A DNA stretch of 64,000 bases from Streptococcus sp. oral taxon 058 str. F0407 (GTDB lineage Bacteria; Bacillota; Bacilli; Lactobacillales; Streptococcaceae). Positions within the stretch are counted from its first letter, which is position 1; every line of letters begins with the position of its first letter. Below, piece after piece: positions 1 through 64,000 of this stretch. Where the stretch lies: NCBI RefSeq assembly GCF_000235485.1, contig NZ_JH378889.1, forward strand, positions 29,461 through 93,460, given 5' to 3'. A program made the translations under genes and the position numbers. The notes beneath the pieces are model-generated. The model ran no database searches and was not told where the DNA came from. It worked only from the letters and a program-made list of their open reading frames with translations.

Positions 1-770
<770 letters not shown>

Positions 771-775
771 GTAGT

Positions 776-808
776 AAAAAGAACTCCTGAATTTCAGGAG
801 TTCTTTTT
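776..808. terminator. Bidirectional intrinsic terminator between guaB and recF
   Basis: An 11-bp stem AAGAACTCCTG/CAGGAGTTCTT is flanked by A5 on the left and T5 on the right, so it can end guaB on the plus strand and recF on the minus strand. Confidence 0.9.
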
Positions 809-821
809 GTTTACAAAGTTG

Positions 822-1919
822 TCAATTTTGATTTACAGAAATTTTACCGCTTTGGATATTGAAGATACTAAGATTTTCTGGCAAATTTTGCAAGTGGTCT
901 AAACTTGTTGTTGTGATGAAGGTTTGGATAGATTGTGAAATAGTTTCTAGTAATTTTAGTTGTCGTGTGTTGTCAAGTTCACTCATAACATCGTCAAGCA
1001 AGAGTATTGGAGACTCGTTAGTAATGCTTTCCATTAGTTCAATTTCTGCTAGTTTGATAGAAAGTACAAGACTACGATGTTGCCCTTGACTTCCAAAACT
1101 AGCATCCATACCATTGATATAGAAAGCAATGTCATCTCGATGAGGGCCAACACCAGTATTCTTTTTAAATAAATCTCTTGATCTACTTTTCTCTATAGCC
1201 ATTTTAAAAGAATCCTTTAAGACTTCTTCATTAGTGAAGTTGACAGTTGATTGATAAGATATTGACAACTCTTCTGATTGGTTTGAAATTTCTAAGTGTT
1301 TTTTTTGACCAAATTTTTCTAAGTCTTTAATGAATTTTATCCGATGTTTTATGACGCGACAACCATACTCTACTAACTGATCATCTAAGACTGATAGAAA
1401 AGTTTCGTCAATCTTTTGGCTGGATTTTAGGTAGGTATTTCTTTGTTTGAGTATATGGTTGTAGTTTGACAAGTCTGACAAGTAGATTGGTTTAATTTGT
1501 CCCAGTTCTATATCTATAAACTTTCGACGAACGGAGGGCGCTCCTTTTATTAGCTGGAGATCTTCAGGTGCGAAGAGGACCACATTCATATGTCCGATAT
1601 AGTCTGAGAGGCGAGCTTGTTTTAAGTGATTGACTTTAGTCACACGCCCTTTCGGTGTTAGATCAATTTCTAGAGGGATAGAGCCTGTTTTTTTCTGTAG
1701 CAAGCCAGAAAGATGGAGTTGTTCTTCATCAAAATGAATGAGATTTTTATCTGTCCGAGTACGATGACTACGAGTCAAGGCCAAGAAATAGATTGCTTCT
1801 AGAATATTGGTCTTTCCTTGTGCATTTTGACCTAAAAAGACGTTTAATTTTGGATTAAAATCAATTTTCGTCTCTTTGTAGTTGCGAAAGGTTTTTATTG
1901 TTAAATGTTGGAGCCACAT
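822..1919 (-). CDS. recF: DNA replication and repair protein RecF
   Basis: RecF is an SMC-like ATPase that works with RecO and RecR to load RecA at single-strand gaps. The 365-residue product has the usual family length. It shows a Walker A motif (GQNAQGKT, about residues 30-37), an ABC/SMC signature (GSQGQHRS) and Walker B ([12 protein letters not shown]). It lies on the minus strand immediately after yaaA, with a 2-base gap, and is probably cotranscribed with it, an arrangement typical of streptococci where recF is separated from dnaA-dnaN. It converges on guaB and shares that terminator. Confidence 0.96.
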
Positions 1920-1921
1920 GA

Positions 1922-2290
1922 TTATCTTCCTGGAAAACGTGGAGCTTGTTTGGTTTTAGGTGATAAAGTAGTTTTTTGTTTTTCTTTCTTTACACCCTTA
2001 TTCATCTCTTTGACAAGTTTAGCAATCCGCTCTTTTTCAATCTTATCTGCTTGGTATTCTTCTTGCTCTTTTAAACTTGGTTGTGTCAAGGTGATGTCAA
2101 TCTTTAAATCAGGGATGTCAATTATATCTCCTATACGGATCTTTTTTCCACGTCTAGTTTCTAATTCACCATTAAAGTAAACTTGATGTTCCATCAAAAA
2201 GGATTTAATAGCACCACCGCTTTGTATAATTCCAAGCTCTTTTAGGAGGGCTTGGAGCGTAATAAATTCTTCAAATAATTTGTATTCCAT
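1922..2290 (-). CDS. yaaA: S4-domain RNA-binding protein YaaA
   Basis: This is a small S4-domain protein (122 residues) that in many Firmicutes lies directly upstream of recF. The S4 fold covers roughly residues 10-75, with the typical [14 protein letters not shown] and [17 protein letters not shown] stretches. The C-terminal 45 residues are Lys/Glu rich and probably disordered. Related proteins are linked to ribosome assembly, but a role here is inference. It has a GAGGTG ribosome binding site 5 bases before the ATG. It reads away from the downstream M16 genes, so the 2291-2448 interval is a divergent promoter region. Confidence 0.85.
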
Positions 2291-2412
2291 AATTCACCTC
2301 AATCTAAGGTATTATACCATATTTCTTAGAATTAAGTGAGCGAAATCACTGGAAATGAAAACGATTTTTATTTTAAAAGCGGTAAAGAGAATAAGAAATA
2401 TTTTCCTTTTCG

Positions 2413-2421
2413 TGATATAAT
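2413..2421 (+). promoter_or_regulatory. Extended -10 promoter for the M16 peptidase operon
   Basis: TGATATAAT is an extended -10 element with no good -35. A strong AAGGAGG follows just before the ATG at 2449. Confidence 0.6.
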
Positions 2422-2448
2422 AGAACTCTATATGTAAGGAGGTAAGGT

Positions 2449-3699
2449 ATGGAATTAGTGCCTGGAATTTCAGCACATTTTGTTCAATCCAAAAAGTTTA
2501 AAACAAATAAAATCATTGTTCGTTTTACTGCTTCCTTATCTCTTGAGACAGTAGCAGGACGCATGTTAAGTGCGAGTATGTTGGAGACTGCCAATAAAGC
2601 TTACCCAACTTCTCAAGCTTTTCGTAGATATTTAGCAAGTTTGTACGGAGCAGATATTTCTACGAGTGCTTATCGTAGAGGACAGGCACATATTCTTGAC
2701 TTAACATTTACCTATGTGCGGGATGAGTTTTTGAGTAAAAAAAATTTCTTGACTTCTCAAATTTTGGAATTGGTGAAACAGACTTTATTTGCTCCCTTAG
2801 TTCAAGATGGTGCTTTTGAGCCAACCTTGTTTGAAATTGAAAAAAAACAATTATTGGCTAGCTTAGCTACTGATATGGATGATTCATTTTATTTTGCTCA
2901 TAAGGAGTTGGATAGCTTGTTCTTCCATGATGAACGTCTTAAATTGAGATACAGTGATTTACGAAATCGTATTTCAAATGAGTCCCCAGAAAATAGCTAC
3001 ACTTGTTTTCAAGATGCTCTGAAAAATGATCGAATTGATTTCTTTTTCTTGGGTGATTTTAATGAAGTAGAAGTGAAGGAGTGGTTGAGGTCATTCTCCT
3101 TTACTGGGCGTCAAATTGATGTCAAGCCTCAGTACCAACAACCATATTCAAATGTCCTTCGGGAAGGAATGGTTCGTAAGAATGTGAGCCAATCCGTTTT
3201 AGAATTGGCTTACCATTGTTCTACGAGCTATGGAGACAAGCATCATTTGGCCATGGTAGTAATGAATGGTCTATTAGGTGGTTTTGCTCATTCTAAGCTT
3301 TTTACAAATGTTCGTGAAAATGCTGGTCTAGCCTACACTATCTCCAGTCAATTGGATTTGTCTAGTGGCCAATTGAGGATGTATGCTGGCATTGATCGGG
3401 GAAATCGCAATCAAGCCAGAAAATTGATGAATCATCAATTACTTGAACTAAAAAAAGGTAATTTTACAGATTTGGAGATTGAACAGACCAAGGAGATGAT
3501 TCGTAGAACCTTGTTGCTTGCGCAAGATAGTCAGACCTCACTAATCGAGCGAGTTTATTTGAATAGTCTGTTAGAGAAATCTACATCAGATTTTGACAGT
3601 TGGGTTGAAAAATTAAACCAAGTTGACAAAGAAGCTATCTGCAAAGCAGCAAATAGTGTTCGGTTACAAGCGATATACTTTATGGAAGGAATAGAATGA
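2449..3699 (+). CDS. yfmF: M16-family peptidase-like protein without the zinc motif (YfmF type)
   Basis: This 416-residue protein belongs to the insulinase-like M16 family. The inverted zinc motif HxxEH expected in the first 80 residues is absent; the matching stretch reads MLSASMLETANK. It should therefore be a non-catalytic partner. The C-terminal half keeps the M16C-like region (GGFAHSKLFTNVRENAGLAYT), the conserved R/Y element that contacts substrate in active partners. The next gene overlaps by 4 bases and encodes the zinc-bearing partner, which implies a heterodimer like mitochondrial processing peptidase. Start chosen at the ATG with AAGGAGG upstream. Confidence 0.88.
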   Translation: MELVPGISAHFVQSKKFKTNKIIVRFTASLSLETVAGRMLSASMLETANKAYPTSQAFRRYLASLYGADISTSAYRRGQAHILDLTFTYVRDEFLSKKNFLTSQILELVKQTLFAPLVQDGAFEPTLFEIEKKQLLASLATDMDDSFYFAHKELDSLFFHDERLKLRYSDLRNRISNESPENSYTCFQDALKNDRIDFFFLGDFNEVEVKEWLRSFSFTGRQIDVKPQYQQPYSNVLREGMVRKNVSQSVLELAYHCSTSYGDKHHLAMVVMNGLLGGFAHSKLFTNVRENAGLAYTISSQLDLSSGQLRMYAGIDRGNRNQARKLMNHQLLELKKGNFTDLEIEQTKEMIRRTLLLAQDSQTSLIERVYLNSLLEKSTSDFDSWVEKLNQVDKEAICKAANSVRLQAIYFMEGIE

Positions 3700-4979
3700 C
3701 ATTAGTTACCTTTGAAGAAAAATACTATCCTGCTGTAAAGGAGACAGTTTATCAGACTCGTCTATCAAATGGATTGACAGTTTCTCTCCTTCCTAAGAAA
3801 CAATTTAATGAAGTTTACGGAGTTGTAACAGTTCGATTTGGATCAGTAGACACAAATTTTACACTATCTAAAAAAGGTTTACAGTGTTATCCAGCTGGAA
3901 TTGCACATTTTCTTGAACACAAACTGTTTGAGAGAGAAAATGCTGAAGATATTATGGAGTCTTTTACACGCTTGGGAGCTGATAGCAATGCTTTTACAAG
4001 TTTTACAAAGACGAGTTATTTGTTTTCAACAATAGATCATTTATCAGAAAATTTGGATTTGCTTGAAGAATTGGTAACAGTTGCTCATTTTACAGAAGAG
4101 TCAGTTGAGAGAGAGAGGGAAATTATCCAACAGGAACGTGAGATGTACCAAGACGATCCAGATTCGCGTCTGTTTTTTGCAACTTTAGCAAATCTTTATC
4201 CCAATACTCCTCTGGCAGCAGATATTGTTGGAAGTGAAAAATCAATTAACAATATTCAGCTAAATGACTTAAAAAATAACTTTACAGCCTTTTACAAACC
4301 TGTCAATATGTCTTTGTTTTTAGTTGGGAATTTTGATGTAGATACGGTTGAGAAGTATTTTTCGCAAAAAAAACTTAGAAATTTGGAAGACATGGTAGTA
4401 CGGAAGGAGAAGCTTGCTTTACAGCCTGTCAAAGAAACAGATAGCCTTCGGATGGAAGTTTCTTCACCAAAACTTGCTGTTGCTATTAGAGGATCTGGTC
4501 AAATAACGGAAGAGGAATCTTATCGTTACAACATTTTATTGAAATTGCTATTTACGATGATGTTTGGCTGGACTTCAGATCGTTTTCAAAGATTATACGA
4601 GACAGGGAAGTTAGATGCGTCACTGTCACTAGAGGTTGAGGTAAATAGTCGCTTTCATTTTGTGATGTTGACGATGGAAACGAAAGAACCTGTTTCGTTG
4701 TCGCATCAATTTCGAAAGGCTATTCTCAACTTCACGAAAGATTCAGATCTTACAGAGGAACATCTTGATCTTGTTAAGAGTGAGATGTTTGGGGAATTTT
4801 TTACTAGCATGAACTCCCTGGAGTTTATTGCGACACAATACGATCCTATATATGGTGGAGAAACCATTTTTGATTTGCCAAAAATTTTACAAGAAATTAC
4901 TTTGGAGGATGTTTTAGAAGCTGGTCATCGTTTGATAGATGATGGTGATCTAGTTGATTTTACAATCTTTCCTGCCTAA
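3696..4979 (+). CDS. yfmH: M16-family zinc peptidase (YfmH type)
   Basis: This 427-residue M16 metallopeptidase carries the inverted zinc motif HFLEH at residues 71-75 and a downstream glutamate-rich helix (REREIIQQEREMYQDDP) that supplies the third ligand. The start overlaps the stop of the preceding inactive homologue (ATGA), so translation is probably coupled and the two subunits made in equal amounts. The natural substrate is not evident from the sequence. The pair sits directly upstream of rodZ and pgsA, so membrane or envelope proteostasis is a guess from context only. Confidence 0.9.
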   Translation: MTLVTFEEKYYPAVKETVYQTRLSNGLTVSLLPKKQFNEVYGVVTVRFGSVDTNFTLSKKGLQCYPAGIAHFLEHKLFERENAEDIMESFTRLGADSNAFTSFTKTSYLFSTIDHLSENLDLLEELVTVAHFTEESVEREREIIQQEREMYQDDPDSRLFFATLANLYPNTPLAADIVGSEKSINNIQLNDLKNNFTAFYKPVNMSLFLVGNFDVDTVEKYFSQKKLRNLEDMVVRKEKLALQPVKETDSLRMEVSSPKLAVAIRGSGQITEEESYRYNILLKLLFTMMFGWTSDRFQRLYETGKLDASLSLEVEVNSRFHFVMLTMETKEPVSLSHQFRKAILNFTKDSDLTEEHLDLVKSEMFGEFFTSMNSLEFIATQYDPIYGGETIFDLPKILQEITLEDVLEAGHRLIDDGDLVDFTIFPA

Positions 4980-5015
4980 ATAAGGCAAGAATACTAGAAA
5001 GAAGGAATGGTAAGT

Positions 5016-5837
5016 ATGAGAAAAAAAACAATTGGTGAGGTTCTGCGTTTAGCTAGAATTAACCAAGGATTGAGTTTAGAAGAATTGCAGGAAAAAACGG
5101 AAATTCAGTTGAATTTTCTAGAAGCTATGGAGGCGGATGACTTCGATCAACTTCCTAGCACCTTTTATGCTCGTTCTTTTTTAAGAAAATATGCTTGGGC
5201 AGTAGAGTTAGATGAAAGAATTGTATTGGATGCCTATGATTCAGGTAGTATGATCACCTATGAAGAGGTCGATGTTGATGAAGAAGACTTGTCTGGTCGT
5301 AGACGGTCAAATAAGAAAAAAACATCTTATCTCCCTTTATTTTATTTTGTTCTATTTGCTTTATCAATTTTAATTTTTGTTACTTACTATGTTTGGAACT
5401 ACATCCAAACTCAGCCAAGTCCTTCGTCAGCCAATTATAGCGTTGTGAACTCAACTAGTTCAACAACCTCAACTAGTTCATCTTCTAGTAGTCAGACATC
5501 AAGCTCATCTTCTACTGCGGAATCAACTATTACAGTGTCAGGTGAAGGAAACCGCATTGAAGCTCGGTATAAAACGAGTAAGGAAACCGCTACTGTTCAA
5601 CTGGCAGTATCAGATGCAACTAGTTGGGTAAGTGTTTCAGGAAGTGAGCTGGAAGGTGGTGTAACACTATCCGCAGACAATAAAAATGCAAAAACAACAG
5701 TTTCGACCAAAGGACCTGTGACGATCACTTTGGGTGTAGTGAAGGGAGTTTCTTTAACTGTGGACAACCAAACAATCGATACCTCGAAGCTGACAACTCA
5801 GACTGGAACTGTGACACTTACATTCACTACAAATTAA
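5016..5837 (+). CDS. rodZ: RodZ-type helix-turn-helix membrane protein
   Basis: RodZ links the cell-shape and peptidoglycan elongation machinery to the membrane. The product has a Cro/C1-type helix-turn-helix (about residues 1-70, IGEVLRLARINQGLSLEELQEKT), a basic patch, one transmembrane segment (YLPLFYFVLFALSILIFVTYYVW), a Ser/Thr-rich extracellular linker and a C-terminal beta-rich DUF4115-like domain. An ATG at 5007 abuts its own GAAGGA, whereas the ATG at 5016 sits 9 bases after it, so 5016 is the likelier start. The linker composition is typical for surface-exposed streptococcal RodZ. Confidence 0.9.
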   Translation: MRKKTIGEVLRLARINQGLSLEELQEKTEIQLNFLEAMEADDFDQLPSTFYARSFLRKYAWAVELDERIVLDAYDSGSMITYEEVDVDEEDLSGRRRSNKKKTSYLPLFYFVLFALSILIFVTYYVWNYIQTQPSPSSANYSVVNSTSSTTSTSSSSSSQTSSSSSTAESTITVSGEGNRIEARYKTSKETATVQLAVSDATSWVSVSGSELEGGVTLSADNKNAKTTVSTKGPVTITLGVVKGVSLTVDNQTIDTSKLTTQTGTVTLTFTTN

Positions 5838-5847
5838 GGAAGAACCA

Positions 5848-6393
5848 ATGAAAAAAGAACAAATCCCTAATGTATTAACAATTGGTAGAATTCTCTTTAT
5901 ACCTCTCTTTATTCTTGTTTTGACTTTGGGTCATTCACAAGGCAGTCACCTGCTGGCAGCGATTATCTTTGCAGTTGCTAGTATAACAGATTATCTCGAT
6001 GGGTATCTTGCTCGAAAATGGAATGTGGTTAGCAACTTTGGAAAGTTTGCAGATCCAATGGCTGATAAGTTGCTCGTTATGTCAGCTTTCATCATGTTGA
6101 TTGAGTTAGGTATGGCTCCAGCTTGGGTTGTTGCTATTATCATCTGTCGTGAACTCGCTGTGACAGGCCTACGTCTGTTGCTCGTTGAGACGGGTGGAAC
6201 GGTTCTGGCGGCAGCAATGCCAGGGAAAATCAAGACCTTCAGTCAAATGTTTGCCATTATCTTTTTGCTCTTACACTGGAATTTAATTGGGCAACTGTTG
6301 CTTTATACAGCTTTGTTTTTCACTATCTACTCTGGTTATGATTATTTCAAGGGTAGTGCTCATGTATTCAAAGGGACATTTGGTTCGAAATGA
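5848..6393 (+). CDS. pgsA: CDP-diacylglycerol-glycerol-3-phosphate 3-phosphatidyltransferase
   Basis: PgsA makes phosphatidylglycerol phosphate from CDP-diacylglycerol and glycerol 3-phosphate, the entry to phosphatidylglycerol and cardiolipin. The 181-residue membrane protein contains the full CDP-alcohol phosphotransferase motif, starting DYLDGYLAR and ending FADPMADK (about residues 48-73), and several hydrophobic helices. It lies 10 bases after rodZ and overlaps the next gene by 4 bases, so it belongs to one transcription unit with the ECF transporter genes. Confidence 0.95.
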   Translation: MKKEQIPNVLTIGRILFIPLFILVLTLGHSQGSHLLAAIIFAVASITDYLDGYLARKWNVVSNFGKFADPMADKLLVMSAFIMLIELGMAPAWVVAIIICRELAVTGLRLLLVETGGTVLAAAMPGKIKTFSQMFAIIFLLLHWNLIGQLLLYTALFFTIYSGYDYFKGSAHVFKGTFGSK

Positions 6394-7217
6394 AATCGAT
6401 TATTGAAGTAAAAAATCTGTCTTTTCGTTATAAGGAAGACCAAGATCATTATGATGTTAATAATGTCTCGTTTCACGTGAAACGTGGGGAGTGGCTCTCA
6501 ATTGTAGGTCATAATGGGAGTGGAAAGTCAACAACTATTCGTTTGATTGATGGTTTGCTTGAAGCAGAGTCTGGAGAAATCTGGATAGATGACCAACTGC
6601 TGTCTTCTGAGAATGTTTGGGACTTGCGTCGTCAAATTGGTATGGTTTTTCAAAATCCAGATAACCAATTTGTAGGGGCAACTGTTGAAGATGATGTCGC
6701 CTTTGGCTTAGAAAACCAGGGACTTCCTCGTGAAGAAATGAAGAAGAGAGTGGCTGAATCCTTGGAGTTAGTGGGTATGCTGGACTTTAAGAAGAGAGAA
6801 CCAGCTCGCTTATCTGGTGGACAAAAACAACGGGTGGCTATCGCAGGAGTTGTTGCTCTGAGACCAGCTATTTTAATTCTGGACGAGGCTACAAGTATGT
6901 TGGATCCCGAGGGGCGTAGAGAACTGATTCAGACAGTTCAAGAGATTCGAAAAGACTACCAGATGACAGTCGTCTCCATTACGCATGACTTGGAAGAAGT
7001 TGCGATGAGTGACCGTGTTTTGGTCATGAAAAAAGGCCAAGTGGAGTCAACCAGCAGCCCAAGAGAACTTTTTTCTCGGGATGACCTTGACCAGATAGGC
7101 TTAGATAATCCCTTTACTAACCAACTGAGAGAATCTTTGAAAAAAAGTGGCTATCAGGTGCCTGACAATTATTTGACAGAAGGAGAGCTGGAGGACAAGT
7201 TATGGGAATTACTCTAG
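6390..7217 (+). CDS. ecfA1: Energy-coupling factor transporter ATPase EcfA1
   Basis: This is one of two ATPases of the shared energizing module that drives several vitamin- or metal-specific S components. The 275-residue protein has Walker [10 protein letters not shown], a Q-loop ([10 protein letters not shown]), the signature LSGGQKQRV, Walker [13 protein letters not shown] and an H-loop. The FQNPDNQF form is characteristic of EcfA1. The start overlaps pgsA by 4 bases and the end overlaps ecfA2 by 16 bases, implying translational coupling. Confidence 0.95.
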
Positions 7218-8041
7218 AAAATGTGAGCTTTACCTATCAAGAGGGGACTCCCTTATCTTCATCAGCCTTGACTGATGTTTCCTTGACGATTGAGGACGGC
7301 TCCTATACAGCTTTGATAGGACATACAGGTAGTGGAAAATCGACGATTTTACAGCTTTTAAATGGCCTACTGGTACCAAGTAAGGGTTCTGTTCGAGTTT
7401 TTGATACTGTCATTACTCCTACATCAACCAATAAAGAAATTCGCCAGATTCGAAAGCAAGTCGGTCTAGTGTTTCAATTTGCTGAAAATCAGATTTTCGA
7501 AGAGACTGTTTTGAAAGATGTTGCGTTTGGACCGCAAAATTTTGGAGTTTCTGAGGAAGAAGCTAAGAAAATTGCGCGTGAAAAGTTAGCCTTGGTGGGC
7601 ATTGATGAGTCCCTCTTTGAGAGGAGTCCATTTGAACTTTCGGGTGGTCAGATGAGACGTGTGGCTATAGCAGGTATGCTAGCTATGGAGCCAACGGTCT
7701 TAGTTTTAGATGAGCCAACAGCAGGGCTAGATCCTTTGGGTAGAAAAGAATTGATGACCCTGTTTAAAAAACTTCACCTTGCTGGAATGACAATCGTTCT
7801 GGTAACGCATTTGATGGATGACGTAGCTGAGTATGCTGATCAGGTTTACGTTATGGAAAAGGGGTGTTTGATCAAAAGCGGTAAACCGAGCGAAGTTTTC
7901 CAAGATGTAACCTTTATGGAAAATGTGCAGTTAGGTGTGCCTAAAATCACAGCCTTTTGTAAACGTTTGGCAGATAGAGGTGTAGCTTTTAAAAAACTGC
8001 CAATCAAGATAGAGGAGTTTAAGGAGTCGCTAAATGGATAG
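7202..8041 (+). CDS. ecfA2: Energy-coupling factor transporter ATPase EcfA2
   Basis: The second ATPase of the ECF module (279 residues) shows Walker [11 protein letters not shown]-loop [14 protein letters not shown], signature LSGGQMRRV and Walker [13 protein letters not shown]. EcfA1 and EcfA2 form a heterodimer that binds EcfT. It overlaps both neighbours. No dedicated S component is encoded alongside, which fits a group II ECF system serving unlinked substrate-binding subunits elsewhere in the genome. Confidence 0.95.
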
Positions 8042-8828
8042 TATGATTTTAGGGCGTTATATACCAGGAGATTCCATCATTCATCGCTTGGATCCCCGTA
8101 GTAAATTGCTCGCTATGATCCTGTTGATTTTGATTGTATTTTGGGCTAATAATCCCTTCGCCAATCTCATTCTTTTTGTAGCGACAGGCGTATTTATCGC
8201 TTTGTCGGGTGTTTCCCTCTCATTTTTTGTTCAGGGATTAAAATCCATGTTTTTCTTGATTGCTTTTACGACTCTATTTCAACTCTTTTTCATTTCAAGT
8301 GGAAATGTCTTATTTGAGTTTTCTTTTATAAGAATAACGGATTATGCTTTGCAACAAGCTGGGATTATTTTCTGTCGTTTTGTGTTGATTATTTTCTTTT
8401 CAACTTTGCTAACGTTAACGACCATGCCTTTGAGTTTGGCAGCTGCAGTTGAATCTCTTTTAGCGCCTCTAAAACGCGTGAAAGTTCCCGTGCATGAAAT
8501 TGGTCTCATGTTATCAATGAGTTTGCGTTTTGTTCCAACCTTGATGGATGATACGACACGGATTATGAATGCTCAAAAAGCCCGTGGAGTTGATTTTGGC
8601 GAAGGCAGTATCGTTCAAAAAGTAAAGGCTATGATTCCGATTTTAATTCCTCTTTTTGCTACTAGCTTAAAGCGTGCAGATTCATTGGCAATAGCCATGG
8701 AAGCGCGTGGTTATCAGGGAGGAAAGGGCAGAAGTCAGTATAGACAGTTGAGATGGAGTCAAAAGGATACACTGGCGATTCTTGTGATTCTGGTGCTGGG
8801 ATGTCTCTTATTTTTCTTAAAATCTTAG
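8034..8828 (+). CDS. ecfT: Energy-coupling factor transporter transmembrane protein EcfT
   Basis: EcfT is the membrane scaffold joining the ATPase pair to interchangeable S components. The 264-residue protein has several hydrophobic segments and the two coupling-helix motifs ending in Ala-Arg-Gly: NAQKARG and [10 protein letters not shown], which insert into the ATPase grooves. It overlaps ecfA2 by 8 bases. A 59-base gap follows before mreC. Confidence 0.95.
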
Positions 8829-8887
8829 TGGATTTATAAGATTGATAAAAAATCACAGTAGTAGATCTTTAGTAAAAAGGTAGGAAT

Positions 8888-9703
8888 ATGAACCGTTTTA
8901 AAAAATCAAAATATCTAATCATCGTTTTTGTCACAGTTCTGGCAGTTTCTGTACTATTAGTTACAACTTATTCAAGTGCTATTGTGACAAAACTAGGAGA
9001 TGGAATTTCCTTAGTAGATAGAATTGTTCAAAAACCTTTTCAGTGGTTTGATGCTTTCAAATCAGATTTGGAACATTTGACACAGACTTACAATGAAAAC
9101 GAAAGTCTGAAAAAACAACTCTATCAATTAGAGGTGGAGTCTAATCAATCAGAACGTTTAAAATCAGAGAATGAACAACTACGTCAGCTGCTGGATATGA
9201 AGTCAAAATTACAGGCTACAAAAACCTTAGCAGCAGATGTGATTATGCGTGCTCCAGTATCTTGGAAGCAAGAGTTAACAATTGATGCAGGAAGTTCAAA
9301 AGGAGTTTCTGAAAACATGTTGGTCATTGCAAACGGTGGCTTGATTGGTAGTGTTTCAAAAGTAGAGGAGCATTCAACAACAGTCAACTTGCTGACAAAC
9401 ACTGAAAATTCCGACAAAATTTCCGTTAAAATCCTACATGGTTCTACTGAAATTTACGGGATTATCGTTGGTTATGATAAGGAGTCAGAACTGCTTAAAA
9501 TTAGCCAATTAAATAGTAACAGTGACATTAGCGCAGGAGACAAGGTGACTACAGGGGGGCTTGGAAACTTTAATGTTAAGGATATTCCTGTTGGCGAGGT
9601 TGTTGGTACAACGCACAGCAGTGATTATCTAACACGAGAGGTAACTGTAAAGTTAAGTGCTGACACCAAAAATCTTCATGTGGTAGAGTTAGTGGGGAAT
9701 TAG
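8888..9703 (+). CDS. mreC: Rod-shape/cell elongation protein MreC
   Basis: MreC is a bitopic scaffold of the peripheral peptidoglycan synthesis machine. The 271-residue product has one N-terminal membrane segment (about residues 8-28), a coiled coil (about 60-105, rich in Glu/Lys/Gln heptads) and the two-lobed beta domain (ADVIMRAPVSWKQELTIDAGSSKGV onwards). mreD follows after 2 bases. In ovoid streptococci mreCD work with no mreB; none is seen here. Confidence 0.95.
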   Translation: MNRFKKSKYLIIVFVTVLAVSVLLVTTYSSAIVTKLGDGISLVDRIVQKPFQWFDAFKSDLEHLTQTYNENESLKKQLYQLEVESNQSERLKSENEQLRQLLDMKSKLQATKTLAADVIMRAPVSWKQELTIDAGSSKGVSENMLVIANGGLIGSVSKVEEHSTTVNLLTNTENSDKISVKILHGSTEIYGIIVGYDKESELLKISQLNSNSDISAGDKVTTGGLGNFNVKDIPVGEVVGTTHSSDYLTREVTVKLSADTKNLHVVELVGN

Positions 9704-9705
9704 TA

Positions 9706-10200
9706 ATGAGACTGTTAAAACAAGTTGGAATTTTCTTTTTACTCCCTTTTGTTGTTCTAATTGATGCTCATATTGGACAACTGGTGGAATCCTTTTTCCC
9801 CCACTTTCATTTAGCCAGTCATTTTCTATTTTTGTTTCTCTTATTTGAGACAATCGAGGTATCGGAGTATCTCTATCTAGCATATTGTTGTATAGTTGGT
9901 TTGGTTTACGATATTTATTTTTTCCACTTGATTGGAATTGCCACGCTTTTGTTTATCGTGATTGGTGCTTCGCTCCACAAGTTTAACAGCGTGATTTTGA
10001 CAAATCGTTGGACAAGGATGTTGACCATTATTGTGATCAGTTTTCTGTTTGATATGGGGAGCTATCTTTTGGCTCTTGCTGTGGGATTGACTGTAGATTC
10101 CATGCCGGTATTCATCGTCTATAGCCTTGTCCCATCAATGATTCTGAACTTTTTATGGATTGTCATTTTTCAATTTATTTTTGAAAAGATTTATCTATAA
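9706..10200 (+). CDS. mreD: Rod-shape/cell elongation protein MreD
   Basis: This 164-residue polytopic membrane protein is almost wholly hydrophobic, with five or so predicted helices. Its length and position right after mreC identify it. MreD partners MreC in peripheral wall growth. pcsB follows under its own promoter, so a cell-wall growth and division cluster is formed. Confidence 0.93.
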   Translation: MRLLKQVGIFFLLPFVVLIDAHIGQLVESFFPHFHLASHFLFLFLLFETIEVSEYLYLAYCCIVGLVYDIYFFHLIGIATLLFIVIGASLHKFNSVILTNRWTRMLTIIVISFLFDMGSYLLALAVGLTVDSMPVFIVYSLVPSMILNFLWIVIFQFIFEKIYL

Positions 10201-10214
10201 GAAAGAAATATAAA

Positions 10215-10258
10215 TGTAACAAAGGCGTAATATTTATTATGTCTTTTTTTGGTATACT
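10215..10258 (+). promoter_or_regulatory. pcsB promoter with WalR (VicR)-type box
   Basis: TGTAAC-N5-CGTAAT at 10215-10231 matches the WalR direct-repeat consensus TGTWAH-N5-TGTWAH at all but one position. A -10 TATACT lies at 10253-10258, so the box sits over or just upstream of the -35 zone, where an activator would bind. WalR control of pcsB is established in pneumococcus. Confidence 0.75.
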
Positions 10259-10293
10259 AGTAATGTCTCAAATAGAAGGAGTATCGACAGAAT

Positions 10294-11499
10294 ATGAAGA
10301 AAAAAATCTTAGCGTCACTTTTGTTAAGTACAGTATTGGTTTCACAAACGGCAGTATTGACAACTGTTCGTGCAGAAACAACTGATGAAAAAATTGCTGC
10401 TCAAGATAATAAGATTAGTGATTTGACAGCGCAACAGCAAGAAGCTCAAAAGCAAGTGGATCAAATCCAAGGTCAAGTTTCAACAATTCAAGCAGAGCAA
10501 GCAAGCTTGCAAGCCGAAAACGAAAAATTACAAGCTGAATCTAAAAAACTTGAGGGAGAAATTACAGAGCTTTCTAAAAATATCGTGGCTCGTAATGCTT
10601 CTTTAGAAAAACAAGCACGTAGCGCACAGACAAATGGAGCTGCGACTAGCTACATTAATACAATTGTAAACTCAAAATCAATCACGGAAGCCATTTCGCG
10701 TGTTGCTGCAATGAGCGAGATTGTATCGGCTAACAACAAAATGTTGGAGCAACAAAAGGCTGATAAAAAAGCAATTTCTGATAAACAAGTAGCCAATAAT
10801 GAAGCAATCAATACAGTTATTGCTAACCAACAAAAACTGGCTGATGATGCGCAGGCATTGACAACTAAGCAAGCTGAGCTGAAGGTTGCAGAGTTGAATC
10901 TTGCTGCTGAGAAAGCTACTGCAGAAGGTGAAAAAGCTAGTTTGCTAGAACAAAAAGCAACTGCAGAAGCAGAAGCGAAAGCAGCAGCTGAAGCAGAAGC
11001 AGCTTACAAAGCTCGTCAAACAAGCCAACAACAGTCAGTTGTTGCTTCTGGAAACACAAGTTTCTCAGCTCAAGTGCAAGCGACATCAACATCTGATGAT
11101 GAGGATTCAAGCTACACTCCAGCACCTGCTCCAACTGTAACTAGAACTCGTCCAACATATAGCTCAAATGCATCAAGTTACCCAACTGGTGAATGTACTT
11201 GGGGAGCTAAAACATTGGCACCTTGGGCTGGAGATTACTGGGGCAACGGAGCTCAGTGGGCAACAAGTGCAGCTGCAGCAGGATTCCGTACAGGTTCAAC
11301 TCCACAAGTTGGTGCGATTGCATGTTGGAATGATGGTGGTTATGGACACGTAGCGGTTGTTACAGCAGTTTCATCATCAACTCGTATTCAAGTATCAGAA
11401 TCAAACTACGGTGGAGATCGTACAATCGGAAACAAACGTGGATGGTTCAACCCAACTACAACTTCTGAAGGTTACGTAACATACATCTATCCAAACTAA
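10294..11499 (+). CDS. pcsB: Cell-division peptidoglycan hydrolase PcsB
   Basis: PcsB is a secreted, FtsEX-activated murein hydrolase needed for daughter-cell separation. The 401-residue precursor has a signal peptide cleaved near VRA/ET (about residue 27), a long Gln/Glu/Lys/Ala-rich coiled coil (about 30-245), a Pro/Ser/Thr linker (about 265-295) and a CHAP domain with the likely catalytic Cys at residue 301 (GECTWGA) and His at 352 (YGHVAVV). It is about ten residues longer than the pneumococcal protein as I remember it. It has its own promoter with a WalR-type box and is followed by a terminator. Confidence 0.96.
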
Positions 11500-11508
11500 T
11501 GAACGAAA

Positions 11509-11537
11509 AGGAGAGGTTCGATTTTGAACCTCTTTTA
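11509..11537 (+). terminator. Intrinsic terminator after pcsB
   Basis: AGAGGTTC/GAACCTCT 8-bp stem with a 6-base loop, followed by a T-rich run. Confidence 0.85.
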
Positions 11538-11580
11538 TTGTTTTTAAACTGTGACTTCTACTAAAAATCGACTAAATCAC

Positions 11581-11609
11581 TTGAAAATGTTGATAAAATA
11601 TGGTAGAAT
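11581..11609 (+). promoter_or_regulatory. rpsB promoter
   Basis: -35 TTGAAA, 17-base spacer, -10 TAGAAT, giving a leader of about 110 bases before rpsB. Confidence 0.75.
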
Positions 11610-11610
11610 G

Positions 11611-11690
11611 AAACTTGTCGTGTAAACGATAATACTCATTCTTGATGAATTGTGAAGCTGTTGCCTTTGGGTCGTTTTGCAAGTTGAAAT
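11611..11690 (+). ncRNA. Structured rpsB leader, candidate S2 autoregulatory RNA
   Basis: A closing stem AACTTG (11612-11617)/CAAGTT (11680-11685) encloses a TCGT-GTAA-ACGA hairpin capped by a GNRA loop (11618-11629) and an ATTC/GAAT hairpin (11638-11650). The arrangement looks like a multibranched ribosomal-protein leader. Folding is by eye only. Confidence 0.45.
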
Positions 11691-11724
11691 CGAGAAGAGG
11701 AAAAAACAAAAAGGAGAAATACTC

Positions 11725-12504
11725 ATGGCAGTAATTTCAATGAAACAACTTCTTGAGGCTGGTGTACACTTTGGTCACCAAACTCGTCGCTGGAACCCTA
11801 AGATGGCTAAGTACATCTTCACTGAGCGTAACGGAATCCACGTTATCGACTTGCAACAAACTGTAAAATACGCTGACCAAGCATACGACTTTATGCGTGA
11901 TGCAGCAGCTAACGATGCAGTTGTATTGTTTGTTGGTACTAAGAAACAAGCTGCTGACGCTGTTGCTGAAGAGGCTGTACGTTCAGGTCAATACTTTATC
12001 AACCACCGTTGGTTGGGTGGAACTCTTACTAACTGGGGAACTATCCAAAAACGTATCGCTCGTTTGAAAGAAATCAAACGCATGGAAGAAGAAGGAATCT
12101 TCGACGTTCTTCCTAAGAAAGAAGTTGCACTTCTTAACAAACAACGTGCACGTCTTGAAAAATTCTTGGGTGGTATCGAAGACATGCCTCGTATCCCAGA
12201 TGTAATGTATGTAGTTGATCCACATAAAGAGCAAATCGCTGTTAAAGAAGCTAAAAAATTGGGTATCCCAGTTGTAGCGATGGTTGACACAAACACTGAT
12301 CCAGACGATATCGATGTAATCATCCCAGCTAACGATGACGCTATCCGCGCGGTTAAATTGATCACAGCTAAATTGGCTGATGCTATCATCGAAGGACGTC
12401 AAGGTGAAGATGCAGCAGCAGTTGAAGCAGAATTTGTAGCTTCAGAAGCTCAAGCAGACTCAATCGAAGAAATCGTTGAAGTAGTAGAAGGCGACAACGC
12501 TTAA
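11725..12504 (+). CDS. rpsB: 30S ribosomal protein S2
   Basis: S2 is a late-binding protein of the small subunit. The 259-residue product begins [27 protein letters not shown] and ends with an acidic tail, as in other streptococci. A longer open frame starts at TTG 11677, but the ATG at 11725 has AAGGAG 8 bases upstream and matches the conserved N terminus. Codon use is strongly biased, as expected for high expression. It pairs with tsf in the usual rpsB-tsf operon. Confidence 0.97.
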
Positions 12505-12525
12505 TTCATATAAATAGTAATTACC

Positions 12526-12575
12526 TAGGAGGGCGGGGCGTAGCCCAGCTCTCCTATTTTTAAAAAATATAGGAG
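12526..12575 (+). promoter_or_regulatory. Overlapping alternative hairpins in the rpsB-tsf spacer
   Basis: Hairpin A pairs TAGGAG (12526-12531) with CTCCTA (12551-12556), extended by a GC-rich inner stem, and is followed by five Ts, so it looks like a weak terminator. Hairpin B pairs the same CTCCTA with a second TAGGAG (12570-12575), which is the tsf ribosome binding site. The two cannot coexist. This suggests attenuation plus translational control of tsf relative to rpsB. Confidence 0.6.
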
Positions 12576-12582
12576 AATCAAA

Positions 12583-13623
12583 ATGGCAGAAATTACAGCT
12601 AAACTTGTAAAAGAGTTGCGTGAAAAATCTGGTGCCGGTGTTATGGACGCTAAGAAAGCATTGGTTGAAGTTGAAGGTGATATCGAAAAAGCGATCGAAT
12701 TACTTCGCGAAAAAGGTATGGCTAAGGCAGCTAAGAAAGCTGACCGTGTTGCTGCAGAAGGTTTGACTGGTGTATTTGTTAACGGGAACGTTGCAGCAGT
12801 AGTTGAAGTAAATGCTGAAACTGACTTCGTTGCGAAAAATGCTCAATTTGTTGACTTGGTAAATGCTACTGCGAAAGTAATCGCTGAAGGAAAGCCAGCT
12901 AACAACGAAGAAGCTCTCGCTTTGACAATGCCTTCAGGTGAAACTCTTGAAGCTGCATATGTATCTGCAACAGCTACAATCGGTGAAAAAATTTCGTTCC
13001 GTCGCTTTGCTTTGCTTGAAAAAACAGATGCACAACACTTTGGAGCATACCAACACAATGGTGGCCGTATCGGTGTTATCTCTGTTATTGAAGGTGGAGA
13101 CGAAGCGCTTGCTAAACAAATCTCAATGCACATCGCTGCGATGAAACCAACAGTTCTTTCTTACAAAGAATTGGATGAACAATTTGTTAAAGATGAGTTG
13201 GCACAATTGAACCACGTAATCGACCAAGACAACGAAAGCCGTGCAATGGTTGGTAAGCCAGCTCTTCCACACTTGAAGTATGGATCAAAAGCTCAATTGA
13301 CTGACGAAGTAATTGCTCAAGCTGAAGCTGACATCAAAGCTGAATTGGCTGCAGAAGGCAAACCAGAAAAAATCTGGGACAAAATCATCCCAGGTAAAAT
13401 GGACCGCTTCATGCTTGACAACACTAAAGTTGACCAAGCATACACACTTCTTGCACAAGTCTACATCATGGACGACAGCAAGACGGTTGAAGCATACCTT
13501 GATTCAGTTAACGCTTCAGTAGTTGAGTTCGCTCGCTTTGAAGTTGGTGAAGGTATTGAGAAAGCTGCGAACGACTTCGAAGCTGAAGTTGCAGCTACAA
13601 TGGCAGCAGCCTTGAATAACTAA
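12583..13623 (+). CDS. tsf: Elongation factor Ts
   Basis: EF-Ts is the guanine nucleotide exchange factor of EF-Tu. The 346-residue protein has the N-terminal UBA-like domain ([21 protein letters not shown]), the TDFVAKN motif that contacts EF-Tu and the dimerization domain. The length is normal for streptococci, which carry an insert relative to E. coli. TAGGAG lies 7 bases before the ATG and can be sequestered by the upstream CTCCTA. A terminator follows. Confidence 0.97.
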
Positions 13624-13625
13624 TT

Positions 13626-13653
13626 GAAAAGGAAGCAATTTGCTTCCTTTTTC
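13626..13653 (+). terminator. Intrinsic terminator after tsf
   Basis: AAAGGAAGC/GCTTCCTTT stem with an AATTT-type loop, followed by Ts. Confidence 0.9.
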
Positions 13654-13681
13654 TTATGCTGAAGAGAGTTCCCTATAGGTA

Positions 13682-13706
13682 AATAAAAAGCCCTTTAATA
13701 AGGGCT
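13682..13706 (-). terminator. Intrinsic terminator after cysK
   Basis: AGCCCTT/AAGGGCT stem; read on the minus strand it is followed by TTTTTATTT. Confidence 0.85.
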
Positions 13707-13722
13707 AAGTGCATTTAGGAGA

Positions 13723-14649
13723 CTACACTTCAAATTCATAGAGTGCTGTAGACAAATAACGTTCGCCGTTATCTGGTGCTAGAGCAAGGACTTTCTTACC
13801 TGTACCTAATTTTTTGGCAACTTCGATTGCTCCATAAATGGCTGCGGCAGAAGAAATCCCAACAAGGAAGCCTTCTTTTCCACCAATTTCACGGCCAAGT
13901 GCTAGAGCATCATCTGACGTTACGCGAACGATACTGTCATAGGCCTTTGTGTCAAGTGTATCAGGAATAAATCCAGCTGAGATACCTTGAATTTTGTGAG
14001 GTCCTGGTTTTTCCCCAGATAAGATAGCTGATTCGTCTGCCTCAACTGCATAAACTTGAATGTTTGGATTTGCTGCTTTGAGTGCATGAGAAACACCTGA
14101 GATTGTTCCACCAGTACCGACCCCACCCACAAAAGCATCTAGTCCATCAGGACCGAAAGCAGCTAGTATTTCAGCTCCTGTTGTTCTTTCGTGTACTTCA
14201 GGATTAGCTGGATTGTTAAACTGGAGCGGCAGGAATCCGTCACGTTCAGCAGCGATTTCCTGAGCTTTGGCGATTGCTCCTTTCATTCCTTCGCTACCAG
14301 GAGTAAGGACGAGTTCAGCACCATAGGCTTGGATAATCTTACGTCGTTCCACACTCATCGTTTCTGGCATGACGATAACAACTTTATATCCTTTAGCAGC
14401 ACCAACCCAAGAAAGTCCGATTCCAGTATTCCCACTTGTTGCTTCAACAATAGTAGCACCTGGTTTTAGAATACCATCTTGTTCAGCCTTTTCAATCATG
14501 CTAAGGGCAATACGGTCTTTTACTGACGATCCAGGGTTAAAAGCTTCAAGTTTTACATAAACATCTGCGGCACCTTCTGGAACGATATTGTTGAGTTTAA
14601 CAATTGGTGTTTGTCCGATTAGTTCAGTGATATTGTTATAAATAGTCAT
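13723..14649 (-). CDS. cysK: Cysteine synthase (O-acetylserine sulfhydrylase)
   Basis: CysK makes cysteine from O-acetylserine and sulfide using pyridoxal phosphate. The 308-residue product carries the PLP lysine in NPGSSVKDR (Lys44), the substrate loop TSGNTG and the glycine-rich cofactor loop [10 protein letters not shown]. The length is normal. It is monocistronic: its own promoter lies upstream and a terminator downstream. A GAGGTAT ribosome binding site lies about 6 bases before the ATG. Confidence 0.96.
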
Positions 14650-14678
14650 AGATATACCTCTTTATATAAGATGATACT

Positions 14679-14707
14679 AGTATAACGTGCTCTCGGCTAT
14701 TTGTAAA
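14679..14707 (-). promoter_or_regulatory. cysK promoter
   Basis: On the minus strand: -35 TTTACA (14702-14707), 17-base spacer, -10 TATACT (14679-14684). Confidence 0.75.
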
Positions 14708-14713
14708 ATATAG

Positions 14714-14738
14714 AAATCCTATCAAAGTGATAGGATTT
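14714..14738. terminator. Hairpin with a T-tract facing the plus strand
   Basis: AATCCTATCA/TGATAGGATT stem followed on the plus strand by seven Ts; on the minus strand only TTTC follows. The flanking genes are both on the minus strand, so it may end the PH-domain/yigZ unit inefficiently or block antisense transcription. Confidence 0.6.
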
Positions 14739-14745
14739 TTTTATA

Positions 14746-15189
14746 TCAAAGGTCTAAGCCATTAATTTTCAAGCGATTGTGATAAGCCAATTCTAATAAA
14801 TAGGTATAAAGTGGAACAATATCCGTTTTCTTAGGGAATTCAAATTTATGAACACTAAAACGCTCATTATGTGCTTTTAGAAAGACATTTTCTAAATAAG
14901 TTATAGTAATTTCACTATCATCTATACCTGCTCCTGCAGTTTCCATTTCAACATTTACAATGTTCATCAAAAAGATAGATTTCACAGACATCTTGCGACC
15001 AGTAGCGCCTTGCTTATCTGTAAAGATAATACGGATATTTGTAAATATAATTGAGTCACGAATCAGTTTATATCCACTTTGAATTTCTTCATTTTCTAGT
15101 AGATATTGTCCATATTCTTTGATAAGAGTTTCTTTGTTTTGCTCGCTAAAGTTACCAGCGAGTCCTTGAATGAATTTTCCAAATGCCAT
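14746..15189 (-). CDS. PH-domain protein of the bPH_1 type
   Basis: The 147-residue product resembles bacterial pleckstrin-homology-like proteins (bPH_1 family): an N-terminal helix (MAFGKFIQGLAGNFSEQNKETLIKEYGQYLL) then a beta barrel with the stretch IIFTNIRIIFTDKQGATGRKMSVKSI. It has no signal peptide or membrane segment. Its function is unknown; phage-defence or envelope-stress roles suggested for relatives are not supported by anything here. It lies 15 bases after the yigZ-type gene and is probably cotranscribed with it. Confidence 0.75.
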   Translation of the reverse strand: MAFGKFIQGLAGNFSEQNKETLIKEYGQYLLENEEIQSGYKLIRDSIIFTNIRIIFTDKQGATGRKMSVKSIFLMNIVNVEMETAGAGIDDSEITITYLENVFLKAHNERFSVHKFEFPKKTDIVPLYTYLLELAYHNRLKINGLDL

Positions 15190-15204
15190 ATTGTTCTCCT
15201 TTGT

Positions 15205-15840
15205 TTACACTAAGTTTACAGGAACTTCAACTTCTCGTAAACCTTGATCTGTTAAAGTAACCTTTCCATTAAAAAACTCCACAAGAGCAGCCTTGGTATT
15301 TTCTTTCTCTTCCTTATCAACATAAATTATGGTATCAATTTGATCTGTGAAGGTTGTCTCGAGTTCCATGAGATTATGTTCTCTAAGAAAATTGCCATAT
15401 TCTTGATACTGAGCGTAAGACATTTGAATGGCTATGCCAGCCTGCTCTTTGATTTCAATAATACTAATTTCTTTGACAGCCAAAGCTACGCTTCCTGCGT
15501 AAGCGCGAATCAAACCGCCAGCACCTAACTTAATTCCCCCAAAGTAGCGGGTAACCACTACGCAGACATTAGTAAGATTATGATTTTCTAAGACGCCAAG
15601 CATAGGGACTCCAGCAGTACCACTAGGCTCGCCATCATCACTGGTACGCTTGATCTCACTGCGTTCCCCTACAATAAAAGCAGAGCAGTTATGGGTGGCT
15701 TTGTAGTGTTCTTTTTTGATAGCAGTGATAAAGTCACGAGCTTCTTCTTCGCTATAGACACGCTTGGCATGACAGATAAAGCGCGATTTTTTGATTTCTT
15801 CTTGGACTTGCCCGTCTTCTTTAATTGTTCTAAATTCCAT
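15205..15840 (-). CDS. yigZ: YigZ/IMPACT-family protein
   Basis: The 211-residue protein has an N-terminal IMPACT (UPF0029) domain (about residues 15-125; DDGEPSGTAGVPML and RYFGGIKLGAGGLIRAY) and a C-terminal ferredoxin-like domain (about 135-205), as in bacterial YigZ. Eukaryotic IMPACT affects translation control, but the bacterial role is poorly defined. It is divergent from comFA: 56 bases separate the two starts, and that spacer also contains the competence promoter of comFA. Confidence 0.88.
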   Translation of the reverse strand: MEFRTIKEDGQVQEEIKKSRFICHAKRVYSEEEARDFITAIKKEHYKATHNCSAFIVGERSEIKRTSDDGEPSGTAGVPMLGVLENHNLTNVCVVVTRYFGGIKLGAGGLIRAYAGSVALAVKEISIIEIKEQAGIAIQMSYAQYQEYGNFLREHNLMELETTFTDQIDTIIYVDKEEKENTKAALVEFFNGKVTLTDQGLREVEVPVNLV

Positions 15841-15881
15841 GATTTAATTGTACTAAAAAATTACCTAAAGCGCTAGATTTT

Positions 15882-15889
15882 TACGAATA
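15882..15889 (+). promoter_or_regulatory. Late-competence (ComX/SigX) CIN box of comFA
   Basis: TACGAATA is an exact match to the streptococcal combox, preceded by a T-rich stretch. It ends only 7 bases before the comFA ATG. Confidence 0.9.
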
Positions 15890-15896
15890 AAGAAGT

Positions 15897-17195
15897 ATGA
15901 AAGTAAATCCAAACTATCTAGGTCGCTTGTTTACTGAGAAAGAATTAACGAAAGAAGAACGTCAGATGGCTGAGAAACTTCTAGCAATGAGAAAAGAGAA
16001 GGGAAAATTGTTCTGCCAACGTTGTAATAGTACTATTCTAGAAGAATGGTATTTGCCCATCGGTGCTTACTATTGTCGGGAGTGCTTAATTATGAAGCGA
16101 GTCAGGAGTGATCAAGCCTTATACTATTTTCCGCAGGAGGTTTTTCCGAAGCAAGATGTTCTTAAATGGCGTGGTCAGTTAACACCTTTTCAAAAAAAAG
16201 TGTCAGAGGGACTGCTTCAAGCGGTAGACAAACAAGAGCCAACCTTGGTTCACGCTGTAACAGGAGCTGGAAAGACAGAGATGATTTACCAAGTTGTGGC
16301 CAAAGTGATTGATGATGGTGGCGCAGTTTGTTTGGCTAGTCCTCGAATCGATGTATGTTTGGAACTGTATAAGCGACTTCAGAATGACTTTGCTTGCGAC
16401 ATAGCACTACTCCATGGCGAATCAGATCCCTATTTTCGAACTCCCCTAGTAGTTGCAACGACTCATCAGTTGTTAAAATTTCATCATGCTTTTGACTTGC
16501 TGATAGTGGATGAAGTAGATGCCTTTCCTTATGTTGACAACTCGGTGCTTTACTATGCTGTAAATCAAAGTGTAAAGGAGGAAGGGTTAAGGATATTCCT
16601 TACAGCGACTTCTACAGATGAGTTAGATAAGAAGGTTCGCACAGGAGAATTAAAAAGGTTAAGCTTGCCGAGACGATTTCATGGAAATCCATTGATTATT
16701 CCAAAGCCAGTTTGGTTATCGGATTTTAATCGTTATTTAGATAAGAGTCAGTTGTCACCAAAGTTAAAAACCTATATTGAGAAACAGAGACGAACTGGTT
16801 TTCCATTACTTCTTTTTGCATCAGAAATTCAGAAAGGTGAGAGGTTGAAAGAACTCTTGCAAGAGCATTTTCCCAATGAGAAAGTCGGCTTTGTGTCCTC
16901 TGTCACAGAAAATAGATTAGAGCAGGTGCAAGCTTTTCGAGATGGAGAGTTGACGATACTTATCAGTACGACAATTTTGGAGCGTGGAGTTACCTTTCCT
17001 TGTGTGGATGTTTTTGTTGTAGAAGCTAATCATCGTCTTTTTACCAAGTCTAGCTTGATTCAGATTGGAGGGCGAGTTGGGCGCAGTATGGATAGACCGA
17101 CTGGTGAATTGCTCTTCTTTCATGATGGATTAAATACTTCCATCAAAAAGGCAATCAAGGAAATCAAGCAGATGAACAAGGAGGCGGGACTATGA
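15897..17195 (+). CDS. comFA: Competence DNA-uptake helicase ComFA
   Basis: ComFA is the cytoplasmic-side ATPase that helps draw single-stranded DNA through ComEC in transformation. The 432-residue product has a four-cysteine zinc site (CQRC and CREC, about residues 40-65), Walker A AVTGAGKTE, a DEVD box, the TATS motif III and helicase motif VI (QIGGRVGR). comFC overlaps by 4 bases. The exact CIN box lies so close to the ATG that the SigX transcript would have at most a few leader bases. The next in-frame Met is residue 24, before the zinc site, so a shorter form cannot be ruled out. Confidence 0.95.
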   Translation: MKVNPNYLGRLFTEKELTKEERQMAEKLLAMRKEKGKLFCQRCNSTILEEWYLPIGAYYCRECLIMKRVRSDQALYYFPQEVFPKQDVLKWRGQLTPFQKKVSEGLLQAVDKQEPTLVHAVTGAGKTEMIYQVVAKVIDDGGAVCLASPRIDVCLELYKRLQNDFACDIALLHGESDPYFRTPLVVATTHQLLKFHHAFDLLIVDEVDAFPYVDNSVLYYAVNQSVKEEGLRIFLTATSTDELDKKVRTGELKRLSLPRRFHGNPLIIPKPVWLSDFNRYLDKSQLSPKLKTYIEKQRRTGFPLLLFASEIQKGERLKELLQEHFPNEKVGFVSSVTENRLEQVQAFRDGELTILISTTILERGVTFPCVDVFVVEANHRLFTKSSLIQIGGRVGRSMDRPTGELLFFHDGLNTSIKKAIKEIKQMNKEAGL

Positions 17196-17854
17196 ACTGT
17201 TTATTATGTGGACAGACCACAAAGAGTGACTTGACTTTTAGTCATCTCTTTCTTTTGAAGAATGAGCGCAACTATATTTGTTCAGCTTGTGAGTCTACTT
17301 TTGAGAAGATTGGTGAGGATTGTTGCCCAAACTGCATGAAAATAGACGTGTCAACAAAGTGTCAAGATTGTAAACTTTGGTGTAAAGAAGGCATTCAAGT
17401 CAGCCATAAAGCGATATTTACCTATAATCAAGCTATGAAAGACTTCTTTAGTCGATATAAGTTTGATGGGGATTTTCTGCTTAGAAAGGTTTTTGCTCCT
17501 GTTCTTGCTAATGAATTGAAAAAGTATAGAGGCTATGAATTTGTAGTAATTCCCTTAAGTCCTGAAAGATTGCTTGAGAGAGGATTTAATCAGGTTGAAG
17601 GTTTGGTTGAGGCAGCAGGATTCTCTTTTCAAGGCTTATTAGGGAAAAGAGAAGAGAAAGCTAGTTCTTCTAAGAATCGCTCGGAAAGATTAGCTACTGA
17701 AATTCCATTTTATATCAAAACGGAAGCCCCTCTTCCTAAGAAGATTTTGCTCATTGATGACATCTATACGACAGGAGCGACTATCAATCGTGTAAAGCGA
17801 CTTTTTGAAGATGCAGGTGTATTGGAAGTCAAAACTTTTTCCCTTGTAAGATGA
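17192..17854 (+). CDS. comFC: Competence protein ComFC
   Basis: ComFC acts with ComFA in DNA import. The 220-residue product has an N-terminal zinc-binding region (paired CxxC motifs in MNCLLC, CSAC, CPNC and CQDC) and a phosphoribosyltransferase-like domain with the PRPP loop ILLIDDIYTTGAT near residue 190. It is translationally coupled to comFA. The hpf promoter starts 10 bases after its stop. Confidence 0.95.
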   Translation: MNCLLCGQTTKSDLTFSHLFLLKNERNYICSACESTFEKIGEDCCPNCMKIDVSTKCQDCKLWCKEGIQVSHKAIFTYNQAMKDFFSRYKFDGDFLLRKVFAPVLANELKKYRGYEFVVIPLSPERLLERGFNQVEGLVEAAGFSFQGLLGKREEKASSSKNRSERLATEIPFYIKTEAPLPKKILLIDDIYTTGATINRVKRLFEDAGVLEVKTFSLVR

Positions 17855-17863
17855 GGAAAAAAT

Positions 17864-17892
17864 TTGCAAAATGAAAATGAAAGCGTTATAAT
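17864..17892 (+). promoter_or_regulatory. hpf promoter with overlapping cre-like site
   Basis: -35 TTGCAA, 17-base spacer, -10 TATAAT (17887-17892). ATGAAAGCGTTATAA (17877-17891) matches the CcpA cre consensus WTGNAANCGNWNNCW with one mismatch and covers the -10. Confidence 0.7.
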
Positions 17893-17933
17893 ATAGTTAG
17901 AAAAATAAAAATGTTTAGAAAGAAGGTACTTAT

Positions 17934-18482
17934 ATGATTAAATATAGTATCCGTGGTGAAAACCTAGAAGTAACAGAAGCAATTCGCAATTATGTAGTTT
18001 CTAAACTCGAAAAGATCGAAAAATATTTTCAACCTGAACAAGAGTTGGATGCACGTGTCAACTTGAAAGTTTACCGTGAAAAAACAGCAAAAGTTGAAGT
18101 AACAATTCCACTTGGGTCAATTACTCTTCGTGCAGAAGATATTTCTCAAGATATGTATGGTTCTATCGATCTTGTAACAGATAAAATTGAACGCCAGATT
18201 CGAAAAAATAAAACAAAAATCGAACGCAAGAATAAAAATAAGGTTGCGACAAGCCAACTCTTTACAGATGCTCTAGTTGAAGATGCAAATGTTGTGCAAC
18301 CAAAAGTGGTTCGTTCAAAACAAATTGATTTGAAACCAATGGATTTGGAAGAAGCGCTTCTTCAAATGGATTTGTTGGGACATGATTTCTTTATCTATGT
18401 AGACGTAGAAGATCAAACAACAAATGTTTTATATCGCCGTGAGGATGGTGAAGTTGGTTTGCTAGAAGTTAAGGAATCATAA
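17934..18482 (+). CDS. hpf: Ribosome hibernation promoting factor, long form
   Basis: Long HPF forms 100S ribosome dimers in stationary phase. The 182-residue protein has the S30AE/YfiA domain (about residues 1-100), a lysine-rich linker and the C-terminal dimerization domain (about 125-182; KPMDLEEALLQMDLLGHDFFIY). It stands alone between comFC and the thiolase, with its own promoter and a strong terminator. The cre-like site suggests repression during growth on preferred sugar, which would fit its role, but this is inference. Confidence 0.95.
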   Translation: MIKYSIRGENLEVTEAIRNYVVSKLEKIEKYFQPEQELDARVNLKVYREKTAKVEVTIPLGSITLRAEDISQDMYGSIDLVTDKIERQIRKNKTKIERKNKNKVATSQLFTDALVEDANVVQPKVVRSKQIDLKPMDLEEALLQMDLLGHDFFIYVDVEDQTTNVLYRREDGEVGLLEVKES

Positions 18483-18499
18483 AATCTTGACAGCTATGT

Positions 18500-18537
18500 A
18501 AAAGTGGTTTACAATTGTGTAAACCACTTTTGCTTTT
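18500..18537 (+). terminator. Intrinsic terminator after hpf
   Basis: A 14-bp perfect stem, AAAAGTGGTTTACA with its complement, around loop ATTG, followed by a T-rich run. Confidence 0.92.
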
Positions 18538-18593
18538 GGTTGAGCTTTTCTGATGCTAAATCTTGAATTTTATAGTTTCAAATGGAGGTAGTC

Positions 18594-19772
18594 ATGAAAG
18601 ACGTAGTTATTGTTTCGGCAGTGCGAACACCTTTAGGTTCCTTTGGCGGGAGCTTGAAGAATGTTTCTGCTGTTGATTTGGGATCTTTGGTAATTAAGAG
18701 TGCTTTGGAAAAAGCGAATATTAAACCAGAGCAGGTAGATGAAGTGATTATGGGAAATGTCCTAGGCGCAGGTTTAGGACAAAACGTAGCTCGCCAAATG
18801 AGTATTCATGCGGGAGTCCCTGAATTTACACCAGCCTTTACTATCAATAAGGTCTGTGGTTCCGGTTTGAAGGCAGTGCATTTGGCTGCTCAAGCGATTC
18901 AGTGTGGCGATGCAGATATTGTTGTGGCTGGTGGTGCTGAAAACATGAGTCAGGCTCCATATGTTTTGCCAAGCTTCCGTTGGGGCGGTCGTATGGGCGA
19001 TTCGAAAGTTGTAGATACCATGATTAAGGACGGTTTGTCTGATGCCTTTAATGAATACCATATGGGGATTACAGCTGAGAATGTAGCCGAAGAATATGGT
19101 ATTAGCCGGGATGAACAAGATGCTCTTGCTTTGGAATCACAAAAACGAGCAGTGGCGGCTATAGAATCTGGACGCTTTAAGGAAGAGATTGTTCCGGTGG
19201 TCATTCCTCAACGTGAAGGCACTCCTATCGTCTTTGATACAGATGAATTTCCTAGAAAAGATTCTAGCTTGGAGAGCTTGTCTAAGCTAGATCCTGTTTT
19301 CAAAAAAGACGGTTCTGTTACAGCGGGTAATGCCTCAGGTATCAATGACGGAGCAGCGGCTGTCTTGGTCATGAGTGCTGAAAAAGCTGAAGAATTAGGA
19401 CTTCCAGTCATTGCTCGTATTCGTTCGTATGCAAGTGCAGGTTTGGATTCTAAGATGATGGGATGTGGACCGATCTATGCAACTCGCAAAGCTCTTGAAA
19501 AAGGCAATTTGACAGTTGATGATCTCGACTTGATTGAGTCAAATGAAGCCTTTGCTGCCCAGGCTTGTGCGGTTGGGAAAATACTTGGCTTTAACACAGA
19601 TATTGTCAATGTCAATGGTGGTGCCATTGCTCTTGGTCATCCAATTGGGGCTTCAGGTTGCCGTATCCTAGTGACTCTGGTACATGAGATGATGAAACGT
19701 GATGCTAAGACTGGTTTAGCAACTCTCTGTATCGGGGGAGGGATGGGAATTGCTATTATCGTGGAACGTTAG
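18594..19772 (+). CDS. Acetyl-CoA C-acetyltransferase (thiolase)
   Basis: This thiolase condenses two acetyl-CoA to acetoacetyl-CoA or runs the reverse. The 392-residue product has the acyl-acceptor Cys88 (NKVCGSG), NEAFAAQA, and the C-terminal GHPIGASGC and CIGGGMG motifs of biosynthetic thiolases. The ATG at 18582 lies inside its own ribosome binding site (GGAGG), so 18594 is the start. Acetoacetyl-CoA would feed the mevalonate pathway streptococci use for isoprenoids. It is a single gene bounded by two terminators. From memory, reference pneumococci have hpf directly followed by gdpP, so this may be an insertion or a lineage-specific retention. Confidence 0.93.
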
Positions 19773-19801
19773 GTGATAGTAACTAGAGTATATAGATGTG
19801 C

Positions 19802-19832
19802 AGGAGGATAATGGGCTTATTCTCCTTTTTGC
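19802..19832 (+). terminator. Intrinsic terminator after the thiolase gene
   Basis: GGAGGATAA/TTATTCTCC stem with one G-T pair, followed by five Ts. Confidence 0.85.
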
Positions 19833-19905
19833 AGTCAAACCATAAAAAATCAATAAGTAAAAGGAGACTTACCTCTTTTTAAAGGTCGCTTTTTAAGGGC
19901 TTTTG

Positions 19906-19914
19906 TGATATAAT
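19906..19914 (+). promoter_or_regulatory. Extended -10 promoter of gdpP
   Basis: TGATATAAT at 19906-19914 would start RNA near 19921, after the ATG at 19916, which rules that codon out as the start. Confidence 0.7.
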
Positions 19915-19933
19915 AATGCGCAAGAGGTTTAGA

Positions 19934-21907
19934 ATGAAAAAAAATAATTTAACTCCGATTTCTGCGGTTCTACTAGGGATTGCAACTTTCGGAATCTTAA
20001 CATTGCTGATTATTTTTTCGCATAATATTGCTGTAACAATAAGTGTTTTGTTTTTATTTGTACTTCTTTATCTGCTTTTATTCGTTTGGCAAAAAAAACA
20101 GTATGAAAAGAGCGAAATTGAACAAATCCAATATGTAAATCATCAGGCAGAGGAGAGTTTGAATACGCTGCTTGAGCAAATGCCAGTTGGTGTTCTGAAA
20201 TTAGACTTATCTACTGGCGAAGTCGAATGGTTTAATCCTTATGCTGAGTTGATTTTAACGACTGAAGAAGGCGAAATTGATGTTGAGTTAATTCAAACTA
20301 TCATCAAGGCTTCTGTGGGGAACCCTGGTTCTTACGCTACCTTGGGGGAAACACGCTATGCCGTTCATATGGATAAGGCTTCAGGTGTCCTGTATTTCTT
20401 TGACGTTTCAGGGGAATACGAAGCAACTGTCGAATTGGTAACTAGTCGACCAGTGATTGGGGTCATCTCGGTAGATAACTATGATGATCTAGAAGACGCA
20501 ACCTCCGACTCGGATATCAGTCATATTAATAGTTTTGTAGCCAATTTTGTTTCAGAATTTGCTAGTAAGTACGCTATGTTTTCTCGGCGTGTGGGGATGG
20601 ACCGCTTTTATTTATTTACTGATTACACAGTTCTTGAGGGCTTAATGAATGATAAGTTCTCTGTGATTGATGCCTTTCGTGAGGAGGCAAAGCAGAGACA
20701 GTTGCCATTGACCTTGAGCATGGGCTTTTCTTATGGTGATGGAAATCATGATGAGATAGGGAAAGTTGCTTTAAGGAACTTGAACTTGGCTGAGGTTCGT
20801 GGTGGGGATCAAGTGGTCGTCAAGGAAAATGATGAAACCAAGAATCCTGTCTATTTTGGTGGTGGCTCTGCAGCCTCTGTTAAGAGAACGAGAACACGTA
20901 CGAGAGCGATGATGACAGCTATTTCAGATAAGATTCGCAGTGTGGATCAGGTATTTGTAGTTGGTCATAAAAATCTAGATATGGATGCTTTGGGTTCTGC
21001 TGTCGGTATGCAGTTGTTTGCGAGCAATATTACAGAAGACAGTTATGCAGTCTACGATGCAGATCAAATGTCGCCAGATATCGAGCGTGCGGTCAATTTC
21101 TTGGAAAAAGAGGGTGTCACCAAGCTCTTGCCTCTGTCTGATGCGATGAGGCTGGTTACTAAGCGCTCTTTGTTGATTCTAGTGGATCATTCGAAGACGG
21201 CTTTGACCTTGTCGAAAGATTTTTACAAACTGTTCACTCAAACCATTGTCATTGACCACCATCGACGTGATCAGGATTTTCCAGAGAATGCAGTAATCAC
21301 CTATATTGAAAGTGGGGCAAGTAGTGCGAGCGAGTTGGTAACAGAATTGATTCAGTTCCAAAATTCTAAGAAGAATCGTTTGAGTCGTATGCAGGCTAGT
21401 GTACTAATGGCTGGTATGATGTTGGATACCAAAAACTTTACGTCGCGAGTAACGAGTCGAACTTTTGATGTGGCTAGCTACCTCAGGACACGTGGAAGCG
21501 ATAGTATTGCTATTCAGGAGATTGCTGCGACAGATTTTGAAGAATATCGTGAGGTAAATGAACTCATTTTACAAGGTCGTAAGTTAGGTTCAGATGTCTT
21601 AATTGCTCAGGCTAAGGACACAACCACTTATGACACAGTTGTTATCAGTAAGGCTGCCGATGCTATGTTGGCTATGTCCGGTATTGAAGCCAGTTTCGTT
21701 CTAGCGAAAAATACACAAGGATTTATCTCAATCTCAGCTCGAAGCCGCAGTAAAATCAATGTCCAACGCATTATGGAAGAGTTGGGTGGCGGTGGTCACT
21801 TTAATCTAGCGGCTGCGCAAATCGAGAATATGAGTCTGTCAGAAGCAGGAGAAAAATTGACTCAACTTGTCTTAGATGAACTAAAGGAAAAGGAGAAAGA
21901 AGAATGA
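19934..21907 (+). CDS. gdpP: Cyclic-di-AMP phosphodiesterase GdpP
   Basis: GdpP degrades c-di-AMP to pApA, affecting turgor, potassium uptake and beta-lactam tolerance. The 657-residue membrane protein has two transmembrane helices (about residues 8-55), a PAS-like domain (about 75-160), a degenerate GGDEF domain (about 160-300) and a DHH/DHHA1 phosphodiesterase (about 330-655) with [15 protein letters not shown], the IDHHRRD motif and [10 protein letters not shown]. The start at 19934 has AGAGG 7 bases upstream and lies after the promoter. rplI overlaps by 4 bases. Confidence 0.95.
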
Positions 21908-22356
21908 AAGTAATCTTTTTAGCAGATGTCAAAGGAAAAGGGAAAAAAGGTGAAATCAAGGAAGTGCCAACTGGCTACGCTCAAAACTTCTTGATTAAAA
22001 AGAATTTGGCTAAGGAAGCGACTGCTCAAGCAGTGGGCGAGTTGCGTGGAAAACAAAAATCTGAAGAAAAAGCTCATGCAGAGATGATTGCTGAAGCAAA
22101 GGCCATCAAGGCCAAGCTTGAAGCAGAAGAAACTGTTGTAGAGTTTGTTGAAAAGGTTGGACCAGATGGTCGTACATTTGGGTCAATCACCAACAAGAAA
22201 ATTGCGGAAGAACTGCAAAAGCAATTTGGTATCAAGATTGACAAACGTCACATTCAAGTAAAAGCACCAATTCGAGCAGTAGGTTTGATTGATGTTCCAG
22301 TGAAGATCTACCAAGATGTTACAAGTGTCATCAATCTTCGTGTAAAGGAAGGGTAA
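21904..22356 (+). CDS. rplI: 50S ribosomal protein L9
   Basis: L9 binds 23S rRNA at the base of the L1 stalk and influences frame maintenance. The 150-residue product starts [30 protein letters not shown], the classic N-terminal domain, followed by the connecting helix and a C-terminal domain. It overlaps gdpP by 4 bases and precedes dnaB, an arrangement common in Firmicutes. Confidence 0.97.
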
Positions 22357-22399
22357 GTTTACAACTTCTTGACAAGATTGTAAAAGAAAGGAAAGTCGG

Positions 22400-23749
22400 A
22401 TGGCAGAAGTAGAAGAACTACGAGTTCAACCTCAGGATATTTTGGCAGAACAATCTGTTCTGGGGGCTATTTTTATAGATGAGAGTAAGCTCGTTTTTGT
22501 ACGGGAATACATTGATTCTCGAGACTTCTTTAAGTATGCTCATCGGTTGATTTTCCAAGCGATGGTGGACTTGTCAGATCGTGGTGAAGCAATTGATGCG
22601 ACAACAGTTCGGACGATTTTGGATAGTCAAGGAGATCTCCAAAATATTGGTGGCTTGTCCTACCTTGTTGAAATTGTCAACTCTGTACCAACTTCAGCTA
22701 ATGCAGAGTATTATGCCAAAATTGTAGCCGAAAAGTCTATGCTACGTCGCTTGATTTCCAAGTTGACAGAGTCTGTCAACCAAGCCTATGAAGCTTCTAA
22801 ACCTGTAGATGAAATCATTGCTCAAGCTGAAAAGGGCCTCATTGATGTCAGTGAAAACGCCAATCGTAGTGGTTTCAAGAACATCCGTGATATTCTGAAT
22901 ATCAACTTTGGGAATCTAGAAGTTCGGTCACAACAAACAACTGATATCACAGGTATTGCGACAGGTTACCGTGATTTGGACCATATGACGACCGGATTGC
23001 ATGAGGAGGAACTGATTATTATAGCAGCTCGTCCTGCGGTTGGTAAAACAGCCTTTGCTTTGAACATTGCTCAGAATATCGGAACCAAGTTGGACAAGAC
23101 GGTAGCTATCTTTTCACTGGAAATGGGTGCAGAAAGCCTAGTAGACCGTATGTTGGCGGCAGAAGGCTTGGTGGAATCCCATTCTATCCGTACGGGTCAA
23201 TTGACCGATGAGGAGTGGCAAAAATATACCATTGCTCAAGGAAACCTAGCCAACGCGAGTATCTACATCGATGATACTCCAGGAATTCGGATTACGGAGA
23301 TTCGTTCTCGTTCACGTAAATTAGCTCAAGAAACAGGCAATCTAGGCTTGATTTTGATAGACTACCTACAGCTTATCACAGGGACTGGTCGTGAGAACCG
23401 CCAACAAGAAGTCTCTGAAATTTCTCGTCAGTTAAAAATCCTAGCTAAGGAGCTAAAGGTTCCAGTTATTGCTCTCAGTCAGTTATCTCGTGGTGTGGAA
23501 CAGCGTCAGGATAAGAGACCAGTCTTGTCTGATATTCGTGAATCGGGTTCCATTGAGCAGGATGCGGATATCGTAGCTTTTCTATACCGTGACGACTACT
23601 ATGAGCGTGGTGGTGAAGAAGAAGGCATACCAAATAATAAGGTAGAGGTTATCATCGAGAAAAACCGTAGTGGAGCTCGTGGAACGGTGGAATTGATTTT
23701 CCAAAAAGAATACAATAAATTTTCAAGTATCTCAAAGAGGGAGGCATAA
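22400..23749 (+). CDS. dnaB: Replicative DNA helicase DnaB-type
   Basis: This hexameric 5'-3' helicase unwinds the fork (called dnaC in B. subtilis). The 449-residue protein has the N-terminal primase-interacting domain (about 1-110), a linker and the RecA-like core with Walker A ARPAVGKTAF (about residue 210), Walker B LILIDYLQL, and an arginine finger in the EKNRSGARGTVEL region. It sits 43 bases after rplI, with GAAAGGAAAG before the ATG. Confidence 0.96.
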   Translation: MAEVEELRVQPQDILAEQSVLGAIFIDESKLVFVREYIDSRDFFKYAHRLIFQAMVDLSDRGEAIDATTVRTILDSQGDLQNIGGLSYLVEIVNSVPTSANAEYYAKIVAEKSMLRRLISKLTESVNQAYEASKPVDEIIAQAEKGLIDVSENANRSGFKNIRDILNINFGNLEVRSQQTTDITGIATGYRDLDHMTTGLHEEELIIIAARPAVGKTAFALNIAQNIGTKLDKTVAIFSLEMGAESLVDRMLAAEGLVESHSIRTGQLTDEEWQKYTIAQGNLANASIYIDDTPGIRITEIRSRSRKLAQETGNLGLILIDYLQLITGTGRENRQQEVSEISRQLKILAKELKVPVIALSQLSRGVEQRQDKRPVLSDIRESGSIEQDADIVAFLYRDDYYERGGEEEGIPNNKVEVIIEKNRSGARGTVELIFQKEYNKFSSISKREA

Positions 23750-23750
23750 G

Positions 23751-24026
23751 ATGTCAGATGCATTTACAGATGTAGCCAAGATGAAAAAAATCAAAGAAGA
23801 AATCAAGGCGCATGAGGGACAAGTCGTTGAAATGACTTTGGAGAATGGCCGTAAGCGCCAAAAAAATAGATTTGGTAAGCTAATTGAAGTTTATCCGTCT
23901 CTATTTATCGTTGAATTTGGGGACGTTGAGGGAGACAAACAAGCAAATGTCTATGTGGAATCCTTCACCTACTCAGATATCCTGACAGAAAAGAATTTAA
24001 TTCGCTATCTAGACCAAGAATCCTAA
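23751..24026 (+). CDS. veg: Veg-family protein
   Basis: This 91-residue cytoplasmic protein matches the Veg family (MSDAFTDVAKMKKIKEEIKAHEGQ then NGRKRQKNRFGKL), a small SH3-like-barrel protein in Firmicutes. In B. subtilis Veg stimulates biofilm matrix genes; the role in streptococci is not clear. It starts 1 base after dnaB and ends that operon at a strong terminator. Confidence 0.85.
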   Translation: MSDAFTDVAKMKKIKEEIKAHEGQVVEMTLENGRKRQKNRFGKLIEVYPSLFIVEFGDVEGDKQANVYVESFTYSDILTEKNLIRYLDQES

Positions 24027-24029
24027 AAT

Positions 24030-24060
24030 GAAGTGAGCTTTGCTCACTTTTTTCTTTTTC
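24030..24060 (+). terminator. Intrinsic terminator after veg
   Basis: AAGTGAGC/GCTCACTT stem with a TTT loop and a long T-rich tail, which also forms the T-rich upstream element of the next competence promoter. Confidence 0.9.
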
Positions 24061-24061
24061 T

Positions 24062-24090
24062 CCCGAATAGTATAAACGAGGGTAACCTCG
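24062..24090 (+). promoter_or_regulatory. Degenerate CIN box and leader hairpin of cbpD
   Basis: CCCGAATA (24062-24069) matches TACGAATA at 6 of 8 positions and follows a long T-rich run, as in SigX promoters. A perfect hairpin CGAGG-GTAA-CCTCG with a GNRA tetraloop lies at 24077-24090 at the 5' end of the predicted mRNA. Confidence 0.6.
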
Positions 24091-24116
24091 GAAATTTATA
24101 TTATTAAGGAGAATGA

Positions 24117-25226
24117 ATGACGTTTTTAAAATCAGGAGTTAAGAAGAGTGGATATACTCAGTTGGGTGTAGGACTGGCTACTTTGTTCGTTACGAGTACT
24201 TTTTTGTTTGGTGGGGAATCGGTTCAGGCTGACAGTGTAGCGCGTGGAGATGACTATCCGATTCACTACAAAAATGGTAGTGTTGAAATCGATCAGTGGC
24301 GGATGTATTCTCGCCAGTGTACGTCTTTTGCAGCCTTTCGTTTGAGTAGTGTAAATGGCTTTGAGATCCCTCCTGCCTATGGTAATGCGAATGAATGGGG
24401 GCACCGCGCAAGGAGAGAAGGCTACCGTGTTGACACTAAGCCAGAAGTTGGATCTATTGCTTGGTCGACAGAAGGTTACTACGGACATGTGGCCTGGGTG
24501 TCTAATGTATCAGGGGACACGATTGAGATCGAAGAGTATAACTATGGTGTTAGGGAGAAATACAATCGTCGAAGCGTAAAATCTAGCTCTATGACAGGCT
24601 TTATCCATTTTAAGGACTTGGTAGGGAATGATGGTAGAACTGGAAATCCTATCAGGTCAGGGTTGGCGTCTAGTGGGACTCACACGTTTACTCAAAAATC
24701 TGCCATTCGAAACCAGCCGTCAAGTACAGCACAAGTTATTGACTACTACTATCCTGGTGAAAATGTTAGCTACGACCAAATCGTAGAAAAGGACGGTTAT
24801 AAATGGCTTAGCTACCTATCCTATAGTGGAACGAGAAGATACGTCCAGCATACGGAAACAGAATCAGTGGAAAATGGTTGGAAGAAGCAAAACGGTATTT
24901 GGAATTACCGTGAGAACGGGAAACTCGCAACTGGTTGGAAGGAAATAAACGGCAGTTGGTATCACTTTAAAGACAATGGGACCATGTCAACAGGTTGGGT
25001 AAAGGATAGTTCGCATTGGTACTATCTAAAGGCATCGGGGGAGATGCAGACAGGATGGCTCAAGGAAAACGGAACATGGTATTATTTGGAGAGTTCAGGG
25101 GCTATGAAGTCTAGTCAGTGGTTCCAAGTAGGAGGAAAATATTACTACGTCAATGCTTCAGGAGCTTTAGCAGTGAATACCATTGTGGATGGCTATCGAG
25201 TAGATAGTAACGGAGCTAGAGTTTAG
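24117..25226 (+). CDS. cbpD: CbpD-like choline-binding murein hydrolase (fratricin)
   Basis: CbpD is released by competent cells to lyse sibling and related cells. The 369-residue precursor has a signal peptide (cleaved near VQA/DS, residue 38), a CHAP domain with Cys68 (SRQCTSF) and His124 (YYGHVAW), one SH3b domain (about residues 185-245) and a choline-binding region of about five GW-type repeats (about 250-355). The pneumococcal R6 protein, as I recall it, is near 450 residues with two SH3b domains, so this form is shorter. AAGGAG lies before the ATG. Confidence 0.9.
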   Translation: MTFLKSGVKKSGYTQLGVGLATLFVTSTFLFGGESVQADSVARGDDYPIHYKNGSVEIDQWRMYSRQCTSFAAFRLSSVNGFEIPPAYGNANEWGHRARREGYRVDTKPEVGSIAWSTEGYYGHVAWVSNVSGDTIEIEEYNYGVREKYNRRSVKSSSMTGFIHFKDLVGNDGRTGNPIRSGLASSGTHTFTQKSAIRNQPSSTAQVIDYYYPGENVSYDQIVEKDGYKWLSYLSYSGTRRYVQHTETESVENGWKKQNGIWNYRENGKLATGWKEINGSWYHFKDNGTMSTGWVKDSSHWYYLKASGEMQTGWLKENGTWYYLESSGAMKSSQWFQVGGKYYYVNASGALAVNTIVDGYRVDSNGARV

Positions 25227-25298
25227 AAGGAATATAAAAAAGAGGACTTCACGACCATTTGTCTATTCTTTCCGATGGTATTTTTCCCCGCTTTCCTT

Positions 25299-25304
25299 TA
25301 TAAT
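25299..25304 (+). promoter_or_regulatory. -10 element immediately before polA
   Basis: TATAAT ends 6 bases before the polA ATG and no Shine-Dalgarno intervenes, so transcription should start at or next to the start codon. Confidence 0.6.
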
Positions 25305-25310
25305 GGGTGT

Positions 25311-27944
25311 ATGGACAAGAAAAAATTATTATTAATTGATGGATCTTCTGTTGCCTTTCGAGCTTTTTTTGCGCTCTATCAGCAACTGGATCGATTTAAA
25401 AATGCTAATGGTCTTCATACCAATGCAATCTATGGCTTTCAACTCATGTTGAATCATGTCTTGGAGCGAGTTGAACCCAGCCATGTTTTGGTAGCTTTTG
25501 ATGCAGGTAAGACGACTTTCCGAACAGAGATGTATGCAGACTACAAGGGTGGTCGCGCTAAAACTCCAGATGAGTTTCGTGAGCAATTTCCCTTCATTCG
25601 TGAGTTGTTAGACCATCTTGGAATTCGCCATTATGAGTTGCCCCAGTATGAGGCGGATGATATCATCGGGACCCTAGGCCGTTTGGCTGAGAAAGATTCC
25701 TTCGATGTGACCATTGTCAGCGGGGACAAGGACTTGATCCAGTTGACGGATGAGTGTACGGTGGTCGAGATTTCCAAGAAAGGTGTGGCTGAGTTTGAGG
25801 CCTTTACACCAGCTTATCTCATGGAAAAGATGGGACTCACACCAGCTCAGTTTATAGATCTCAAGGCCCTGATGGGGGATAAGTCTGATAATATCCCTGG
25901 TGTCACGAAAATCGGTGAAAAGACGGGCATCAAGCTCTTGCTAGAACACGGCTCGCTCGAAGGTATTTATGAAAATATCGATGGAATGAAGGCATCCAAG
26001 ATGAAGGAAAATCTCATCAATGATAAGGAACAAGCCTTCCTATCTAAAACGTTGGCGACTATTGAAACAAATGCACCGATTGAGATTGGCCTTGATGATT
26101 TGGTCTATAGTGGACCAAATGTGGAAAATCTTGGGAAATTCTATGATGAGATGGGCTTCAAACAACTCAAGCAAGCTTTAAATATTTCGTCGACGGATGC
26201 GCCTGAAAGTTTGGATTTCACTATTGTTGAGCAAGTCAGTCATGACATGCTGAGTGCCGACTCCATCTTCCACTTTGAACTCTTTGGGGAGAACTACCAT
26301 ACAGATGACTTGGTTGGTTTTGCATGGTCTTGTGGAAATACACTCTACGCTACAGATAAACTTGAGCTCTTGCAGGAGCCGATTCTCAAGGAATTTCTGG
26401 AAAAAACACCTCTGAAAGTGTATGACTTTAAGAAAGCTAAAGTCCTCTTAAATCGCTTTGGTTTGGATTTGCAGGCCCCTGCTTTTGACAGTCGCTTGGC
26501 TAAATACCTCCTGTCTACTGTCGAGAATAATGAAATTTCAACCATTGCGAGTCTCTATGGTCAGACTTACATGGTCGATGATGAGACCTTCTACGGTAAG
26601 GGGGTCAAGAAAGCCATTCCTGAGAGAGAGAAATTCTTGGAGCACTTGGCTCGCAAGGTTGCTGTATTGGTTGAGACAGAGCAGGTTTTACTTGAAAAAC
26701 TCAGTGAACATGGACAGTTAGATCTCCTCTATGACATGGAGCAACCTCTGGCCTTTGTCCTTGCCAAGATGGAAATCGCTGGGATTACGGTCAAGAAAGA
26801 GACCTTGCTTGAGATGCAGACTGAAAATGAGCTTGTCATTGAAAAGCTAACTCAGGAGATTTATGAGCTAGCTGGTGAGGAGTTTAATATCAACTCACCC
26901 AAGCAGTTGGGTGTGCTTCTCTTTGAAAAGCTCGGTCTTCCCCTAGAATACACCAAGAAAACCAAGACAGGTTACTCGACAGCCGTAGATGTGCTAGAGC
27001 GTCTGGCTCCGATTGCGCCAATTGTTAAGAAAATTTTAGACTACCGTCAGATTGCTAAGATTCAATCCACTTATGTGATTGGTTTGCAGGATTGGATTTT
27101 GGATGATGGCAAGATTCACACGCGCTATGTGCAGGATTTGACTCAAACCGGGCGCCTGTCTAGTGTAGATCCAAACTTGCAAAATATCCCTGTGCGTTTG
27201 GAACAAGGTCGCCTCATTCGTAAGGCTTTTGTGCCAGAGTGGGAGGATAGTGTCCTTCTTAGCTCCGACTATTCACAGATTGAGTTGCGCGTTTTGGCGC
27301 ATATCTCTAAAGATGAGCACTTGATTAAGGCCTTCCAAGAGGGGGCGGATATCCATACTTCGACAGCCATGCGGGTCTTTGGAATTGAGCGTCCTGAGGA
27401 TGTGACTCCAAACGACCGTCGTAATGCCAAGGCGGTTAACTTCGGAGTTGTTTACGGGATTTCAGACTTTGGCTTGGCAAATAATCTTGGTATTAGCCGT
27501 AAGAAAGCCAAAGCCTATATTGATACCTATTTTGAACGTTTTCCTGGAATCAAAAACTATATGGAAGAAGTGGTGCGTGAGGCGCGTGATAAGGGCTATG
27601 TAGAGACCCTCTTTAAGCGCCGTCGAGAGCTACCAGATATCAATTCGCGCAACTTTAACATTCGTGGTTTTGCGGAGCGGACAGCCATTAACTCCCCTAT
27701 CCAGGGATCGGCGGCGGATATTCTCAAAATTGCTATGATTCAGCTAGACAAAGCTCTAGTTGAAGGTGGCTATCAGACCAAGATGCTCTTGCAAGTGCAT
27801 GATGAAATCGTCCTTGAGGTTCCGAAAGCAGAACTAGCAGCCGTCAAAACTCTAGTGAAACAAACCATGGAAGAAGCCATCCAGCTCAGTGTTCCCCTCA
27901 TTGCAGATGAAAATGAAGGAGCAACCTGGTACGAGGCTAAATAA
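25311..27944 (+). CDS. polA: DNA polymerase I
   Basis: Pol I fills repair gaps and removes Okazaki primers. The 877-residue protein (from MDKKKLLLIDGSS) has an N-terminal 5'-3' exonuclease domain (about 1-290, with SGDKDLIQL and GDKSDNIPG), a degenerate 3'-5' exonuclease domain (about 300-470) lacking the DxE metal motif (FHFELF instead), and the polymerase domain with motif A DYSQIELR, the O-helix RRNAKAVNFGVVYG and motif C VHDE. It thus has no proofreading, as known for pneumococcal Pol I. A longer open frame from 25275 lies upstream of the -10 and is rejected. Confidence 0.96.
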   Translation: MDKKKLLLIDGSSVAFRAFFALYQQLDRFKNANGLHTNAIYGFQLMLNHVLERVEPSHVLVAFDAGKTTFRTEMYADYKGGRAKTPDEFREQFPFIRELLDHLGIRHYELPQYEADDIIGTLGRLAEKDSFDVTIVSGDKDLIQLTDECTVVEISKKGVAEFEAFTPAYLMEKMGLTPAQFIDLKALMGDKSDNIPGVTKIGEKTGIKLLLEHGSLEGIYENIDGMKASKMKENLINDKEQAFLSKTLATIETNAPIEIGLDDLVYSGPNVENLGKFYDEMGFKQLKQALNISSTDAPESLDFTIVEQVSHDMLSADSIFHFELFGENYHTDDLVGFAWSCGNTLYATDKLELLQEPILKEFLEKTPLKVYDFKKAKVLLNRFGLDLQAPAFDSRLAKYLLSTVENNEISTIASLYGQTYMVDDETFYGKGVKKAIPEREKFLEHLARKVAVLVETEQVLLEKLSEHGQLDLLYDMEQPLAFVLAKMEIAGITVKKETLLEMQTENELVIEKLTQEIYELAGEEFNINSPKQLGVLLFEKLGLPLEYTKKTKTGYSTAVDVLERLAPIAPIVKKILDYRQIAKIQSTYVIGLQDWILDDGKIHTRYVQDLTQTGRLSSVDPNLQNIPVRLEQGRLIRKAFVPEWEDSVLLSSDYSQIELRVLAHISKDEHLIKAFQEGADIHTSTAMRVFGIERPEDVTPNDRRNAKAVNFGVVYGISDFGLANNLGISRKKAKAYIDTYFERFPGIKNYMEEVVREARDKGYVETLFKRRRELPDINSRNFNIRGFAERTAINSPIQGSAADILKIAMIQLDKALVEGGYQTKMLLQVHDEIVLEVPKAELAAVKTLVKQTMEEAIQLSVPLIADENEGATWYEAK

Positions 27945-27955
27945 GAAAGTTAAGA

Positions 27956-27992
27956 AAGAGTTTGGAGCAATTGGCTTCAAATTCTTTTTCAT
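27956..27992 (+). terminator. Intrinsic terminator after polA
   Basis: GAGTTTGGAGC/GCTTCAAATTC 11-bp stem with two G-T pairs, loop AATTG, then five Ts. Confidence 0.8.
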
Positions 27993-28013
27993 GGTTTTCT
28001 GTAAACAGTTTCC

Positions 28014-28042
28014 TTGACTTTTCCTTGTATTTGCGTTACTAT
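28014..28042 (+). promoter_or_regulatory. Promoter of the thiamine-precursor transport operon
   Basis: -35 TTGACT, 17-base spacer, -10 TACTAT, upstream of the TPP aptamer. Confidence 0.8.
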
Positions 28043-28052
28043 ATCTCCATAT

Positions 28053-28140
<88 letters not shown>

Positions 28141-28156
28141 TTAGTCGAATTCTGCA

Positions 28157-28192
28157 CCTTTTCCGTATATATGGAAAAGGTTTTTCTTTTTG
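28157..28192 (+). terminator. Riboswitch expression-platform terminator
   Basis: CCTTTTCC/GGAAAAGG stem with loop GTATATAT, followed by TTTTTCTTTTT. Confidence 0.9.
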
Positions 28193-28223
28193 TCAAAAGG
28201 AAACCTGGGAAGAGGAGGTTTTT

Positions 28224-28514
28224 ATGAAAGCAAGCATTGCCTTGCAAGTCTTGCCCCTATCACAGGGGATTGATCGAATCGCTATTATCGATCAAGTGAT
28301 TGCTTATCTGCAAGCTCAGTCCGTGACCATGGTGGTGACACCATTTGAAACGGTCTTGGAAGGAGATTTTGATGAGCTTATGCGTATTCTCAAAGAGGCG
28401 CTTGAAGTGGCTAGGCAGGAGGCAGATAATGTCTTTGCCAATGTCAAAATAAATGTAGGAGAGATTTTAAGTATTGATGAGAAACTTGAAAAGTATGATG
28501 AGACGACAGATTAG
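28224..28514 (+). CDS. Thiamine-binding protein of the MTH1187/YkoF-like family
   Basis: The 96-residue protein matches the MTH1187/DUF77 thiamine-binding fold (MKASIALQVLPL then VTPFETVLEGDFDELM). Family members bind thiamine or its HMP half. It is the first gene after the TPP riboswitch and overlaps the permease gene by about 20 bases, so it may hand over or sense the transported pyrimidine. It is cytoplasmic and has no signal peptide. Confidence 0.85.
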   Translation: MKASIALQVLPLSQGIDRIAIIDQVIAYLQAQSVTMVVTPFETVLEGDFDELMRILKEALEVARQEADNVFANVKINVGEILSIDEKLEKYDETTD

Positions 28515-29235
28515 TCTTTTGGGATTTCTCGGAGTCTTGTCGGTCTGGCAGTTAGCGGGAATATTCAAACTTTTACCCAAGTTTATCCTGCCAACTCCTC
28601 TTGAGATCCTCCAGTCCTTTATTCGTGACAGAGAATTTCTCTGGTACCATAGCTGGGCGACCTTGAGAGTGGCTTTGCTAGGTCTAGTCTTAGGAGTCTT
28701 GATTGCCTGTCTGATGGCAGTGCTTATGGACAGTTTAACTTGGCTCAATGACTTGATTTATCCTATGATGGTGGTTGTTCAGACTATCCCGACCATTGCC
28801 ATAGCCCCTATTCTGGTCTTGTGGTTGGGCTATGGGATTTTGCCCAAGATTGTCTTGATTATCCTGACGACAACCTTCCCGATCATTGTCAGTATTTTGG
28901 ACGGTTTTAGGCATTGTGACAAGGATATGCTGACCTTGTTTAGCTTGATGCGAGCAAATCCTTGGCAAATCCTTTGGCATTTCAAAATCCCGGTCAGCCT
29001 GCCCTACTTTTATGCAGGTCTGAGGGTCAGTGTCTCCTACGCCTTTATCACAACGGTGGTATCTGAGTGGTTGGGAGGTTTTGAAGGTCTTGGTGTTTAC
29101 ATGATTCAGTCCAAGAAATTGTTTCAGTATGATACCATGTTTGCCATTATTATTCTGGTGTCGCTCATCAGTCTTCTAGGTATGAAATTGGTCGATATCA
29201 GTGAAAAATATGTGATTAAATGGAAACGTCCATAG
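28495..29235 (+). CDS. thiX: ABC transporter permease for thiamine precursor (ThiX type)
   Basis: This 246-residue membrane protein belongs to the BPD-type permeases of the ThiX/SsuC/TauC group (PTPLEIL start region, conserved EWLGGFEGLGVYM coupling-helix stretch). The open frame runs back to a TTG at 28474 inside the preceding gene; the twin ATG at 28495/28498 is the likely start, which still overlaps the upstream gene. Context with the TPP riboswitch, ThiY-like protein and ATPase points to hydroxymethylpyrimidine (HMP) or a related precursor as substrate. Confidence 0.88.
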   Translation: MMRRQISLLGFLGVLSVWQLAGIFKLLPKFILPTPLEILQSFIRDREFLWYHSWATLRVALLGLVLGVLIACLMAVLMDSLTWLNDLIYPMMVVVQTIPTIAIAPILVLWLGYGILPKIVLIILTTTFPIIVSILDGFRHCDKDMLTLFSLMRANPWQILWHFKIPVSLPYFYAGLRVSVSYAFITTVVSEWLGGFEGLGVYMIQSKKLFQYDTMFAIIILVSLISLLGMKLVDISEKYVIKWKRP

Positions 29236-29268
29236 AAGACGTTTGAGAAAAAGAAAAGAGGAAATAAA

Positions 29269-30276
29269 ATGAAAAAGACATGGAAAGTGTTTTTAACGAT
29301 TGTAACAGCTTTTGTAGCTGTCGTGCTTGTAGCTTGTGGTCAAGGGACGGCTTCTAAGGACAACAAAGAGGCAGAAGTTAAGAAGATTGACTTTATCCTA
29401 GACTGGACCCCAAATACCAACCACACAGGACTTTATGTAGCCAAGGAAAAAGGCTATTTCAAAGAAGCTGGAGTGGATGTTGATTTGAAATTGCCACCTG
29501 AAGAAAGCTCGTCTGACTTGGTGATCAATGGCAAGGCGCCATTTGCTATCTATTTCCAAGACTACATGGCTAAGAAATTGGAAAAAGGTGCAGGAATCAC
29601 TGCCGTTGCCGCTATCGTTGAGCACAACACATCAGGAATCATCTCACGTAAATCGGACAATGTCAGCAGTCCAAAGGACTTGGTTGGGAAGAAATACGGA
29701 ACTTGGAATGACCCGACTGAACTTGCTATGTTGAAAACCTTGGTGGAATCTCAAGGTGGAGACTTCGAAAAGGTCGAAAAAGTACCAAACAACGACTCAA
29801 ACTCCATCACACCAATTGCCAATGGTGTCTTTGATACTGCTTGGATCTACTACGGTTGGGACGGTATCCTTGCTAAATCTCAAGGCGTAGATGCTAACTT
29901 CATGTACTTGAAAGACTATGTCAAGGAGTTTGACTACTACTCACCGGTTATCATCGCTAACAACGACTACCTCAAAGACAACAAAGAAGAAGCTCGTAAA
30001 GTCATCCAAGCCATCAAAAAAGGCTACCAATACGCTATGGAACACCCAGAAGAAGCAGCTGATATCCTCATCAAAAATGCACCTGAACTCAAGGAAAAAC
30101 GTGACTTTGTTATCGAATCTCAAAAATACTTGTCAAAAGAATACGCAAGCGACAAGGAAAAATGGGGACAATTTGATGCAGACCGTTGGAATGCCTTCTA
30201 CAAATGGGATAAAGAAAATGGTATCCTTAAAGAAGACTTGACTGACAAAGGCTTCACTAACGAATTTGTAAAATAA
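29269..30276 (+). CDS. thiY: Substrate-binding lipoprotein for thiamine precursor (ThiY type)
   Basis: This 335-residue NMT1/THI5-like binding protein captures HMP-type pyrimidines outside the membrane. It starts with a lipoprotein signal ending VVLVAC (lipid Cys23) and has the family motif DWTPNTNHTGLYVAKEKGYF and later PPEESSSDLV. Strong codon bias suggests high expression. The stop overlaps the next start by one base (TAATG). It has the usual length of the family. Confidence 0.92.
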   Translation: MKKTWKVFLTIVTAFVAVVLVACGQGTASKDNKEAEVKKIDFILDWTPNTNHTGLYVAKEKGYFKEAGVDVDLKLPPEESSSDLVINGKAPFAIYFQDYMAKKLEKGAGITAVAAIVEHNTSGIISRKSDNVSSPKDLVGKKYGTWNDPTELAMLKTLVESQGGDFEKVEKVPNNDSNSITPIANGVFDTAWIYYGWDGILAKSQGVDANFMYLKDYVKEFDYYSPVIIANNDYLKDNKEEARKVIQAIKKGYQYAMEHPEEAADILIKNAPELKEKRDFVIESQKYLSKEYASDKEKWGQFDADRWNAFYKWDKENGILKEDLTDKGFTNEFVK

Positions 30277-31004
30277 TGACAGAAATTAGACTAGAACACG
30301 TAAGCTATGCCTATGGCGAGGAGAAGATTTTAGAGGATATAAACCTGCAGGTGACTTCAGGTGAAGTGGTTTCTATCCTAGGTCCAAGTGGTGTAGGAAA
30401 GACTACCCTCTTTAATCTGATCGCTGGAATTTTAGAAGTTCAGTCAGGGCGAATTGTCCTTGATGGCGAGGAGAATCCCAAGGGGCGCGTGAGTTATATG
30501 TTACAAAAGGATCTGCTCTTGGAGCACAAGACGGTGCTTGGCAATATCATCCTGCCCCTCTTGATCCAAAAGGTCGAAAAGGCAGAAGCTATTGCTCGAG
30601 CGGATGAAATCCTTGCGACCTTCCAGTTGACAGCTGTACGGGACAAGTATCCCCATGAACTCAGCGGAGGGATGCGCCAGCGTGTGGCCTTGCTCCGTAC
30701 CTACCTTTTTGGGCACAAGCTCTTTCTCTTGGACGAGGCCTTTAGTGCCTTAGATGAGATGACCAAGATGGAACTCCACGCTTGGTATCTGGAGATTCAC
30801 AAACAGTTGCAGCTGACGACATTGATTATTACCCACAGTATTGAAGAGGCTCTCAATCTCAGCGACCGCATCTATATCTTGAAAAATCGCCCTGGACAGA
30901 TTGTTTCTGAAGTCAAACTAGGCTGGTCCCAGACTGAGGATAAGGAAGTCCAGAAAATCGCTTATAAGCGAAGAATACTAGCGGAATTGGGATTAAATAC
31001 ATAG
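30276..31004 (+). CDS. thiZ: ABC transporter ATPase for thiamine precursor (ThiZ type)
   Basis: The 242-residue ATPase energizes the ThiXY transporter. It has Walker A GPSGVGKTT, a Q-loop (MLQKDLLLEHKTV) with the LQKD form typical of the SsuB/TauB/ThiZ group, signature LSGGMRQRV, Walker B LFLLDEAFSALD and the H-loop ITHSIEEAL. It closes the riboswitch operon, followed by a terminator. Confidence 0.93.
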   Translation: MTEIRLEHVSYAYGEEKILEDINLQVTSGEVVSILGPSGVGKTTLFNLIAGILEVQSGRIVLDGEENPKGRVSYMLQKDLLLEHKTVLGNIILPLLIQKVEKAEAIARADEILATFQLTAVRDKYPHELSGGMRQRVALLRTYLFGHKLFLLDEAFSALDEMTKMELHAWYLEIHKQLQLTTLIITHSIEEALNLSDRIYILKNRPGQIVSEVKLGWSQTEDKEVQKIAYKRRILAELGLNT

Positions 31005-31009
31005 AAAAT

Positions 31010-31050
31010 AGGGAGTCGGTGAAGATTATTCTTTACTTGCTCCCTTTTCC
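31010..31050 (+). terminator. Intrinsic terminator after the thiamine operon
   Basis: AGGGAG/CTCCCT outer stem with an inner GTGAAGA/TCTTTAC stem, then TTTTCC. Confidence 0.8.
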
Positions 31051-31073
31051 TTTAAAAAAATCAAAAATTTCGG

Positions 31074-31097
31074 TATAATAGTCAAAGATAGTCAAGG
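31074..31097 (+). promoter_or_regulatory. ctsR-clpC promoter with CtsR operator
   Basis: -10 TATAAT (31074-31079) is followed directly by the tandem repeat AGTCAAA-GAT-AGTCAAG (31080-31096), matching the CtsR heptad repeat RGTCAAA-N3-RGTCAAA with one mismatch. The position downstream of the -10 fits autorepression. Confidence 0.88.
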
Positions 31098-31121
31098 TTC
31101 AAAGAAGGAGTTTGATTTACT

Positions 31122-31580
31122 ATGAGATTTAAAAATACATCAGATCATATCGAAGCCTATATCAAGGCAATTTTAGACCAATCTGGTATCGTGGAATTGC
31201 AGCGGAGCCAGCTGGCAGATACCTTCCAGGTTGTGCCAAGTCAGATCAACTATGTCATCAAGACACGTTTTACTGAAAGCAGAGGTTACTTGGTTGAGAG
31301 CAAGCGTGGTGGTGGAGGCTACATTCGCATCGGACGGATTGAGTTTTCCAATCATCATGAGATGCTCCGCGATTTGCTTTACTCGATTGGTGAGCGAGTT
31401 AGTCAGGAGATTTATGAGGATATTCTGCAACTTTTGGTGGAGCAGGACTTGATGACCAAGCAGGAGATGACCTTGCTGACTTCAGTAGCAACAGATCGTG
31501 TCCTAGGGGAAGAATCCGCAGTTGTCCGTGCCAATATGCTCCGACAGCTATTACAAGAGGTAGATAGAAAAGAGAAGTAA
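31122..31580 (+). CDS. ctsR: Heat-shock repressor CtsR
   Basis: CtsR represses clp genes and is inactivated by heat or protein stress. The 152-residue product has the N-terminal winged helix (QLADTFQVVPSQINYVIKTRFT) with the tetraglycine thermosensor loop (SKRGGGGYIRI) and a C-terminal dimerization region. It lies 1 base before clpC, giving the usual two-gene operon, with its own operator over the transcription start. No mcsA or mcsB is present, as in other streptococci. Confidence 0.96.
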   Translation: MRFKNTSDHIEAYIKAILDQSGIVELQRSQLADTFQVVPSQINYVIKTRFTESRGYLVESKRGGGGYIRIGRIEFSNHHEMLRDLLYSIGERVSQEIYEDILQLLVEQDLMTKQEMTLLTSVATDRVLGEESAVVRANMLRQLLQEVDRKEK

Positions 31581-31581
31581 G

Positions 31582-34014
31582 ATGAACTATTCAAAAGCAT
31601 TGAATGAATGTATCGAAAGTGCCTACATGGTTGCGAGCCATTTTGGAGCTCGATATCTAGAGTCTTGGCATTTATTGATTGCCATGTCCAATCACAGCTA
31701 CAGTGTGGCAGGTGCGACTCTAAATGATTATCCTTATGAAATGGACCGTTTAGAAGAGGTTGCTTTGGAATTGACTGAAACAGACTATAGCCAAGACGAA
31801 ACCTTTACGGAATTGCCCTTTTCCCATCGTTTGGAGGTTCTTTTTGCTGAAGCAGAGTATGTGGCCTCAGTGGTTCATGCAAAGGTGCTAGGGACAGAGC
31901 ATGTCCTCTATGCGATTTTGCATGATGGTAATGCCTTGGCAACTCGCATCTTGGAGAGAGCAGGCTTTTCTTATGAAGACCAGAAAGATCAGGTCAGAAT
32001 TGCTGCTCTTCGTCGCAATTTAGAGGAACGTGCAGGTTGGACACGAGAAGATCTTAAGGCTTTGCGTCAACGTCATCGCACGGTAGCAGACAAGCAAAAT
32101 TCTATGGCCAATATGATGGGCATGCCTCAAGCTCAAAGTGGCGGTCTAGAGGACTACACGCATGACCTGACGGAGCAAGCGCGCTCTGGCAAGTTAGAGC
32201 CAGTTATCGGTCGAGACAAAGAAATCTCACGTATGATTCAAATCTTGAGCCGAAAGACCAAGAACAATCCGGTCTTGGTTGGTGATGCGGGTGTCGGGAA
32301 AACAGCTCTGGTACTTGGACTTGCTCAGCGTATTGCTAGTGGGAATGTACCTGCGGAAATGGCTAAGATGCGCGTGTTAGAGCTTGACTTGATGAATGTT
32401 GTTGCAGGAACACGTTTTCGTGGTGACTTTGAAGAGCGTATGAACAATATCATCAAGGATATCGAGGAAGATGGCAAAGTTATCCTCTTTATCGATGAAC
32501 TCCACACCATCATGGGTTCTGGTAGCGGTATTGATTCGACTCTGGATGCGGCCAATATCTTGAAGCCAGCCTTGGCTCGTGGAACTTTGAGAACGGTTGG
32601 TGCAACCACTCAGGAAGAATACCAAAAACACATCGAAAAAGATGCGGCCCTTTCTCGTCGTTTTGCCAAAGTGACGATTGAAGAGCCAAGTTTAGCTGAT
32701 AGTATGACCATTTTGCAAGGTTTGAAGACTACCTATGAGAAACACCACCGTGTGCAAATCACAGATGAAGCTGTCGAAACAGCAGTTAAGATGGCGCATC
32801 GTTACCTGACCAGTCGTCACTTGCCAGACTCTGCTATCGACCTCTTGGATGAAGCGGCAGCAACAGTGCAAAACAAATCCAAGCATGTGAAAGCAGACGA
32901 ATCCGACTTGAGTCCAGCTGACAAGGCCTTGATGGATGGCAAGTGGAAACAAGCAGGTCAGCTAATCGCAAAAGAACAAGAATTGCCTGTCTATAAAGAC
33001 TTGGTGACAGAATCTGATATTTTGACCACCTTGAGTCGTTTGTCAGGGATTCCAGTCCAAAAACTGACGCAAACGGATGCTAAGAAATATCTGAACTTGG
33101 AAGCTGAACTGCACAAACGTGTCATCGGTCAAGATCAAGCTGTTTCAAGTATTAGTCGTGCCATTCGCCGCAACCAGTCAGGGATTCGAAGTCACAAGCG
33201 TCCGATTGGTTCCTTTATGTTCCTAGGGCCGACAGGAGTCGGTAAGACCGAATTGGCCAAGGCTCTGGCAGAAGTCCTCTTTGATGACGAATCAGCCCTT
33301 ATCCGCTTTGATATGAGTGAATATATGGAGAAATTTGCAGCTAGCCGTCTCAATGGAGCTCCTCCGGGCTATGTGGGCTACGAAGAAGGTGGGGAGTTGA
33401 CTGAGAAGGTTCGTAACAAACCCTATTCCGTTCTCCTCTTTGACGAGGTAGAGAAGGCCCACCCAGACATCTTTAATGTTCTCTTGCAGGTTCTGGATGA
33501 CGGTGTCTTGACAGATAGCAAGGGGCGCAAGGTGGACTTTTCAAATACCATCATCATCATGACGTCAAACCTTGGTGCGACGGCTCTTCGTGATGATAAG
33601 ACTGTCGGATTTGGCGCGAAAGACATTCGTTTTGACCAGGAAAATATGGAAAAACGAATCTTTGAAGAGTTGAAAAAAGCTTATCGACCAGAGTTTATCA
33701 ACCGTATTGATGAAAAGGTGGTCTTCCACAGCTTGGATAGCGACCACATGCAGGAAATTGTTAAGATCATGGTTAAACCATTGATTGCTAGCCTTTCAGA
33801 GAAGGGTATCGACTTGAAACTGCAAGCTTCAGCCCTGAAGTTGCTAGCTAGTCAAGGATATGATCCAGAAATGGGAGCCCGTCCACTTCGCAGAACCCTG
33901 CAAACAGAGGTGGAAGACAAGTTGGCAGAACTCCTCCTTAAGGGAGAACTGGTAGCAGGTAAGACTCTCAAGATTGGTGTCAAAGCTGGACAATTGAAAT
34001 TTGATATTGCTTAA
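31582..34014 (+). CDS. clpC: ATP-dependent Clp protease ATP-binding subunit ClpC
   Basis: ClpC is a Hsp100 unfoldase that feeds ClpP. The 810-residue protein has two N-terminal Clp repeats (about 1-145), AAA1 with Walker A GDAGVGKT (about residue 235), a middle region shorter and more divergent than that of B. subtilis ClpC, AAA2 with Walker A GPTGVGKTE (about 550) and a C-terminal D2-small domain. The reduced middle domain goes with the absence of mcsAB. A strong terminator follows. Confidence 0.95.
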   Translation: MNYSKALNECIESAYMVASHFGARYLESWHLLIAMSNHSYSVAGATLNDYPYEMDRLEEVALELTETDYSQDETFTELPFSHRLEVLFAEAEYVASVVHAKVLGTEHVLYAILHDGNALATRILERAGFSYEDQKDQVRIAALRRNLEERAGWTREDLKALRQRHRTVADKQNSMANMMGMPQAQSGGLEDYTHDLTEQARSGKLEPVIGRDKEISRMIQILSRKTKNNPVLVGDAGVGKTALVLGLAQRIASGNVPAEMAKMRVLELDLMNVVAGTRFRGDFEERMNNIIKDIEEDGKVILFIDELHTIMGSGSGIDSTLDAANILKPALARGTLRTVGATTQEEYQKHIEKDAALSRRFAKVTIEEPSLADSMTILQGLKTTYEKHHRVQITDEAVETAVKMAHRYLTSRHLPDSAIDLLDEAAATVQNKSKHVKADESDLSPADKALMDGKWKQAGQLIAKEQELPVYKDLVTESDILTTLSRLSGIPVQKLTQTDAKKYLNLEAELHKRVIGQDQAVSSISRAIRRNQSGIRSHKRPIGSFMFLGPTGVGKTELAKALAEVLFDDESALIRFDMSEYMEKFAASRLNGAPPGYVGYEEGGELTEKVRNKPYSVLLFDEVEKAHPDIFNVLLQVLDDGVLTDSKGRKVDFSNTIIIMTSNLGATALRDDKTVGFGAKDIRFDQENMEKRIFEELKKAYRPEFINRIDEKVVFHSLDSDHMQEIVKIMVKPLIASLSEKGIDLKLQASALKLLASQGYDPEMGARPLRRTLQTEVEDKLAELLLKGELVAGKTLKIGVKAGQLKFDIA

Positions 34015-34018
34015 AAAT

Positions 34019-34051
34019 GGAGAATCAGGAGAGGTCCTGATTCTTTTTTCT
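34019..34051 (+). terminator. Intrinsic terminator after clpC
   Basis: GAATCAGGA/TCCTGATTC 9-bp stem with GAGG-type loop, then TTTTTT. Confidence 0.92.
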
Positions 34052-34079
34052 ACTTTTTTATAAAAAATGATAAAAACCA

Positions 34080-34133
34080 TTGACAAAACAAAAATATAGT
34101 ATATAATAAAAACATAGAAAAATAAAAATATAG
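34080..34133 (+). promoter_or_regulatory. nadR promoter with three direct repeats
   Basis: -35 TTGACA (34080-34085), 16-base spacer, -10 TATAAT (34102-34107). AAAAAYATAG occurs three times at 34090, 34108 and 34124, once in the spacer and twice around the transcription start, so it is a candidate operator. Confidence 0.6.
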
Positions 34134-34157
34134 AAAATTATAAAAAGGCGAGCATGT

Positions 34158-35216
34158 ATGAAAAAGAAAACAGCAGTCGTATTTGGGACCTTTGCCCCTC
34201 TCCATCAGGGGCATATCGATTTAATCCAGCGAGCAAAGCGTCAGTGTGATCAGGTCTGGGTAGTCGTTTCAGGCTATGAGGGAGACAGAGGGGAGCAGAT
34301 AGGCTTAAGTCTTCAAAAAAGATTTCGCTATATCAGAGAGGCTTTTCGTGACGATGAGTTAACCTCTGTCTGCAAGTTAGATGAAACCAAGCTTCCTCGC
34401 TACCCTATGGGCTGGCAGGAGTGGTTGGATCAGATGTTAGCGGAGATTTCCTACGATGAAGCCCAGCAAGAACTGATCTTTTTTGTGGGAGAACGTGACT
34501 ATCAGCAAGAATTAGCTAAACGTGGATTTGAGACCGTCTTGCAAGAAAGAAAGTTTGGTATCTCAGCGACTATGATTCGAGAAAATCCAAGCAAATATTG
34601 GAAATATATTGCTCAGCCCTTCCGTCGTCAGTTTACAAAGAAAGTATTGATTATGGGAAGTGCAAGTAATGGGAAGACCACTTTAGCAAAAGATTTGGCA
34701 AGGTATTACGATGCGCCCGTTAGTCTGGAATACGCGCGTGAGTACCAGATCAAAAACAATGTCCGCGACGATGAATTGACTCCAAAGGATTACTATTATC
34801 TCTTGTTGGGGCAGTATGACCAGACCTCTAAGTTAATCGATAGCAATGCCAATCGAGGTCTAGTGATAGCTGACACCAACTCCTTAGTAACCAAGGGCTA
34901 CTATGATTATTACATGGAGGCTGAGGAACAAGAGGATTTATCAGGAGAAACCTTTGACAATCTCTTTGTTTCGATCTTGGCTAAGGAAAAATGGGACTTG
35001 ATTCTCTTTGTTCAACCTGTCGGCTCCTATGTCAATGACGGCTTTAGAGATATGACCATGGCAGAAGACCATATTCGTCACAGTTTTTCCCAGCATTTGG
35101 ACCAGATGAGAGAGCAATATTTAACCACCATTCCACTAGTTTATCTAGCTGAGGATTACCTAGGCAATTATGAAGCAGCCAAAGTGGCTATCGATACCAT
35201 TTACCAAGCAGATTAG
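34158..35216 (+). CDS. nadR: Bifunctional NMN adenylyltransferase / nicotinamide riboside kinase
   Basis: NadR converts nicotinamide riboside to NMN and on to NAD. The 352-residue product has the nucleotidyltransferase domain (about 1-160; GTFAPLHQGH with the HxGH site) and a kinase domain with P-loop GSASNGKTT (about residues 171-179). It lacks the N-terminal helix-turn-helix repressor domain of enterobacterial NadR, so it should be an enzyme only. It lies first in an operon with pnuC and a Nudix/winged-helix gene, which completes uptake, phosphorylation and possible control. Confidence 0.93.
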   Translation: MKKKTAVVFGTFAPLHQGHIDLIQRAKRQCDQVWVVVSGYEGDRGEQIGLSLQKRFRYIREAFRDDELTSVCKLDETKLPRYPMGWQEWLDQMLAEISYDEAQQELIFFVGERDYQQELAKRGFETVLQERKFGISATMIRENPSKYWKYIAQPFRRQFTKKVLIMGSASNGKTTLAKDLARYYDAPVSLEYAREYQIKNNVRDDELTPKDYYYLLLGQYDQTSKLIDSNANRGLVIADTNSLVTKGYYDYYMEAEEQEDLSGETFDNLFVSILAKEKWDLILFVQPVGSYVNDGFRDMTMAEDHIRHSFSQHLDQMREQYLTTIPLVYLAEDYLGNYEAAKVAIDTIYQAD

Positions 35217-35225
35217 GAGAAAATG

Positions 35226-36005
35226 ATGAAAACAGTAACTGAAAAAATCACACAATTTATCGAAAACTTTAAAAATGTCCATGCAGAAGCTCGCAAGATC
35301 GGTTTTGCAGGAATCATGCGCCTGCTCTGGAAAGATCTCTTTGTCGGCCGTAGCCTTGTCCAGTGGTTGTATCTCATCGCCTTGTCAAGTGTTCCCTTGA
35401 TCTTGGAATTCACACAAAATACGGAAAGTCATGACTGGCTGAGTTTGTTTGCATCCTGGACTGGGATTGTCTGTGTTATCTTGGTAGCAGAAGGGCGTGC
35501 AAGCAATTATCTCTTTGGGGCCATTAACTCAGCTATCTATTTGATTTTGGCTATGAATGCGACTTTTTATGGCGAAGTCTTGACGACCGTTTACTTCTTT
35601 GTCATGCAGCCGATTGGTCTCTATGCTTGGTTGTCCAACCGTATCAATGACCAAGGAAAACCAGAAGAATCCCACTTTGAAGCTAAGAAATTATCTGTAC
35701 TTGACTGGCTCAAGTACTTGGTCTTGACTGCCATCATCTGGATTGGTATGGGCTTGGCTTATCAAAGTATCCATAGCGCTCGCCCTTTCCGTGATAGTGT
35801 AACCGATGCGACCAATGGTGTTGGTCAGCTCTTGATGACACGTCTCTATCGTGAGCAATGGATTTTCTGGATTGCAACCAATCTCTTTAGTATCTATCTC
35901 TGGTGGGGTGAAAATATCCACATCCAAGGTATGTACTGGGTATACACACTCAATAGTCTAGTAGGATGGTACCAATGGACCAAGGCAGTTCGAAAGGAGG
36001 CCTAA
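35226..36005 (+). CDS. pnuC: Nicotinamide riboside transporter PnuC
   Basis: PnuC imports nicotinamide riboside by facilitated diffusion, with trapping by the NadR kinase. The roughly 259-residue membrane protein has several hydrophobic helices and the family signatures WTGIVCVILVAEGRASNYLFG and WWGENIHIQGMYWVYTLNSLVGWYQW. There are twin ATGs at 35223 and 35226; AGGAGA gives better spacing to the second. The start lies 9 bases after nadR. Confidence 0.93.
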   Translation: MKTVTEKITQFIENFKNVHAEARKIGFAGIMRLLWKDLFVGRSLVQWLYLIALSSVPLILEFTQNTESHDWLSLFASWTGIVCVILVAEGRASNYLFGAINSAIYLILAMNATFYGEVLTTVYFFVMQPIGLYAWLSNRINDQGKPEESHFEAKKLSVLDWLKYLVLTAIIWIGMGLAYQSIHSARPFRDSVTDATNGVGQLLMTRLYREQWIFWIATNLFSIYLWWGENIHIQGMYWVYTLNSLVGWYQWTKAVRKEA

Positions 36006-36006
36006 A

Positions 36007-36780
36007 ATGGGAGACACGAAGATTCCAGCAGGGATGACGGAAAAAGAATATTATGAAATCCATGCCAGTCAGGAGGAGTTTTTGGATTGGTACTACAAGC
36101 AGGAACTACCTCAATATGAAAAACCAAGTGTGACAGTAGATATGGTAGCCTACTGCTTTGTCGAAGGAAAGATCAAGCTCTTGCTGATCCGTCGCAAGGC
36201 TCACCCTTATCAAAACTGTTTGGCTCTGGTTGGAGGCTTTATGGACAAGGGAGAGGATGCTGCGCATGCCTGTCAGCGTGAGGTGAGAGAAGAAGTCAAT
36301 CTCGATCTTCCTTTAGAAAAAATCGAGCAATTGATGACCGTATCGACCCCCGGTCGTGATCCACGGGGCTGGACGGTGACCATTGCCCACTTGGTTTATC
36401 TGCCTAGTCGCGCACTAGACCTCGTTCAGGCTGGAGACGATGCTAAGGATGTAGTTTTTGTAGATGTGGATTTTCGGACGGGCAAGTGCTTCTTAGAGGG
36501 AGTAGAGCTGGACGAGCAAGCCTTCGCCTTTGACCATTATGCCATTATCCAAGAGTCCATCAAACGGATCCAAGGCCGTCTCGATTGGAATCCGACCTTC
36601 CTCTATCTACTAGAGGAGGAGTTCACTGTCTACGAAGGAACTGAACTGGTCAATCTCATCAACCCCGGTCGTCCCATCGTCAGCAATAATTTCCTCGTAA
36701 AATACGGCGAATATGTAGAAGAAGTTGGACTCAAACGAGTCCCTAAAAAGAAACCAAGAAAAACCTATCGATTGAAATAA
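36007..36780 (+). CDS. Nudix hydrolase with C-terminal winged helix (NrtR-like)
   Basis: The 257-residue product has a Nudix domain (about 40-170) with an intact core GX5EX7REVREE (position of the usual final Gly is Asn) and a C-terminal winged-helix-like region (about 180-257) ending in KKKPRKTYRLK, like the DNA-binding tail of NrtR regulators. NrtR proteins repress NAD genes and respond to ADP-ribose, and some keep hydrolase activity. Position 2 bases after pnuC makes a local regulator or ADP-ribose pyrophosphatase of NAD turnover likely. Without biochemical data both remain possible. Confidence 0.8.
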   Translation: MGDTKIPAGMTEKEYYEIHASQEEFLDWYYKQELPQYEKPSVTVDMVAYCFVEGKIKLLLIRRKAHPYQNCLALVGGFMDKGEDAAHACQREVREEVNLDLPLEKIEQLMTVSTPGRDPRGWTVTIAHLVYLPSRALDLVQAGDDAKDVVFVDVDFRTGKCFLEGVELDEQAFAFDHYAIIQESIKRIQGRLDWNPTFLYLLEEEFTVYEGTELVNLINPGRPIVSNNFLVKYGEYVEEVGLKRVPKKKPRKTYRLK

Positions 36781-36812
36781 AGAGGCCGGGACCAAAATCC
36801 CGACCTCTTTGT
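36781..36812. terminator. Intrinsic terminator after the NAD salvage operon
   Basis: AGAGG-C-CGGGA/TCCCG-A-CCTCT stem, starting directly after the stop codon and followed by TTTG. Confidence 0.8.
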
Positions 36813-36849
36813 TTGCCCTTATTAGATTGCTTTGCTGTTGCGACTGTTT

Positions 36850-37080
36850 TTATGAATGGCTATCTTTCTTAGAATTGCTCAACATGTGAGTAAAAAAGTC
36901 TTTGTATCGATATTGGAGATAGTTCTCACACAAAAATAACAAAGCGATATAGATGATCATAAAAATCATCGTCAGATAGAACACATCAAATGCAGTTCGC
37001 ACATAATAAGTGGCTGTTTGATAAGAGCCAATAGCCCCCAAAATCAACCAAGGAAGATATTTGAAATACTTGTTTGTCAC
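36850..37080 (-). CDS. Small two-helix membrane protein of unknown function
   Basis: This 76-residue protein is not recognised. It has two hydrophobic segments (about residues 7-25 and 33-52) and a basic, Ser/Lys-rich C terminus. Support for a real gene is a GTG start with a full AGGAGG 9 bases upstream (minus strand) and a composition typical of membrane proteins. It is transcribed divergently from the downstream lipoprotein gene, across a 258-base AT-rich spacer holding the lipoprotein promoter. Confidence 0.6.
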   Translation of the reverse strand: MTNKYFKYLPWLILGAIGSYQTATYYVRTAFDVFYLTMIFMIIYIALLFLCENYLQYRYKDFFTHMLSNSKKDSHS

Positions 37081-37255
37081 AAGAATCTACCTCCTATTTC
37101 AATAGTATTGTAGACTTTGTCCAAAACAATACAATCGAATACACAAGAGTGATGTGAAAATATGACTCTAATCTAGAAAATTTTTCTATTTTTTCGTTTC
37201 GATTACGAATAGAAATAGTAGAGAAAACAATTTTTAAAATAGTTTCTCTAAATAG

Positions 37256-37292
37256 TTGACAGATTCAAAGCTCAATGTTACAATTGTGTTAC
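37256..37292 (+). promoter_or_regulatory. Lipoprotein gene promoter overlapped by an exact WalR box
   Basis: -35 TTGACA (37256-37261), 17-base spacer, -10 TACAAT (37279-37284). TGTTAC-AATTG-TGTTAC (37276-37292) fits the WalR consensus TGTWAH-N5-TGTWAH exactly and covers the -10, a position that would favour repression. Confidence 0.75.
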
Positions 37293-37338
37293 AAAAAGAT
37301 TTCTTAACATTTCAAAAATGTTACAAAGGAGTAGAAAT

Positions 37339-38019
37339 ATGAAAAAGAAAACCTATATCAAATTAATGGCAGCGACTGTATTGGCTTCTACCTTGCTACT
37401 GGGAGCTTGTGGAAATAAAAACGAAACCACTCAAACAAGTGGCTATGCCAAGACAAGCCAATCATCAAGTTCTAAAGCAGCTTCTTCTAGCAAAGAAAGT
37501 AAGACTCAAAAATCTTCAAATTCAGCTTCATCTGAAAAAGCTCAAGCATCTTCTGACCAATCTTCTACAACAGCAGATCAATCACAAGCGAAACCAGCCC
37601 CTGAATCAAGACAAGAACAAGCGACTCCTAGTCAACCAGCCCCTTCTCAGGCTCCGTTAACTCAGCAAGGTTCTCAAGTCCAGTCTAACCAGTCAACTTA
37701 TGACCCGACAACTGACCGCAAACTTCAAGACAAGCAAGCAGAACACAACAAACGCTACAAGGGAGTTTTAACCATGGTGGATGGTGACTTCTCAGCTGCA
37801 GCGGGCAACTGGAAGGGAGCGAATGGCGAAACGATTACGGTTTCATCAGGGGGGCAATTCACAGTAGAGACTGCCGATGGAAAGAAAGAAAACTATTCTA
37901 TCAGAGGCTACTCTTACACTCTTGATGATGGCAAGTATAATGCCAAAATCGGAGGAGGAAAAATCATCCAAATTACAACAGGTGCGGATGGTAAAGTTTC
38001 GAGCGTTGCCTTGATTTAA
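37339..38019 (+). CDS. Surface lipoprotein with Ser/Gln-rich linker and DUF6287-like C terminus
   Basis: The 226-residue precursor has a lipoprotein signal ending LLLGAC (Cys24), a long low-complexity Ser/Lys/Gln/Pro linker (about 30-135) and a C-terminal domain (about 140-226) containing VDGDFSAAAGNWKGANGETITV, like streptococcal DUF6287 proteins. Function is unknown. The ATG at 37339 follows AAAGGAG; an upstream in-frame ATG at 37318 precedes that site and is rejected. The WalR box suggests it belongs to the cell-wall homeostasis regulon. Confidence 0.85.
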   Translation: MKKKTYIKLMAATVLASTLLLGACGNKNETTQTSGYAKTSQSSSSKAASSSKESKTQKSSNSASSEKAQASSDQSSTTADQSQAKPAPESRQEQATPSQPAPSQAPLTQQGSQVQSNQSTYDPTTDRKLQDKQAEHNKRYKGVLTMVDGDFSAAAGNWKGANGETITVSSGGQFTVETADGKKENYSIRGYSYTLDDGKYNAKIGGGKIIQITTGADGKVSSVALI

Positions 38020-38148
38020 TAATAAAATTTGGTGCTTTAACTTTTACTAGAAATCGTGCTGTAAAAGGGTGAGTCAACTGTTTTTCACTTAGTTTCTCCA
38101 AGAGAAAGTGGTATAATAAAAAAATCAAAGGAAAACGAGTGATAGTAC

Positions 38149-38835
38149 ATGGCGGATAAATTAATCTTACCTCAAAACACACGATTGATGGGAGTATTTC
38201 TTGGGTTTGTAGGTGGTTCTTTGGATGTGTTTTGCCATATTCAATACCATAGTTTGGTAGCGACACAGACAGGGAATATTCTCCTACTTATATCTGATTG
38301 GCACGACTCAAATGTCATCAATACGATGCTACGATTCTGCTCAATTCTTTTCTTTTCTCTAGGATTTCTGTTTGCATTGCACATGAAAGAATACCGCAAA
38401 ACGGCCTACTGGCGGGTTAAGATGTTGCTCCCCTTATTTATCGGGACCCTTATTTTGCCTTTCTTTTCACGATTTCCTCTATTAGAAGTTCCTTTCATTG
38501 CTTTTGGAACAGGAATGATGATGCTAACATTTACGGGTAGTTTGATTGAAGATCATCCCTATGTCATTTTTATGACGTCTGGAAATTACCGAAAGATGTT
38601 GACCGCTTTGTATCGCATTGCTAGAAGAGAAGGAAATATCCAAGAATACCGTCGTCAAGCCTTAAATTATGGGATTGTTGTGGGAAGTTTCATAGTGGGG
38701 GCAATCAGCTTGGCTGTATTGATGCATTTTCTTCATGAATGGTCTGTTTGGATTATCAGCCTCAATTTGTTTTTGATTATGTCCTACTATATAGCTAGAG
38801 TGAAGCAATTAGATTTACAAGATGAAAACATATAA
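38149..38835 (+). CDS. DUF1275 (YoaK-family) membrane protein
   Basis: The 228-residue protein has about six hydrophobic segments and the DUF1275 hallmarks (GFVGGSLDVFCHIQYHSLVATQTGNIL and FMTSGNYRKM). The substrate and role of this family are unknown. A TATAAT at 38112-38117 lies upstream without a clear -35. It is a single gene with its own terminator, convergent with dusB. Confidence 0.85.
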   Translation: MADKLILPQNTRLMGVFLGFVGGSLDVFCHIQYHSLVATQTGNILLLISDWHDSNVINTMLRFCSILFFSLGFLFALHMKEYRKTAYWRVKMLLPLFIGTLILPFFSRFPLLEVPFIAFGTGMMMLTFTGSLIEDHPYVIFMTSGNYRKMLTALYRIARREGNIQEYRRQALNYGIVVGSFIVGAISLAVLMHFLHEWSVWIISLNLFLIMSYYIARVKQLDLQDENI

Positions 38836-38873
38836 AAAACGGCAAGACTCATTTTTGAGTTTTGCCGTTTTTG
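38834..38873. terminator. Bidirectional terminator between the DUF1275 gene and dusB
   Basis: AAAACGGCAAGACTC/GAGTTTTGCCGTTTT stem with T5 on the right and A-rich left flank. Confidence 0.9.
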
Positions 38874-38891
38874 TAAGTTGTAGATGTGAGA

Positions 38892-39872
38892 CTATGCTTT
38901 ATCTAATTGCAAGAGGGCTTCAATCTCTGCTAGGGTGCTAGCTTGTGAAATGGCTCCACGAAGCTTGGCTGCGCCAGATGTACCACGAAGATAGTGAGGA
39001 GCGAGTCCACGGAATTCACGAACGGCAATGTTTTCCCCTTTGAGGTTAATCAAGCGTTTCAAGTGTTCGTAGGCGATTTTCATCTTGTCTTCAAAGGTCA
39101 AATCAGGAAGGATTTCTCCCGTTTCAAAATAGTGATTGATCTGATTGAAGAGGTAGGGATTTCCCATGGCTGCGCGACCAATCATAACAGCGTCAGCCCC
39201 GACTTCTTCGATACGCTGTTTGGCTTCTTGGACCGTACGGATGTCACCGTTGGCGATAAATGGAATCTTTGTCAGGGCTTGGGCTACATCGTGCAAGGTC
39301 TCAAGGTCCGCATGACCAGTATACATTTGCTCACGTGTACGACCGTGCATAGCGAGGGCAGAGACACCAGCAGCCTCAGCTGCGAGAGCATTCTCCACGG
39401 CTAGGGATGGATCAGACCATCCTGTACGCATTTTGACGGTGAGGGGGATATCAAGGACAGATTGGACCTTGTTGATGATAGAGTAGATCTTGTCTGGGTC
39501 CTTGAGCCACATAGCGCCAGCTTCATTCTTCACGATTTTGTTAACTGGGCAGCCCATGTTGATATCGACGATATCGGTCTTAGTATTTTCTTGGATGAAT
39601 TCTGCTGCGCGTGCTAGGCTGTCTTCATCGCTACCAAAAAGTTGGATAGAAACTGGGTTTTCGCCTTCATCGATATGAAGCATGTGTAGGGTTTTTTCGT
39701 TATTGTATTGTATTCCCTTGTCAGAGACCATTTCCATTACAACGAGTCCAGCTCCGAGCTCTTTTGCGATGGTACGAAAGGCTGAGTTGGTCACGCCAGC
39801 CATGGGTGCTAAAACGGTACGATTGGGAATCTCAACATTGCCAATCATAAAGGGTGTATTAAGATTTGTCAC
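38892..39872 (-). CDS. dusB: tRNA-dihydrouridine synthase
   Basis: This flavoenzyme reduces uridines in the tRNA D-loop. The 326-residue TIM-barrel protein has the FMN-binding start [17 protein letters not shown], the catalytic Cys in [16 protein letters not shown] and the [15 protein letters not shown] phosphate-binding region. The frame is open further upstream, but the GTG at 39872 has GGAGG 9 bases before it and matches the conserved N terminus; the start overlaps hslO by 14 bases. Confidence 0.93.
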
Positions 39873-40731
39873 GAATGAGTTCCTCCAGATCGTTTTCATC
39901 AAAGTTGTAAGTCGTTTGGCAGAATTGACAAGTGATTTCTGCACCATGGTCTTCCTCTTTCATTTCTTCAAGGTCTGAATTTGGAAGGCTGGCAAGAGCG
40001 TTCATAAAACGATCTTTGCTGCAGTCACATTGGAAACGAATTTCTTCTTCAGAAAGACGTTTGTAGGATTCGTCACCGTAGATAGCCTTGAGGAGAGCTT
40101 CGATATGGTCGTCACTTTCCAGAAGTGTCGAGATAGCTGGCATTTCTTGGATGCGTTTCTCAAAGCGTGCAATCTCTTCTTCCTTGGCTCCTGGCAATAC
40201 TTGGAGAAGAAAACCACCGGCAACTTCGACCTTGTCTTCCTCGTCCAAAAGAACATTGAGACCGACCGCTGAAGGTGTTTGTTGGCTTTCAGTCAGGTAA
40301 TAGGCCAAGTCTTCACCGATCTCCCCAGAGATGAGAGGAGTCATGGAGTTATAGGGATTTCCAGTACCGTAGTCTGTGATAACGAGGAATTGACCATTTC
40401 CGACAAAAGGTCCGACAAGGACTTCACCAGTTGCAGTCTTTTTGATGTCAACACCTGGATTTTGCACATATCCTTTGACATTTCCCTTGGTATCTGCGAC
40501 AGTGATAATGGCACCGAGAGAGCTGGTTCCCAGAACTTTAACCGTTAGCTTGGTATTTCCTTTTTCATTGGCTGCGAGAATTTGGCTAGCGATAAGGGTA
40601 CGACCAAGTGCGACAGTTGAACTGGCTTGAGTTTGATGTTTTTTCTGAGCAGTGCGGACGGTTTCTGTGCTATCAAGGACAAAAGCACGAAAGGCTCCGC
40701 TTTCTGATATTGTTTTAATAATTTTATCCAT
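39859..40731 (-). CDS. hslO: Redox-regulated chaperone Hsp33
   Basis: Hsp33 is a holdase activated by oxidation and unfolding. The 290-residue protein has the N-terminal substrate-binding domain and a C-terminal four-cysteine zinc switch (CDCSKDRF and CQFCQTTY, about residues 235-271). It overlaps dusB, and the two form a minus-strand operon as in other streptococci. Confidence 0.95.
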
Positions 40732-40918
40732 AGCTACTATTTTAGCATAAAAATGCCCAAAGGGGGAGTCGTGTGTTTGCTGTCATCTCTTTAATTGTTT
40801 AATGTATGATAATGGGTGTCAGGATTTCGAGGAAAAGAGATTTTTGATAACAATTTTTATTAATATTTTAACTTGTCTTAAAATAAGCTAAAATGAACTT
40901 TTAAGTTATGGTAAACAG

Positions 40919-40948
40919 TTGAAAAAAAGGTTGATAAAATGGTAAAAT
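40919..40948 (+). promoter_or_regulatory. Candidate dlt operon promoter
   Basis: -35 TTGAAA, 18-base spacer, -10 TAAAAT. The rest of the 293-base AT-rich spacer between hslO and dltX shows no other convincing signal. Confidence 0.45.
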
Positions 40949-41024
40949 GTTAGGAAGATAAGATAGTAAATGCATAGTTGCATAGCTTTTTTTGAAAAAT
41001 CATAGAAAATTGAACACACTAACT

Positions 41025-41156
41025 ATGGGAAAACACAGAAAATTGTATATGTTTTTGGGACAGACCGTCCTATATTTTGTAATCTTACTTGGTTTACTTT
41101 ATTTTTTTAGTTACCTTGGTCAGAGTCAAGGAACCTTTATTTATAATGAGTTCTAG
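41025..41156 (+). CDS. dltX: DltX small membrane protein of the D-alanylation operon
   Basis: A 43-residue open frame, MGKHRKLYMFLGQTVLYFVI followed by a hydrophobic stretch and ending GTFIYNEF, lies 20 bases before dltA. It has one transmembrane segment and the conserved C-terminal FIYNEF motif of DltX. DltX is required for D-alanylation of teichoic acids; its C-terminal motif is thought to take part in acyl transfer between DltB and DltD. It has no strong Shine-Dalgarno. Confidence 0.88.
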   Translation: MGKHRKLYMFLGQTVLYFVILLGLLYFFSYLGQSQGTFIYNEF

Positions 41157-41176
41157 TTTGAAGGAGAAAATGAACC

Positions 41177-42727
41177 GTGTCTAATAAACCGATAAAAGAT
41201 ATGATTGAAACGATTGAGCACTTTGCTCAAACACAGCCAACATATCCTGTTTACAATGTTTTAGGTCAAGAGCATACTTATGGCGATTTAAAGGTTGATT
41301 CGGATAGTTTGGCTGCAGCTATTGATCGACTTGGCTTACCTGAGAAATCTCCAGTCGTCGTTTTTGGTGGTCAGGAATATGAGATGTTGGCTACTTTTGT
41401 AGCGCTGACTAAGTCGGGGCATGCCTACATTCCCATTGACAGCCATTCGGCCTTGGAACGAGTTTCAACTATTTTAGAAGTAGCAGAGCCAAGCTTGATT
41501 ATTGCCATTTCAGACTTTCCATTAGAGCAGGTTTCTACACCGATGTTGAATCTAGCTCAGGTTCAAGAAGCCTTTGCTCAAGCTTCTAGCTACGAGATTA
41601 CGCATCCAGTAAAAGGAGATGATAACTACTACATCATCTTTACTTCTGGTACGACTGGTAAGCCAAAGGGAGTGCAGATTTCCCATGATAATCTCCTCAG
41701 TTTTACTAACTGGATGATTACAGACAAGGAATTTGCGACGCCAAGTCGTCCACAAATGCTGGCTCAACCGCCTTATTCTTTTGATCTATCTGTCATGTAC
41801 TGGGCACCAACATTGGCACTAGGTGGTACACTTTTCGCTCTTCCTTCAGCCATTACTCAGGATTTCAAAAAGCTCTTTGCGACGATCTTTTCATTGCCAA
41901 TCGCTATCTGGACCTCAACGCCTTCCTTTGCCGATATGGCCATGTTGTCAGAAGACTTCAATAGTGAGAAAATGCCTGGAATCACGCATTTCTACTTTGA
42001 TGGTGAAGAATTGACGGTCAAAACAGCCCAAAAACTGCGCGAGCGTTTCCCAAATGCCCGTATCATCAATGCTTACGGCCCAACAGAAGCGACAGTAGCC
42101 CTGTCAGCTGTTGCCGTGACGGACGAGATGTTGGCGACTCTCAAACGCCTACCAATCGGCTATACCAAGGCAGATTCTCCAACCTTTATCATTGATGAGG
42201 AAGGTAGGAAACTGCCAAATGGTGAACAGGGAGAAATCATTGTTTCTGGACCAGCTGTTTCAAAAGGCTATATGAACAATCCTGAAAAAACGGCAAAGCG
42301 TTTCTTGGAGTTCGAAGGTCTTTCGGCCTACCACACAGGAGATGTAGGAACTATGACAGATGAGGGCTTGCTTCTCTACGGTGGACGGATGGATTTCCAG
42401 ATTAAGTTTAATGGTTATCGCATTGAGCTTGAAGATGTCTCTCAAAACCTCAACAAGTCTCGCTATATCGAGTCGGCTGTCGCTGTCCCACGTTATAACA
42501 AGGACCACAAGGTGCAAAATCTACTGGCCTATGTCATCCTAAAGGACGGTGTCCGTCAGCAGTTTGAACGTGATATCGATATTACCAAGGCTATCAAGGA
42601 AGACTTGGCAGATATCATGATGTCCTATATGATGCCGTCTAAGTTTCTCTATCGAGACAGTTTACCACTAACGCCTAATGGTAAAATTGATATCAAGGGC
42701 TTGATCAATGAGGTAAACAGTAGATGA
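41177..42727 (+). CDS. dltA: D-alanine:D-alanyl carrier protein ligase
   Basis: DltA adenylates D-alanine and loads it on DltC. The 516-residue protein is an adenylate-forming enzyme with the P-loop-like motif [22 protein letters not shown], the YHTGD motif and the C-terminal lysine in [10 protein letters not shown]. It starts with GTG at 41177, 10 bases after AAGGAG; the ATG at 41170 opens only a four-codon frame. dltB overlaps by 4 bases. Confidence 0.96.
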
Positions 42728-43968
42728 TGGAGCTTTACAAACAGCTACCTCATTTGGAACCTTATGGCAATCTTTATTATTTTTTGTACGTGATTGCTGC
42801 GACCCTACCGATATTTATCGGGCTCTTTTTCAAGAAACGCTTTGCCTGGTATGAGGTGCTCGTCAGTCTCTTCTTTATCGTCACCATGTTGGTCGGTGGA
42901 AAGACGAATCAAATAAGCGCTCTTATCCTTTATGTTATCTGGCAGGTACTGCTTGTGTTTTTCTACAAAAGGTACAGGAAACGACGGGATAGTAAATGGA
43001 TATTTTACCTGGTTAGCTTTTTATCTCTATTGCCAATCGTCTTTGTAAAAGTATCTCCTGCTATTCATGGACCTCAGTCTTTGTTTGGCTTTTTAGGGAT
43101 TTCTTACTTAACCTTTCGTGCAGTTGGGGTCATCGTTGAGCTGAGAGATGGTGTCATCAAGGATTTAACGGTCTGGCAATTCTTGCGTTTTCTTCTCTTT
43201 ATGCCGACCTTCTCAAGTGGTCCCATTGATCGTTTTAAACGCTTCAATGAAAATTATGAGACCATTCCTGAGAGGAGTGAGCTGATGGACATGCTAGAAG
43301 AGGCTGTCAAGTATATCATGCTTGGCTTCCTTTACAAGTTTATCTTGGCTCACATTTTAGGAGAGACATTATTGCCTCCGTTGAAAAATCTAGCCTTGCA
43401 GACAGGTGGTTTCTTTAATCATTATGCTTTGGCGGTGATGTATACCTTTGGTTTAGAATTGTTCTTTGACTTTGCGGGCTATTCTATGTTTGCCTTAGCC
43501 ATCTCAAATTTGATGGGGATTCATAGTCCTATCAACTTTAACAAGCCCTTTTTATCAAGGGATTTAAAAGAGTTTTGGAATCGCTGGCACATGAGTCTGT
43601 CTTTCTGGTTCCGTGACTTTGTCTTTATGCGGATGGTCATGGTACTGACCAGAAAGAAGGTCTTTAAAAATCGCAATGTCACTTCAAGTGTTGCCTATAT
43701 TCTCAATATGCTGATTATGGGCTTTTGGCATGGTGTAACCTGGTACTACATCGCCTATGGACTTTTTCATGGAATTGGGCTGGTCATCAATGATGCTTGG
43801 CTTCGTAAGAAAAAAGCGCTCAATAAAGAACGGAAAAAAGCTGGGAAGGGTTCCTTACCTGAGAATCGCTGGATTCAGTTGCTTGGCATGGTTGTCACCT
43901 TCCATGTCGTGATGATTTCATTCTTAATCTTTTCTGGATTTTTGAATGATTTATGGTTTAAAAAATAA
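42724..43968 (+). CDS. dltB: Teichoic acid D-alanyltransferase DltB (MBOAT)
   Basis: DltB moves the D-alanyl group from DltC across the membrane. The 414-residue polytopic protein belongs to the MBOAT family, with the catalytic His in [15 protein letters not shown] and the conserved [18 protein letters not shown] stretch. The ATGA overlap with dltA implies coupled translation. Confidence 0.95.
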
Positions 43969-43978
43969 AAGGATGTAA

Positions 43979-45482
<1,504 letters not shown>

Positions 45483-45491
45483 ATCAAGATG

Positions 45492-45523
45492 AAAGTTTGG
45501 GATTTGAACCCAAGCTTTTTTGT
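45492..45523 (+). terminator. Intrinsic terminator after dltD
   Basis: AAGTTTGGG/CCCAAGCTT stem with one G-T pair and TTTTTT tail. Confidence 0.8.
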
Positions 45524-45623
45524 TTAAATAGCGAATGTTTTAGATGAAAATAAGTCAAAGGTTTCAAATTTTCTAGAAATATCGTATAATATAAAGGAAA
45601 AAAGAAAAGAAAAGGATTTCAAA

Positions 45624-47675
45624 ATGAATAAACGTTCTTTGTTACCTGTCTTGTCGACAGCCCTGTTAGCTCCAGCCTTCTTAGCTGGACAAGTATACGC
45701 TGAAGAAGCAACAACACCTGCAGAAAGTTCAGCTGTTGTAGCGACTCCTGCTACGTCGGCGACTCCAGCTCCTGTTGAGAGCCCTGCGGTACCGGAAACT
45801 TCGGCAACATCAGAAGCAGTTGTACCTGCAGAAGCTCCGTCAGCTCCTGCTGAATCTCCTAAAAGCGAAGAAAAGGACACCGTTATCTTACACACCAATG
45901 ATGTCCATGGTCGTATTGTAGAGGAAAAGGGAGTAATTGGTGATGCTAAGTTGGCGACTGTCATTGAGCAGGAACGCGCGAAATCAAATCAAAATACTCT
46001 AGTTGTTGATGCGGGAGACGCTTTCCAAGGTTTACCGATTTCCAACTCTACTAAGGGTGAAGCGCGTGCTGAAATTCTCAATCAGATGCAGTATGATGCC
46101 ATGGCAGTAGGAAACCATGAGTTTGACTTTGGTTTAGACGAAGCTAAGAAATACAAGGAAATCTTGAAATTCCCATTACTTAGCTCAAATACCTATGTCA
46201 ATGGAGCTCGTCTGTTTGAAGCTTCTACAATCGTTGATAAAGATAAGACTGTGGAAGGCGATGAGTTTGTTGTAATCGGTGTGACAACACCTGAAACTGC
46301 TACAAAAACCCACCCTAAAAACATTAAAGGGGTAACTTTTACAGATCCAATCTCTGAAGTCAATAAGGTCATCGAAGAAGTTCAAGCCAAGGCTCGTGCA
46401 GAAGGTAAGGACTACAAACACTATGTGGTGCTCGCTCACCTGGGTGTAGATACCACAACTCCAGTCGAGTGGCGTGGTTCAACCTTGGCAGAAGCTCTCT
46501 CTAAAAATCCTCGTCTCAAAGGCAAACGTGTGACGGTTATTGATGGCCATTCTCACACAGTAGCTTCCACAACTTATGGAGACAATGTTACCTACAACCA
46601 AACAGGAAGTTACCTTCATAATGTTGGGAAGGTTATCTACAAATCACGTCAGCTTTTGGGCAATCCTACGTTGATTGCGGCTGCTGATGCTAAAAAATTA
46701 CCAGCCAATCCAACAGTTGAAAAACTAGTCAAAGACATTAAACAAAAATACGATGCTGAAAATGCTGTTGAAGTCGTTTCAAACAGTCCTGTAGAACTCA
46801 ACGGAGATCGTGAAAATGTTCGAGTTCGTGAAACCAACCTCGGAAACGTCGTAGCAGACTCCCTCTATCAGTATGGTCAGACAGGATTTAGTCATCCGAC
46901 AGACATCGCTGTGACAAATGGTGGTGGCTTGCGTGAAACCATTACAAAAGGCAAACCGATTACGAAAGGAAATGTCATTGCGGTTCTTCCATTTGGAAAT
47001 ACCATCTCACAAATCCAAGTGACTGGGCAACAAGTATTGGATATGTTTGAAAAGTCACTCGGATCTATCTTGCAGGTCGATAAGGATGGCAAGAAGGTCT
47101 TGGATGAGAACGGACAACCATTGCTAGAACCAAGTGGTGGCTTCTTGCAAGTTTCAGGTGTGAAGGTCTACTATGATACCAACCTACCATCAGGTAAACG
47201 TGTCTTGGCCATTCAGGTCAAAAATCGCACGACTGGTCGTTATGATCTCCTAGACCTCGCAAAAACCTACTATCTTGCAACCAATGATTTCCTAGCTGCG
47301 GGTGGCGATGGCTACACGATGTTAGGTGGTGCGCGAGAAGAAGGACCTTCTATGGATGCAGCCTTTGAAGAGTATTTGAAAACAGCTGATTTGACCCAGT
47401 ATGAAAAGATCAATCCGAACTCACGGACGATTTCTGTGGATTCTAAAAACTTTAGTCTACCAGTAGAAACGCCTCAAACGAATGTGCCTGCTAACGATGC
47501 GACTACGAATGTGCCACTTACTTATGAGGTGGCAGGTCAATTTAGCAAGAAGGCAGTTGTCTCAGAAAAAGCTCTTCCAAATACAGGAAGTGAACAATCC
47601 ATCTTCTTGCTCTTGATGGGAATGGTAGCTGGTTTGGCAGGTATCTTATCGAGCCGAAAACCAAAGCTAAAATAG
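45624..47675 (+). CDS. LPxTG cell-wall-anchored 5'-nucleotidase
   Basis: This 683-residue surface enzyme should hydrolyse extracellular nucleotides to nucleosides. It has a signal peptide (cleaved near YA/EE, residue 26), an Ala/Pro/Thr-rich linker (about 27-85), a metallophosphatase domain (about 86-355; HTNDVHGR, DAGDAFQG, GNHEFDFG, DGHSHT), a 5'-nucleotidase C-terminal domain (about 370-575), a linker and a sortase signal LPNTG at 651-655 with hydrophobic segment and basic tail. Relatives in other streptococci make adenosine that dampens host defence. A TATAAT lies at 45585-45590. It lies alone between dlt and adc. Confidence 0.93.
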   Translation: MNKRSLLPVLSTALLAPAFLAGQVYAEEATTPAESSAVVATPATSATPAPVESPAVPETSATSEAVVPAEAPSAPAESPKSEEKDTVILHTNDVHGRIVEEKGVIGDAKLATVIEQERAKSNQNTLVVDAGDAFQGLPISNSTKGEARAEILNQMQYDAMAVGNHEFDFGLDEAKKYKEILKFPLLSSNTYVNGARLFEASTIVDKDKTVEGDEFVVIGVTTPETATKTHPKNIKGVTFTDPISEVNKVIEEVQAKARAEGKDYKHYVVLAHLGVDTTTPVEWRGSTLAEALSKNPRLKGKRVTVIDGHSHTVASTTYGDNVTYNQTGSYLHNVGKVIYKSRQLLGNPTLIAAADAKKLPANPTVEKLVKDIKQKYDAENAVEVVSNSPVELNGDRENVRVRETNLGNVVADSLYQYGQTGFSHPTDIAVTNGGGLRETITKGKPITKGNVIAVLPFGNTISQIQVTGQQVLDMFEKSLGSILQVDKDGKKVLDENGQPLLEPSGGFLQVSGVKVYYDTNLPSGKRVLAIQVKNRTTGRYDLLDLAKTYYLATNDFLAAGGDGYTMLGGAREEGPSMDAAFEEYLKTADLTQYEKINPNSRTISVDSKNFSLPVETPQTNVPANDATTNVPLTYEVAGQFSKKAVVSEKALPNTGSEQSIFLLLMGMVAGLAGILSSRKPKLK

Positions 47676-47693
47676 GCTAAATTTCACATCTAG

Positions 47694-47741
47694 AAGAGTC
47701 TAGGGAAACGTTTTTACGCCTTTTTCCCTTGACTCTTTTTT
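47694..47741 (+). terminator. Terminator of the 5'-nucleotidase gene, containing the adcR -35
   Basis: AAGAGTC plus AGGGAAA pair with TTTCCCT plus GACTCTT, separated by one T-T mismatch, then Ts. The 3' arm contains TTGACT, the adcR -35. Confidence 0.85.
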
Positions 47742-47767
47742 GGTTTATGATATAATTAACCAGTAAA
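47729..47767 (+). promoter_or_regulatory. adcR promoter with AdcR operator
   Basis: -35 TTGACT (47729-47734), 16-base spacer, -10 TATAAT (47751-47756). TTAACCAGTAAA (47756-47767) matches the AdcR consensus TTAACYRGTTAA at 11 of 12 positions and covers the transcription start. Confidence 0.85.
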
Positions 47768-47825
47768 GAATCGGTGGCTATCTAAGTTTTTTTTACGAAA
47801 AAGATAGCTAGGGAAGGAGTAACAC

Positions 47826-48266
47826 ATGAGACAGCTTGCACAGGAAATCGATAACTTTTTAAACGAGGTGATCTTGAGATCTGAGAACCAGCATGAAATT
47901 CTGATCGGACATTGCACAAGTGATGTAGCCTTGACTAATACTCAGGAACACATCCTCATGCTCTTGTCAGAAGAATCCTTAACCAACTCGGAGTTGGCCC
48001 GTCGCCTCAATGTCAGTCAGGCGGCAGTAACCAAGGCTATCAAGTCTTTAGTCAAAGAGGGCATGTTAGAGACATCTAGAGATCCCAAGGACGCGCGTGT
48101 GATCTTTTATCGACTGACAGAGCTGGCTCGACCAGTGGCAGAGGAGCACCACCACCACCATGAGCATACGCTCTCAGCCTATGAACAAGTAGCAAGTCAG
48201 TTTACTCCAAATGAACAAGAAGTTATCCAGCGGTTTTTAACTGCTTTAGTAGGAGAAATCAAATAA
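47826..48266 (+). CDS. adcR: Zinc-responsive repressor AdcR
   Basis: AdcR is a MarR-family repressor that binds DNA when zinc-loaded. The 146-residue protein has the winged helix ([29 protein letters not shown]) and a His-rich stretch [10 protein letters not shown] near residue 110 that forms part of the metal sites. It leads the adcRCBA operon; its stop overlaps adcC by one base, and its own operator sits at the promoter. Confidence 0.96.
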
Positions 48267-48970
48267 TGCGGTATATTACAGTAGAGGACTTGTCTTTTTA
48301 TTATGACAAAGAGCCTGTCCTCGAGCACATCAACTACAGTGTTGATAGTGGGGAGTTTGTCACCCTGACTGGTGAAAATGGAGCTGCCAAGACAACGCTT
48401 ATCAAGGCTAGTCTAGGTATCTTGCAGCCGAGATTTGGCAAGGTAACCATCTCAAAGACAAATACTCATGGGAAAAAGCTTAGGATAGCTTATCTTCCCC
48501 AGCAGATTGCTAGTTTTAATGCTGGCTTTCCAAGTACGGTTTATGAATTTGTCAAGTCTGGTCGCTATCCGCGAAAGGGCTGGTTCCGTCGTTTGAATGC
48601 CCACGATGAGGAGCATATCAAGGCCAGTCTAGACTCAGTTGGTATGTGGGAACACCGTGATAAACGAATTGGCTCCCTCTCTGGTGGGCAAAAACAACGG
48701 GCAGTGATTGCTCGAATGTTTGCTTCTGACCCAGATATCTTTGTCTTGGATGAGCCGACGACAGGGATGGATGCGGGGAGCAAAAATGAATTTTACGAAC
48801 TCATGCACCACAGTGCCCACCATCATGGCAAGGCCGTTTTGATGATTACGCATGATCCTGAGGAGGTCAAGGCCTACGCAGACCGAAATATTCACCTAGT
48901 GCGTAACCAAGACTCACCGTGGCGTTGTTTCAACGTTCACGAGAGTGACCAGGAGGTGGACCATGCTTAG
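48266..48970 (+). CDS. adcC: Zinc ABC transporter ATPase AdcC
   Basis: AdcC powers high-affinity zinc import with AdcB and AdcA. The 234-residue ATPase has signature LSGGQKQRA, Walker [13 protein letters not shown] and H-loop ITHDPEEV. The Walker A reads GENGAAKTT, with Ala in place of the usual Gly before Lys; the pneumococcal protein has the same form as I remember it. It overlaps adcB. Confidence 0.95.
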
Positions 48971-49769
48971 TTTGTTATCATATGACTTCATGCAGCGAGC
49001 CTTCTTGGCTGTCATTGCCATGAGTCTCTTTTCACCAGTTCTTGGGACCTTCCTTATCTTACGTCGTCAGAGTCTCATGAGTGATACACTTAGTCACGTT
49101 TCCTTGTCAGGGGTTGCCTTTGGTCTGGTTTTGGGGATTTCTCCAACTATTTCGACTATTGTCATTGTCTTGATTGCTGCGGTTTTTCTGGAGTATCTCC
49201 GTACGGTTTACAAGAATTTTATGGAAATCGGGACTGCCATCCTCATGTCAACAGGGCTTGCAGTCTCCCTTATTGTGATGAGTAAGGGGAAAAGTTCGAG
49301 TTCCATGAGTTTGGACCAATATCTCTTTGGTTCGATTGTGACCATTAGCCAGGAGCAGGTGATTTTCCTCTTTGCCATTGCGGCGGTCGTTTTACTCTTG
49401 ACTTTCTTATTCTTGCGACCAATGTATATCCTGACTTTTGATGAGGACACGGCTTTTGTAGATGGCTTACCTGTCCGCACTATGTCTATCCTCTTTAACA
49501 TGGTGACAGGGGTGGCCATTGCCCTTATGATACCAGCAGCAGGAGCTCTTTTGGTATCGACCATTATGGTCTTGCCAGCTAGTATTGCCCTTCGTCTGGG
49601 GAAAAACTTCAAATCCGTTATGTTGCTAGCTAGCGGTATTGGCTTTTTGGGAATGGTGGCAGGACTTTATATTTCCTACTATGCGGAAACCCCTGCTAGC
49701 GCTAGTATCACCATTATCTTTGTAGCTGTCTTTTTATTAGTCAGTCTATTGAAACGTTTTATCAAGTAG
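48963..49769 (+). CDS. adcB: Zinc ABC transporter permease AdcB
   Basis: This ABC-3 family permease forms the zinc channel. The 268-residue protein has about eight hydrophobic segments and the family motif [21 protein letters not shown]. The open frame runs further upstream, but ATG 48963 has AGGAGG 7 bases before it. adcA follows after 9 bases. Confidence 0.94.
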
Positions 49770-49778
49770 GAGAATGAA

Positions 49779-51284
49779 ATGAAAAAACTGAGCTTACTAC
49801 TAGCTAGTCTATGTGCCCTGTTTTTAGTGGCTTGTTCCAATCAAAAGCAGGCAGATGGGAAGCTAAATATCGTGACAACCTTTTACCCTGTCTACGAATT
49901 TACCAAGCAAGTCGCAGGAGATACCGCAAATGTAGAACTTCTAATTGGTGCTGGGACAGAACCTCACGAATACGAACCGTCTGCCAAGGCAGTTGCCAAA
50001 ATCCAAGACGCAGATACATTTGTCTATGAAAATGAAAACATGGAAACCTGGGTTCCCAAATTGCTAGAATCCTTGGATAAGAAAAAAGTGAAAACCATCA
50101 AGGCGACAGGCAATATGCTACTCTTACCAGGAGGTGAGGAAGAAGAGGAAGGTCATGATCACGGTGGTGAAGGTCACCATCATGACTACGATCCCCATGT
50201 TTGGTTATCACCAGCACGCGCCATCAAACTAGTAGAGCATATCCGTGACAGCTTGTCAGCAGATTATCCTGATAAAAAAGAGACTTTTGAAAAGAATGCC
50301 GCGGCCTATATCGAAAAATTGCAAGCCTTGGACAAGGCCTACACAGATGGCTTGTCTCAAGCTAAACAAAAGAGTTTTGTGACCCAGCACGCTGCCTTTA
50401 ACTACCTTGCCTTGGACTACGGTCTCAAGCAAGTATCCATCTCAGGTCTCTCGCCAGACGCAGAACCGTCAGCAGCTCGTTTGGCAGAATTGACAGAGTA
50501 TATCAAGAAAAACAAGATTTCTTATATCTACTTTGAAGAAAATGCCTCTCAAGCCCTCGCTAATACTCTTTCCAAAGAAACGGGCGTCAAACTAGATGTG
50601 CTCAATCCGCTAGAAAGTCTGACAGAGGAAGCGACAAAGGCTGGTGAGGACTATATCTCCGTGATGGAGAAAAACCTCAAGGCTCTCAAGCAGACCACAG
50701 ACCAAGAAGGACCAGAAATCGAGCCAGAGAAGGAAGAAAATACCAAGACAGTTCACAACGGTTACTTTGAGGACGCAGATGTCAAAGACCGCACCTTGAG
50801 TGACTATGCTGGTAACTGGCAGTCTGTCTATCCTTTCCTTGAGGATGGAACTTTTGATCAAGTCTTTGACTACAAGGCTAAGTTGACTGGCAAGATGACC
50901 AAGGATGAGTATAAGGCCTACTATAGAAGAGGCTATCAGACAGATGTGACTAAGATTAACATCACGGATAACACTATGGAATTTGTTCAAGGTGGCCAAA
51001 GCAAGAAATTCACCTACAGGTATGTCGGCAAGAAAATCTTGACTTATAAGAAAGGCAATCGTGGCGTGCGCTTCCTCTTTGAAGCGACCGATGCGGACGC
51101 TGGACAGTTCAAGTATGTTCAGTTTAGTGACCACAATATCGCCCCAGTCAAGGCAGAACATTTCCATATCTTCTTTGGAGGCACCAGCCAAGAAGCCCTC
51201 TTTGAAGAGATGGATAACTGGCCAACCTACTATCCAGATAACTTATCTGGTCAAGAAATCGCCCAAGAAATGTTGGCGCATTGA
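49779..51284 (+). CDS. adcA: Zinc-binding lipoprotein AdcA with ZinT domain
   Basis: AdcA captures zinc and delivers it to AdcBC. The 501-residue precursor has a lipoprotein signal ending LFLVAC (Cys19), a cluster A-I ZnuA-like domain (about 25-310) with a His/Glu-rich loop (EEEEGHDHGGEGHHHDYDPH, about 120-145), and a C-terminal ZinT domain (about 320-501) with HNGYFEDADVKDR and HFHIFFGG. The two-domain form is the usual one in streptococci. It ends the zinc operon. Confidence 0.96.
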   Translation: MKKLSLLLASLCALFLVACSNQKQADGKLNIVTTFYPVYEFTKQVAGDTANVELLIGAGTEPHEYEPSAKAVAKIQDADTFVYENENMETWVPKLLESLDKKKVKTIKATGNMLLLPGGEEEEEGHDHGGEGHHHDYDPHVWLSPARAIKLVEHIRDSLSADYPDKKETFEKNAAAYIEKLQALDKAYTDGLSQAKQKSFVTQHAAFNYLALDYGLKQVSISGLSPDAEPSAARLAELTEYIKKNKISYIYFEENASQALANTLSKETGVKLDVLNPLESLTEEATKAGEDYISVMEKNLKALKQTTDQEGPEIEPEKEENTKTVHNGYFEDADVKDRTLSDYAGNWQSVYPFLEDGTFDQVFDYKAKLTGKMTKDEYKAYYRRGYQTDVTKINITDNTMEFVQGGQSKKFTYRYVGKKILTYKKGNRGVRFLFEATDADAGQFKYVQFSDHNIAPVKAEHFHIFFGGTSQEALFEEMDNWPTYYPDNLSGQEIAQEMLAH

Positions 51285-51293
51285 TGCAAGAGA

Positions 51294-51321
51294 AAATCCC
51301 GCAAATCTGCGGGATTTTTTG
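51294..51321. terminator. Bidirectional terminator between adcA and the M20 dipeptidase gene
   Basis: AAATCCCGC/GCGGGATTT stem with loop AAATCT; T6 on the right and AAAA on the left. Confidence 0.92.
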
Positions 51322-51339
51322 GTAGAAACCTTTATCTGG

Positions 51340-52668
51340 TCAGGTTGCGAGACGGTAAACCGCCTCTGCGTAGATGTCCATAGCGCGATAAAGATCGTCT
51401 AGGACAGCTGCTTCATTTGCTTGATGTTCAGTTTGTTGTGCTCCTGGGAAAAGAGCGCCAAAGGCCACACAGTTTGGCATGGTGCGGGCAAAGGTAGCAC
51501 CACCTGATGAGAGAGGAGGAGTTTTATCTCCGGTTTTTTCTTGGTAGACTTGCATAAGGGTAGTGACAAGTTGGCTATCTCTTGCGACATAGAGGGGTGC
51601 TAGATAGTCAAATTCTTGGTAGTCAAGTTGGTAGTCTTTGGCGCACTGAGTGAGCTGTGCCCCCAGTTTCTCCTTATCTGCTAGCACAGGTATGCGTATA
51701 TCGATCCGAATTTCGGAGCGATCGGGGTTGATGGTCAACCCTGCAACATTAAAGGAAAGGGAACCAGACGGTTCATCAGTAATCTCTCCAAAGATTCCAA
51801 GCCCTCTACCATCTTGCCCTGCTTTGTCGGCTAGAAAATGGAGGGTAGGGTGTGGTTGGAGAGATGCGAGTACACTAGCAAGCCGAATGACTCCATTGAC
51901 ACCTTGACTAGCATCTTTGGCGTGCTTAGGTACCCCGAGTACGGTTACGGTTTGATCTGCAGTTTGGTAATCATAACCAGCTTCTTTTAAACCTCTACAA
52001 ACCGCTTCATAAAGAGGACCTTGATAACTTGCCTTATCTGGTACAACATTAAAGGCACCTCCGACATCGAGCTTGAGAAGATCAGAGCCGGGGCCATGAA
52101 GCTTGACTTGAAGGAGCCCCTTTTCAGCGTATGTCAAAGGAAATGACGAATCCGGTGCAAATCCCATGCTGGCTTGCTCTTCGAGGGCGTTGTAGCGTGT
52201 CATACATCTCCAAAGAGTTTCTTCATCCGTACCAAAGATAAAACGCACGCGCTTCTTAAATTGGATGCCTTGGTCAAGCAAGCTTTTCACTGCGTAGAGA
52301 GCTGCCAGTGAAGGACCTTTGTCGTCTTGTGCCCCTCGTCCATAGAGTTTACCTTCTCTGATAGTTGCTTCAAATGGAGGAGATTGCCAATCTGACAAAT
52401 CTCCTGCGGGCACAACATCCAAGTGGCAGAGGATGGCAAGGAGTTCTCCCTCACCAATCTCTGCATAACCATAATAGCCCTTGGGATCAATATAAGTTTT
52501 AAAGCCAAGTTCACGGCAGATTTCCAGCGTCTTTTCTAGAACGTCTTGGATAGCTTGTCCAAAAGGTGTCCCATTTTCCCCTTCTTGGAGGACAGATGGG
52601 TAGGAGATGAGAGTCTTTAGACTCTGTATAAAGCTCTGTTTAATGGAGTCAGTGATGTAGACGGTCAT
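51340..52668 (-). CDS. M20-family zinc dipeptidase (PepV/Sapep-like)
   Basis: The 442-residue cytoplasmic protein is a dinuclear zinc peptidase: HLDVVPAGD (metal His/Asp), GAQDDKGP (bridging Asp) and GTDEETLW (catalytic Glu pair) are present. It is the last gene of the arginine deiminase cluster, about 22 bases after the carrier gene, and probably releases arginine or other residues from peptides to feed the pathway. That role is inferred from position. It has normal length for PepV-type enzymes. Confidence 0.9.
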
Positions 52669-52690
52669 TCGTTTTACCTCACACTTTGTT

Positions 52691-54202
52691 CTAAAGGAAT
52701 GGTAGGAAGGTACCTAGGATAAGAAGAAGTATGCTCACAATGACAATAACGACAATGAGTTTAGTAACAAATTTCCACCAAGTTCCTAGACTAATACGAC
52801 CGAGCGCGAGAGCACCCATAACAATACCAGAAGTTGGAGCGACAAGGTTTAGTACGCCAGATGCAGATTGATAGGCAGTGATGATGAGACTAGGTTTTAC
52901 GTTAACGAACTCACCAAGTGGTGCCATGATTCCCATTGTAGCACTAGCAAGTCCAGATGAAGATGGGATAAGGAATGACATAGGAAGGTAGAAGAGGTAA
53001 GTCAAAACGATGAAGACTTGAGAAGAGAGACCTTGAAGTCCGACTTCACCCCAGTGTAGAATGGTTGCAGTAATCATACCGTCATTCATGATAACTTGGA
53101 TACCACGAGCCACTGCACAAATCAAGGCTACAGTGAGAAGATCTGCTGCACCAGCCATAAAAGTAGAGATAATCTTGCTTTCCTTGAGGCCGTAAACAAC
53201 ACCAATAAGAATACCCATCACAGCAAAGAGCATCGCACCTTCTGGGAAGTACCAGCTACCGAATGGTAGAGCAGATGAACCGATAGCTCCACCAATAACA
53301 GGGAGACCAATCAACCAATTCTTGAAGTCTTCAAATAGAGTGATGTGCAAGTCTACCCAAGGGATAAAGCTGGCAATCATGATGATGAAAGTCAAGATGA
53401 ACAAGGCAAGAACATGTTTTTGTTTCTTGTTCAAGACAGATGGAGCATTTTCGTTATCAGTGACATTGAAGTGTTTAAGGTCTTCTTCACGTTGAGAGTA
53501 GACAAGTGATTTTGTAGGATCTTTTTGAATCTTTTCCGCATAGCGGTAAACAAAGTATGTGCTAATACCTGTCATAACAAACCAGAAGATGATACGAAGG
53601 ATAACCCCGTCCATAGATGACACACCTGCGGTATCAGAAGCGATAACAGTAGCAAAGGGATTGAGAGTAGAGGCAAGACAGCCAACTTGAGAACCTAGTA
53701 GGATGATGGCAACGGCAGTAATGCTATCAAAACCAACAGCCATCATAACAGGAACAAGGAGTGGATAAAATGCCATGGTTTCTTCACCCATACCATAAGT
53801 TGTTCCTCCAAGTGCAAAGAGGGGCATGAGGATGAGGATCAGCATTTTTTCGCGTCCTTTGTATTTCTTAACAATAGAGGCGATACCAACATCGAGTGTG
53901 CCTGTAGCATTGACAACGCCGAGAAATCCCCCAACCATGAGGATGAAGAAGGCTACGTCAATAGCGGCTTTAGTTGGTTCGTGACCGAGCATCGCCCGGA
54001 TTGGAGCCATTAGAATATCGTAAATCCCTTGGGGATTAGAGTCAACAGTTTGATAGGTACCTGCAATGAGGCCACCTGCTTCGTTCGTGTCATACTTACC
54101 TGCTGGAATGATCCAAGTCAAGATTGCCATGATAGCAATAATAATGATCAAAACAGTGTAAGATGAAGGCATTTGGAACCTTTTTTTTGTTTTTTCACTC
54201 AT
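52691..54202 (-). CDS. arcD: YfcC-family membrane carrier (ArcD-type, arginine/ornithine exchange likely)
   Basis: The 503-residue polytopic protein belongs to the YfcC/DcuC-like anaerobic carrier superfamily, with about twelve hydrophobic helices and motifs [20 protein letters not shown] and [19 protein letters not shown]. In streptococcal arc clusters this gene is annotated arcD and is thought to exchange arginine for ornithine; it differs in family from the APC-type ArcD of other bacteria. Its position between arcC and the dipeptidase supports the call. Confidence 0.85.
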
Positions 54203-54299
54203 TTGTTTTTCCTCCTAAACTATGCCACAAAGTATAAAAACGAATGATGTTGGTTTACCTGAGTGCTCCTAGTTAGAGCTTGTACTTGGGTTAAAATGG

Positions 54300-55247
54300 C
54301 TAGTCTTTAACAATAATTGTTCCGCTTTCGGACTCGATCAAGGCACCTAGATTGCTGAGGGAAGTGATAACAGCCTTGCCTTCTGGGTGGTTGGTTACAA
54401 AATCGATAGCAGCTTCGACCTTGGGTAGCATGCTACCCGGCGCGAATTGTCCTTGTTTGATGTATTCTTTTAGTTGACTGACGGTAACGTGTTCAAGTTT
54501 TTCTTGGTCTGGTTTATTGTAGTTGACATAAACATAGTCTACGCTAGTAAGGACGATAAAGAGGTCAGCTTCGACGAGTTCTGCTAGTCGTTGAGACGCA
54601 AAGTCTTTATCAATAACGGCTTCTACCCCACGCAGGTAACCGTTTTCATTTTTAACGACAGGGATACCTCCTCCACCTGCTGCGATGACAACTTGACCAT
54701 TATCGAGCAAGGTGCGGATGCTGTTGATTTCTTTAATGTCGATTGGTTTTGGTGAAGCCACCACTTTACGCCAGCCACGACCGGCATCTTCTTTGAAGGT
54801 TGCTCCTGTTTTTTCGCTCTCAGCTTTGGCATCCTCTTCTGAGTAGAATGGACCGATTGGTTTGGTTGGATTGATAAAGGCAGGGTCTTCTTTGTCTACT
54901 ATAACTTGGGTAACAACAGAAGCGACATTTTTATCAAGTCCTACATCAAGCAATGCGTTATCAAGAGCACATTGTAACCAAAAACCGATACTACCCTCAG
55001 TCATGGCAACCAAAGAATCAAGGGGGAAGGCAGGGTTTTTTTCCGAATCTGCCATCAAGTGTTGAAGCAAGAGGTTACCCACCTGAGGACCATTTCCGTG
55101 AGTAATGATCAGTTCATCTCCATTTTGAATCAACTTGACCAGATGACGAGCTGTTTCTACCAGAGCAGCTTGTTGAGCTTGGGCAGATGGATCAGTGGAG
55201 AGGATGGCATTTCCGCCTAAAGCAACGACGATTTTTCTATGAGACAT
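54300..55247 (-). CDS. arcC: Carbamate kinase
   Basis: ArcC makes ATP from carbamoyl phosphate and ADP, the energy-yielding step of the arginine deiminase pathway. The 315-residue protein shows [29 protein letters not shown] and [11 protein letters not shown], all carbamate kinase signatures. AAAGGAGAG lies upstream of the ATG. A 293-base spacer with a long inverted repeat separates it from arcB, unusual for this operon. Confidence 0.96.
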
Positions 55248-55373
55248 GAGCTCTCCTTTCTTTAATATGGTAAACCTGACAGAACTCCAGGAGTTACAGG
55301 CAGGTATGATGATAAAATATGAAGTGGAGGTAGCGTCTTTTAAAGGATAAATTAGTCATTACTACGAATCAAA

Positions 55374-55518
55374 AGGGGCTGAACGCATAGCTGACGTTTA
55401 TCAGAATGAGACTAGGATGCAGGAAGATGACAAGAGTAAGGTGGCAAATCTGTCAAAAAGAATCTGTGCTTTCTTTCGCTAGAACTGATAAGCTATCATA
55501 GCTTTCGTCTCAACCCCT
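55374..55518. repeat. Long imperfect inverted repeat in the arcB-arcC spacer
   Basis: The arms 55374-55404 and 55485-55518 pair imperfectly: AGGGG/CCCCT at the ends, ATAGCT/AGCTAT, then TTATCAG/CTGATAA at the inner edge. The 80-base interior has further short pairings (CTAG/CTAG, TGACA/TGTCA). It is either a small MITE-like element or an RNA hairpin between arcB and arcC. No target duplication was seen. Confidence 0.5.
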
Positions 55519-55540
55519 GTGTTGTGTATACGAGCAAGTT

Positions 55541-56557
55541 TTATACTTTAGGAATGTAGAGATTTCCAAGAGTAGCAGCCATAACAGCCTTGATAGTGTG
55601 CATACGGTTTTCTGCTTGGTCAAAGTGACGAGCATACTTGCTGCGGAAGACTTCATCTGTTACTTCCATTTCTTCTACGCCAAATTTTTCAGCAACATCT
55701 TTACCATAGACAGTGTGAGTGTCGTGGAATGCTGGTAAACAGTGCAAGAAGATCAAGTTTTCGTTATCTGCTTTTTTCACTAAGTCCATATTGACTTGGT
55801 AAGGTTTCAAAAGTGCAACGCGTTCTGCGAACTTGTCTTCTTCACCCATTGATACCCAAACGTCTGTGTAAAGAACGTCTGCGCCTTTAACTGCTTTGTC
55901 AGCATCTTCAGTGATGAGAACATGTGCGCCACTTTCTTTAGCAAATCCTTCTGCCAATTCAACGATTTCTTTTTCTGGGAAGAGTTCTTTTGGTGAGAAG
56001 ATGTGAACATTGACACCAAGGATGGCTCCTGTTACAAGCAAGCTATTGGCAACGTTGTTACGTCCATCACCACAGTATACCAATGTCAAGCCTTCCAAGC
56101 GACCGAAGTTTTCTTGAACAGTCAAGTAGTCAGCGAGCATTTGAGTTGGGTGCCATTCGTCAGTTAGACCGTTCCATACTGGAACGCCTGAGAATTCTGC
56201 CAGTTCTTCAACCATACGTTGGCTGAAACCACGGAATTCAATCCCGTCAAACATACGACCCAAAACTTTTGCAGTATCTTCAGTAGATTCTTTTTTACCT
56301 AACTGAATGTCATTTGCTCCGAGGTATTCTGGATGAGCACCAAGGTCAATAGCTGCAGTTGTAAAGGCTGCACGTGTACGAGTAGAAGTTTTTTCAAACA
56401 AGAGGGCGATATTTTTACCAGCAAGGTAGTGGTGTTGGATATTGCGTTTTTTCAAATCCTTCAAGTGAGCTGAAAGACCGATAAGGTATTCTAACTCTGC
56501 GCGAGTAAAGTCTTTTTCTGCTAAGAAGCTGCGTCCTTGGAATACTGAATGTGTCAT
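55541..56557 (-). CDS. arcB: Ornithine carbamoyltransferase (catabolic)
   Basis: ArcB splits citrulline to ornithine and carbamoyl phosphate. The 338-residue protein has the carbamoyl-phosphate motif [12 protein letters not shown], the [11 protein letters not shown] stretch and the ornithine-site HCLPAFHD. Strong codon bias suggests high expression. It lies 57 bases after arcA on the minus strand. Confidence 0.96.
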
Positions 56558-56614
56558 TCTATTATTTCCTCTTTCTATTTTTTACATTTTTTATTGACAA
56601 ATACTAAACAGCGA

Positions 56615-57844
56615 TTATACTTCTTCGCGTTCAAATGGCATAGACATACAACGAGGTCCACCACGGCCCCGAACCAATTCACTTCCGCGGATCTTAATCA
56701 AGCGAAGCCCGTATTCTTCTAGGATCTTATTGGTAATGGTATTGCGGGCATAAACGACTACTACACCAGGTGCGATGGTCAAAGTGTTGGAACCGTCATT
56801 CCATTGTTCACGCGCAGCTGCTACGATATTGCCACCACCGCAACGGATCAAATGAACTTTTTCTATGCCGAGGTTCTTCGCAAGAAGTTCAGCTAAGTCA
56901 CCTTTTTCTTCAACAATCTTGAGTTTTTCATCTTCATAAGTGACAGAGTACACACGAAGATCGCCTTCGATTTCTGGGTGAATTGTGAACTTGTCATAGT
57001 CAACCATGGTAAAGACAGTATCCAAGTGCATGAATTTACGGTTGTTAGCAAATTCAAATGCCAATACTTTCTTGAAGCCAACATTTTTCTTGAAGATGTT
57101 CACCAAGAGTTTTTCAATCGAAGCTGCGTCTGTACGTTGAGAAATACCAACTGCTAATACATCTTTAGAAAGAACTAATTCATCTCCACCTTCGATACGT
57201 GTATCTTCTTCACGGTTGTAAACCAATTCCACTTTTCCACCATAGATTGGATGGTGTTTGAAAATGTATTTACCATAAAGAGTTTCACGGTTACGAGTAT
57301 CTGCATACATGTGGTTAAGTGATACGGCATTACCAATAGTTGCAAATGGGTCGCGAGTGAAGTAGAGGTTTGGCATTGGGTCGATAGCAAATGGATAGTC
57401 TGACTCAACCAAGTCAGTTAAGCCTTTTGCTTCTTCAGGAATTTCTGGCAATTCAACTTTCTGAACACCAGCCATAGTTTTTTCAACCAATTCTTGGTTG
57501 TCCTTGATACTGTGAAGTAATTCACGAATAGCCGCCTTGGTTTGACGACCACGGATGTTGGCTTCGTCTAAATATTCCTCGATAAATTGATCGCGGATTT
57601 CTGGGGAAGTCAATGATTCAGCAGCCAATTGCTCTAGGTAAAGGACCTCAATTCCTTCATCACGAAGAGCTTGAGCAAATGCGTCATGTTCTTTTTGAGC
57701 ATCTTCCAAGAATGGAATGTCATCAAAAAGGAGTCTTTCAAGATAGTCAGGCAACAAGTTTTCCAACTCTTTGCCTGGACGGTGCAACATAACTTTTTTC
57801 AGTTTCCCAATTTCTGAGAATACCTGAATCGGATGTGAAGACAT
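56615..57844 (-). CDS. arcA: Arginine deiminase
   Basis: ArcA hydrolyses arginine to citrulline and ammonia, which also protects against acid. The 409-residue protein has the catalytic Cys399 ([10 protein letters not shown]), the His/Glu region ([19 protein letters not shown]) and FTRDPFA. It is the first gene of the arc operon, with AAGGAGG before the ATG and a strong promoter plus an exact cre site upstream, so it is very likely repressed by CcpA during growth on glucose. Confidence 0.97.
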
Positions 57845-57883
57845 GTGTTTTCCTCCTTAAAAATTTTTACGGTGGCACCTTTT

Positions 57884-57931
57884 TGGTACCGCTTACATTT
57901 ACGTTATATCACATTCTCAGAGGCGTGTCAA
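57884..57931 (-). promoter_or_regulatory. arcA promoter with downstream cre site
   Basis: Minus strand: -35 TTGACA (57926-57931), 17-base spacer, -10 TATAAC (57903-57908). TGTAAGCGGTACCA (57884-57897) matches the cre consensus TGNAANCGNWNNCA at every position and lies just after the transcription start, a roadblock position for CcpA. A GGTACC/GGTGCC leader hairpin overlaps it. Confidence 0.88.
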
Positions 57932-58268
57932 TAGTAAAAAATGATTAAAAATTTGGACAAAATAAGGTTTTAGTAGTATTTTATGTTATTATACGATAGC
58001 AAAAGGGATTACAGGAAATAAATGTATAAACTTCTACTAAAAAGAATATAATTTTTTTTGAAAAAATTATGCTAAATTTCACATTTTAAGAAGAAATGTC
58101 CAGATTTTAATTCAGTTCTGACGAGGAATTGAGAGGAACTGTGATTGAAAGTTGCTTAGAAAATTATATGAAATCTATCAGAAAAGTCTTTCTTCTAGGC
58201 CACTTTAAATGTATATTGTACAAATTATAGAATCTTTTCTGAGTATTTAGGAAGACAACCTTGTCTTA
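57932..58268. other. AT-rich spacer between the arc operon and the GH29 leader
   Basis: No open frame with a ribosome binding site, no clear hairpin-T terminator and no repeat was found here. ArgR or other activator sites for arcA may lie in this stretch but none could be called by eye. Confidence 0.5.
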
Positions 58269-58297
58269 TTGACGGTACCTAGATTTTTTGTTATAGT
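58269..58297 (+). promoter_or_regulatory. Candidate promoter of the GH29 leader
   Basis: -35 TTGACG (58269-58274), 17-base spacer, -10 TATAGT (58292-58297). It would give a leader of about 280 bases before the GH29 start. Confidence 0.6.
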
Positions 58298-58325
58298 CAA
58301 CGAGGTAACAACTAGGAAGAATGGT

Positions 58326-58346
58326 TTATTCACAAGTTGTGGATAA
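58326..58346. other. Inverted pair of DnaA-box-like sequences, copy 1
   Basis: TTATTCACA (58326-58334, one mismatch to the DnaA box) and TGTGGATAA (58338-58346, exact inverted box) are separated by AGT. Confidence 0.6.
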
Positions 58347-58454
58347 GTCTAGGGGAAGCAGGACATTCAGCTAATATCCTAAAAGGTTCCTGAGAATTGC
58401 ACCGGTAACTAGTAACTGGCTAGCCTTCTAGTAGAAATCCTATTGTAGTGGGGA

Positions 58455-58488
58455 TTTGAGCAGGTCTGCCTGAGAGTGACAGGTTCAA
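58455..58488 (+). other. Competing short hairpins in the GH29 leader
   Basis: A TTTGA/TCAAA outer pair encloses CAGG, CCTG and CAGG in order, so the middle CCTG can pair with either side. This is part of a 280-base leader with several other short stems (AGGA/TCCT, AAATCC/GGATTT). Confidence 0.4.
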
Positions 58489-58534
58489 AGTATAAGAGCT
58501 GGATTCTGTAAAAGCTAGTTTTTAGCATGTTTTC

Positions 58535-58555
58535 TTATCCACAAGTTGTGGATAA
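58535..58555. other. Inverted pair of exact DnaA boxes, copy 2
   Basis: TTATCCACA (58535-58543) and its exact inverse TGTGGATAA (58547-58555) are separated by AGT, forming a perfect palindrome just before the GH29 start. It lies 209 bases from copy 1. Confidence 0.7.
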
Positions 58556-58583
58556 CTTTGTGAACAAGAGAAAGAGATATGAG

Positions 58584-60266
58584 ATGATGACGAACATAAA
58601 ACCACATGGGCCATTACCAAGTCAGGCCCAGCTAGCTTATTTAGAGGATGAACTAGCTGCCTTTATCCATTTTGGTCCCAATACCTTTTATGACCAGGAA
58701 TGGGGAAGTGGGCAAGAGGATCCCAAGCGTTTTAACCCGACCAAGTTAGATGCGCGTGAATGGGTTCGGGTACTCAAAGAAACGGGTTTTAAAAAGCTGA
58801 TTTTGGTGGTCAAGCACCATGATGGTTTTGTCCTCTACCCGACCGCTTACACAGACTATTCGGTCAAGGCTAGTCCTTGGAGGGATGGAAAGGGGGACTT
58901 GCTCCTTGAAGTTTCCCAAGCTGCAACTGAGTTTGACATGGATATGGGAGTTTATTTATCTCCTTGGGATGCCCATAGTCCCCTCTATCATGTGGACCAA
59001 GAAGCAGACTACAATGCCTATTATCTGGCTCAGTTGAAGGAAATCTTATCAAATCCTGACTATGGGAATGCTGGTAAGTTTGCTGAGGTTTGGATGGATG
59101 GTGCCAGAGGGGAAGGGGCCCAGCAGGTCAACTATGAGTTTGAGACTTGGTTTGAAACTATTCATGATCTACAAGGGGATTGCTTGATATTCTCAACAGA
59201 GGGAACTAGTATTCGCTGGATTGGCAATGAACGGGGCTATGCAGGGGATCCCTTGTGGCAAAAAGTCAAGCCCGACCAGTTGGGGACAGAGGCTGCATTA
59301 GATTATCTACAGCACGGAGATTCTTCGGGTACGTTGTTTTCAATCGGTGAGGCAGATGTTTCCCTTCGCCCGGGTTGGTTTTACCATGAGGATCAGGATC
59401 CTAAGTCTCTTGAGGAGTTGATCGAAATCTACTTTCATTCAGTGGGGCGAGGAACCCCTCTCTTGCTCAATATTCCACCAAACCAAGATGGTCTCTTTGA
59501 TGAAAGAGATATCCAGCGACTGTATGAATTTAGAGCCTACCGTGACGCACTCTATAGCGAAGATTTGGCTCTGGGAGCCAAGGTATCTGGTCCGGCTCTA
59601 TCAGCAGACTTTGCCTGTCATCATCTGACAGATGGACTGGATACTAGTTCTTGGGCAAGTGATGCAGAGTTGCCCATCCAGTTAGAACTCGATTTAGGAA
59701 CTACCAAGACTTTTGATGTGATCGAGCTGAGGGAAGAGTTGAAGTTGGGGCAACGCATCGCTGACTTCCATGTTCAGGTAGAGTCGGATGGTTTCTGGCA
59801 GGAGTTTGGGTCAGGATTTACAGTGGGCTATAAACGCCTTTTGCGAGGATCCATGGTAGAGGCTCAGAAGGTGCGTGTAATCATCACAGAGGCACAGGAT
59901 TTGCCAGTATTAACTAAGATTTCACTTTATAAAACACCTAGCTTGTCGAAAAAAGAAGCTGTTCAGCAACTAGAGTTTTCAGAAAAAAGTCTAGCTGTGA
60001 CCAAGGGAGAAAATGCCCATTTTACAGTTAAGCGCAGAGAATGTAGTGGTCCTTTAGAAGCTAAGATTTCGATTCAACCCGGGACGGGTGTGCATGGTGT
60101 CGCTTATCAGGATGAGATTCAAGTCCTTATGTTTCAAGCTGGCGAGACTGAAAAAAGGTTGACGCTTCCAACCTTGTATTTCGCAGGAGATAAAACCTTG
60201 GATTTCTATCTGAACCTAATGGTGGATGGTCATCTTATTGATCAACTCCAAGTCCAAGTTTCATAA
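58584..60266 (+). CDS. GH29 alpha-L-fucosidase
   Basis: This roughly 560-residue glycoside hydrolase removes alpha-L-fucose. It has the GH29 barrel (about 1-330: FIHFGPNTF, VVKHHDGFVLYPT, and the nucleophile Asp in EVWMDGARGEG) followed by beta-rich C-terminal domains, one of them F5/8C-like (about 340-440). There is no signal peptide, so it should act in the cytoplasm on imported oligosaccharides. The frame opens at 58527, but that part would be encoded by the DnaA-box palindrome; the twin ATG at 58584/58587 fits the conserved N terminus better. It converges with GH92. Confidence 0.9.
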   Translation: MMTNIKPHGPLPSQAQLAYLEDELAAFIHFGPNTFYDQEWGSGQEDPKRFNPTKLDAREWVRVLKETGFKKLILVVKHHDGFVLYPTAYTDYSVKASPWRDGKGDLLLEVSQAATEFDMDMGVYLSPWDAHSPLYHVDQEADYNAYYLAQLKEILSNPDYGNAGKFAEVWMDGARGEGAQQVNYEFETWFETIHDLQGDCLIFSTEGTSIRWIGNERGYAGDPLWQKVKPDQLGTEAALDYLQHGDSSGTLFSIGEADVSLRPGWFYHEDQDPKSLEELIEIYFHSVGRGTPLLLNIPPNQDGLFDERDIQRLYEFRAYRDALYSEDLALGAKVSGPALSADFACHHLTDGLDTSSWASDAELPIQLELDLGTTKTFDVIELREELKLGQRIADFHVQVESDGFWQEFGSGFTVGYKRLLRGSMVEAQKVRVIITEAQDLPVLTKISLYKTPSLSKKEAVQQLEFSEKSLAVTKGENAHFTVKRRECSGPLEAKISIQPGTGVHGVAYQDEIQVLMFQAGETEKRLTLPTLYFAGDKTLDFYLNLMVDGHLIDQLQVQVS

Positions 60267-60300
60267 AAGAAGAACCTTTGCGCCATGCAAAGGTTCTTTT
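60266..60300. terminator. Bidirectional terminator between GH29 and GH92 genes
   Basis: AAGAACCTTTG/CAAAGGTTCTT stem with loop CGCCATG, A-rich left and TTTT right. Confidence 0.92.
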
Positions 60301-60302
60301 GG

Positions 60303-62390
60303 TTATGAGTGATTTGGTAGCCAGCTGAGGGTGAAGGTCAGTTGCTCAGATTTCAAGAGGTCCTGGTGTTGGATGCTAGATACAGGAGTCTTGTCCAATC
60401 GACACTCTTTGACAAAGTTAAAATGGCTGTAGTTTTGCTCAGCATGGATATCTAGCCATTTATTTTCCTTAGCTAGGTAGACACGGAGATGATCAAAGAG
60501 GGGAATTCCTAGGTCGTAGCTTGGTCTTCCTGGACAGGTCGGGTAGAATCCAAGAGCCGACCAGATATACCAAGCAGAAAGACTACCGTTGTCCTCATCG
60601 CCAGGGTAGGCTTCCCAGCTTGGTTTGAAGGCCTTCTGACGTAGCGTCTTGATGAGAAGGCTAGTGTATTCAGGGTAGTCACTGTAGCGGAAGAGATAAG
60701 GGATGTGGAAGCTAGGTTGGTTGGAAATGGCAATTTGCCCAAAAGAAGCGGTAGCCATCTCGCTCATTTCATGAATCTCGTAACCATAGCCAGTCGTTTC
60801 AAAGAGAGGAGTAGCCTGACAGGTTTTCAAAAGGTAGCGGCTAAAGTTTTTCTTTCCACCCATCAGTTGACGCAAACCTGGGATGTCGTGGAGGACGCCT
60901 AAAGTAGCTTGAATGGCTGAACATTCAGCGTAGTCGCGTCCCCAACTATAAGGAGAGAAGTCAGGGCGGAAGTTGCCTTGATTGTCTCGTGCTCTCATGT
61001 AGCCTGTCTCAGCGTCAAATAGATGACGGTAATTTTGCGACGCGACCTTATAAGTTTGGGCGATGTCATTCTGACCAAGCTTTTCGGCGCAGCTGGCGAT
61101 ACAAAAGTCACTATAGGCATAGTCTAGGGTGTGGCTGACACTTTCGTGGTGGTCGGTTGAAAGATAACCTAATTCTTGGTATTGAGCTAAACCGTGGCGA
61201 CCGTTGATCCCAAGAGGATCAGACTTGGTGGCTGTTTCAAGCATGGCTTGGAGGAGTTCTTCTTCCAAGTCGGGGGCCATTTCCTTGCAGGCGCTATCTG
61301 CGATAATGCCGTCTAAAAGAGTGCCAGGCATCATGCCACGTTCATCTGGAGCTAGCCATTTTGGAAGAAAACCAGTATCGCGGTAGCTATTGAGGAAACC
61401 TTCTAGAAAGCGGTGATAGTGTTCCGGTATGATAAGGGCAAAGAGGGGGAAGGTAGTGCGGAAGGTATCCCAGAAACCATTGTTGCTAAAGAGGACGCTA
61501 GGTTTGACAGTGCCAGTAGCCAGATCTATGTGGATGGCCTGCCCTGACTCGTTCACCTCATAAAATGTCTGCGGGAAGAGGAAGAGTCTGTAGATGCAGT
61601 GATCAAAGAAGGTTCGGTCAGCCTCTCCTGTCTCTATAACGTCAAAACGATGGAGGAGATTTTCCCAGTCCGCTTGTGCACTTGCTTTACAGTTATCAAA
61701 GTCCGTTTGAGGTAGATTAAGCAGCGCTTGAGAAGGAGAGATGAAAGAAGTCGCTAGCTGGATCTCAGCATGGCTATCTGCGAGGTCAATTCGCCAGTCT
61801 CCGCTTTCTTGGCTGACAGCAAGAATATCCGTATCCATTTGTAGGGCAGTGAACAGCATCAGCGGATTTTTATTGGTCTCTGTTTTGCCTTCTTGTCTTA
61901 GGGCCAGAGTCCGCTTATCTACTTGCTCTACTGTCAGTTCATCTGCTGCGTGAAGATAGAGGGAGAGAGCCTTGCCTTGCTTTTGCTGGAAACGAATTGA
62001 AGCACCGTAGCAAGTCGGTGTGAGCTGAGTTTCAATCTGATAGCGCAGAGAAAAGAGCTTCAAATAGTGAGGCTGGAAGCAAGCTTTATCTATATCATAA
62101 GAGGACTGGCGGTGAAAGAGACTGTCTCCCCCAAGCTGACCTGTGACAGGTGTTAGGAGGAGCCAAGAGTAGTCGCCAATCCAAGGGCTGGGCTGGTGGG
62201 TCAATCGAATCCCCTGAAAGATGGGTAGATGCGGATCGAAGAACCAAGCTCCCTCCTGGTCACTGGTCTGGGGCACAAAATAATTCATCCCAAAAGGCAC
62301 GCCTGTATAAGGCAGGGTATTTCCCCGAGAGAAGGCCTGCTTGCTAGCAGTACCAAAGCGGGTATCGATGGTTTCAAGTAGTGGTTTCAT
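60303..62390 (-). CDS. GH92 alpha-mannosidase
   Basis: The 695-residue protein is a GH92 calcium-dependent alpha-mannosidase; pneumococcal relatives act on alpha-1,2-linked mannose of N-glycans. Family motifs are the GNNGFWDTFRT-like stretch (SNNGFWDTFRTTFPL), and YPGDEDNGSLSAWYIWSALGFYP near residue 600. No signal peptide is seen. It is on the strand opposite to GH29 and GH125 and has a minus-strand -10 (TATAAT, 62417-62422). Confidence 0.92.
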   Translation of the reverse strand: MKPLLETIDTRFGTASKQAFSRGNTLPYTGVPFGMNYFVPQTSDQEGAWFFDPHLPIFQGIRLTHQPSPWIGDYSWLLLTPVTGQLGGDSLFHRQSSYDIDKACFQPHYLKLFSLRYQIETQLTPTCYGASIRFQQKQGKALSLYLHAADELTVEQVDKRTLALRQEGKTETNKNPLMLFTALQMDTDILAVSQESGDWRIDLADSHAEIQLATSFISPSQALLNLPQTDFDNCKASAQADWENLLHRFDVIETGEADRTFFDHCIYRLFLFPQTFYEVNESGQAIHIDLATGTVKPSVLFSNNGFWDTFRTTFPLFALIIPEHYHRFLEGFLNSYRDTGFLPKWLAPDERGMMPGTLLDGIIADSACKEMAPDLEEELLQAMLETATKSDPLGINGRHGLAQYQELGYLSTDHHESVSHTLDYAYSDFCIASCAEKLGQNDIAQTYKVASQNYRHLFDAETGYMRARDNQGNFRPDFSPYSWGRDYAECSAIQATLGVLHDIPGLRQLMGGKKNFSRYLLKTCQATPLFETTGYGYEIHEMSEMATASFGQIAISNQPSFHIPYLFRYSDYPEYTSLLIKTLRQKAFKPSWEAYPGDEDNGSLSAWYIWSALGFYPTCPGRPSYDLGIPLFDHLRVYLAKENKWLDIHAEQNYSHFNFVKECRLDKTPVSSIQHQDLLKSEQLTFTLSWLPNHS

Positions 62391-62561
62391 AGTCTTTCCT
62401 TCAGCTGTTTTTCTACATTATATCAGAAACAGAGGAGCTTTAGATAGGAGGTTCAAAAGAAAGCAATTTTGTAGAAAAAAGACTAACATTTGTGTATATA
62501 TTTTCTAGCATAAAAACTATATACTGAACATGAAACTTGTTTGAAAGAGGTAAAATCGATT

Positions 62562-63842
62562 ATGGTTTATTCAAAAGAGATTGTTAGAGAATGGCTAGAC
62601 GAAATAGCAGAGCGTGCCAAGGACCATCCGGAGTGGGTGGATGTCTTTGAGCGATGCTACACCGACACCTTGGACAATACAGTTGAGATATTGGAAGATG
62701 GTTCAACTTTTGTGCTCACAGGAGACATTCCCGCTATGTGGCTTCGTGACTCGACGGCCCAACTCAGACCATATCTTCATGTGGCTAAAAGAGATGCTCT
62801 TTTGCGCCAGACCATTGCAGGTTTGGTCAAGCGTCAGATGACCTTGGTGCTCAAGGATCCTTATGCCAACTCTTTTAACATTGAGGAGAACTGGAAAGGT
62901 CACCATGAGACAGACCACACCGACCTTAACGGCTGGATTTGGGAGCGTAAGTATGAGGTGGACTCTCTTTGCTATCCTTTGCAGTTGGCTTATCTCCTTT
63001 GGAAAGAAACAGGAGAAACCAGCCAGTTTGATGAGACTTTTGTCGCAGCGACCAAGGAAATTCTTCATCTCTGGACGGTAGAGCAAGATCACAACAACTC
63101 TCCTTATCGTTTTGTTCGTGATACCGACCGTAAGGAAGATACGCTGGTAAATGATGGCTTTGGTCCTGATTTTGCCGTGACAGGTATGACCTGGTCAGCC
63201 TTTCGTCCGAGTGATGACTACTGTCAGTATAGCTACTTGATTCCGTCCAATATGTTTGCGGTCGTTGTCTTGGGTTATGTCCAAGAAATCTTTGCAGAAT
63301 TGAATCTAGCTGATAGCGAGAGTGTCATCGCAGACGCTAAACGCCTCCAAGCAGAGATCCAAGAAGGGATCGAAAACTATGCCTACACCACCAATAGCAA
63401 GGGTGAAAAGATTTACGCCTTTGAAGTGGATGGTTTGGGAAATGCCAGCATCATGGATGATCCAAATGTACCAAGTCTACTGGCTGCTCCCTATCTTGGT
63501 TACTGTGATGTGGATGATGAAGTGTATCAAGCAACTCGTCGGACCATTTTGAGCCCTGAAAATCCATACTTCTATCAAGGAGAATACGCTAGCGGTCTCG
63601 GAAGTTCTCATACCTTCTACCGCTATATCTGGCCAATCGCCCTTTCTATCCAAGGCTTGACAACAAGAGATAAGGCGGAGAAGAAATTCTTGCTCGATCA
63701 GCTCGTTGCCTGCGATGGTGGCACAGGTGTCATGCACGAAAGCTTCCACGTAGATGATCCAACGCTCTACTCTCGCGAATGGTTCTCATGGGCCAACATG
63801 ATGTTCTGTGAGTTAGTCTTGGATTACCTGGGTATCCGTTAA
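62562..63842 (+). CDS. GH125 exo-alpha-1,6-mannosidase
   Basis: The 426-residue product matches GH125 (formerly DUF1237), metal-independent exo-alpha-1,6-mannosidases. Motifs include PAMWLRDSTAQLRPYL, NDGFGPDFAVTGMTWSAFRPSDD and DDPNVPSLLAAPYLGY. It is a cytoplasmic enzyme by lack of a signal peptide. The frame opens at TTG 62541, but the ATG at 62562 lies 11 bases after GAAAGAGG. It should act with GH92 and GH29 on host N-glycan fragments. The stop codon touches the BOX element. Confidence 0.93.
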   Translation: MVYSKEIVREWLDEIAERAKDHPEWVDVFERCYTDTLDNTVEILEDGSTFVLTGDIPAMWLRDSTAQLRPYLHVAKRDALLRQTIAGLVKRQMTLVLKDPYANSFNIEENWKGHHETDHTDLNGWIWERKYEVDSLCYPLQLAYLLWKETGETSQFDETFVAATKEILHLWTVEQDHNNSPYRFVRDTDRKEDTLVNDGFGPDFAVTGMTWSAFRPSDDYCQYSYLIPSNMFAVVVLGYVQEIFAELNLADSESVIADAKRLQAEIQEGIENYAYTTNSKGEKIYAFEVDGLGNASIMDDPNVPSLLAAPYLGYCDVDDEVYQATRRTILSPENPYFYQGEYASGLGSSHTFYRYIWPIALSIQGLTTRDKAEKKFLLDQLVACDGGTGVMHESFHVDDPTLYSREWFSWANMMFCELVLDYLGIR

Positions 63843-64000
63843 TACTCTTCGAAAATCTCTTCAAACCACGTCAGCTTCGCCTTGCCGTAGGTATGGTTAC
63901 TGACTTCGTCAGTTCTATCCACAACCTCAAAACAGTGTTTTGAGCTGACTTCGTCAGTTCTATCTACAACCTCAAAGCAGTGCTTTGAGCAGCCTGCGGC
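63842..64000 (+). repeat. BOX element (boxA, two boxB copies, start of boxC)
   Basis: The stretch starts with ATACTCTTCGAAAATCTC and contains CGTCAGCTTCGCCTTGCCGTAG, the boxA sequence (reverse complement of the BOX typing primer, with one difference). Two boxB copies begin near 63899 and 63944 (TGACTTCGTCAGTTCTAT then ACCTCAAARCAGTGYTTTGA), and AGCAGCCTGCGGC at the edge is the start of boxC. BOX repeats are typical of pneumococcus and its mitis-group relatives. Confidence 0.93.

What the first reader, a model, noticed from the sequence alone, without database searches (positions are those of the whole stretch)
58326..58555. Two DnaA-box palindromes 209 bases apart near the GH29 start
TTATCCACA and its inverse with a 3-base AGT spacer form a perfect palindrome at 58535-58555, and a near-copy (one mismatch) lies at 58326-58346. 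Three of the four half sites equal the DnaA consensus. Four boxes in 230 bases outside oriC recall DnaA-titration or regulatory clusters in other bacteria. Gene order suggests the region is within roughly 100 kb of oriC. The alternative is that both are RNA hairpins (9-bp stems) of the leader.
Basis: partly seen in the sequence, partly recalled or inferred. Interest (0 to 1): 0.8.

Follow-up and report, generated by a model that had tools for sequence, protein, structure and literature searches.

The report
Off-origin DnaA-box cluster in streptococci
About 74 kb from dnaA, this Streptococcus oralis-like chromosome carries two inverted pairs of predicted binding sites for the replication starter DnaA, and many relatives carry similar pairs, mostly 40-105 kb from dnaA but in quite different genes, so the cluster likely soaks up or switches off DnaA just after each round of replication starts rather than serving the neighbouring sugar-enzyme gene.

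Summary
Observation confirmed. Two head-to-head DnaA-box pairs (TTAT[C/T]CACA-N3-TGTGGATAA) lie 209 bp apart, 74 kb from dnaA. At up to 3 mismatches the own genome has six such pairs: three at oriC, these two, one weak; reversed control none. Across 118 Streptococcus genomes 262 pairs were found (reversed control 1): 159 within 5 kb of dnaA, 76 further off on the dnaA contig, 27 unplaced. In 42 of 48 genomes with a placed off-origin pair the nearest lies 40-105 kb from dnaA. Gene context differs by lineage: GH29 leader, inside a GH2 gene, between convergent nrdG and its neighbour, other coding sequences. Arms are conserved (2 of 36 positions vary in the leader, 0 of 36 in the GH2 gene) where surroundings vary (137 of 188; 44% of third positions). 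22 of 33 arm differences break an RNA stem, and 20 of 34 changes hit position 5, free in the DnaA consensus. Best reading: an off-origin DnaA sink or inactivator, like B. subtilis DnaA-box clusters or E. coli datA; none for Streptococcus appeared in my paper searches. DnaA binding and any effect on initiation are untested; 51 of 118 genomes show no off-origin pair.

The parts
58326..58334 (+). DnaA box TTATTCACA, left arm of pair 1
   Evidence: 1 of 9 positions variable in 11 S. oralis-type leaders
58338..58346 (-). DnaA box TTATCCACA, right arm of pair 1 (3-bp spacer)
   Evidence: 0 of 9 positions variable, spacer 3 of 3 variable
58535..58543 (+). DnaA box TTATCCACA, left arm of pair 2
   Evidence: 1 of 9 positions variable
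58547..58555 (-). DnaA box TTATCCACA, right arm of pair 2 (3-bp spacer)
   Evidence: 0 of 9 positions variable, spacer 3 of 3 variable
58347..58534 (.). stretch between the two pairs; fast-changing, no sign of a conserved RNA structure
   Evidence: 137 of 188 positions variable in 11 sequences; fold z -1.09 for 58240-58580; three Rfam hits in 57700-58800, all far below gathering score
58269..58297 (+). predicted promoter of the GH29 gene (TTGACG-17-TATAGT, TG before the -10)
   Evidence: 4 promoter-like sites in the stretch against 2.5 in shuffles; this is the best; 0 of 12 hexamer positions variable; 58220-58300 is 69-73% identical without gaps to the GH2 promoter stretch of 5 mitis-type loci compared
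58587..60266 (+). GH29 alpha-L-fucosidase-type gene downstream (start chosen at 58587; 58584 and 58527 are in frame too)
   Evidence: Pfam PF01120

Best explanation
The two palindromes are two head-to-head pairs of DnaA-box sequences 74 kb from dnaA that likely form an off-origin DnaA-binding cluster, which would titrate or inactivate the initiator DnaA shortly after each round of replication begins. Shown: sequence, pairing geometry, the shared motif at oriC, conservation of the arms, recurrence near the origin in unlike gene contexts. Inferred: DnaA (with a bending protein, likely HU) binds each pair and brings the two together; the cluster is copied early because it lies close to oriC, so its dose doubles just after initiation and draws free DnaA away from oriC until the cell has grown. 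Untested: binding, looping, nucleotide state, and the effect on initiation. An added effect on GH29 transcription in S. oralis is possible but would be secondary.
For: (1) Same motif at oriC: the own genome's other pairs with at most 2 mismatches lie in the gaps that I label dnaA-parB and htrA-rlmH (dnaA by search, the other labels recalled). (2) Specificity: TTWTNCACA-N3-inverse gives 262 sites in 110 of 118 genomes, reversed control 1 hit (counted); at up to 1 mismatch from TTATCCACA, 103 of 118 genomes, control 0. (3) Position: 159 sites within 5 kb of dnaA; of 48 genomes with a placed off-origin site, 42 have the nearest at 40-105 kb; 70 of 76 placed off-origin sites are on the upstream (left) arm. 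Over 9 placements grouped by me, 5 in that left zone give p about 4e-6; the zone was drawn after seeing the data. (4) Unlike contexts: GH29 leader, GH2 coding sequence, convergent nrdG gap (11 of 11 loci of that kind), upstream of an amino-acid permease beside GH92, inside recD2-, 5-FTHF-ligase- and pullulanase-type coding sequences. (5) More boxes than the pair: 87 extra boxes in 38.4 kb around 48 loci against 0.117 per kb background; 43 of 48 loci have at least one. (6) Conservation: S. oralis-type leader arms 2 of 36 variable against 137 of 188 between; mitis GH2 coding sequence 0 of 36 arm positions variable with 43.9% of third positions variable, the one change inside a palindrome being in the spacer and changing an amino acid; a frame-broken GH2 copy (L056) keeps both pairs. 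(7) Changes follow the DnaA consensus: 20 of 34 at position 5, none at positions 2, 4, 7, 8, 9. (8) Gene against position: in 12 oralis/mitis genomes nrdG lies 163-194 kb out and has no pair; in 8 genomes where nrdG lies 68-102 kb out its gap carries the pair (distances by hand).
Against: No DnaA binding or phenotype was measured. 51 of 118 genomes have no off-origin site under the pattern (my subtraction), including all 25 whose dnaA is 68-74% identical to ours, so it is not universal. Six of the 48 genomes have their nearest placed site outside the zone (118-234 kb; G025 unresolved), and single sites reach 348 kb. Nine of 40 genomes have nrdG at 62-88 kb without a pair there, and G012 has a weaker pair at 166 kb. 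Genomes are related, and the left-arm bias over 9 grouped placements is weak (p 0.18). The half-site change count leans to TTWTNCACA because part of the loci came from searches with that pattern. In the GH2 gene only 1 of 5 single boxes outside the pairs is invariant. In three of the context groups (GH29, permease, one further gap) the pairs precede a gene, where a regulatory role cannot be excluded. A review doubts that the B. [quoted passage not shown] Head-to-head pairing resembles DARS as well as datA, so the sign of the effect is uncertain.
Confidence: 0.62

Rival explanations
1. A DARS-like site: the head-to-head pairs likely hold ADP-DnaA and help it exchange to ATP-DnaA, a positive regulator of initiation.
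For: Head-to-head contact between boxes I and II is described as the prominent feature of DARS, while the essential datA boxes all point one way (PMC5742627, passages). The streptococcal cores counted here are inverted pairs by construction of the search.
Against: DARS1 in E. coli shows a convergent pair with a 5-bp spacer plus a tandem box 3 bp on (DARS2 core not recognised by that scan); here 3 bp within the pair and often two pairs. The datA gap itself shows a 3-bp inverted pair (TTATTCACA-N3-TGTGGATGA, one mismatch) 162 bp from a consensus box. Closeness to oriC is the datA/DBC pattern.
Confidence: 0.15
2. DnaA acting as a transcription regulator of the GH29 gene: the boxes in the leader would repress or tune it.
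For: In S. oralis-type loci both pairs lie between a conserved predicted promoter and the start codon; in the permease group and one further gap the pairs also precede a gene.
Against: In other lineages the pairs lie inside coding sequences or between the 3' ends of convergent genes, where no promoter is evidently served.
Confidence: 0.1
3. An origin-domain folding element: DnaA-bound pairs would bridge to oriC or mark the edge of the left origin domain, linked to parS/SMC.
For: 70 of 76 placed off-origin sites are on the left arm. HU depletion in S. pneumoniae brings out an ori-proximal hairpin of about 100 kb on the left arm that is not seen in a smc deletion (PMC12014288, section 23 read). 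The own genome has parS-like sites at C18:24732, 35929 and 100347 on that side (that list is noisy, control 2 per strand against 8).
Against: The hairpin was tied to parS/SMC, not DnaA; the strain used there was not checked for a DnaA cluster; the left bias is weak once placements are grouped.
Confidence: 0.08
4. RNA hairpins of the GH29 leader.
For: Each palindrome can form a stem of 9-10 bp.
Against: No compensatory change in 30 distinct pairs; 22 of 33 arm differences break the stem; fold not better than shuffles; element found outside leaders.
Confidence: 0.02
5. Operator of another regulator, or chance plus common descent.
For: Inverted repeats are typical operators (general knowledge).
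Against: The same pairs sit at oriC and the free position is the N of the DnaA box; reversed control 1 hit in 118 genomes.
Confidence: 0.03

Closest known systems
Bacillus subtilis oriC-proximal DnaA-box clusters (DBCs; Okumura et al. 2012)
   Same: Clusters of DnaA boxes outside oriC, called oriC-proximal in the title of that paper; removing six gives early initiation, and a move to the terminus weakens the effect (as told in PMC5295017, PMC13220808, PMC5010248, passages).
   Different: Here most genomes with a placed site have one cluster, built from inverted pairs with 3-bp spacers, in coding and non-coding DNA that differ by lineage. The original paper is not held, so the box geometry of the DBCs was not compared.
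E. coli datA
   Same: A few hundred bp with several boxes, close enough to oriC to be doubled early; its core lies downstream of both flanking genes (PMC5742627, passages), as do the nrdG-gap clusters here; a 3-bp inverted pair is present.
   Different: datA needs IHF and its essential boxes point the same way (PMC5742627, passages); here the pairs are inverted, and no IHF site was sought.
E. coli DARS1/DARS2
   Same: Head-to-head box pair at the core (PMC5742627, passages; DARS1).
   Different: Fixed three-box core, with 5-bp and 3-bp gaps in DARS1; here a 3-bp gap and two pairs, or a pair plus single boxes.
Streptomyces coelicolor DnaA-box cluster (Smulczyk-Krawczyszyn et al. 2006)
   Same: Off-origin cluster said to repress untimely initiation (as cited in PMC5742627).
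   Different: Not compared in sequence.

Membership tests
B. subtilis-type DnaA-box cluster (DBC) | several DnaA boxes clustered outside oriC | tested here: met
   4 boxes in 230 bp; 36 of 41 off-origin loci listed hold at least 3 boxes, 23 hold exactly 4
B. subtilis-type DnaA-box cluster (DBC) | oriC-proximal position | tested here: met
   73.6-73.8 kb from dnaA; nearest placed site 40-105 kb in 42 of 48 genomes
B. subtilis-type DnaA-box cluster (DBC) | occupied by DnaA in the cell | not testable with these tools
   needs ChIP-seq
B. subtilis-type DnaA-box cluster (DBC) | loss causes early initiation | not testable with these tools
   needs a mutant
E. coli datA | essential boxes all in one direction | tested here: inconclusive
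   pairs are inverted, but which boxes would be essential is unknown, and datA also shows an inverted 3-bp pair
E. coli datA | IHF site between boxes | not tested
   no IHF search made; absence of IHF in streptococci is recalled
E. coli DARS | three-box core, box I opposite to II and III, fixed spacing | tested here: not met
   DARS1 gaps 5 and 3 bp; here 3 bp within each pair and 188 bp between the pairs
RNA leader hairpin | compensatory changes in the stem | tested here: not met
   0 compensatory in 30 distinct pairs; 22 of 33 arm differences break pairing
DnaA-regulated promoter | sites kept upstream of a gene across lineages | tested here: not met
   coding or convergent-gap contexts in several other lineages

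The most novel reading that the evidence does not exclude
Streptococci hold a position-tied but gene-free DnaA control site: pairs of head-to-head DnaA boxes that selection keeps about 40-105 kb from oriC on the left arm, recreating them inside whatever genes lie there (even inside reading frames, even when the host gene is broken), so that their early duplication acts as the clock that blocks a second start.
Probability: 0.35. Interest if true: 0.85.

Novelty: new variant of a known kind. Interest (0 to 1): 0.72.

Why it matters
How streptococci limit replication to one start per cycle is, to my knowledge, poorly known; a review says it is unknown whether B. subtilis has regulators that balance DnaA-ATP and DnaA-ADP (PMC13220808, passage). 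A short DNA cluster whose position is largely kept while its genes change is a direct, deletable test of the titration idea in Gram-positive bacteria, and copies inside reading frames mean that such sites are missed by searches of non-coding DNA.

Tried and rejected
Rfam search of 57700-58800: three hits far below gathering score. RNA fold: ordinary. Single-box counting: little signal, since singles are barely enriched. parS next to the cluster: the nearest parS-like site further out is 12.3 kb beyond it (C18:100347), so no overlap; one parS-like hit in the window is what shuffles give. Helical phasing of the two pairs: spacings from 104 to 225 and 720 bp do not fit one phase (by hand). The idea that the S. 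oralis leader is the remnant of a lost GH2 gene: the promoters are homologous (81 bp, 69-73%) and the flank after pair 2 is shared (TGTGAACAAG, 2 of 200 shuffles as good), but the other three flanks are not above shuffles and no GH2 coding similarity was found, so it stays a lead. Papers: eight full-text searches, of which 20, 23, 38, 39, 46 and 72 named streptococci or the pneumococcus; their listings, some cut (15 of 669, 15 of 32, 8 of 71), show no title on off-origin DnaA clusters in Streptococcus. Only open-licence PMC papers are held, and Okumura et al. 2012 is not. A term search of the CcrZ paper PMC8387234 found no 'DnaA box' and no 'titrat'. In the order, 19 of 20 same-genus genomes had a pair, against 17 of 128 others, reversed control 1; origin and off-origin were not separated there.

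Full report
What is there. The window holds two inverted pairs of DnaA-box sequences, 58326-58346 and 58535-58555, each box-3 bp-inverted box, 209 bp apart, in the gap (57845-58586) between a gene that I recognise as arcA-type (recalled) and a GH29 fucosidase-type gene. All four half sites fit TTWTNCACA; three equal TTATCCACA. The window has no other such palindrome at up to 3 mismatches, and 100 shuffles have none. A predicted promoter at 58269-58297 would place both pairs in the transcribed leader.

Where it is. The window is G000:C18:29461-93460; dnaA is at C18:12807-14168. The pairs lie 73.6 and 73.8 kb upstream of dnaA. In the own genome the palindrome at up to 3 mismatches occurs six times: C18:14241, 14284 and 16470 around dnaA, the two here, and C16:195033 with three mismatches; the reversed pattern does not occur. 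Exact single boxes number 30 in the genome against 12 in the control and relaxed ones 176 against 134, so the pairing, more than the single box, carries the signal.

Across the genus. With TTWTNCACANRNTGTGNAWAA (each site is reported once) 262 sites were found in 110 of 118 Streptococcus genomes, against one reversed-control hit (counted). 159 lie within 5 kb of dnaA, at about -0.1 to -0.3 and -2.3 to -2.6 kb. 76 lie further off on the dnaA contig in 48 genomes, and 27 (20 genomes) are on other contigs or in a genome without a dnaA hit. In 42 of the 48 genomes the nearest off-origin site is 40-105 kb away; the other six have it at 118-234 kb, or, for G025, at an unresolved place because its contig order is unknown. 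70 of 76 sites are on the upstream arm. The 40-105 kb zone was drawn after seeing the distances.

Gene context. In 10 of these 26 (8 titled S. oralis) and the window, both pairs lie upstream of GH29. In the other 16 (mitis-type) the pairs lie 720 bp apart inside a GH2 gene. In 11 unnamed loci a pair lies between the 3' ends of nrdG (radical SAM activase type) and a convergent gene, yaaA-type in 8. Others lie upstream of an amino-acid permease gene beside GH92 (5 loci), between the 3' ends of convergent genes beside GH92 (L156), inside recD2-, 5-FTHF cyclo-ligase-, pullulanase-type or one other coding sequence (11 loci), or in a further gap upstream of a gene. One operator or leader function does not explain this spread.

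About four boxes. Around 48 off-origin loci (mitis left out) 87 further boxes lie within 400 bp of the best pair, 2.27 per kb against 0.117 per kb in the rest of those loci; 43 of 48 have at least one. Of 41 loci listed, 23 hold exactly four boxes, 36 at least three, range 2-7. In 9 of the 11 nrdG loci one box lies 232-263 bp from the pair.

Conservation. In 11 aligned S. oralis-type leaders 59% of positions vary; between the pairs 137 of 188, in the arms 2 of 36, in the spacers 6 of 6, in the -35/-10 hexamers 0 of 12. In the mitis GH2 gene 43.9% of third positions vary, yet 0 of 36 arm positions do (15 sequences at pair 1, 16 at pair 2); 0.88% of windows are that quiet, so two together are about 8e-5 if independent. 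The only change inside a palindrome there is in a spacer and changes threonine to isoleucine. Of five single boxes elsewhere in that gene one is invariant and four vary. One GH2 copy is frame-broken but keeps both pairs. Half-site changes over all contexts: 34 in 60 half sites, 20 at position 5, 7 at position 6, 4 at position 3, 3 at position 1, none elsewhere; no compensatory pair. Part of the loci were found with a pattern free at positions 3 and 5, which inflates those counts; those were not.

Position or gene? nrdG was placed in 40 genomes (distances by hand). In 12 oralis/mitis genomes it lies 163-194 kb upstream and has no pair, while their pairs lie elsewhere at 73-91 kb; in 8 genomes it lies 68-102 kb upstream and has the pair; G012 has it at 166 kb with a weaker pair. 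Against this, nine genomes have nrdG at 62-88 kb without a pair there; the remaining ten have nrdG elsewhere, without a pair. So position predicts well but not perfectly.

Mechanism. DnaA binding is predicted, not shown. The reading that fits best is a cluster like the B. subtilis DBCs, whose removal gives early initiation and whose effect weakens near the terminus (PMC5295017, PMC5010248, passages), or E. coli datA, which is doubled early because it lies near oriC (PMC5742627, passages). The same review of B. [quoted passage not shown] E. coli too has more boxes near oriC than expected (PMC12371093, section 6 read). An inverted pair with 3 bp is present once in the datA gap and, with 5 bp, in DARS1, so geometry alone does not tell sink from reactivator; closeness to oriC favours the sink. 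The left-arm hairpin seen in HU-depleted pneumococci (PMC12014288, section 23 read) is a lead for a folding role.

Limits. 51 of 118 genomes have no off-origin pair under this pattern, among them all 25 with dnaA 68-74% identical to ours. Relatedness makes genome counts non-independent; over nine grouped placements the zone is still favoured (p about 4e-6, zone chosen afterwards) but the side is not (p 0.18). No measurement of binding or initiation exists here. Odds are as first written: the mended numbers did not call for a change.

Noticed in passing
window 58220-58300 and L047 95-175: The predicted GH29 promoter of S. oralis-type loci is homologous to the promoter stretch of the GH2 gene that precedes GH29 in mitis-type loci, suggesting loss or gain of a 3.8-kb gene between promoter and GH29.
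   Followed up: partly
L056 about 2680-2710: The GH2 gene in this record (titled S. thalassemiae) is frame-broken while both DnaA-box pairs inside it are intact.
   Followed up: partly
window 57870-57892: A short G+C-rich inverted repeat (GGTGGCACC...GGTACCGC) upstream of the arcA-type gene, of unknown role.
   Followed up: no
G000:C18:24732, 35929, 100347: parS-like sites on the same arm as the cluster; the outermost lies 12.3 kb beyond it.
   Followed up: partly
L121 against L123: In G002 the cluster lies on the opposite side of dnaA from relatives with the same neighbours, as after an inversion around the origin or an assembly error.
   Followed up: no
G014, G022, G110, G117 (placed), G016, G064, G112 (unplaced): Seven genomes carry several off-origin pairs; placed ones lie at about 41-51, 140-183, 271-348 kb (and one at 292 kb on the other arm), recalling the multiple clusters of B. 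subtilis.
   Followed up: partly
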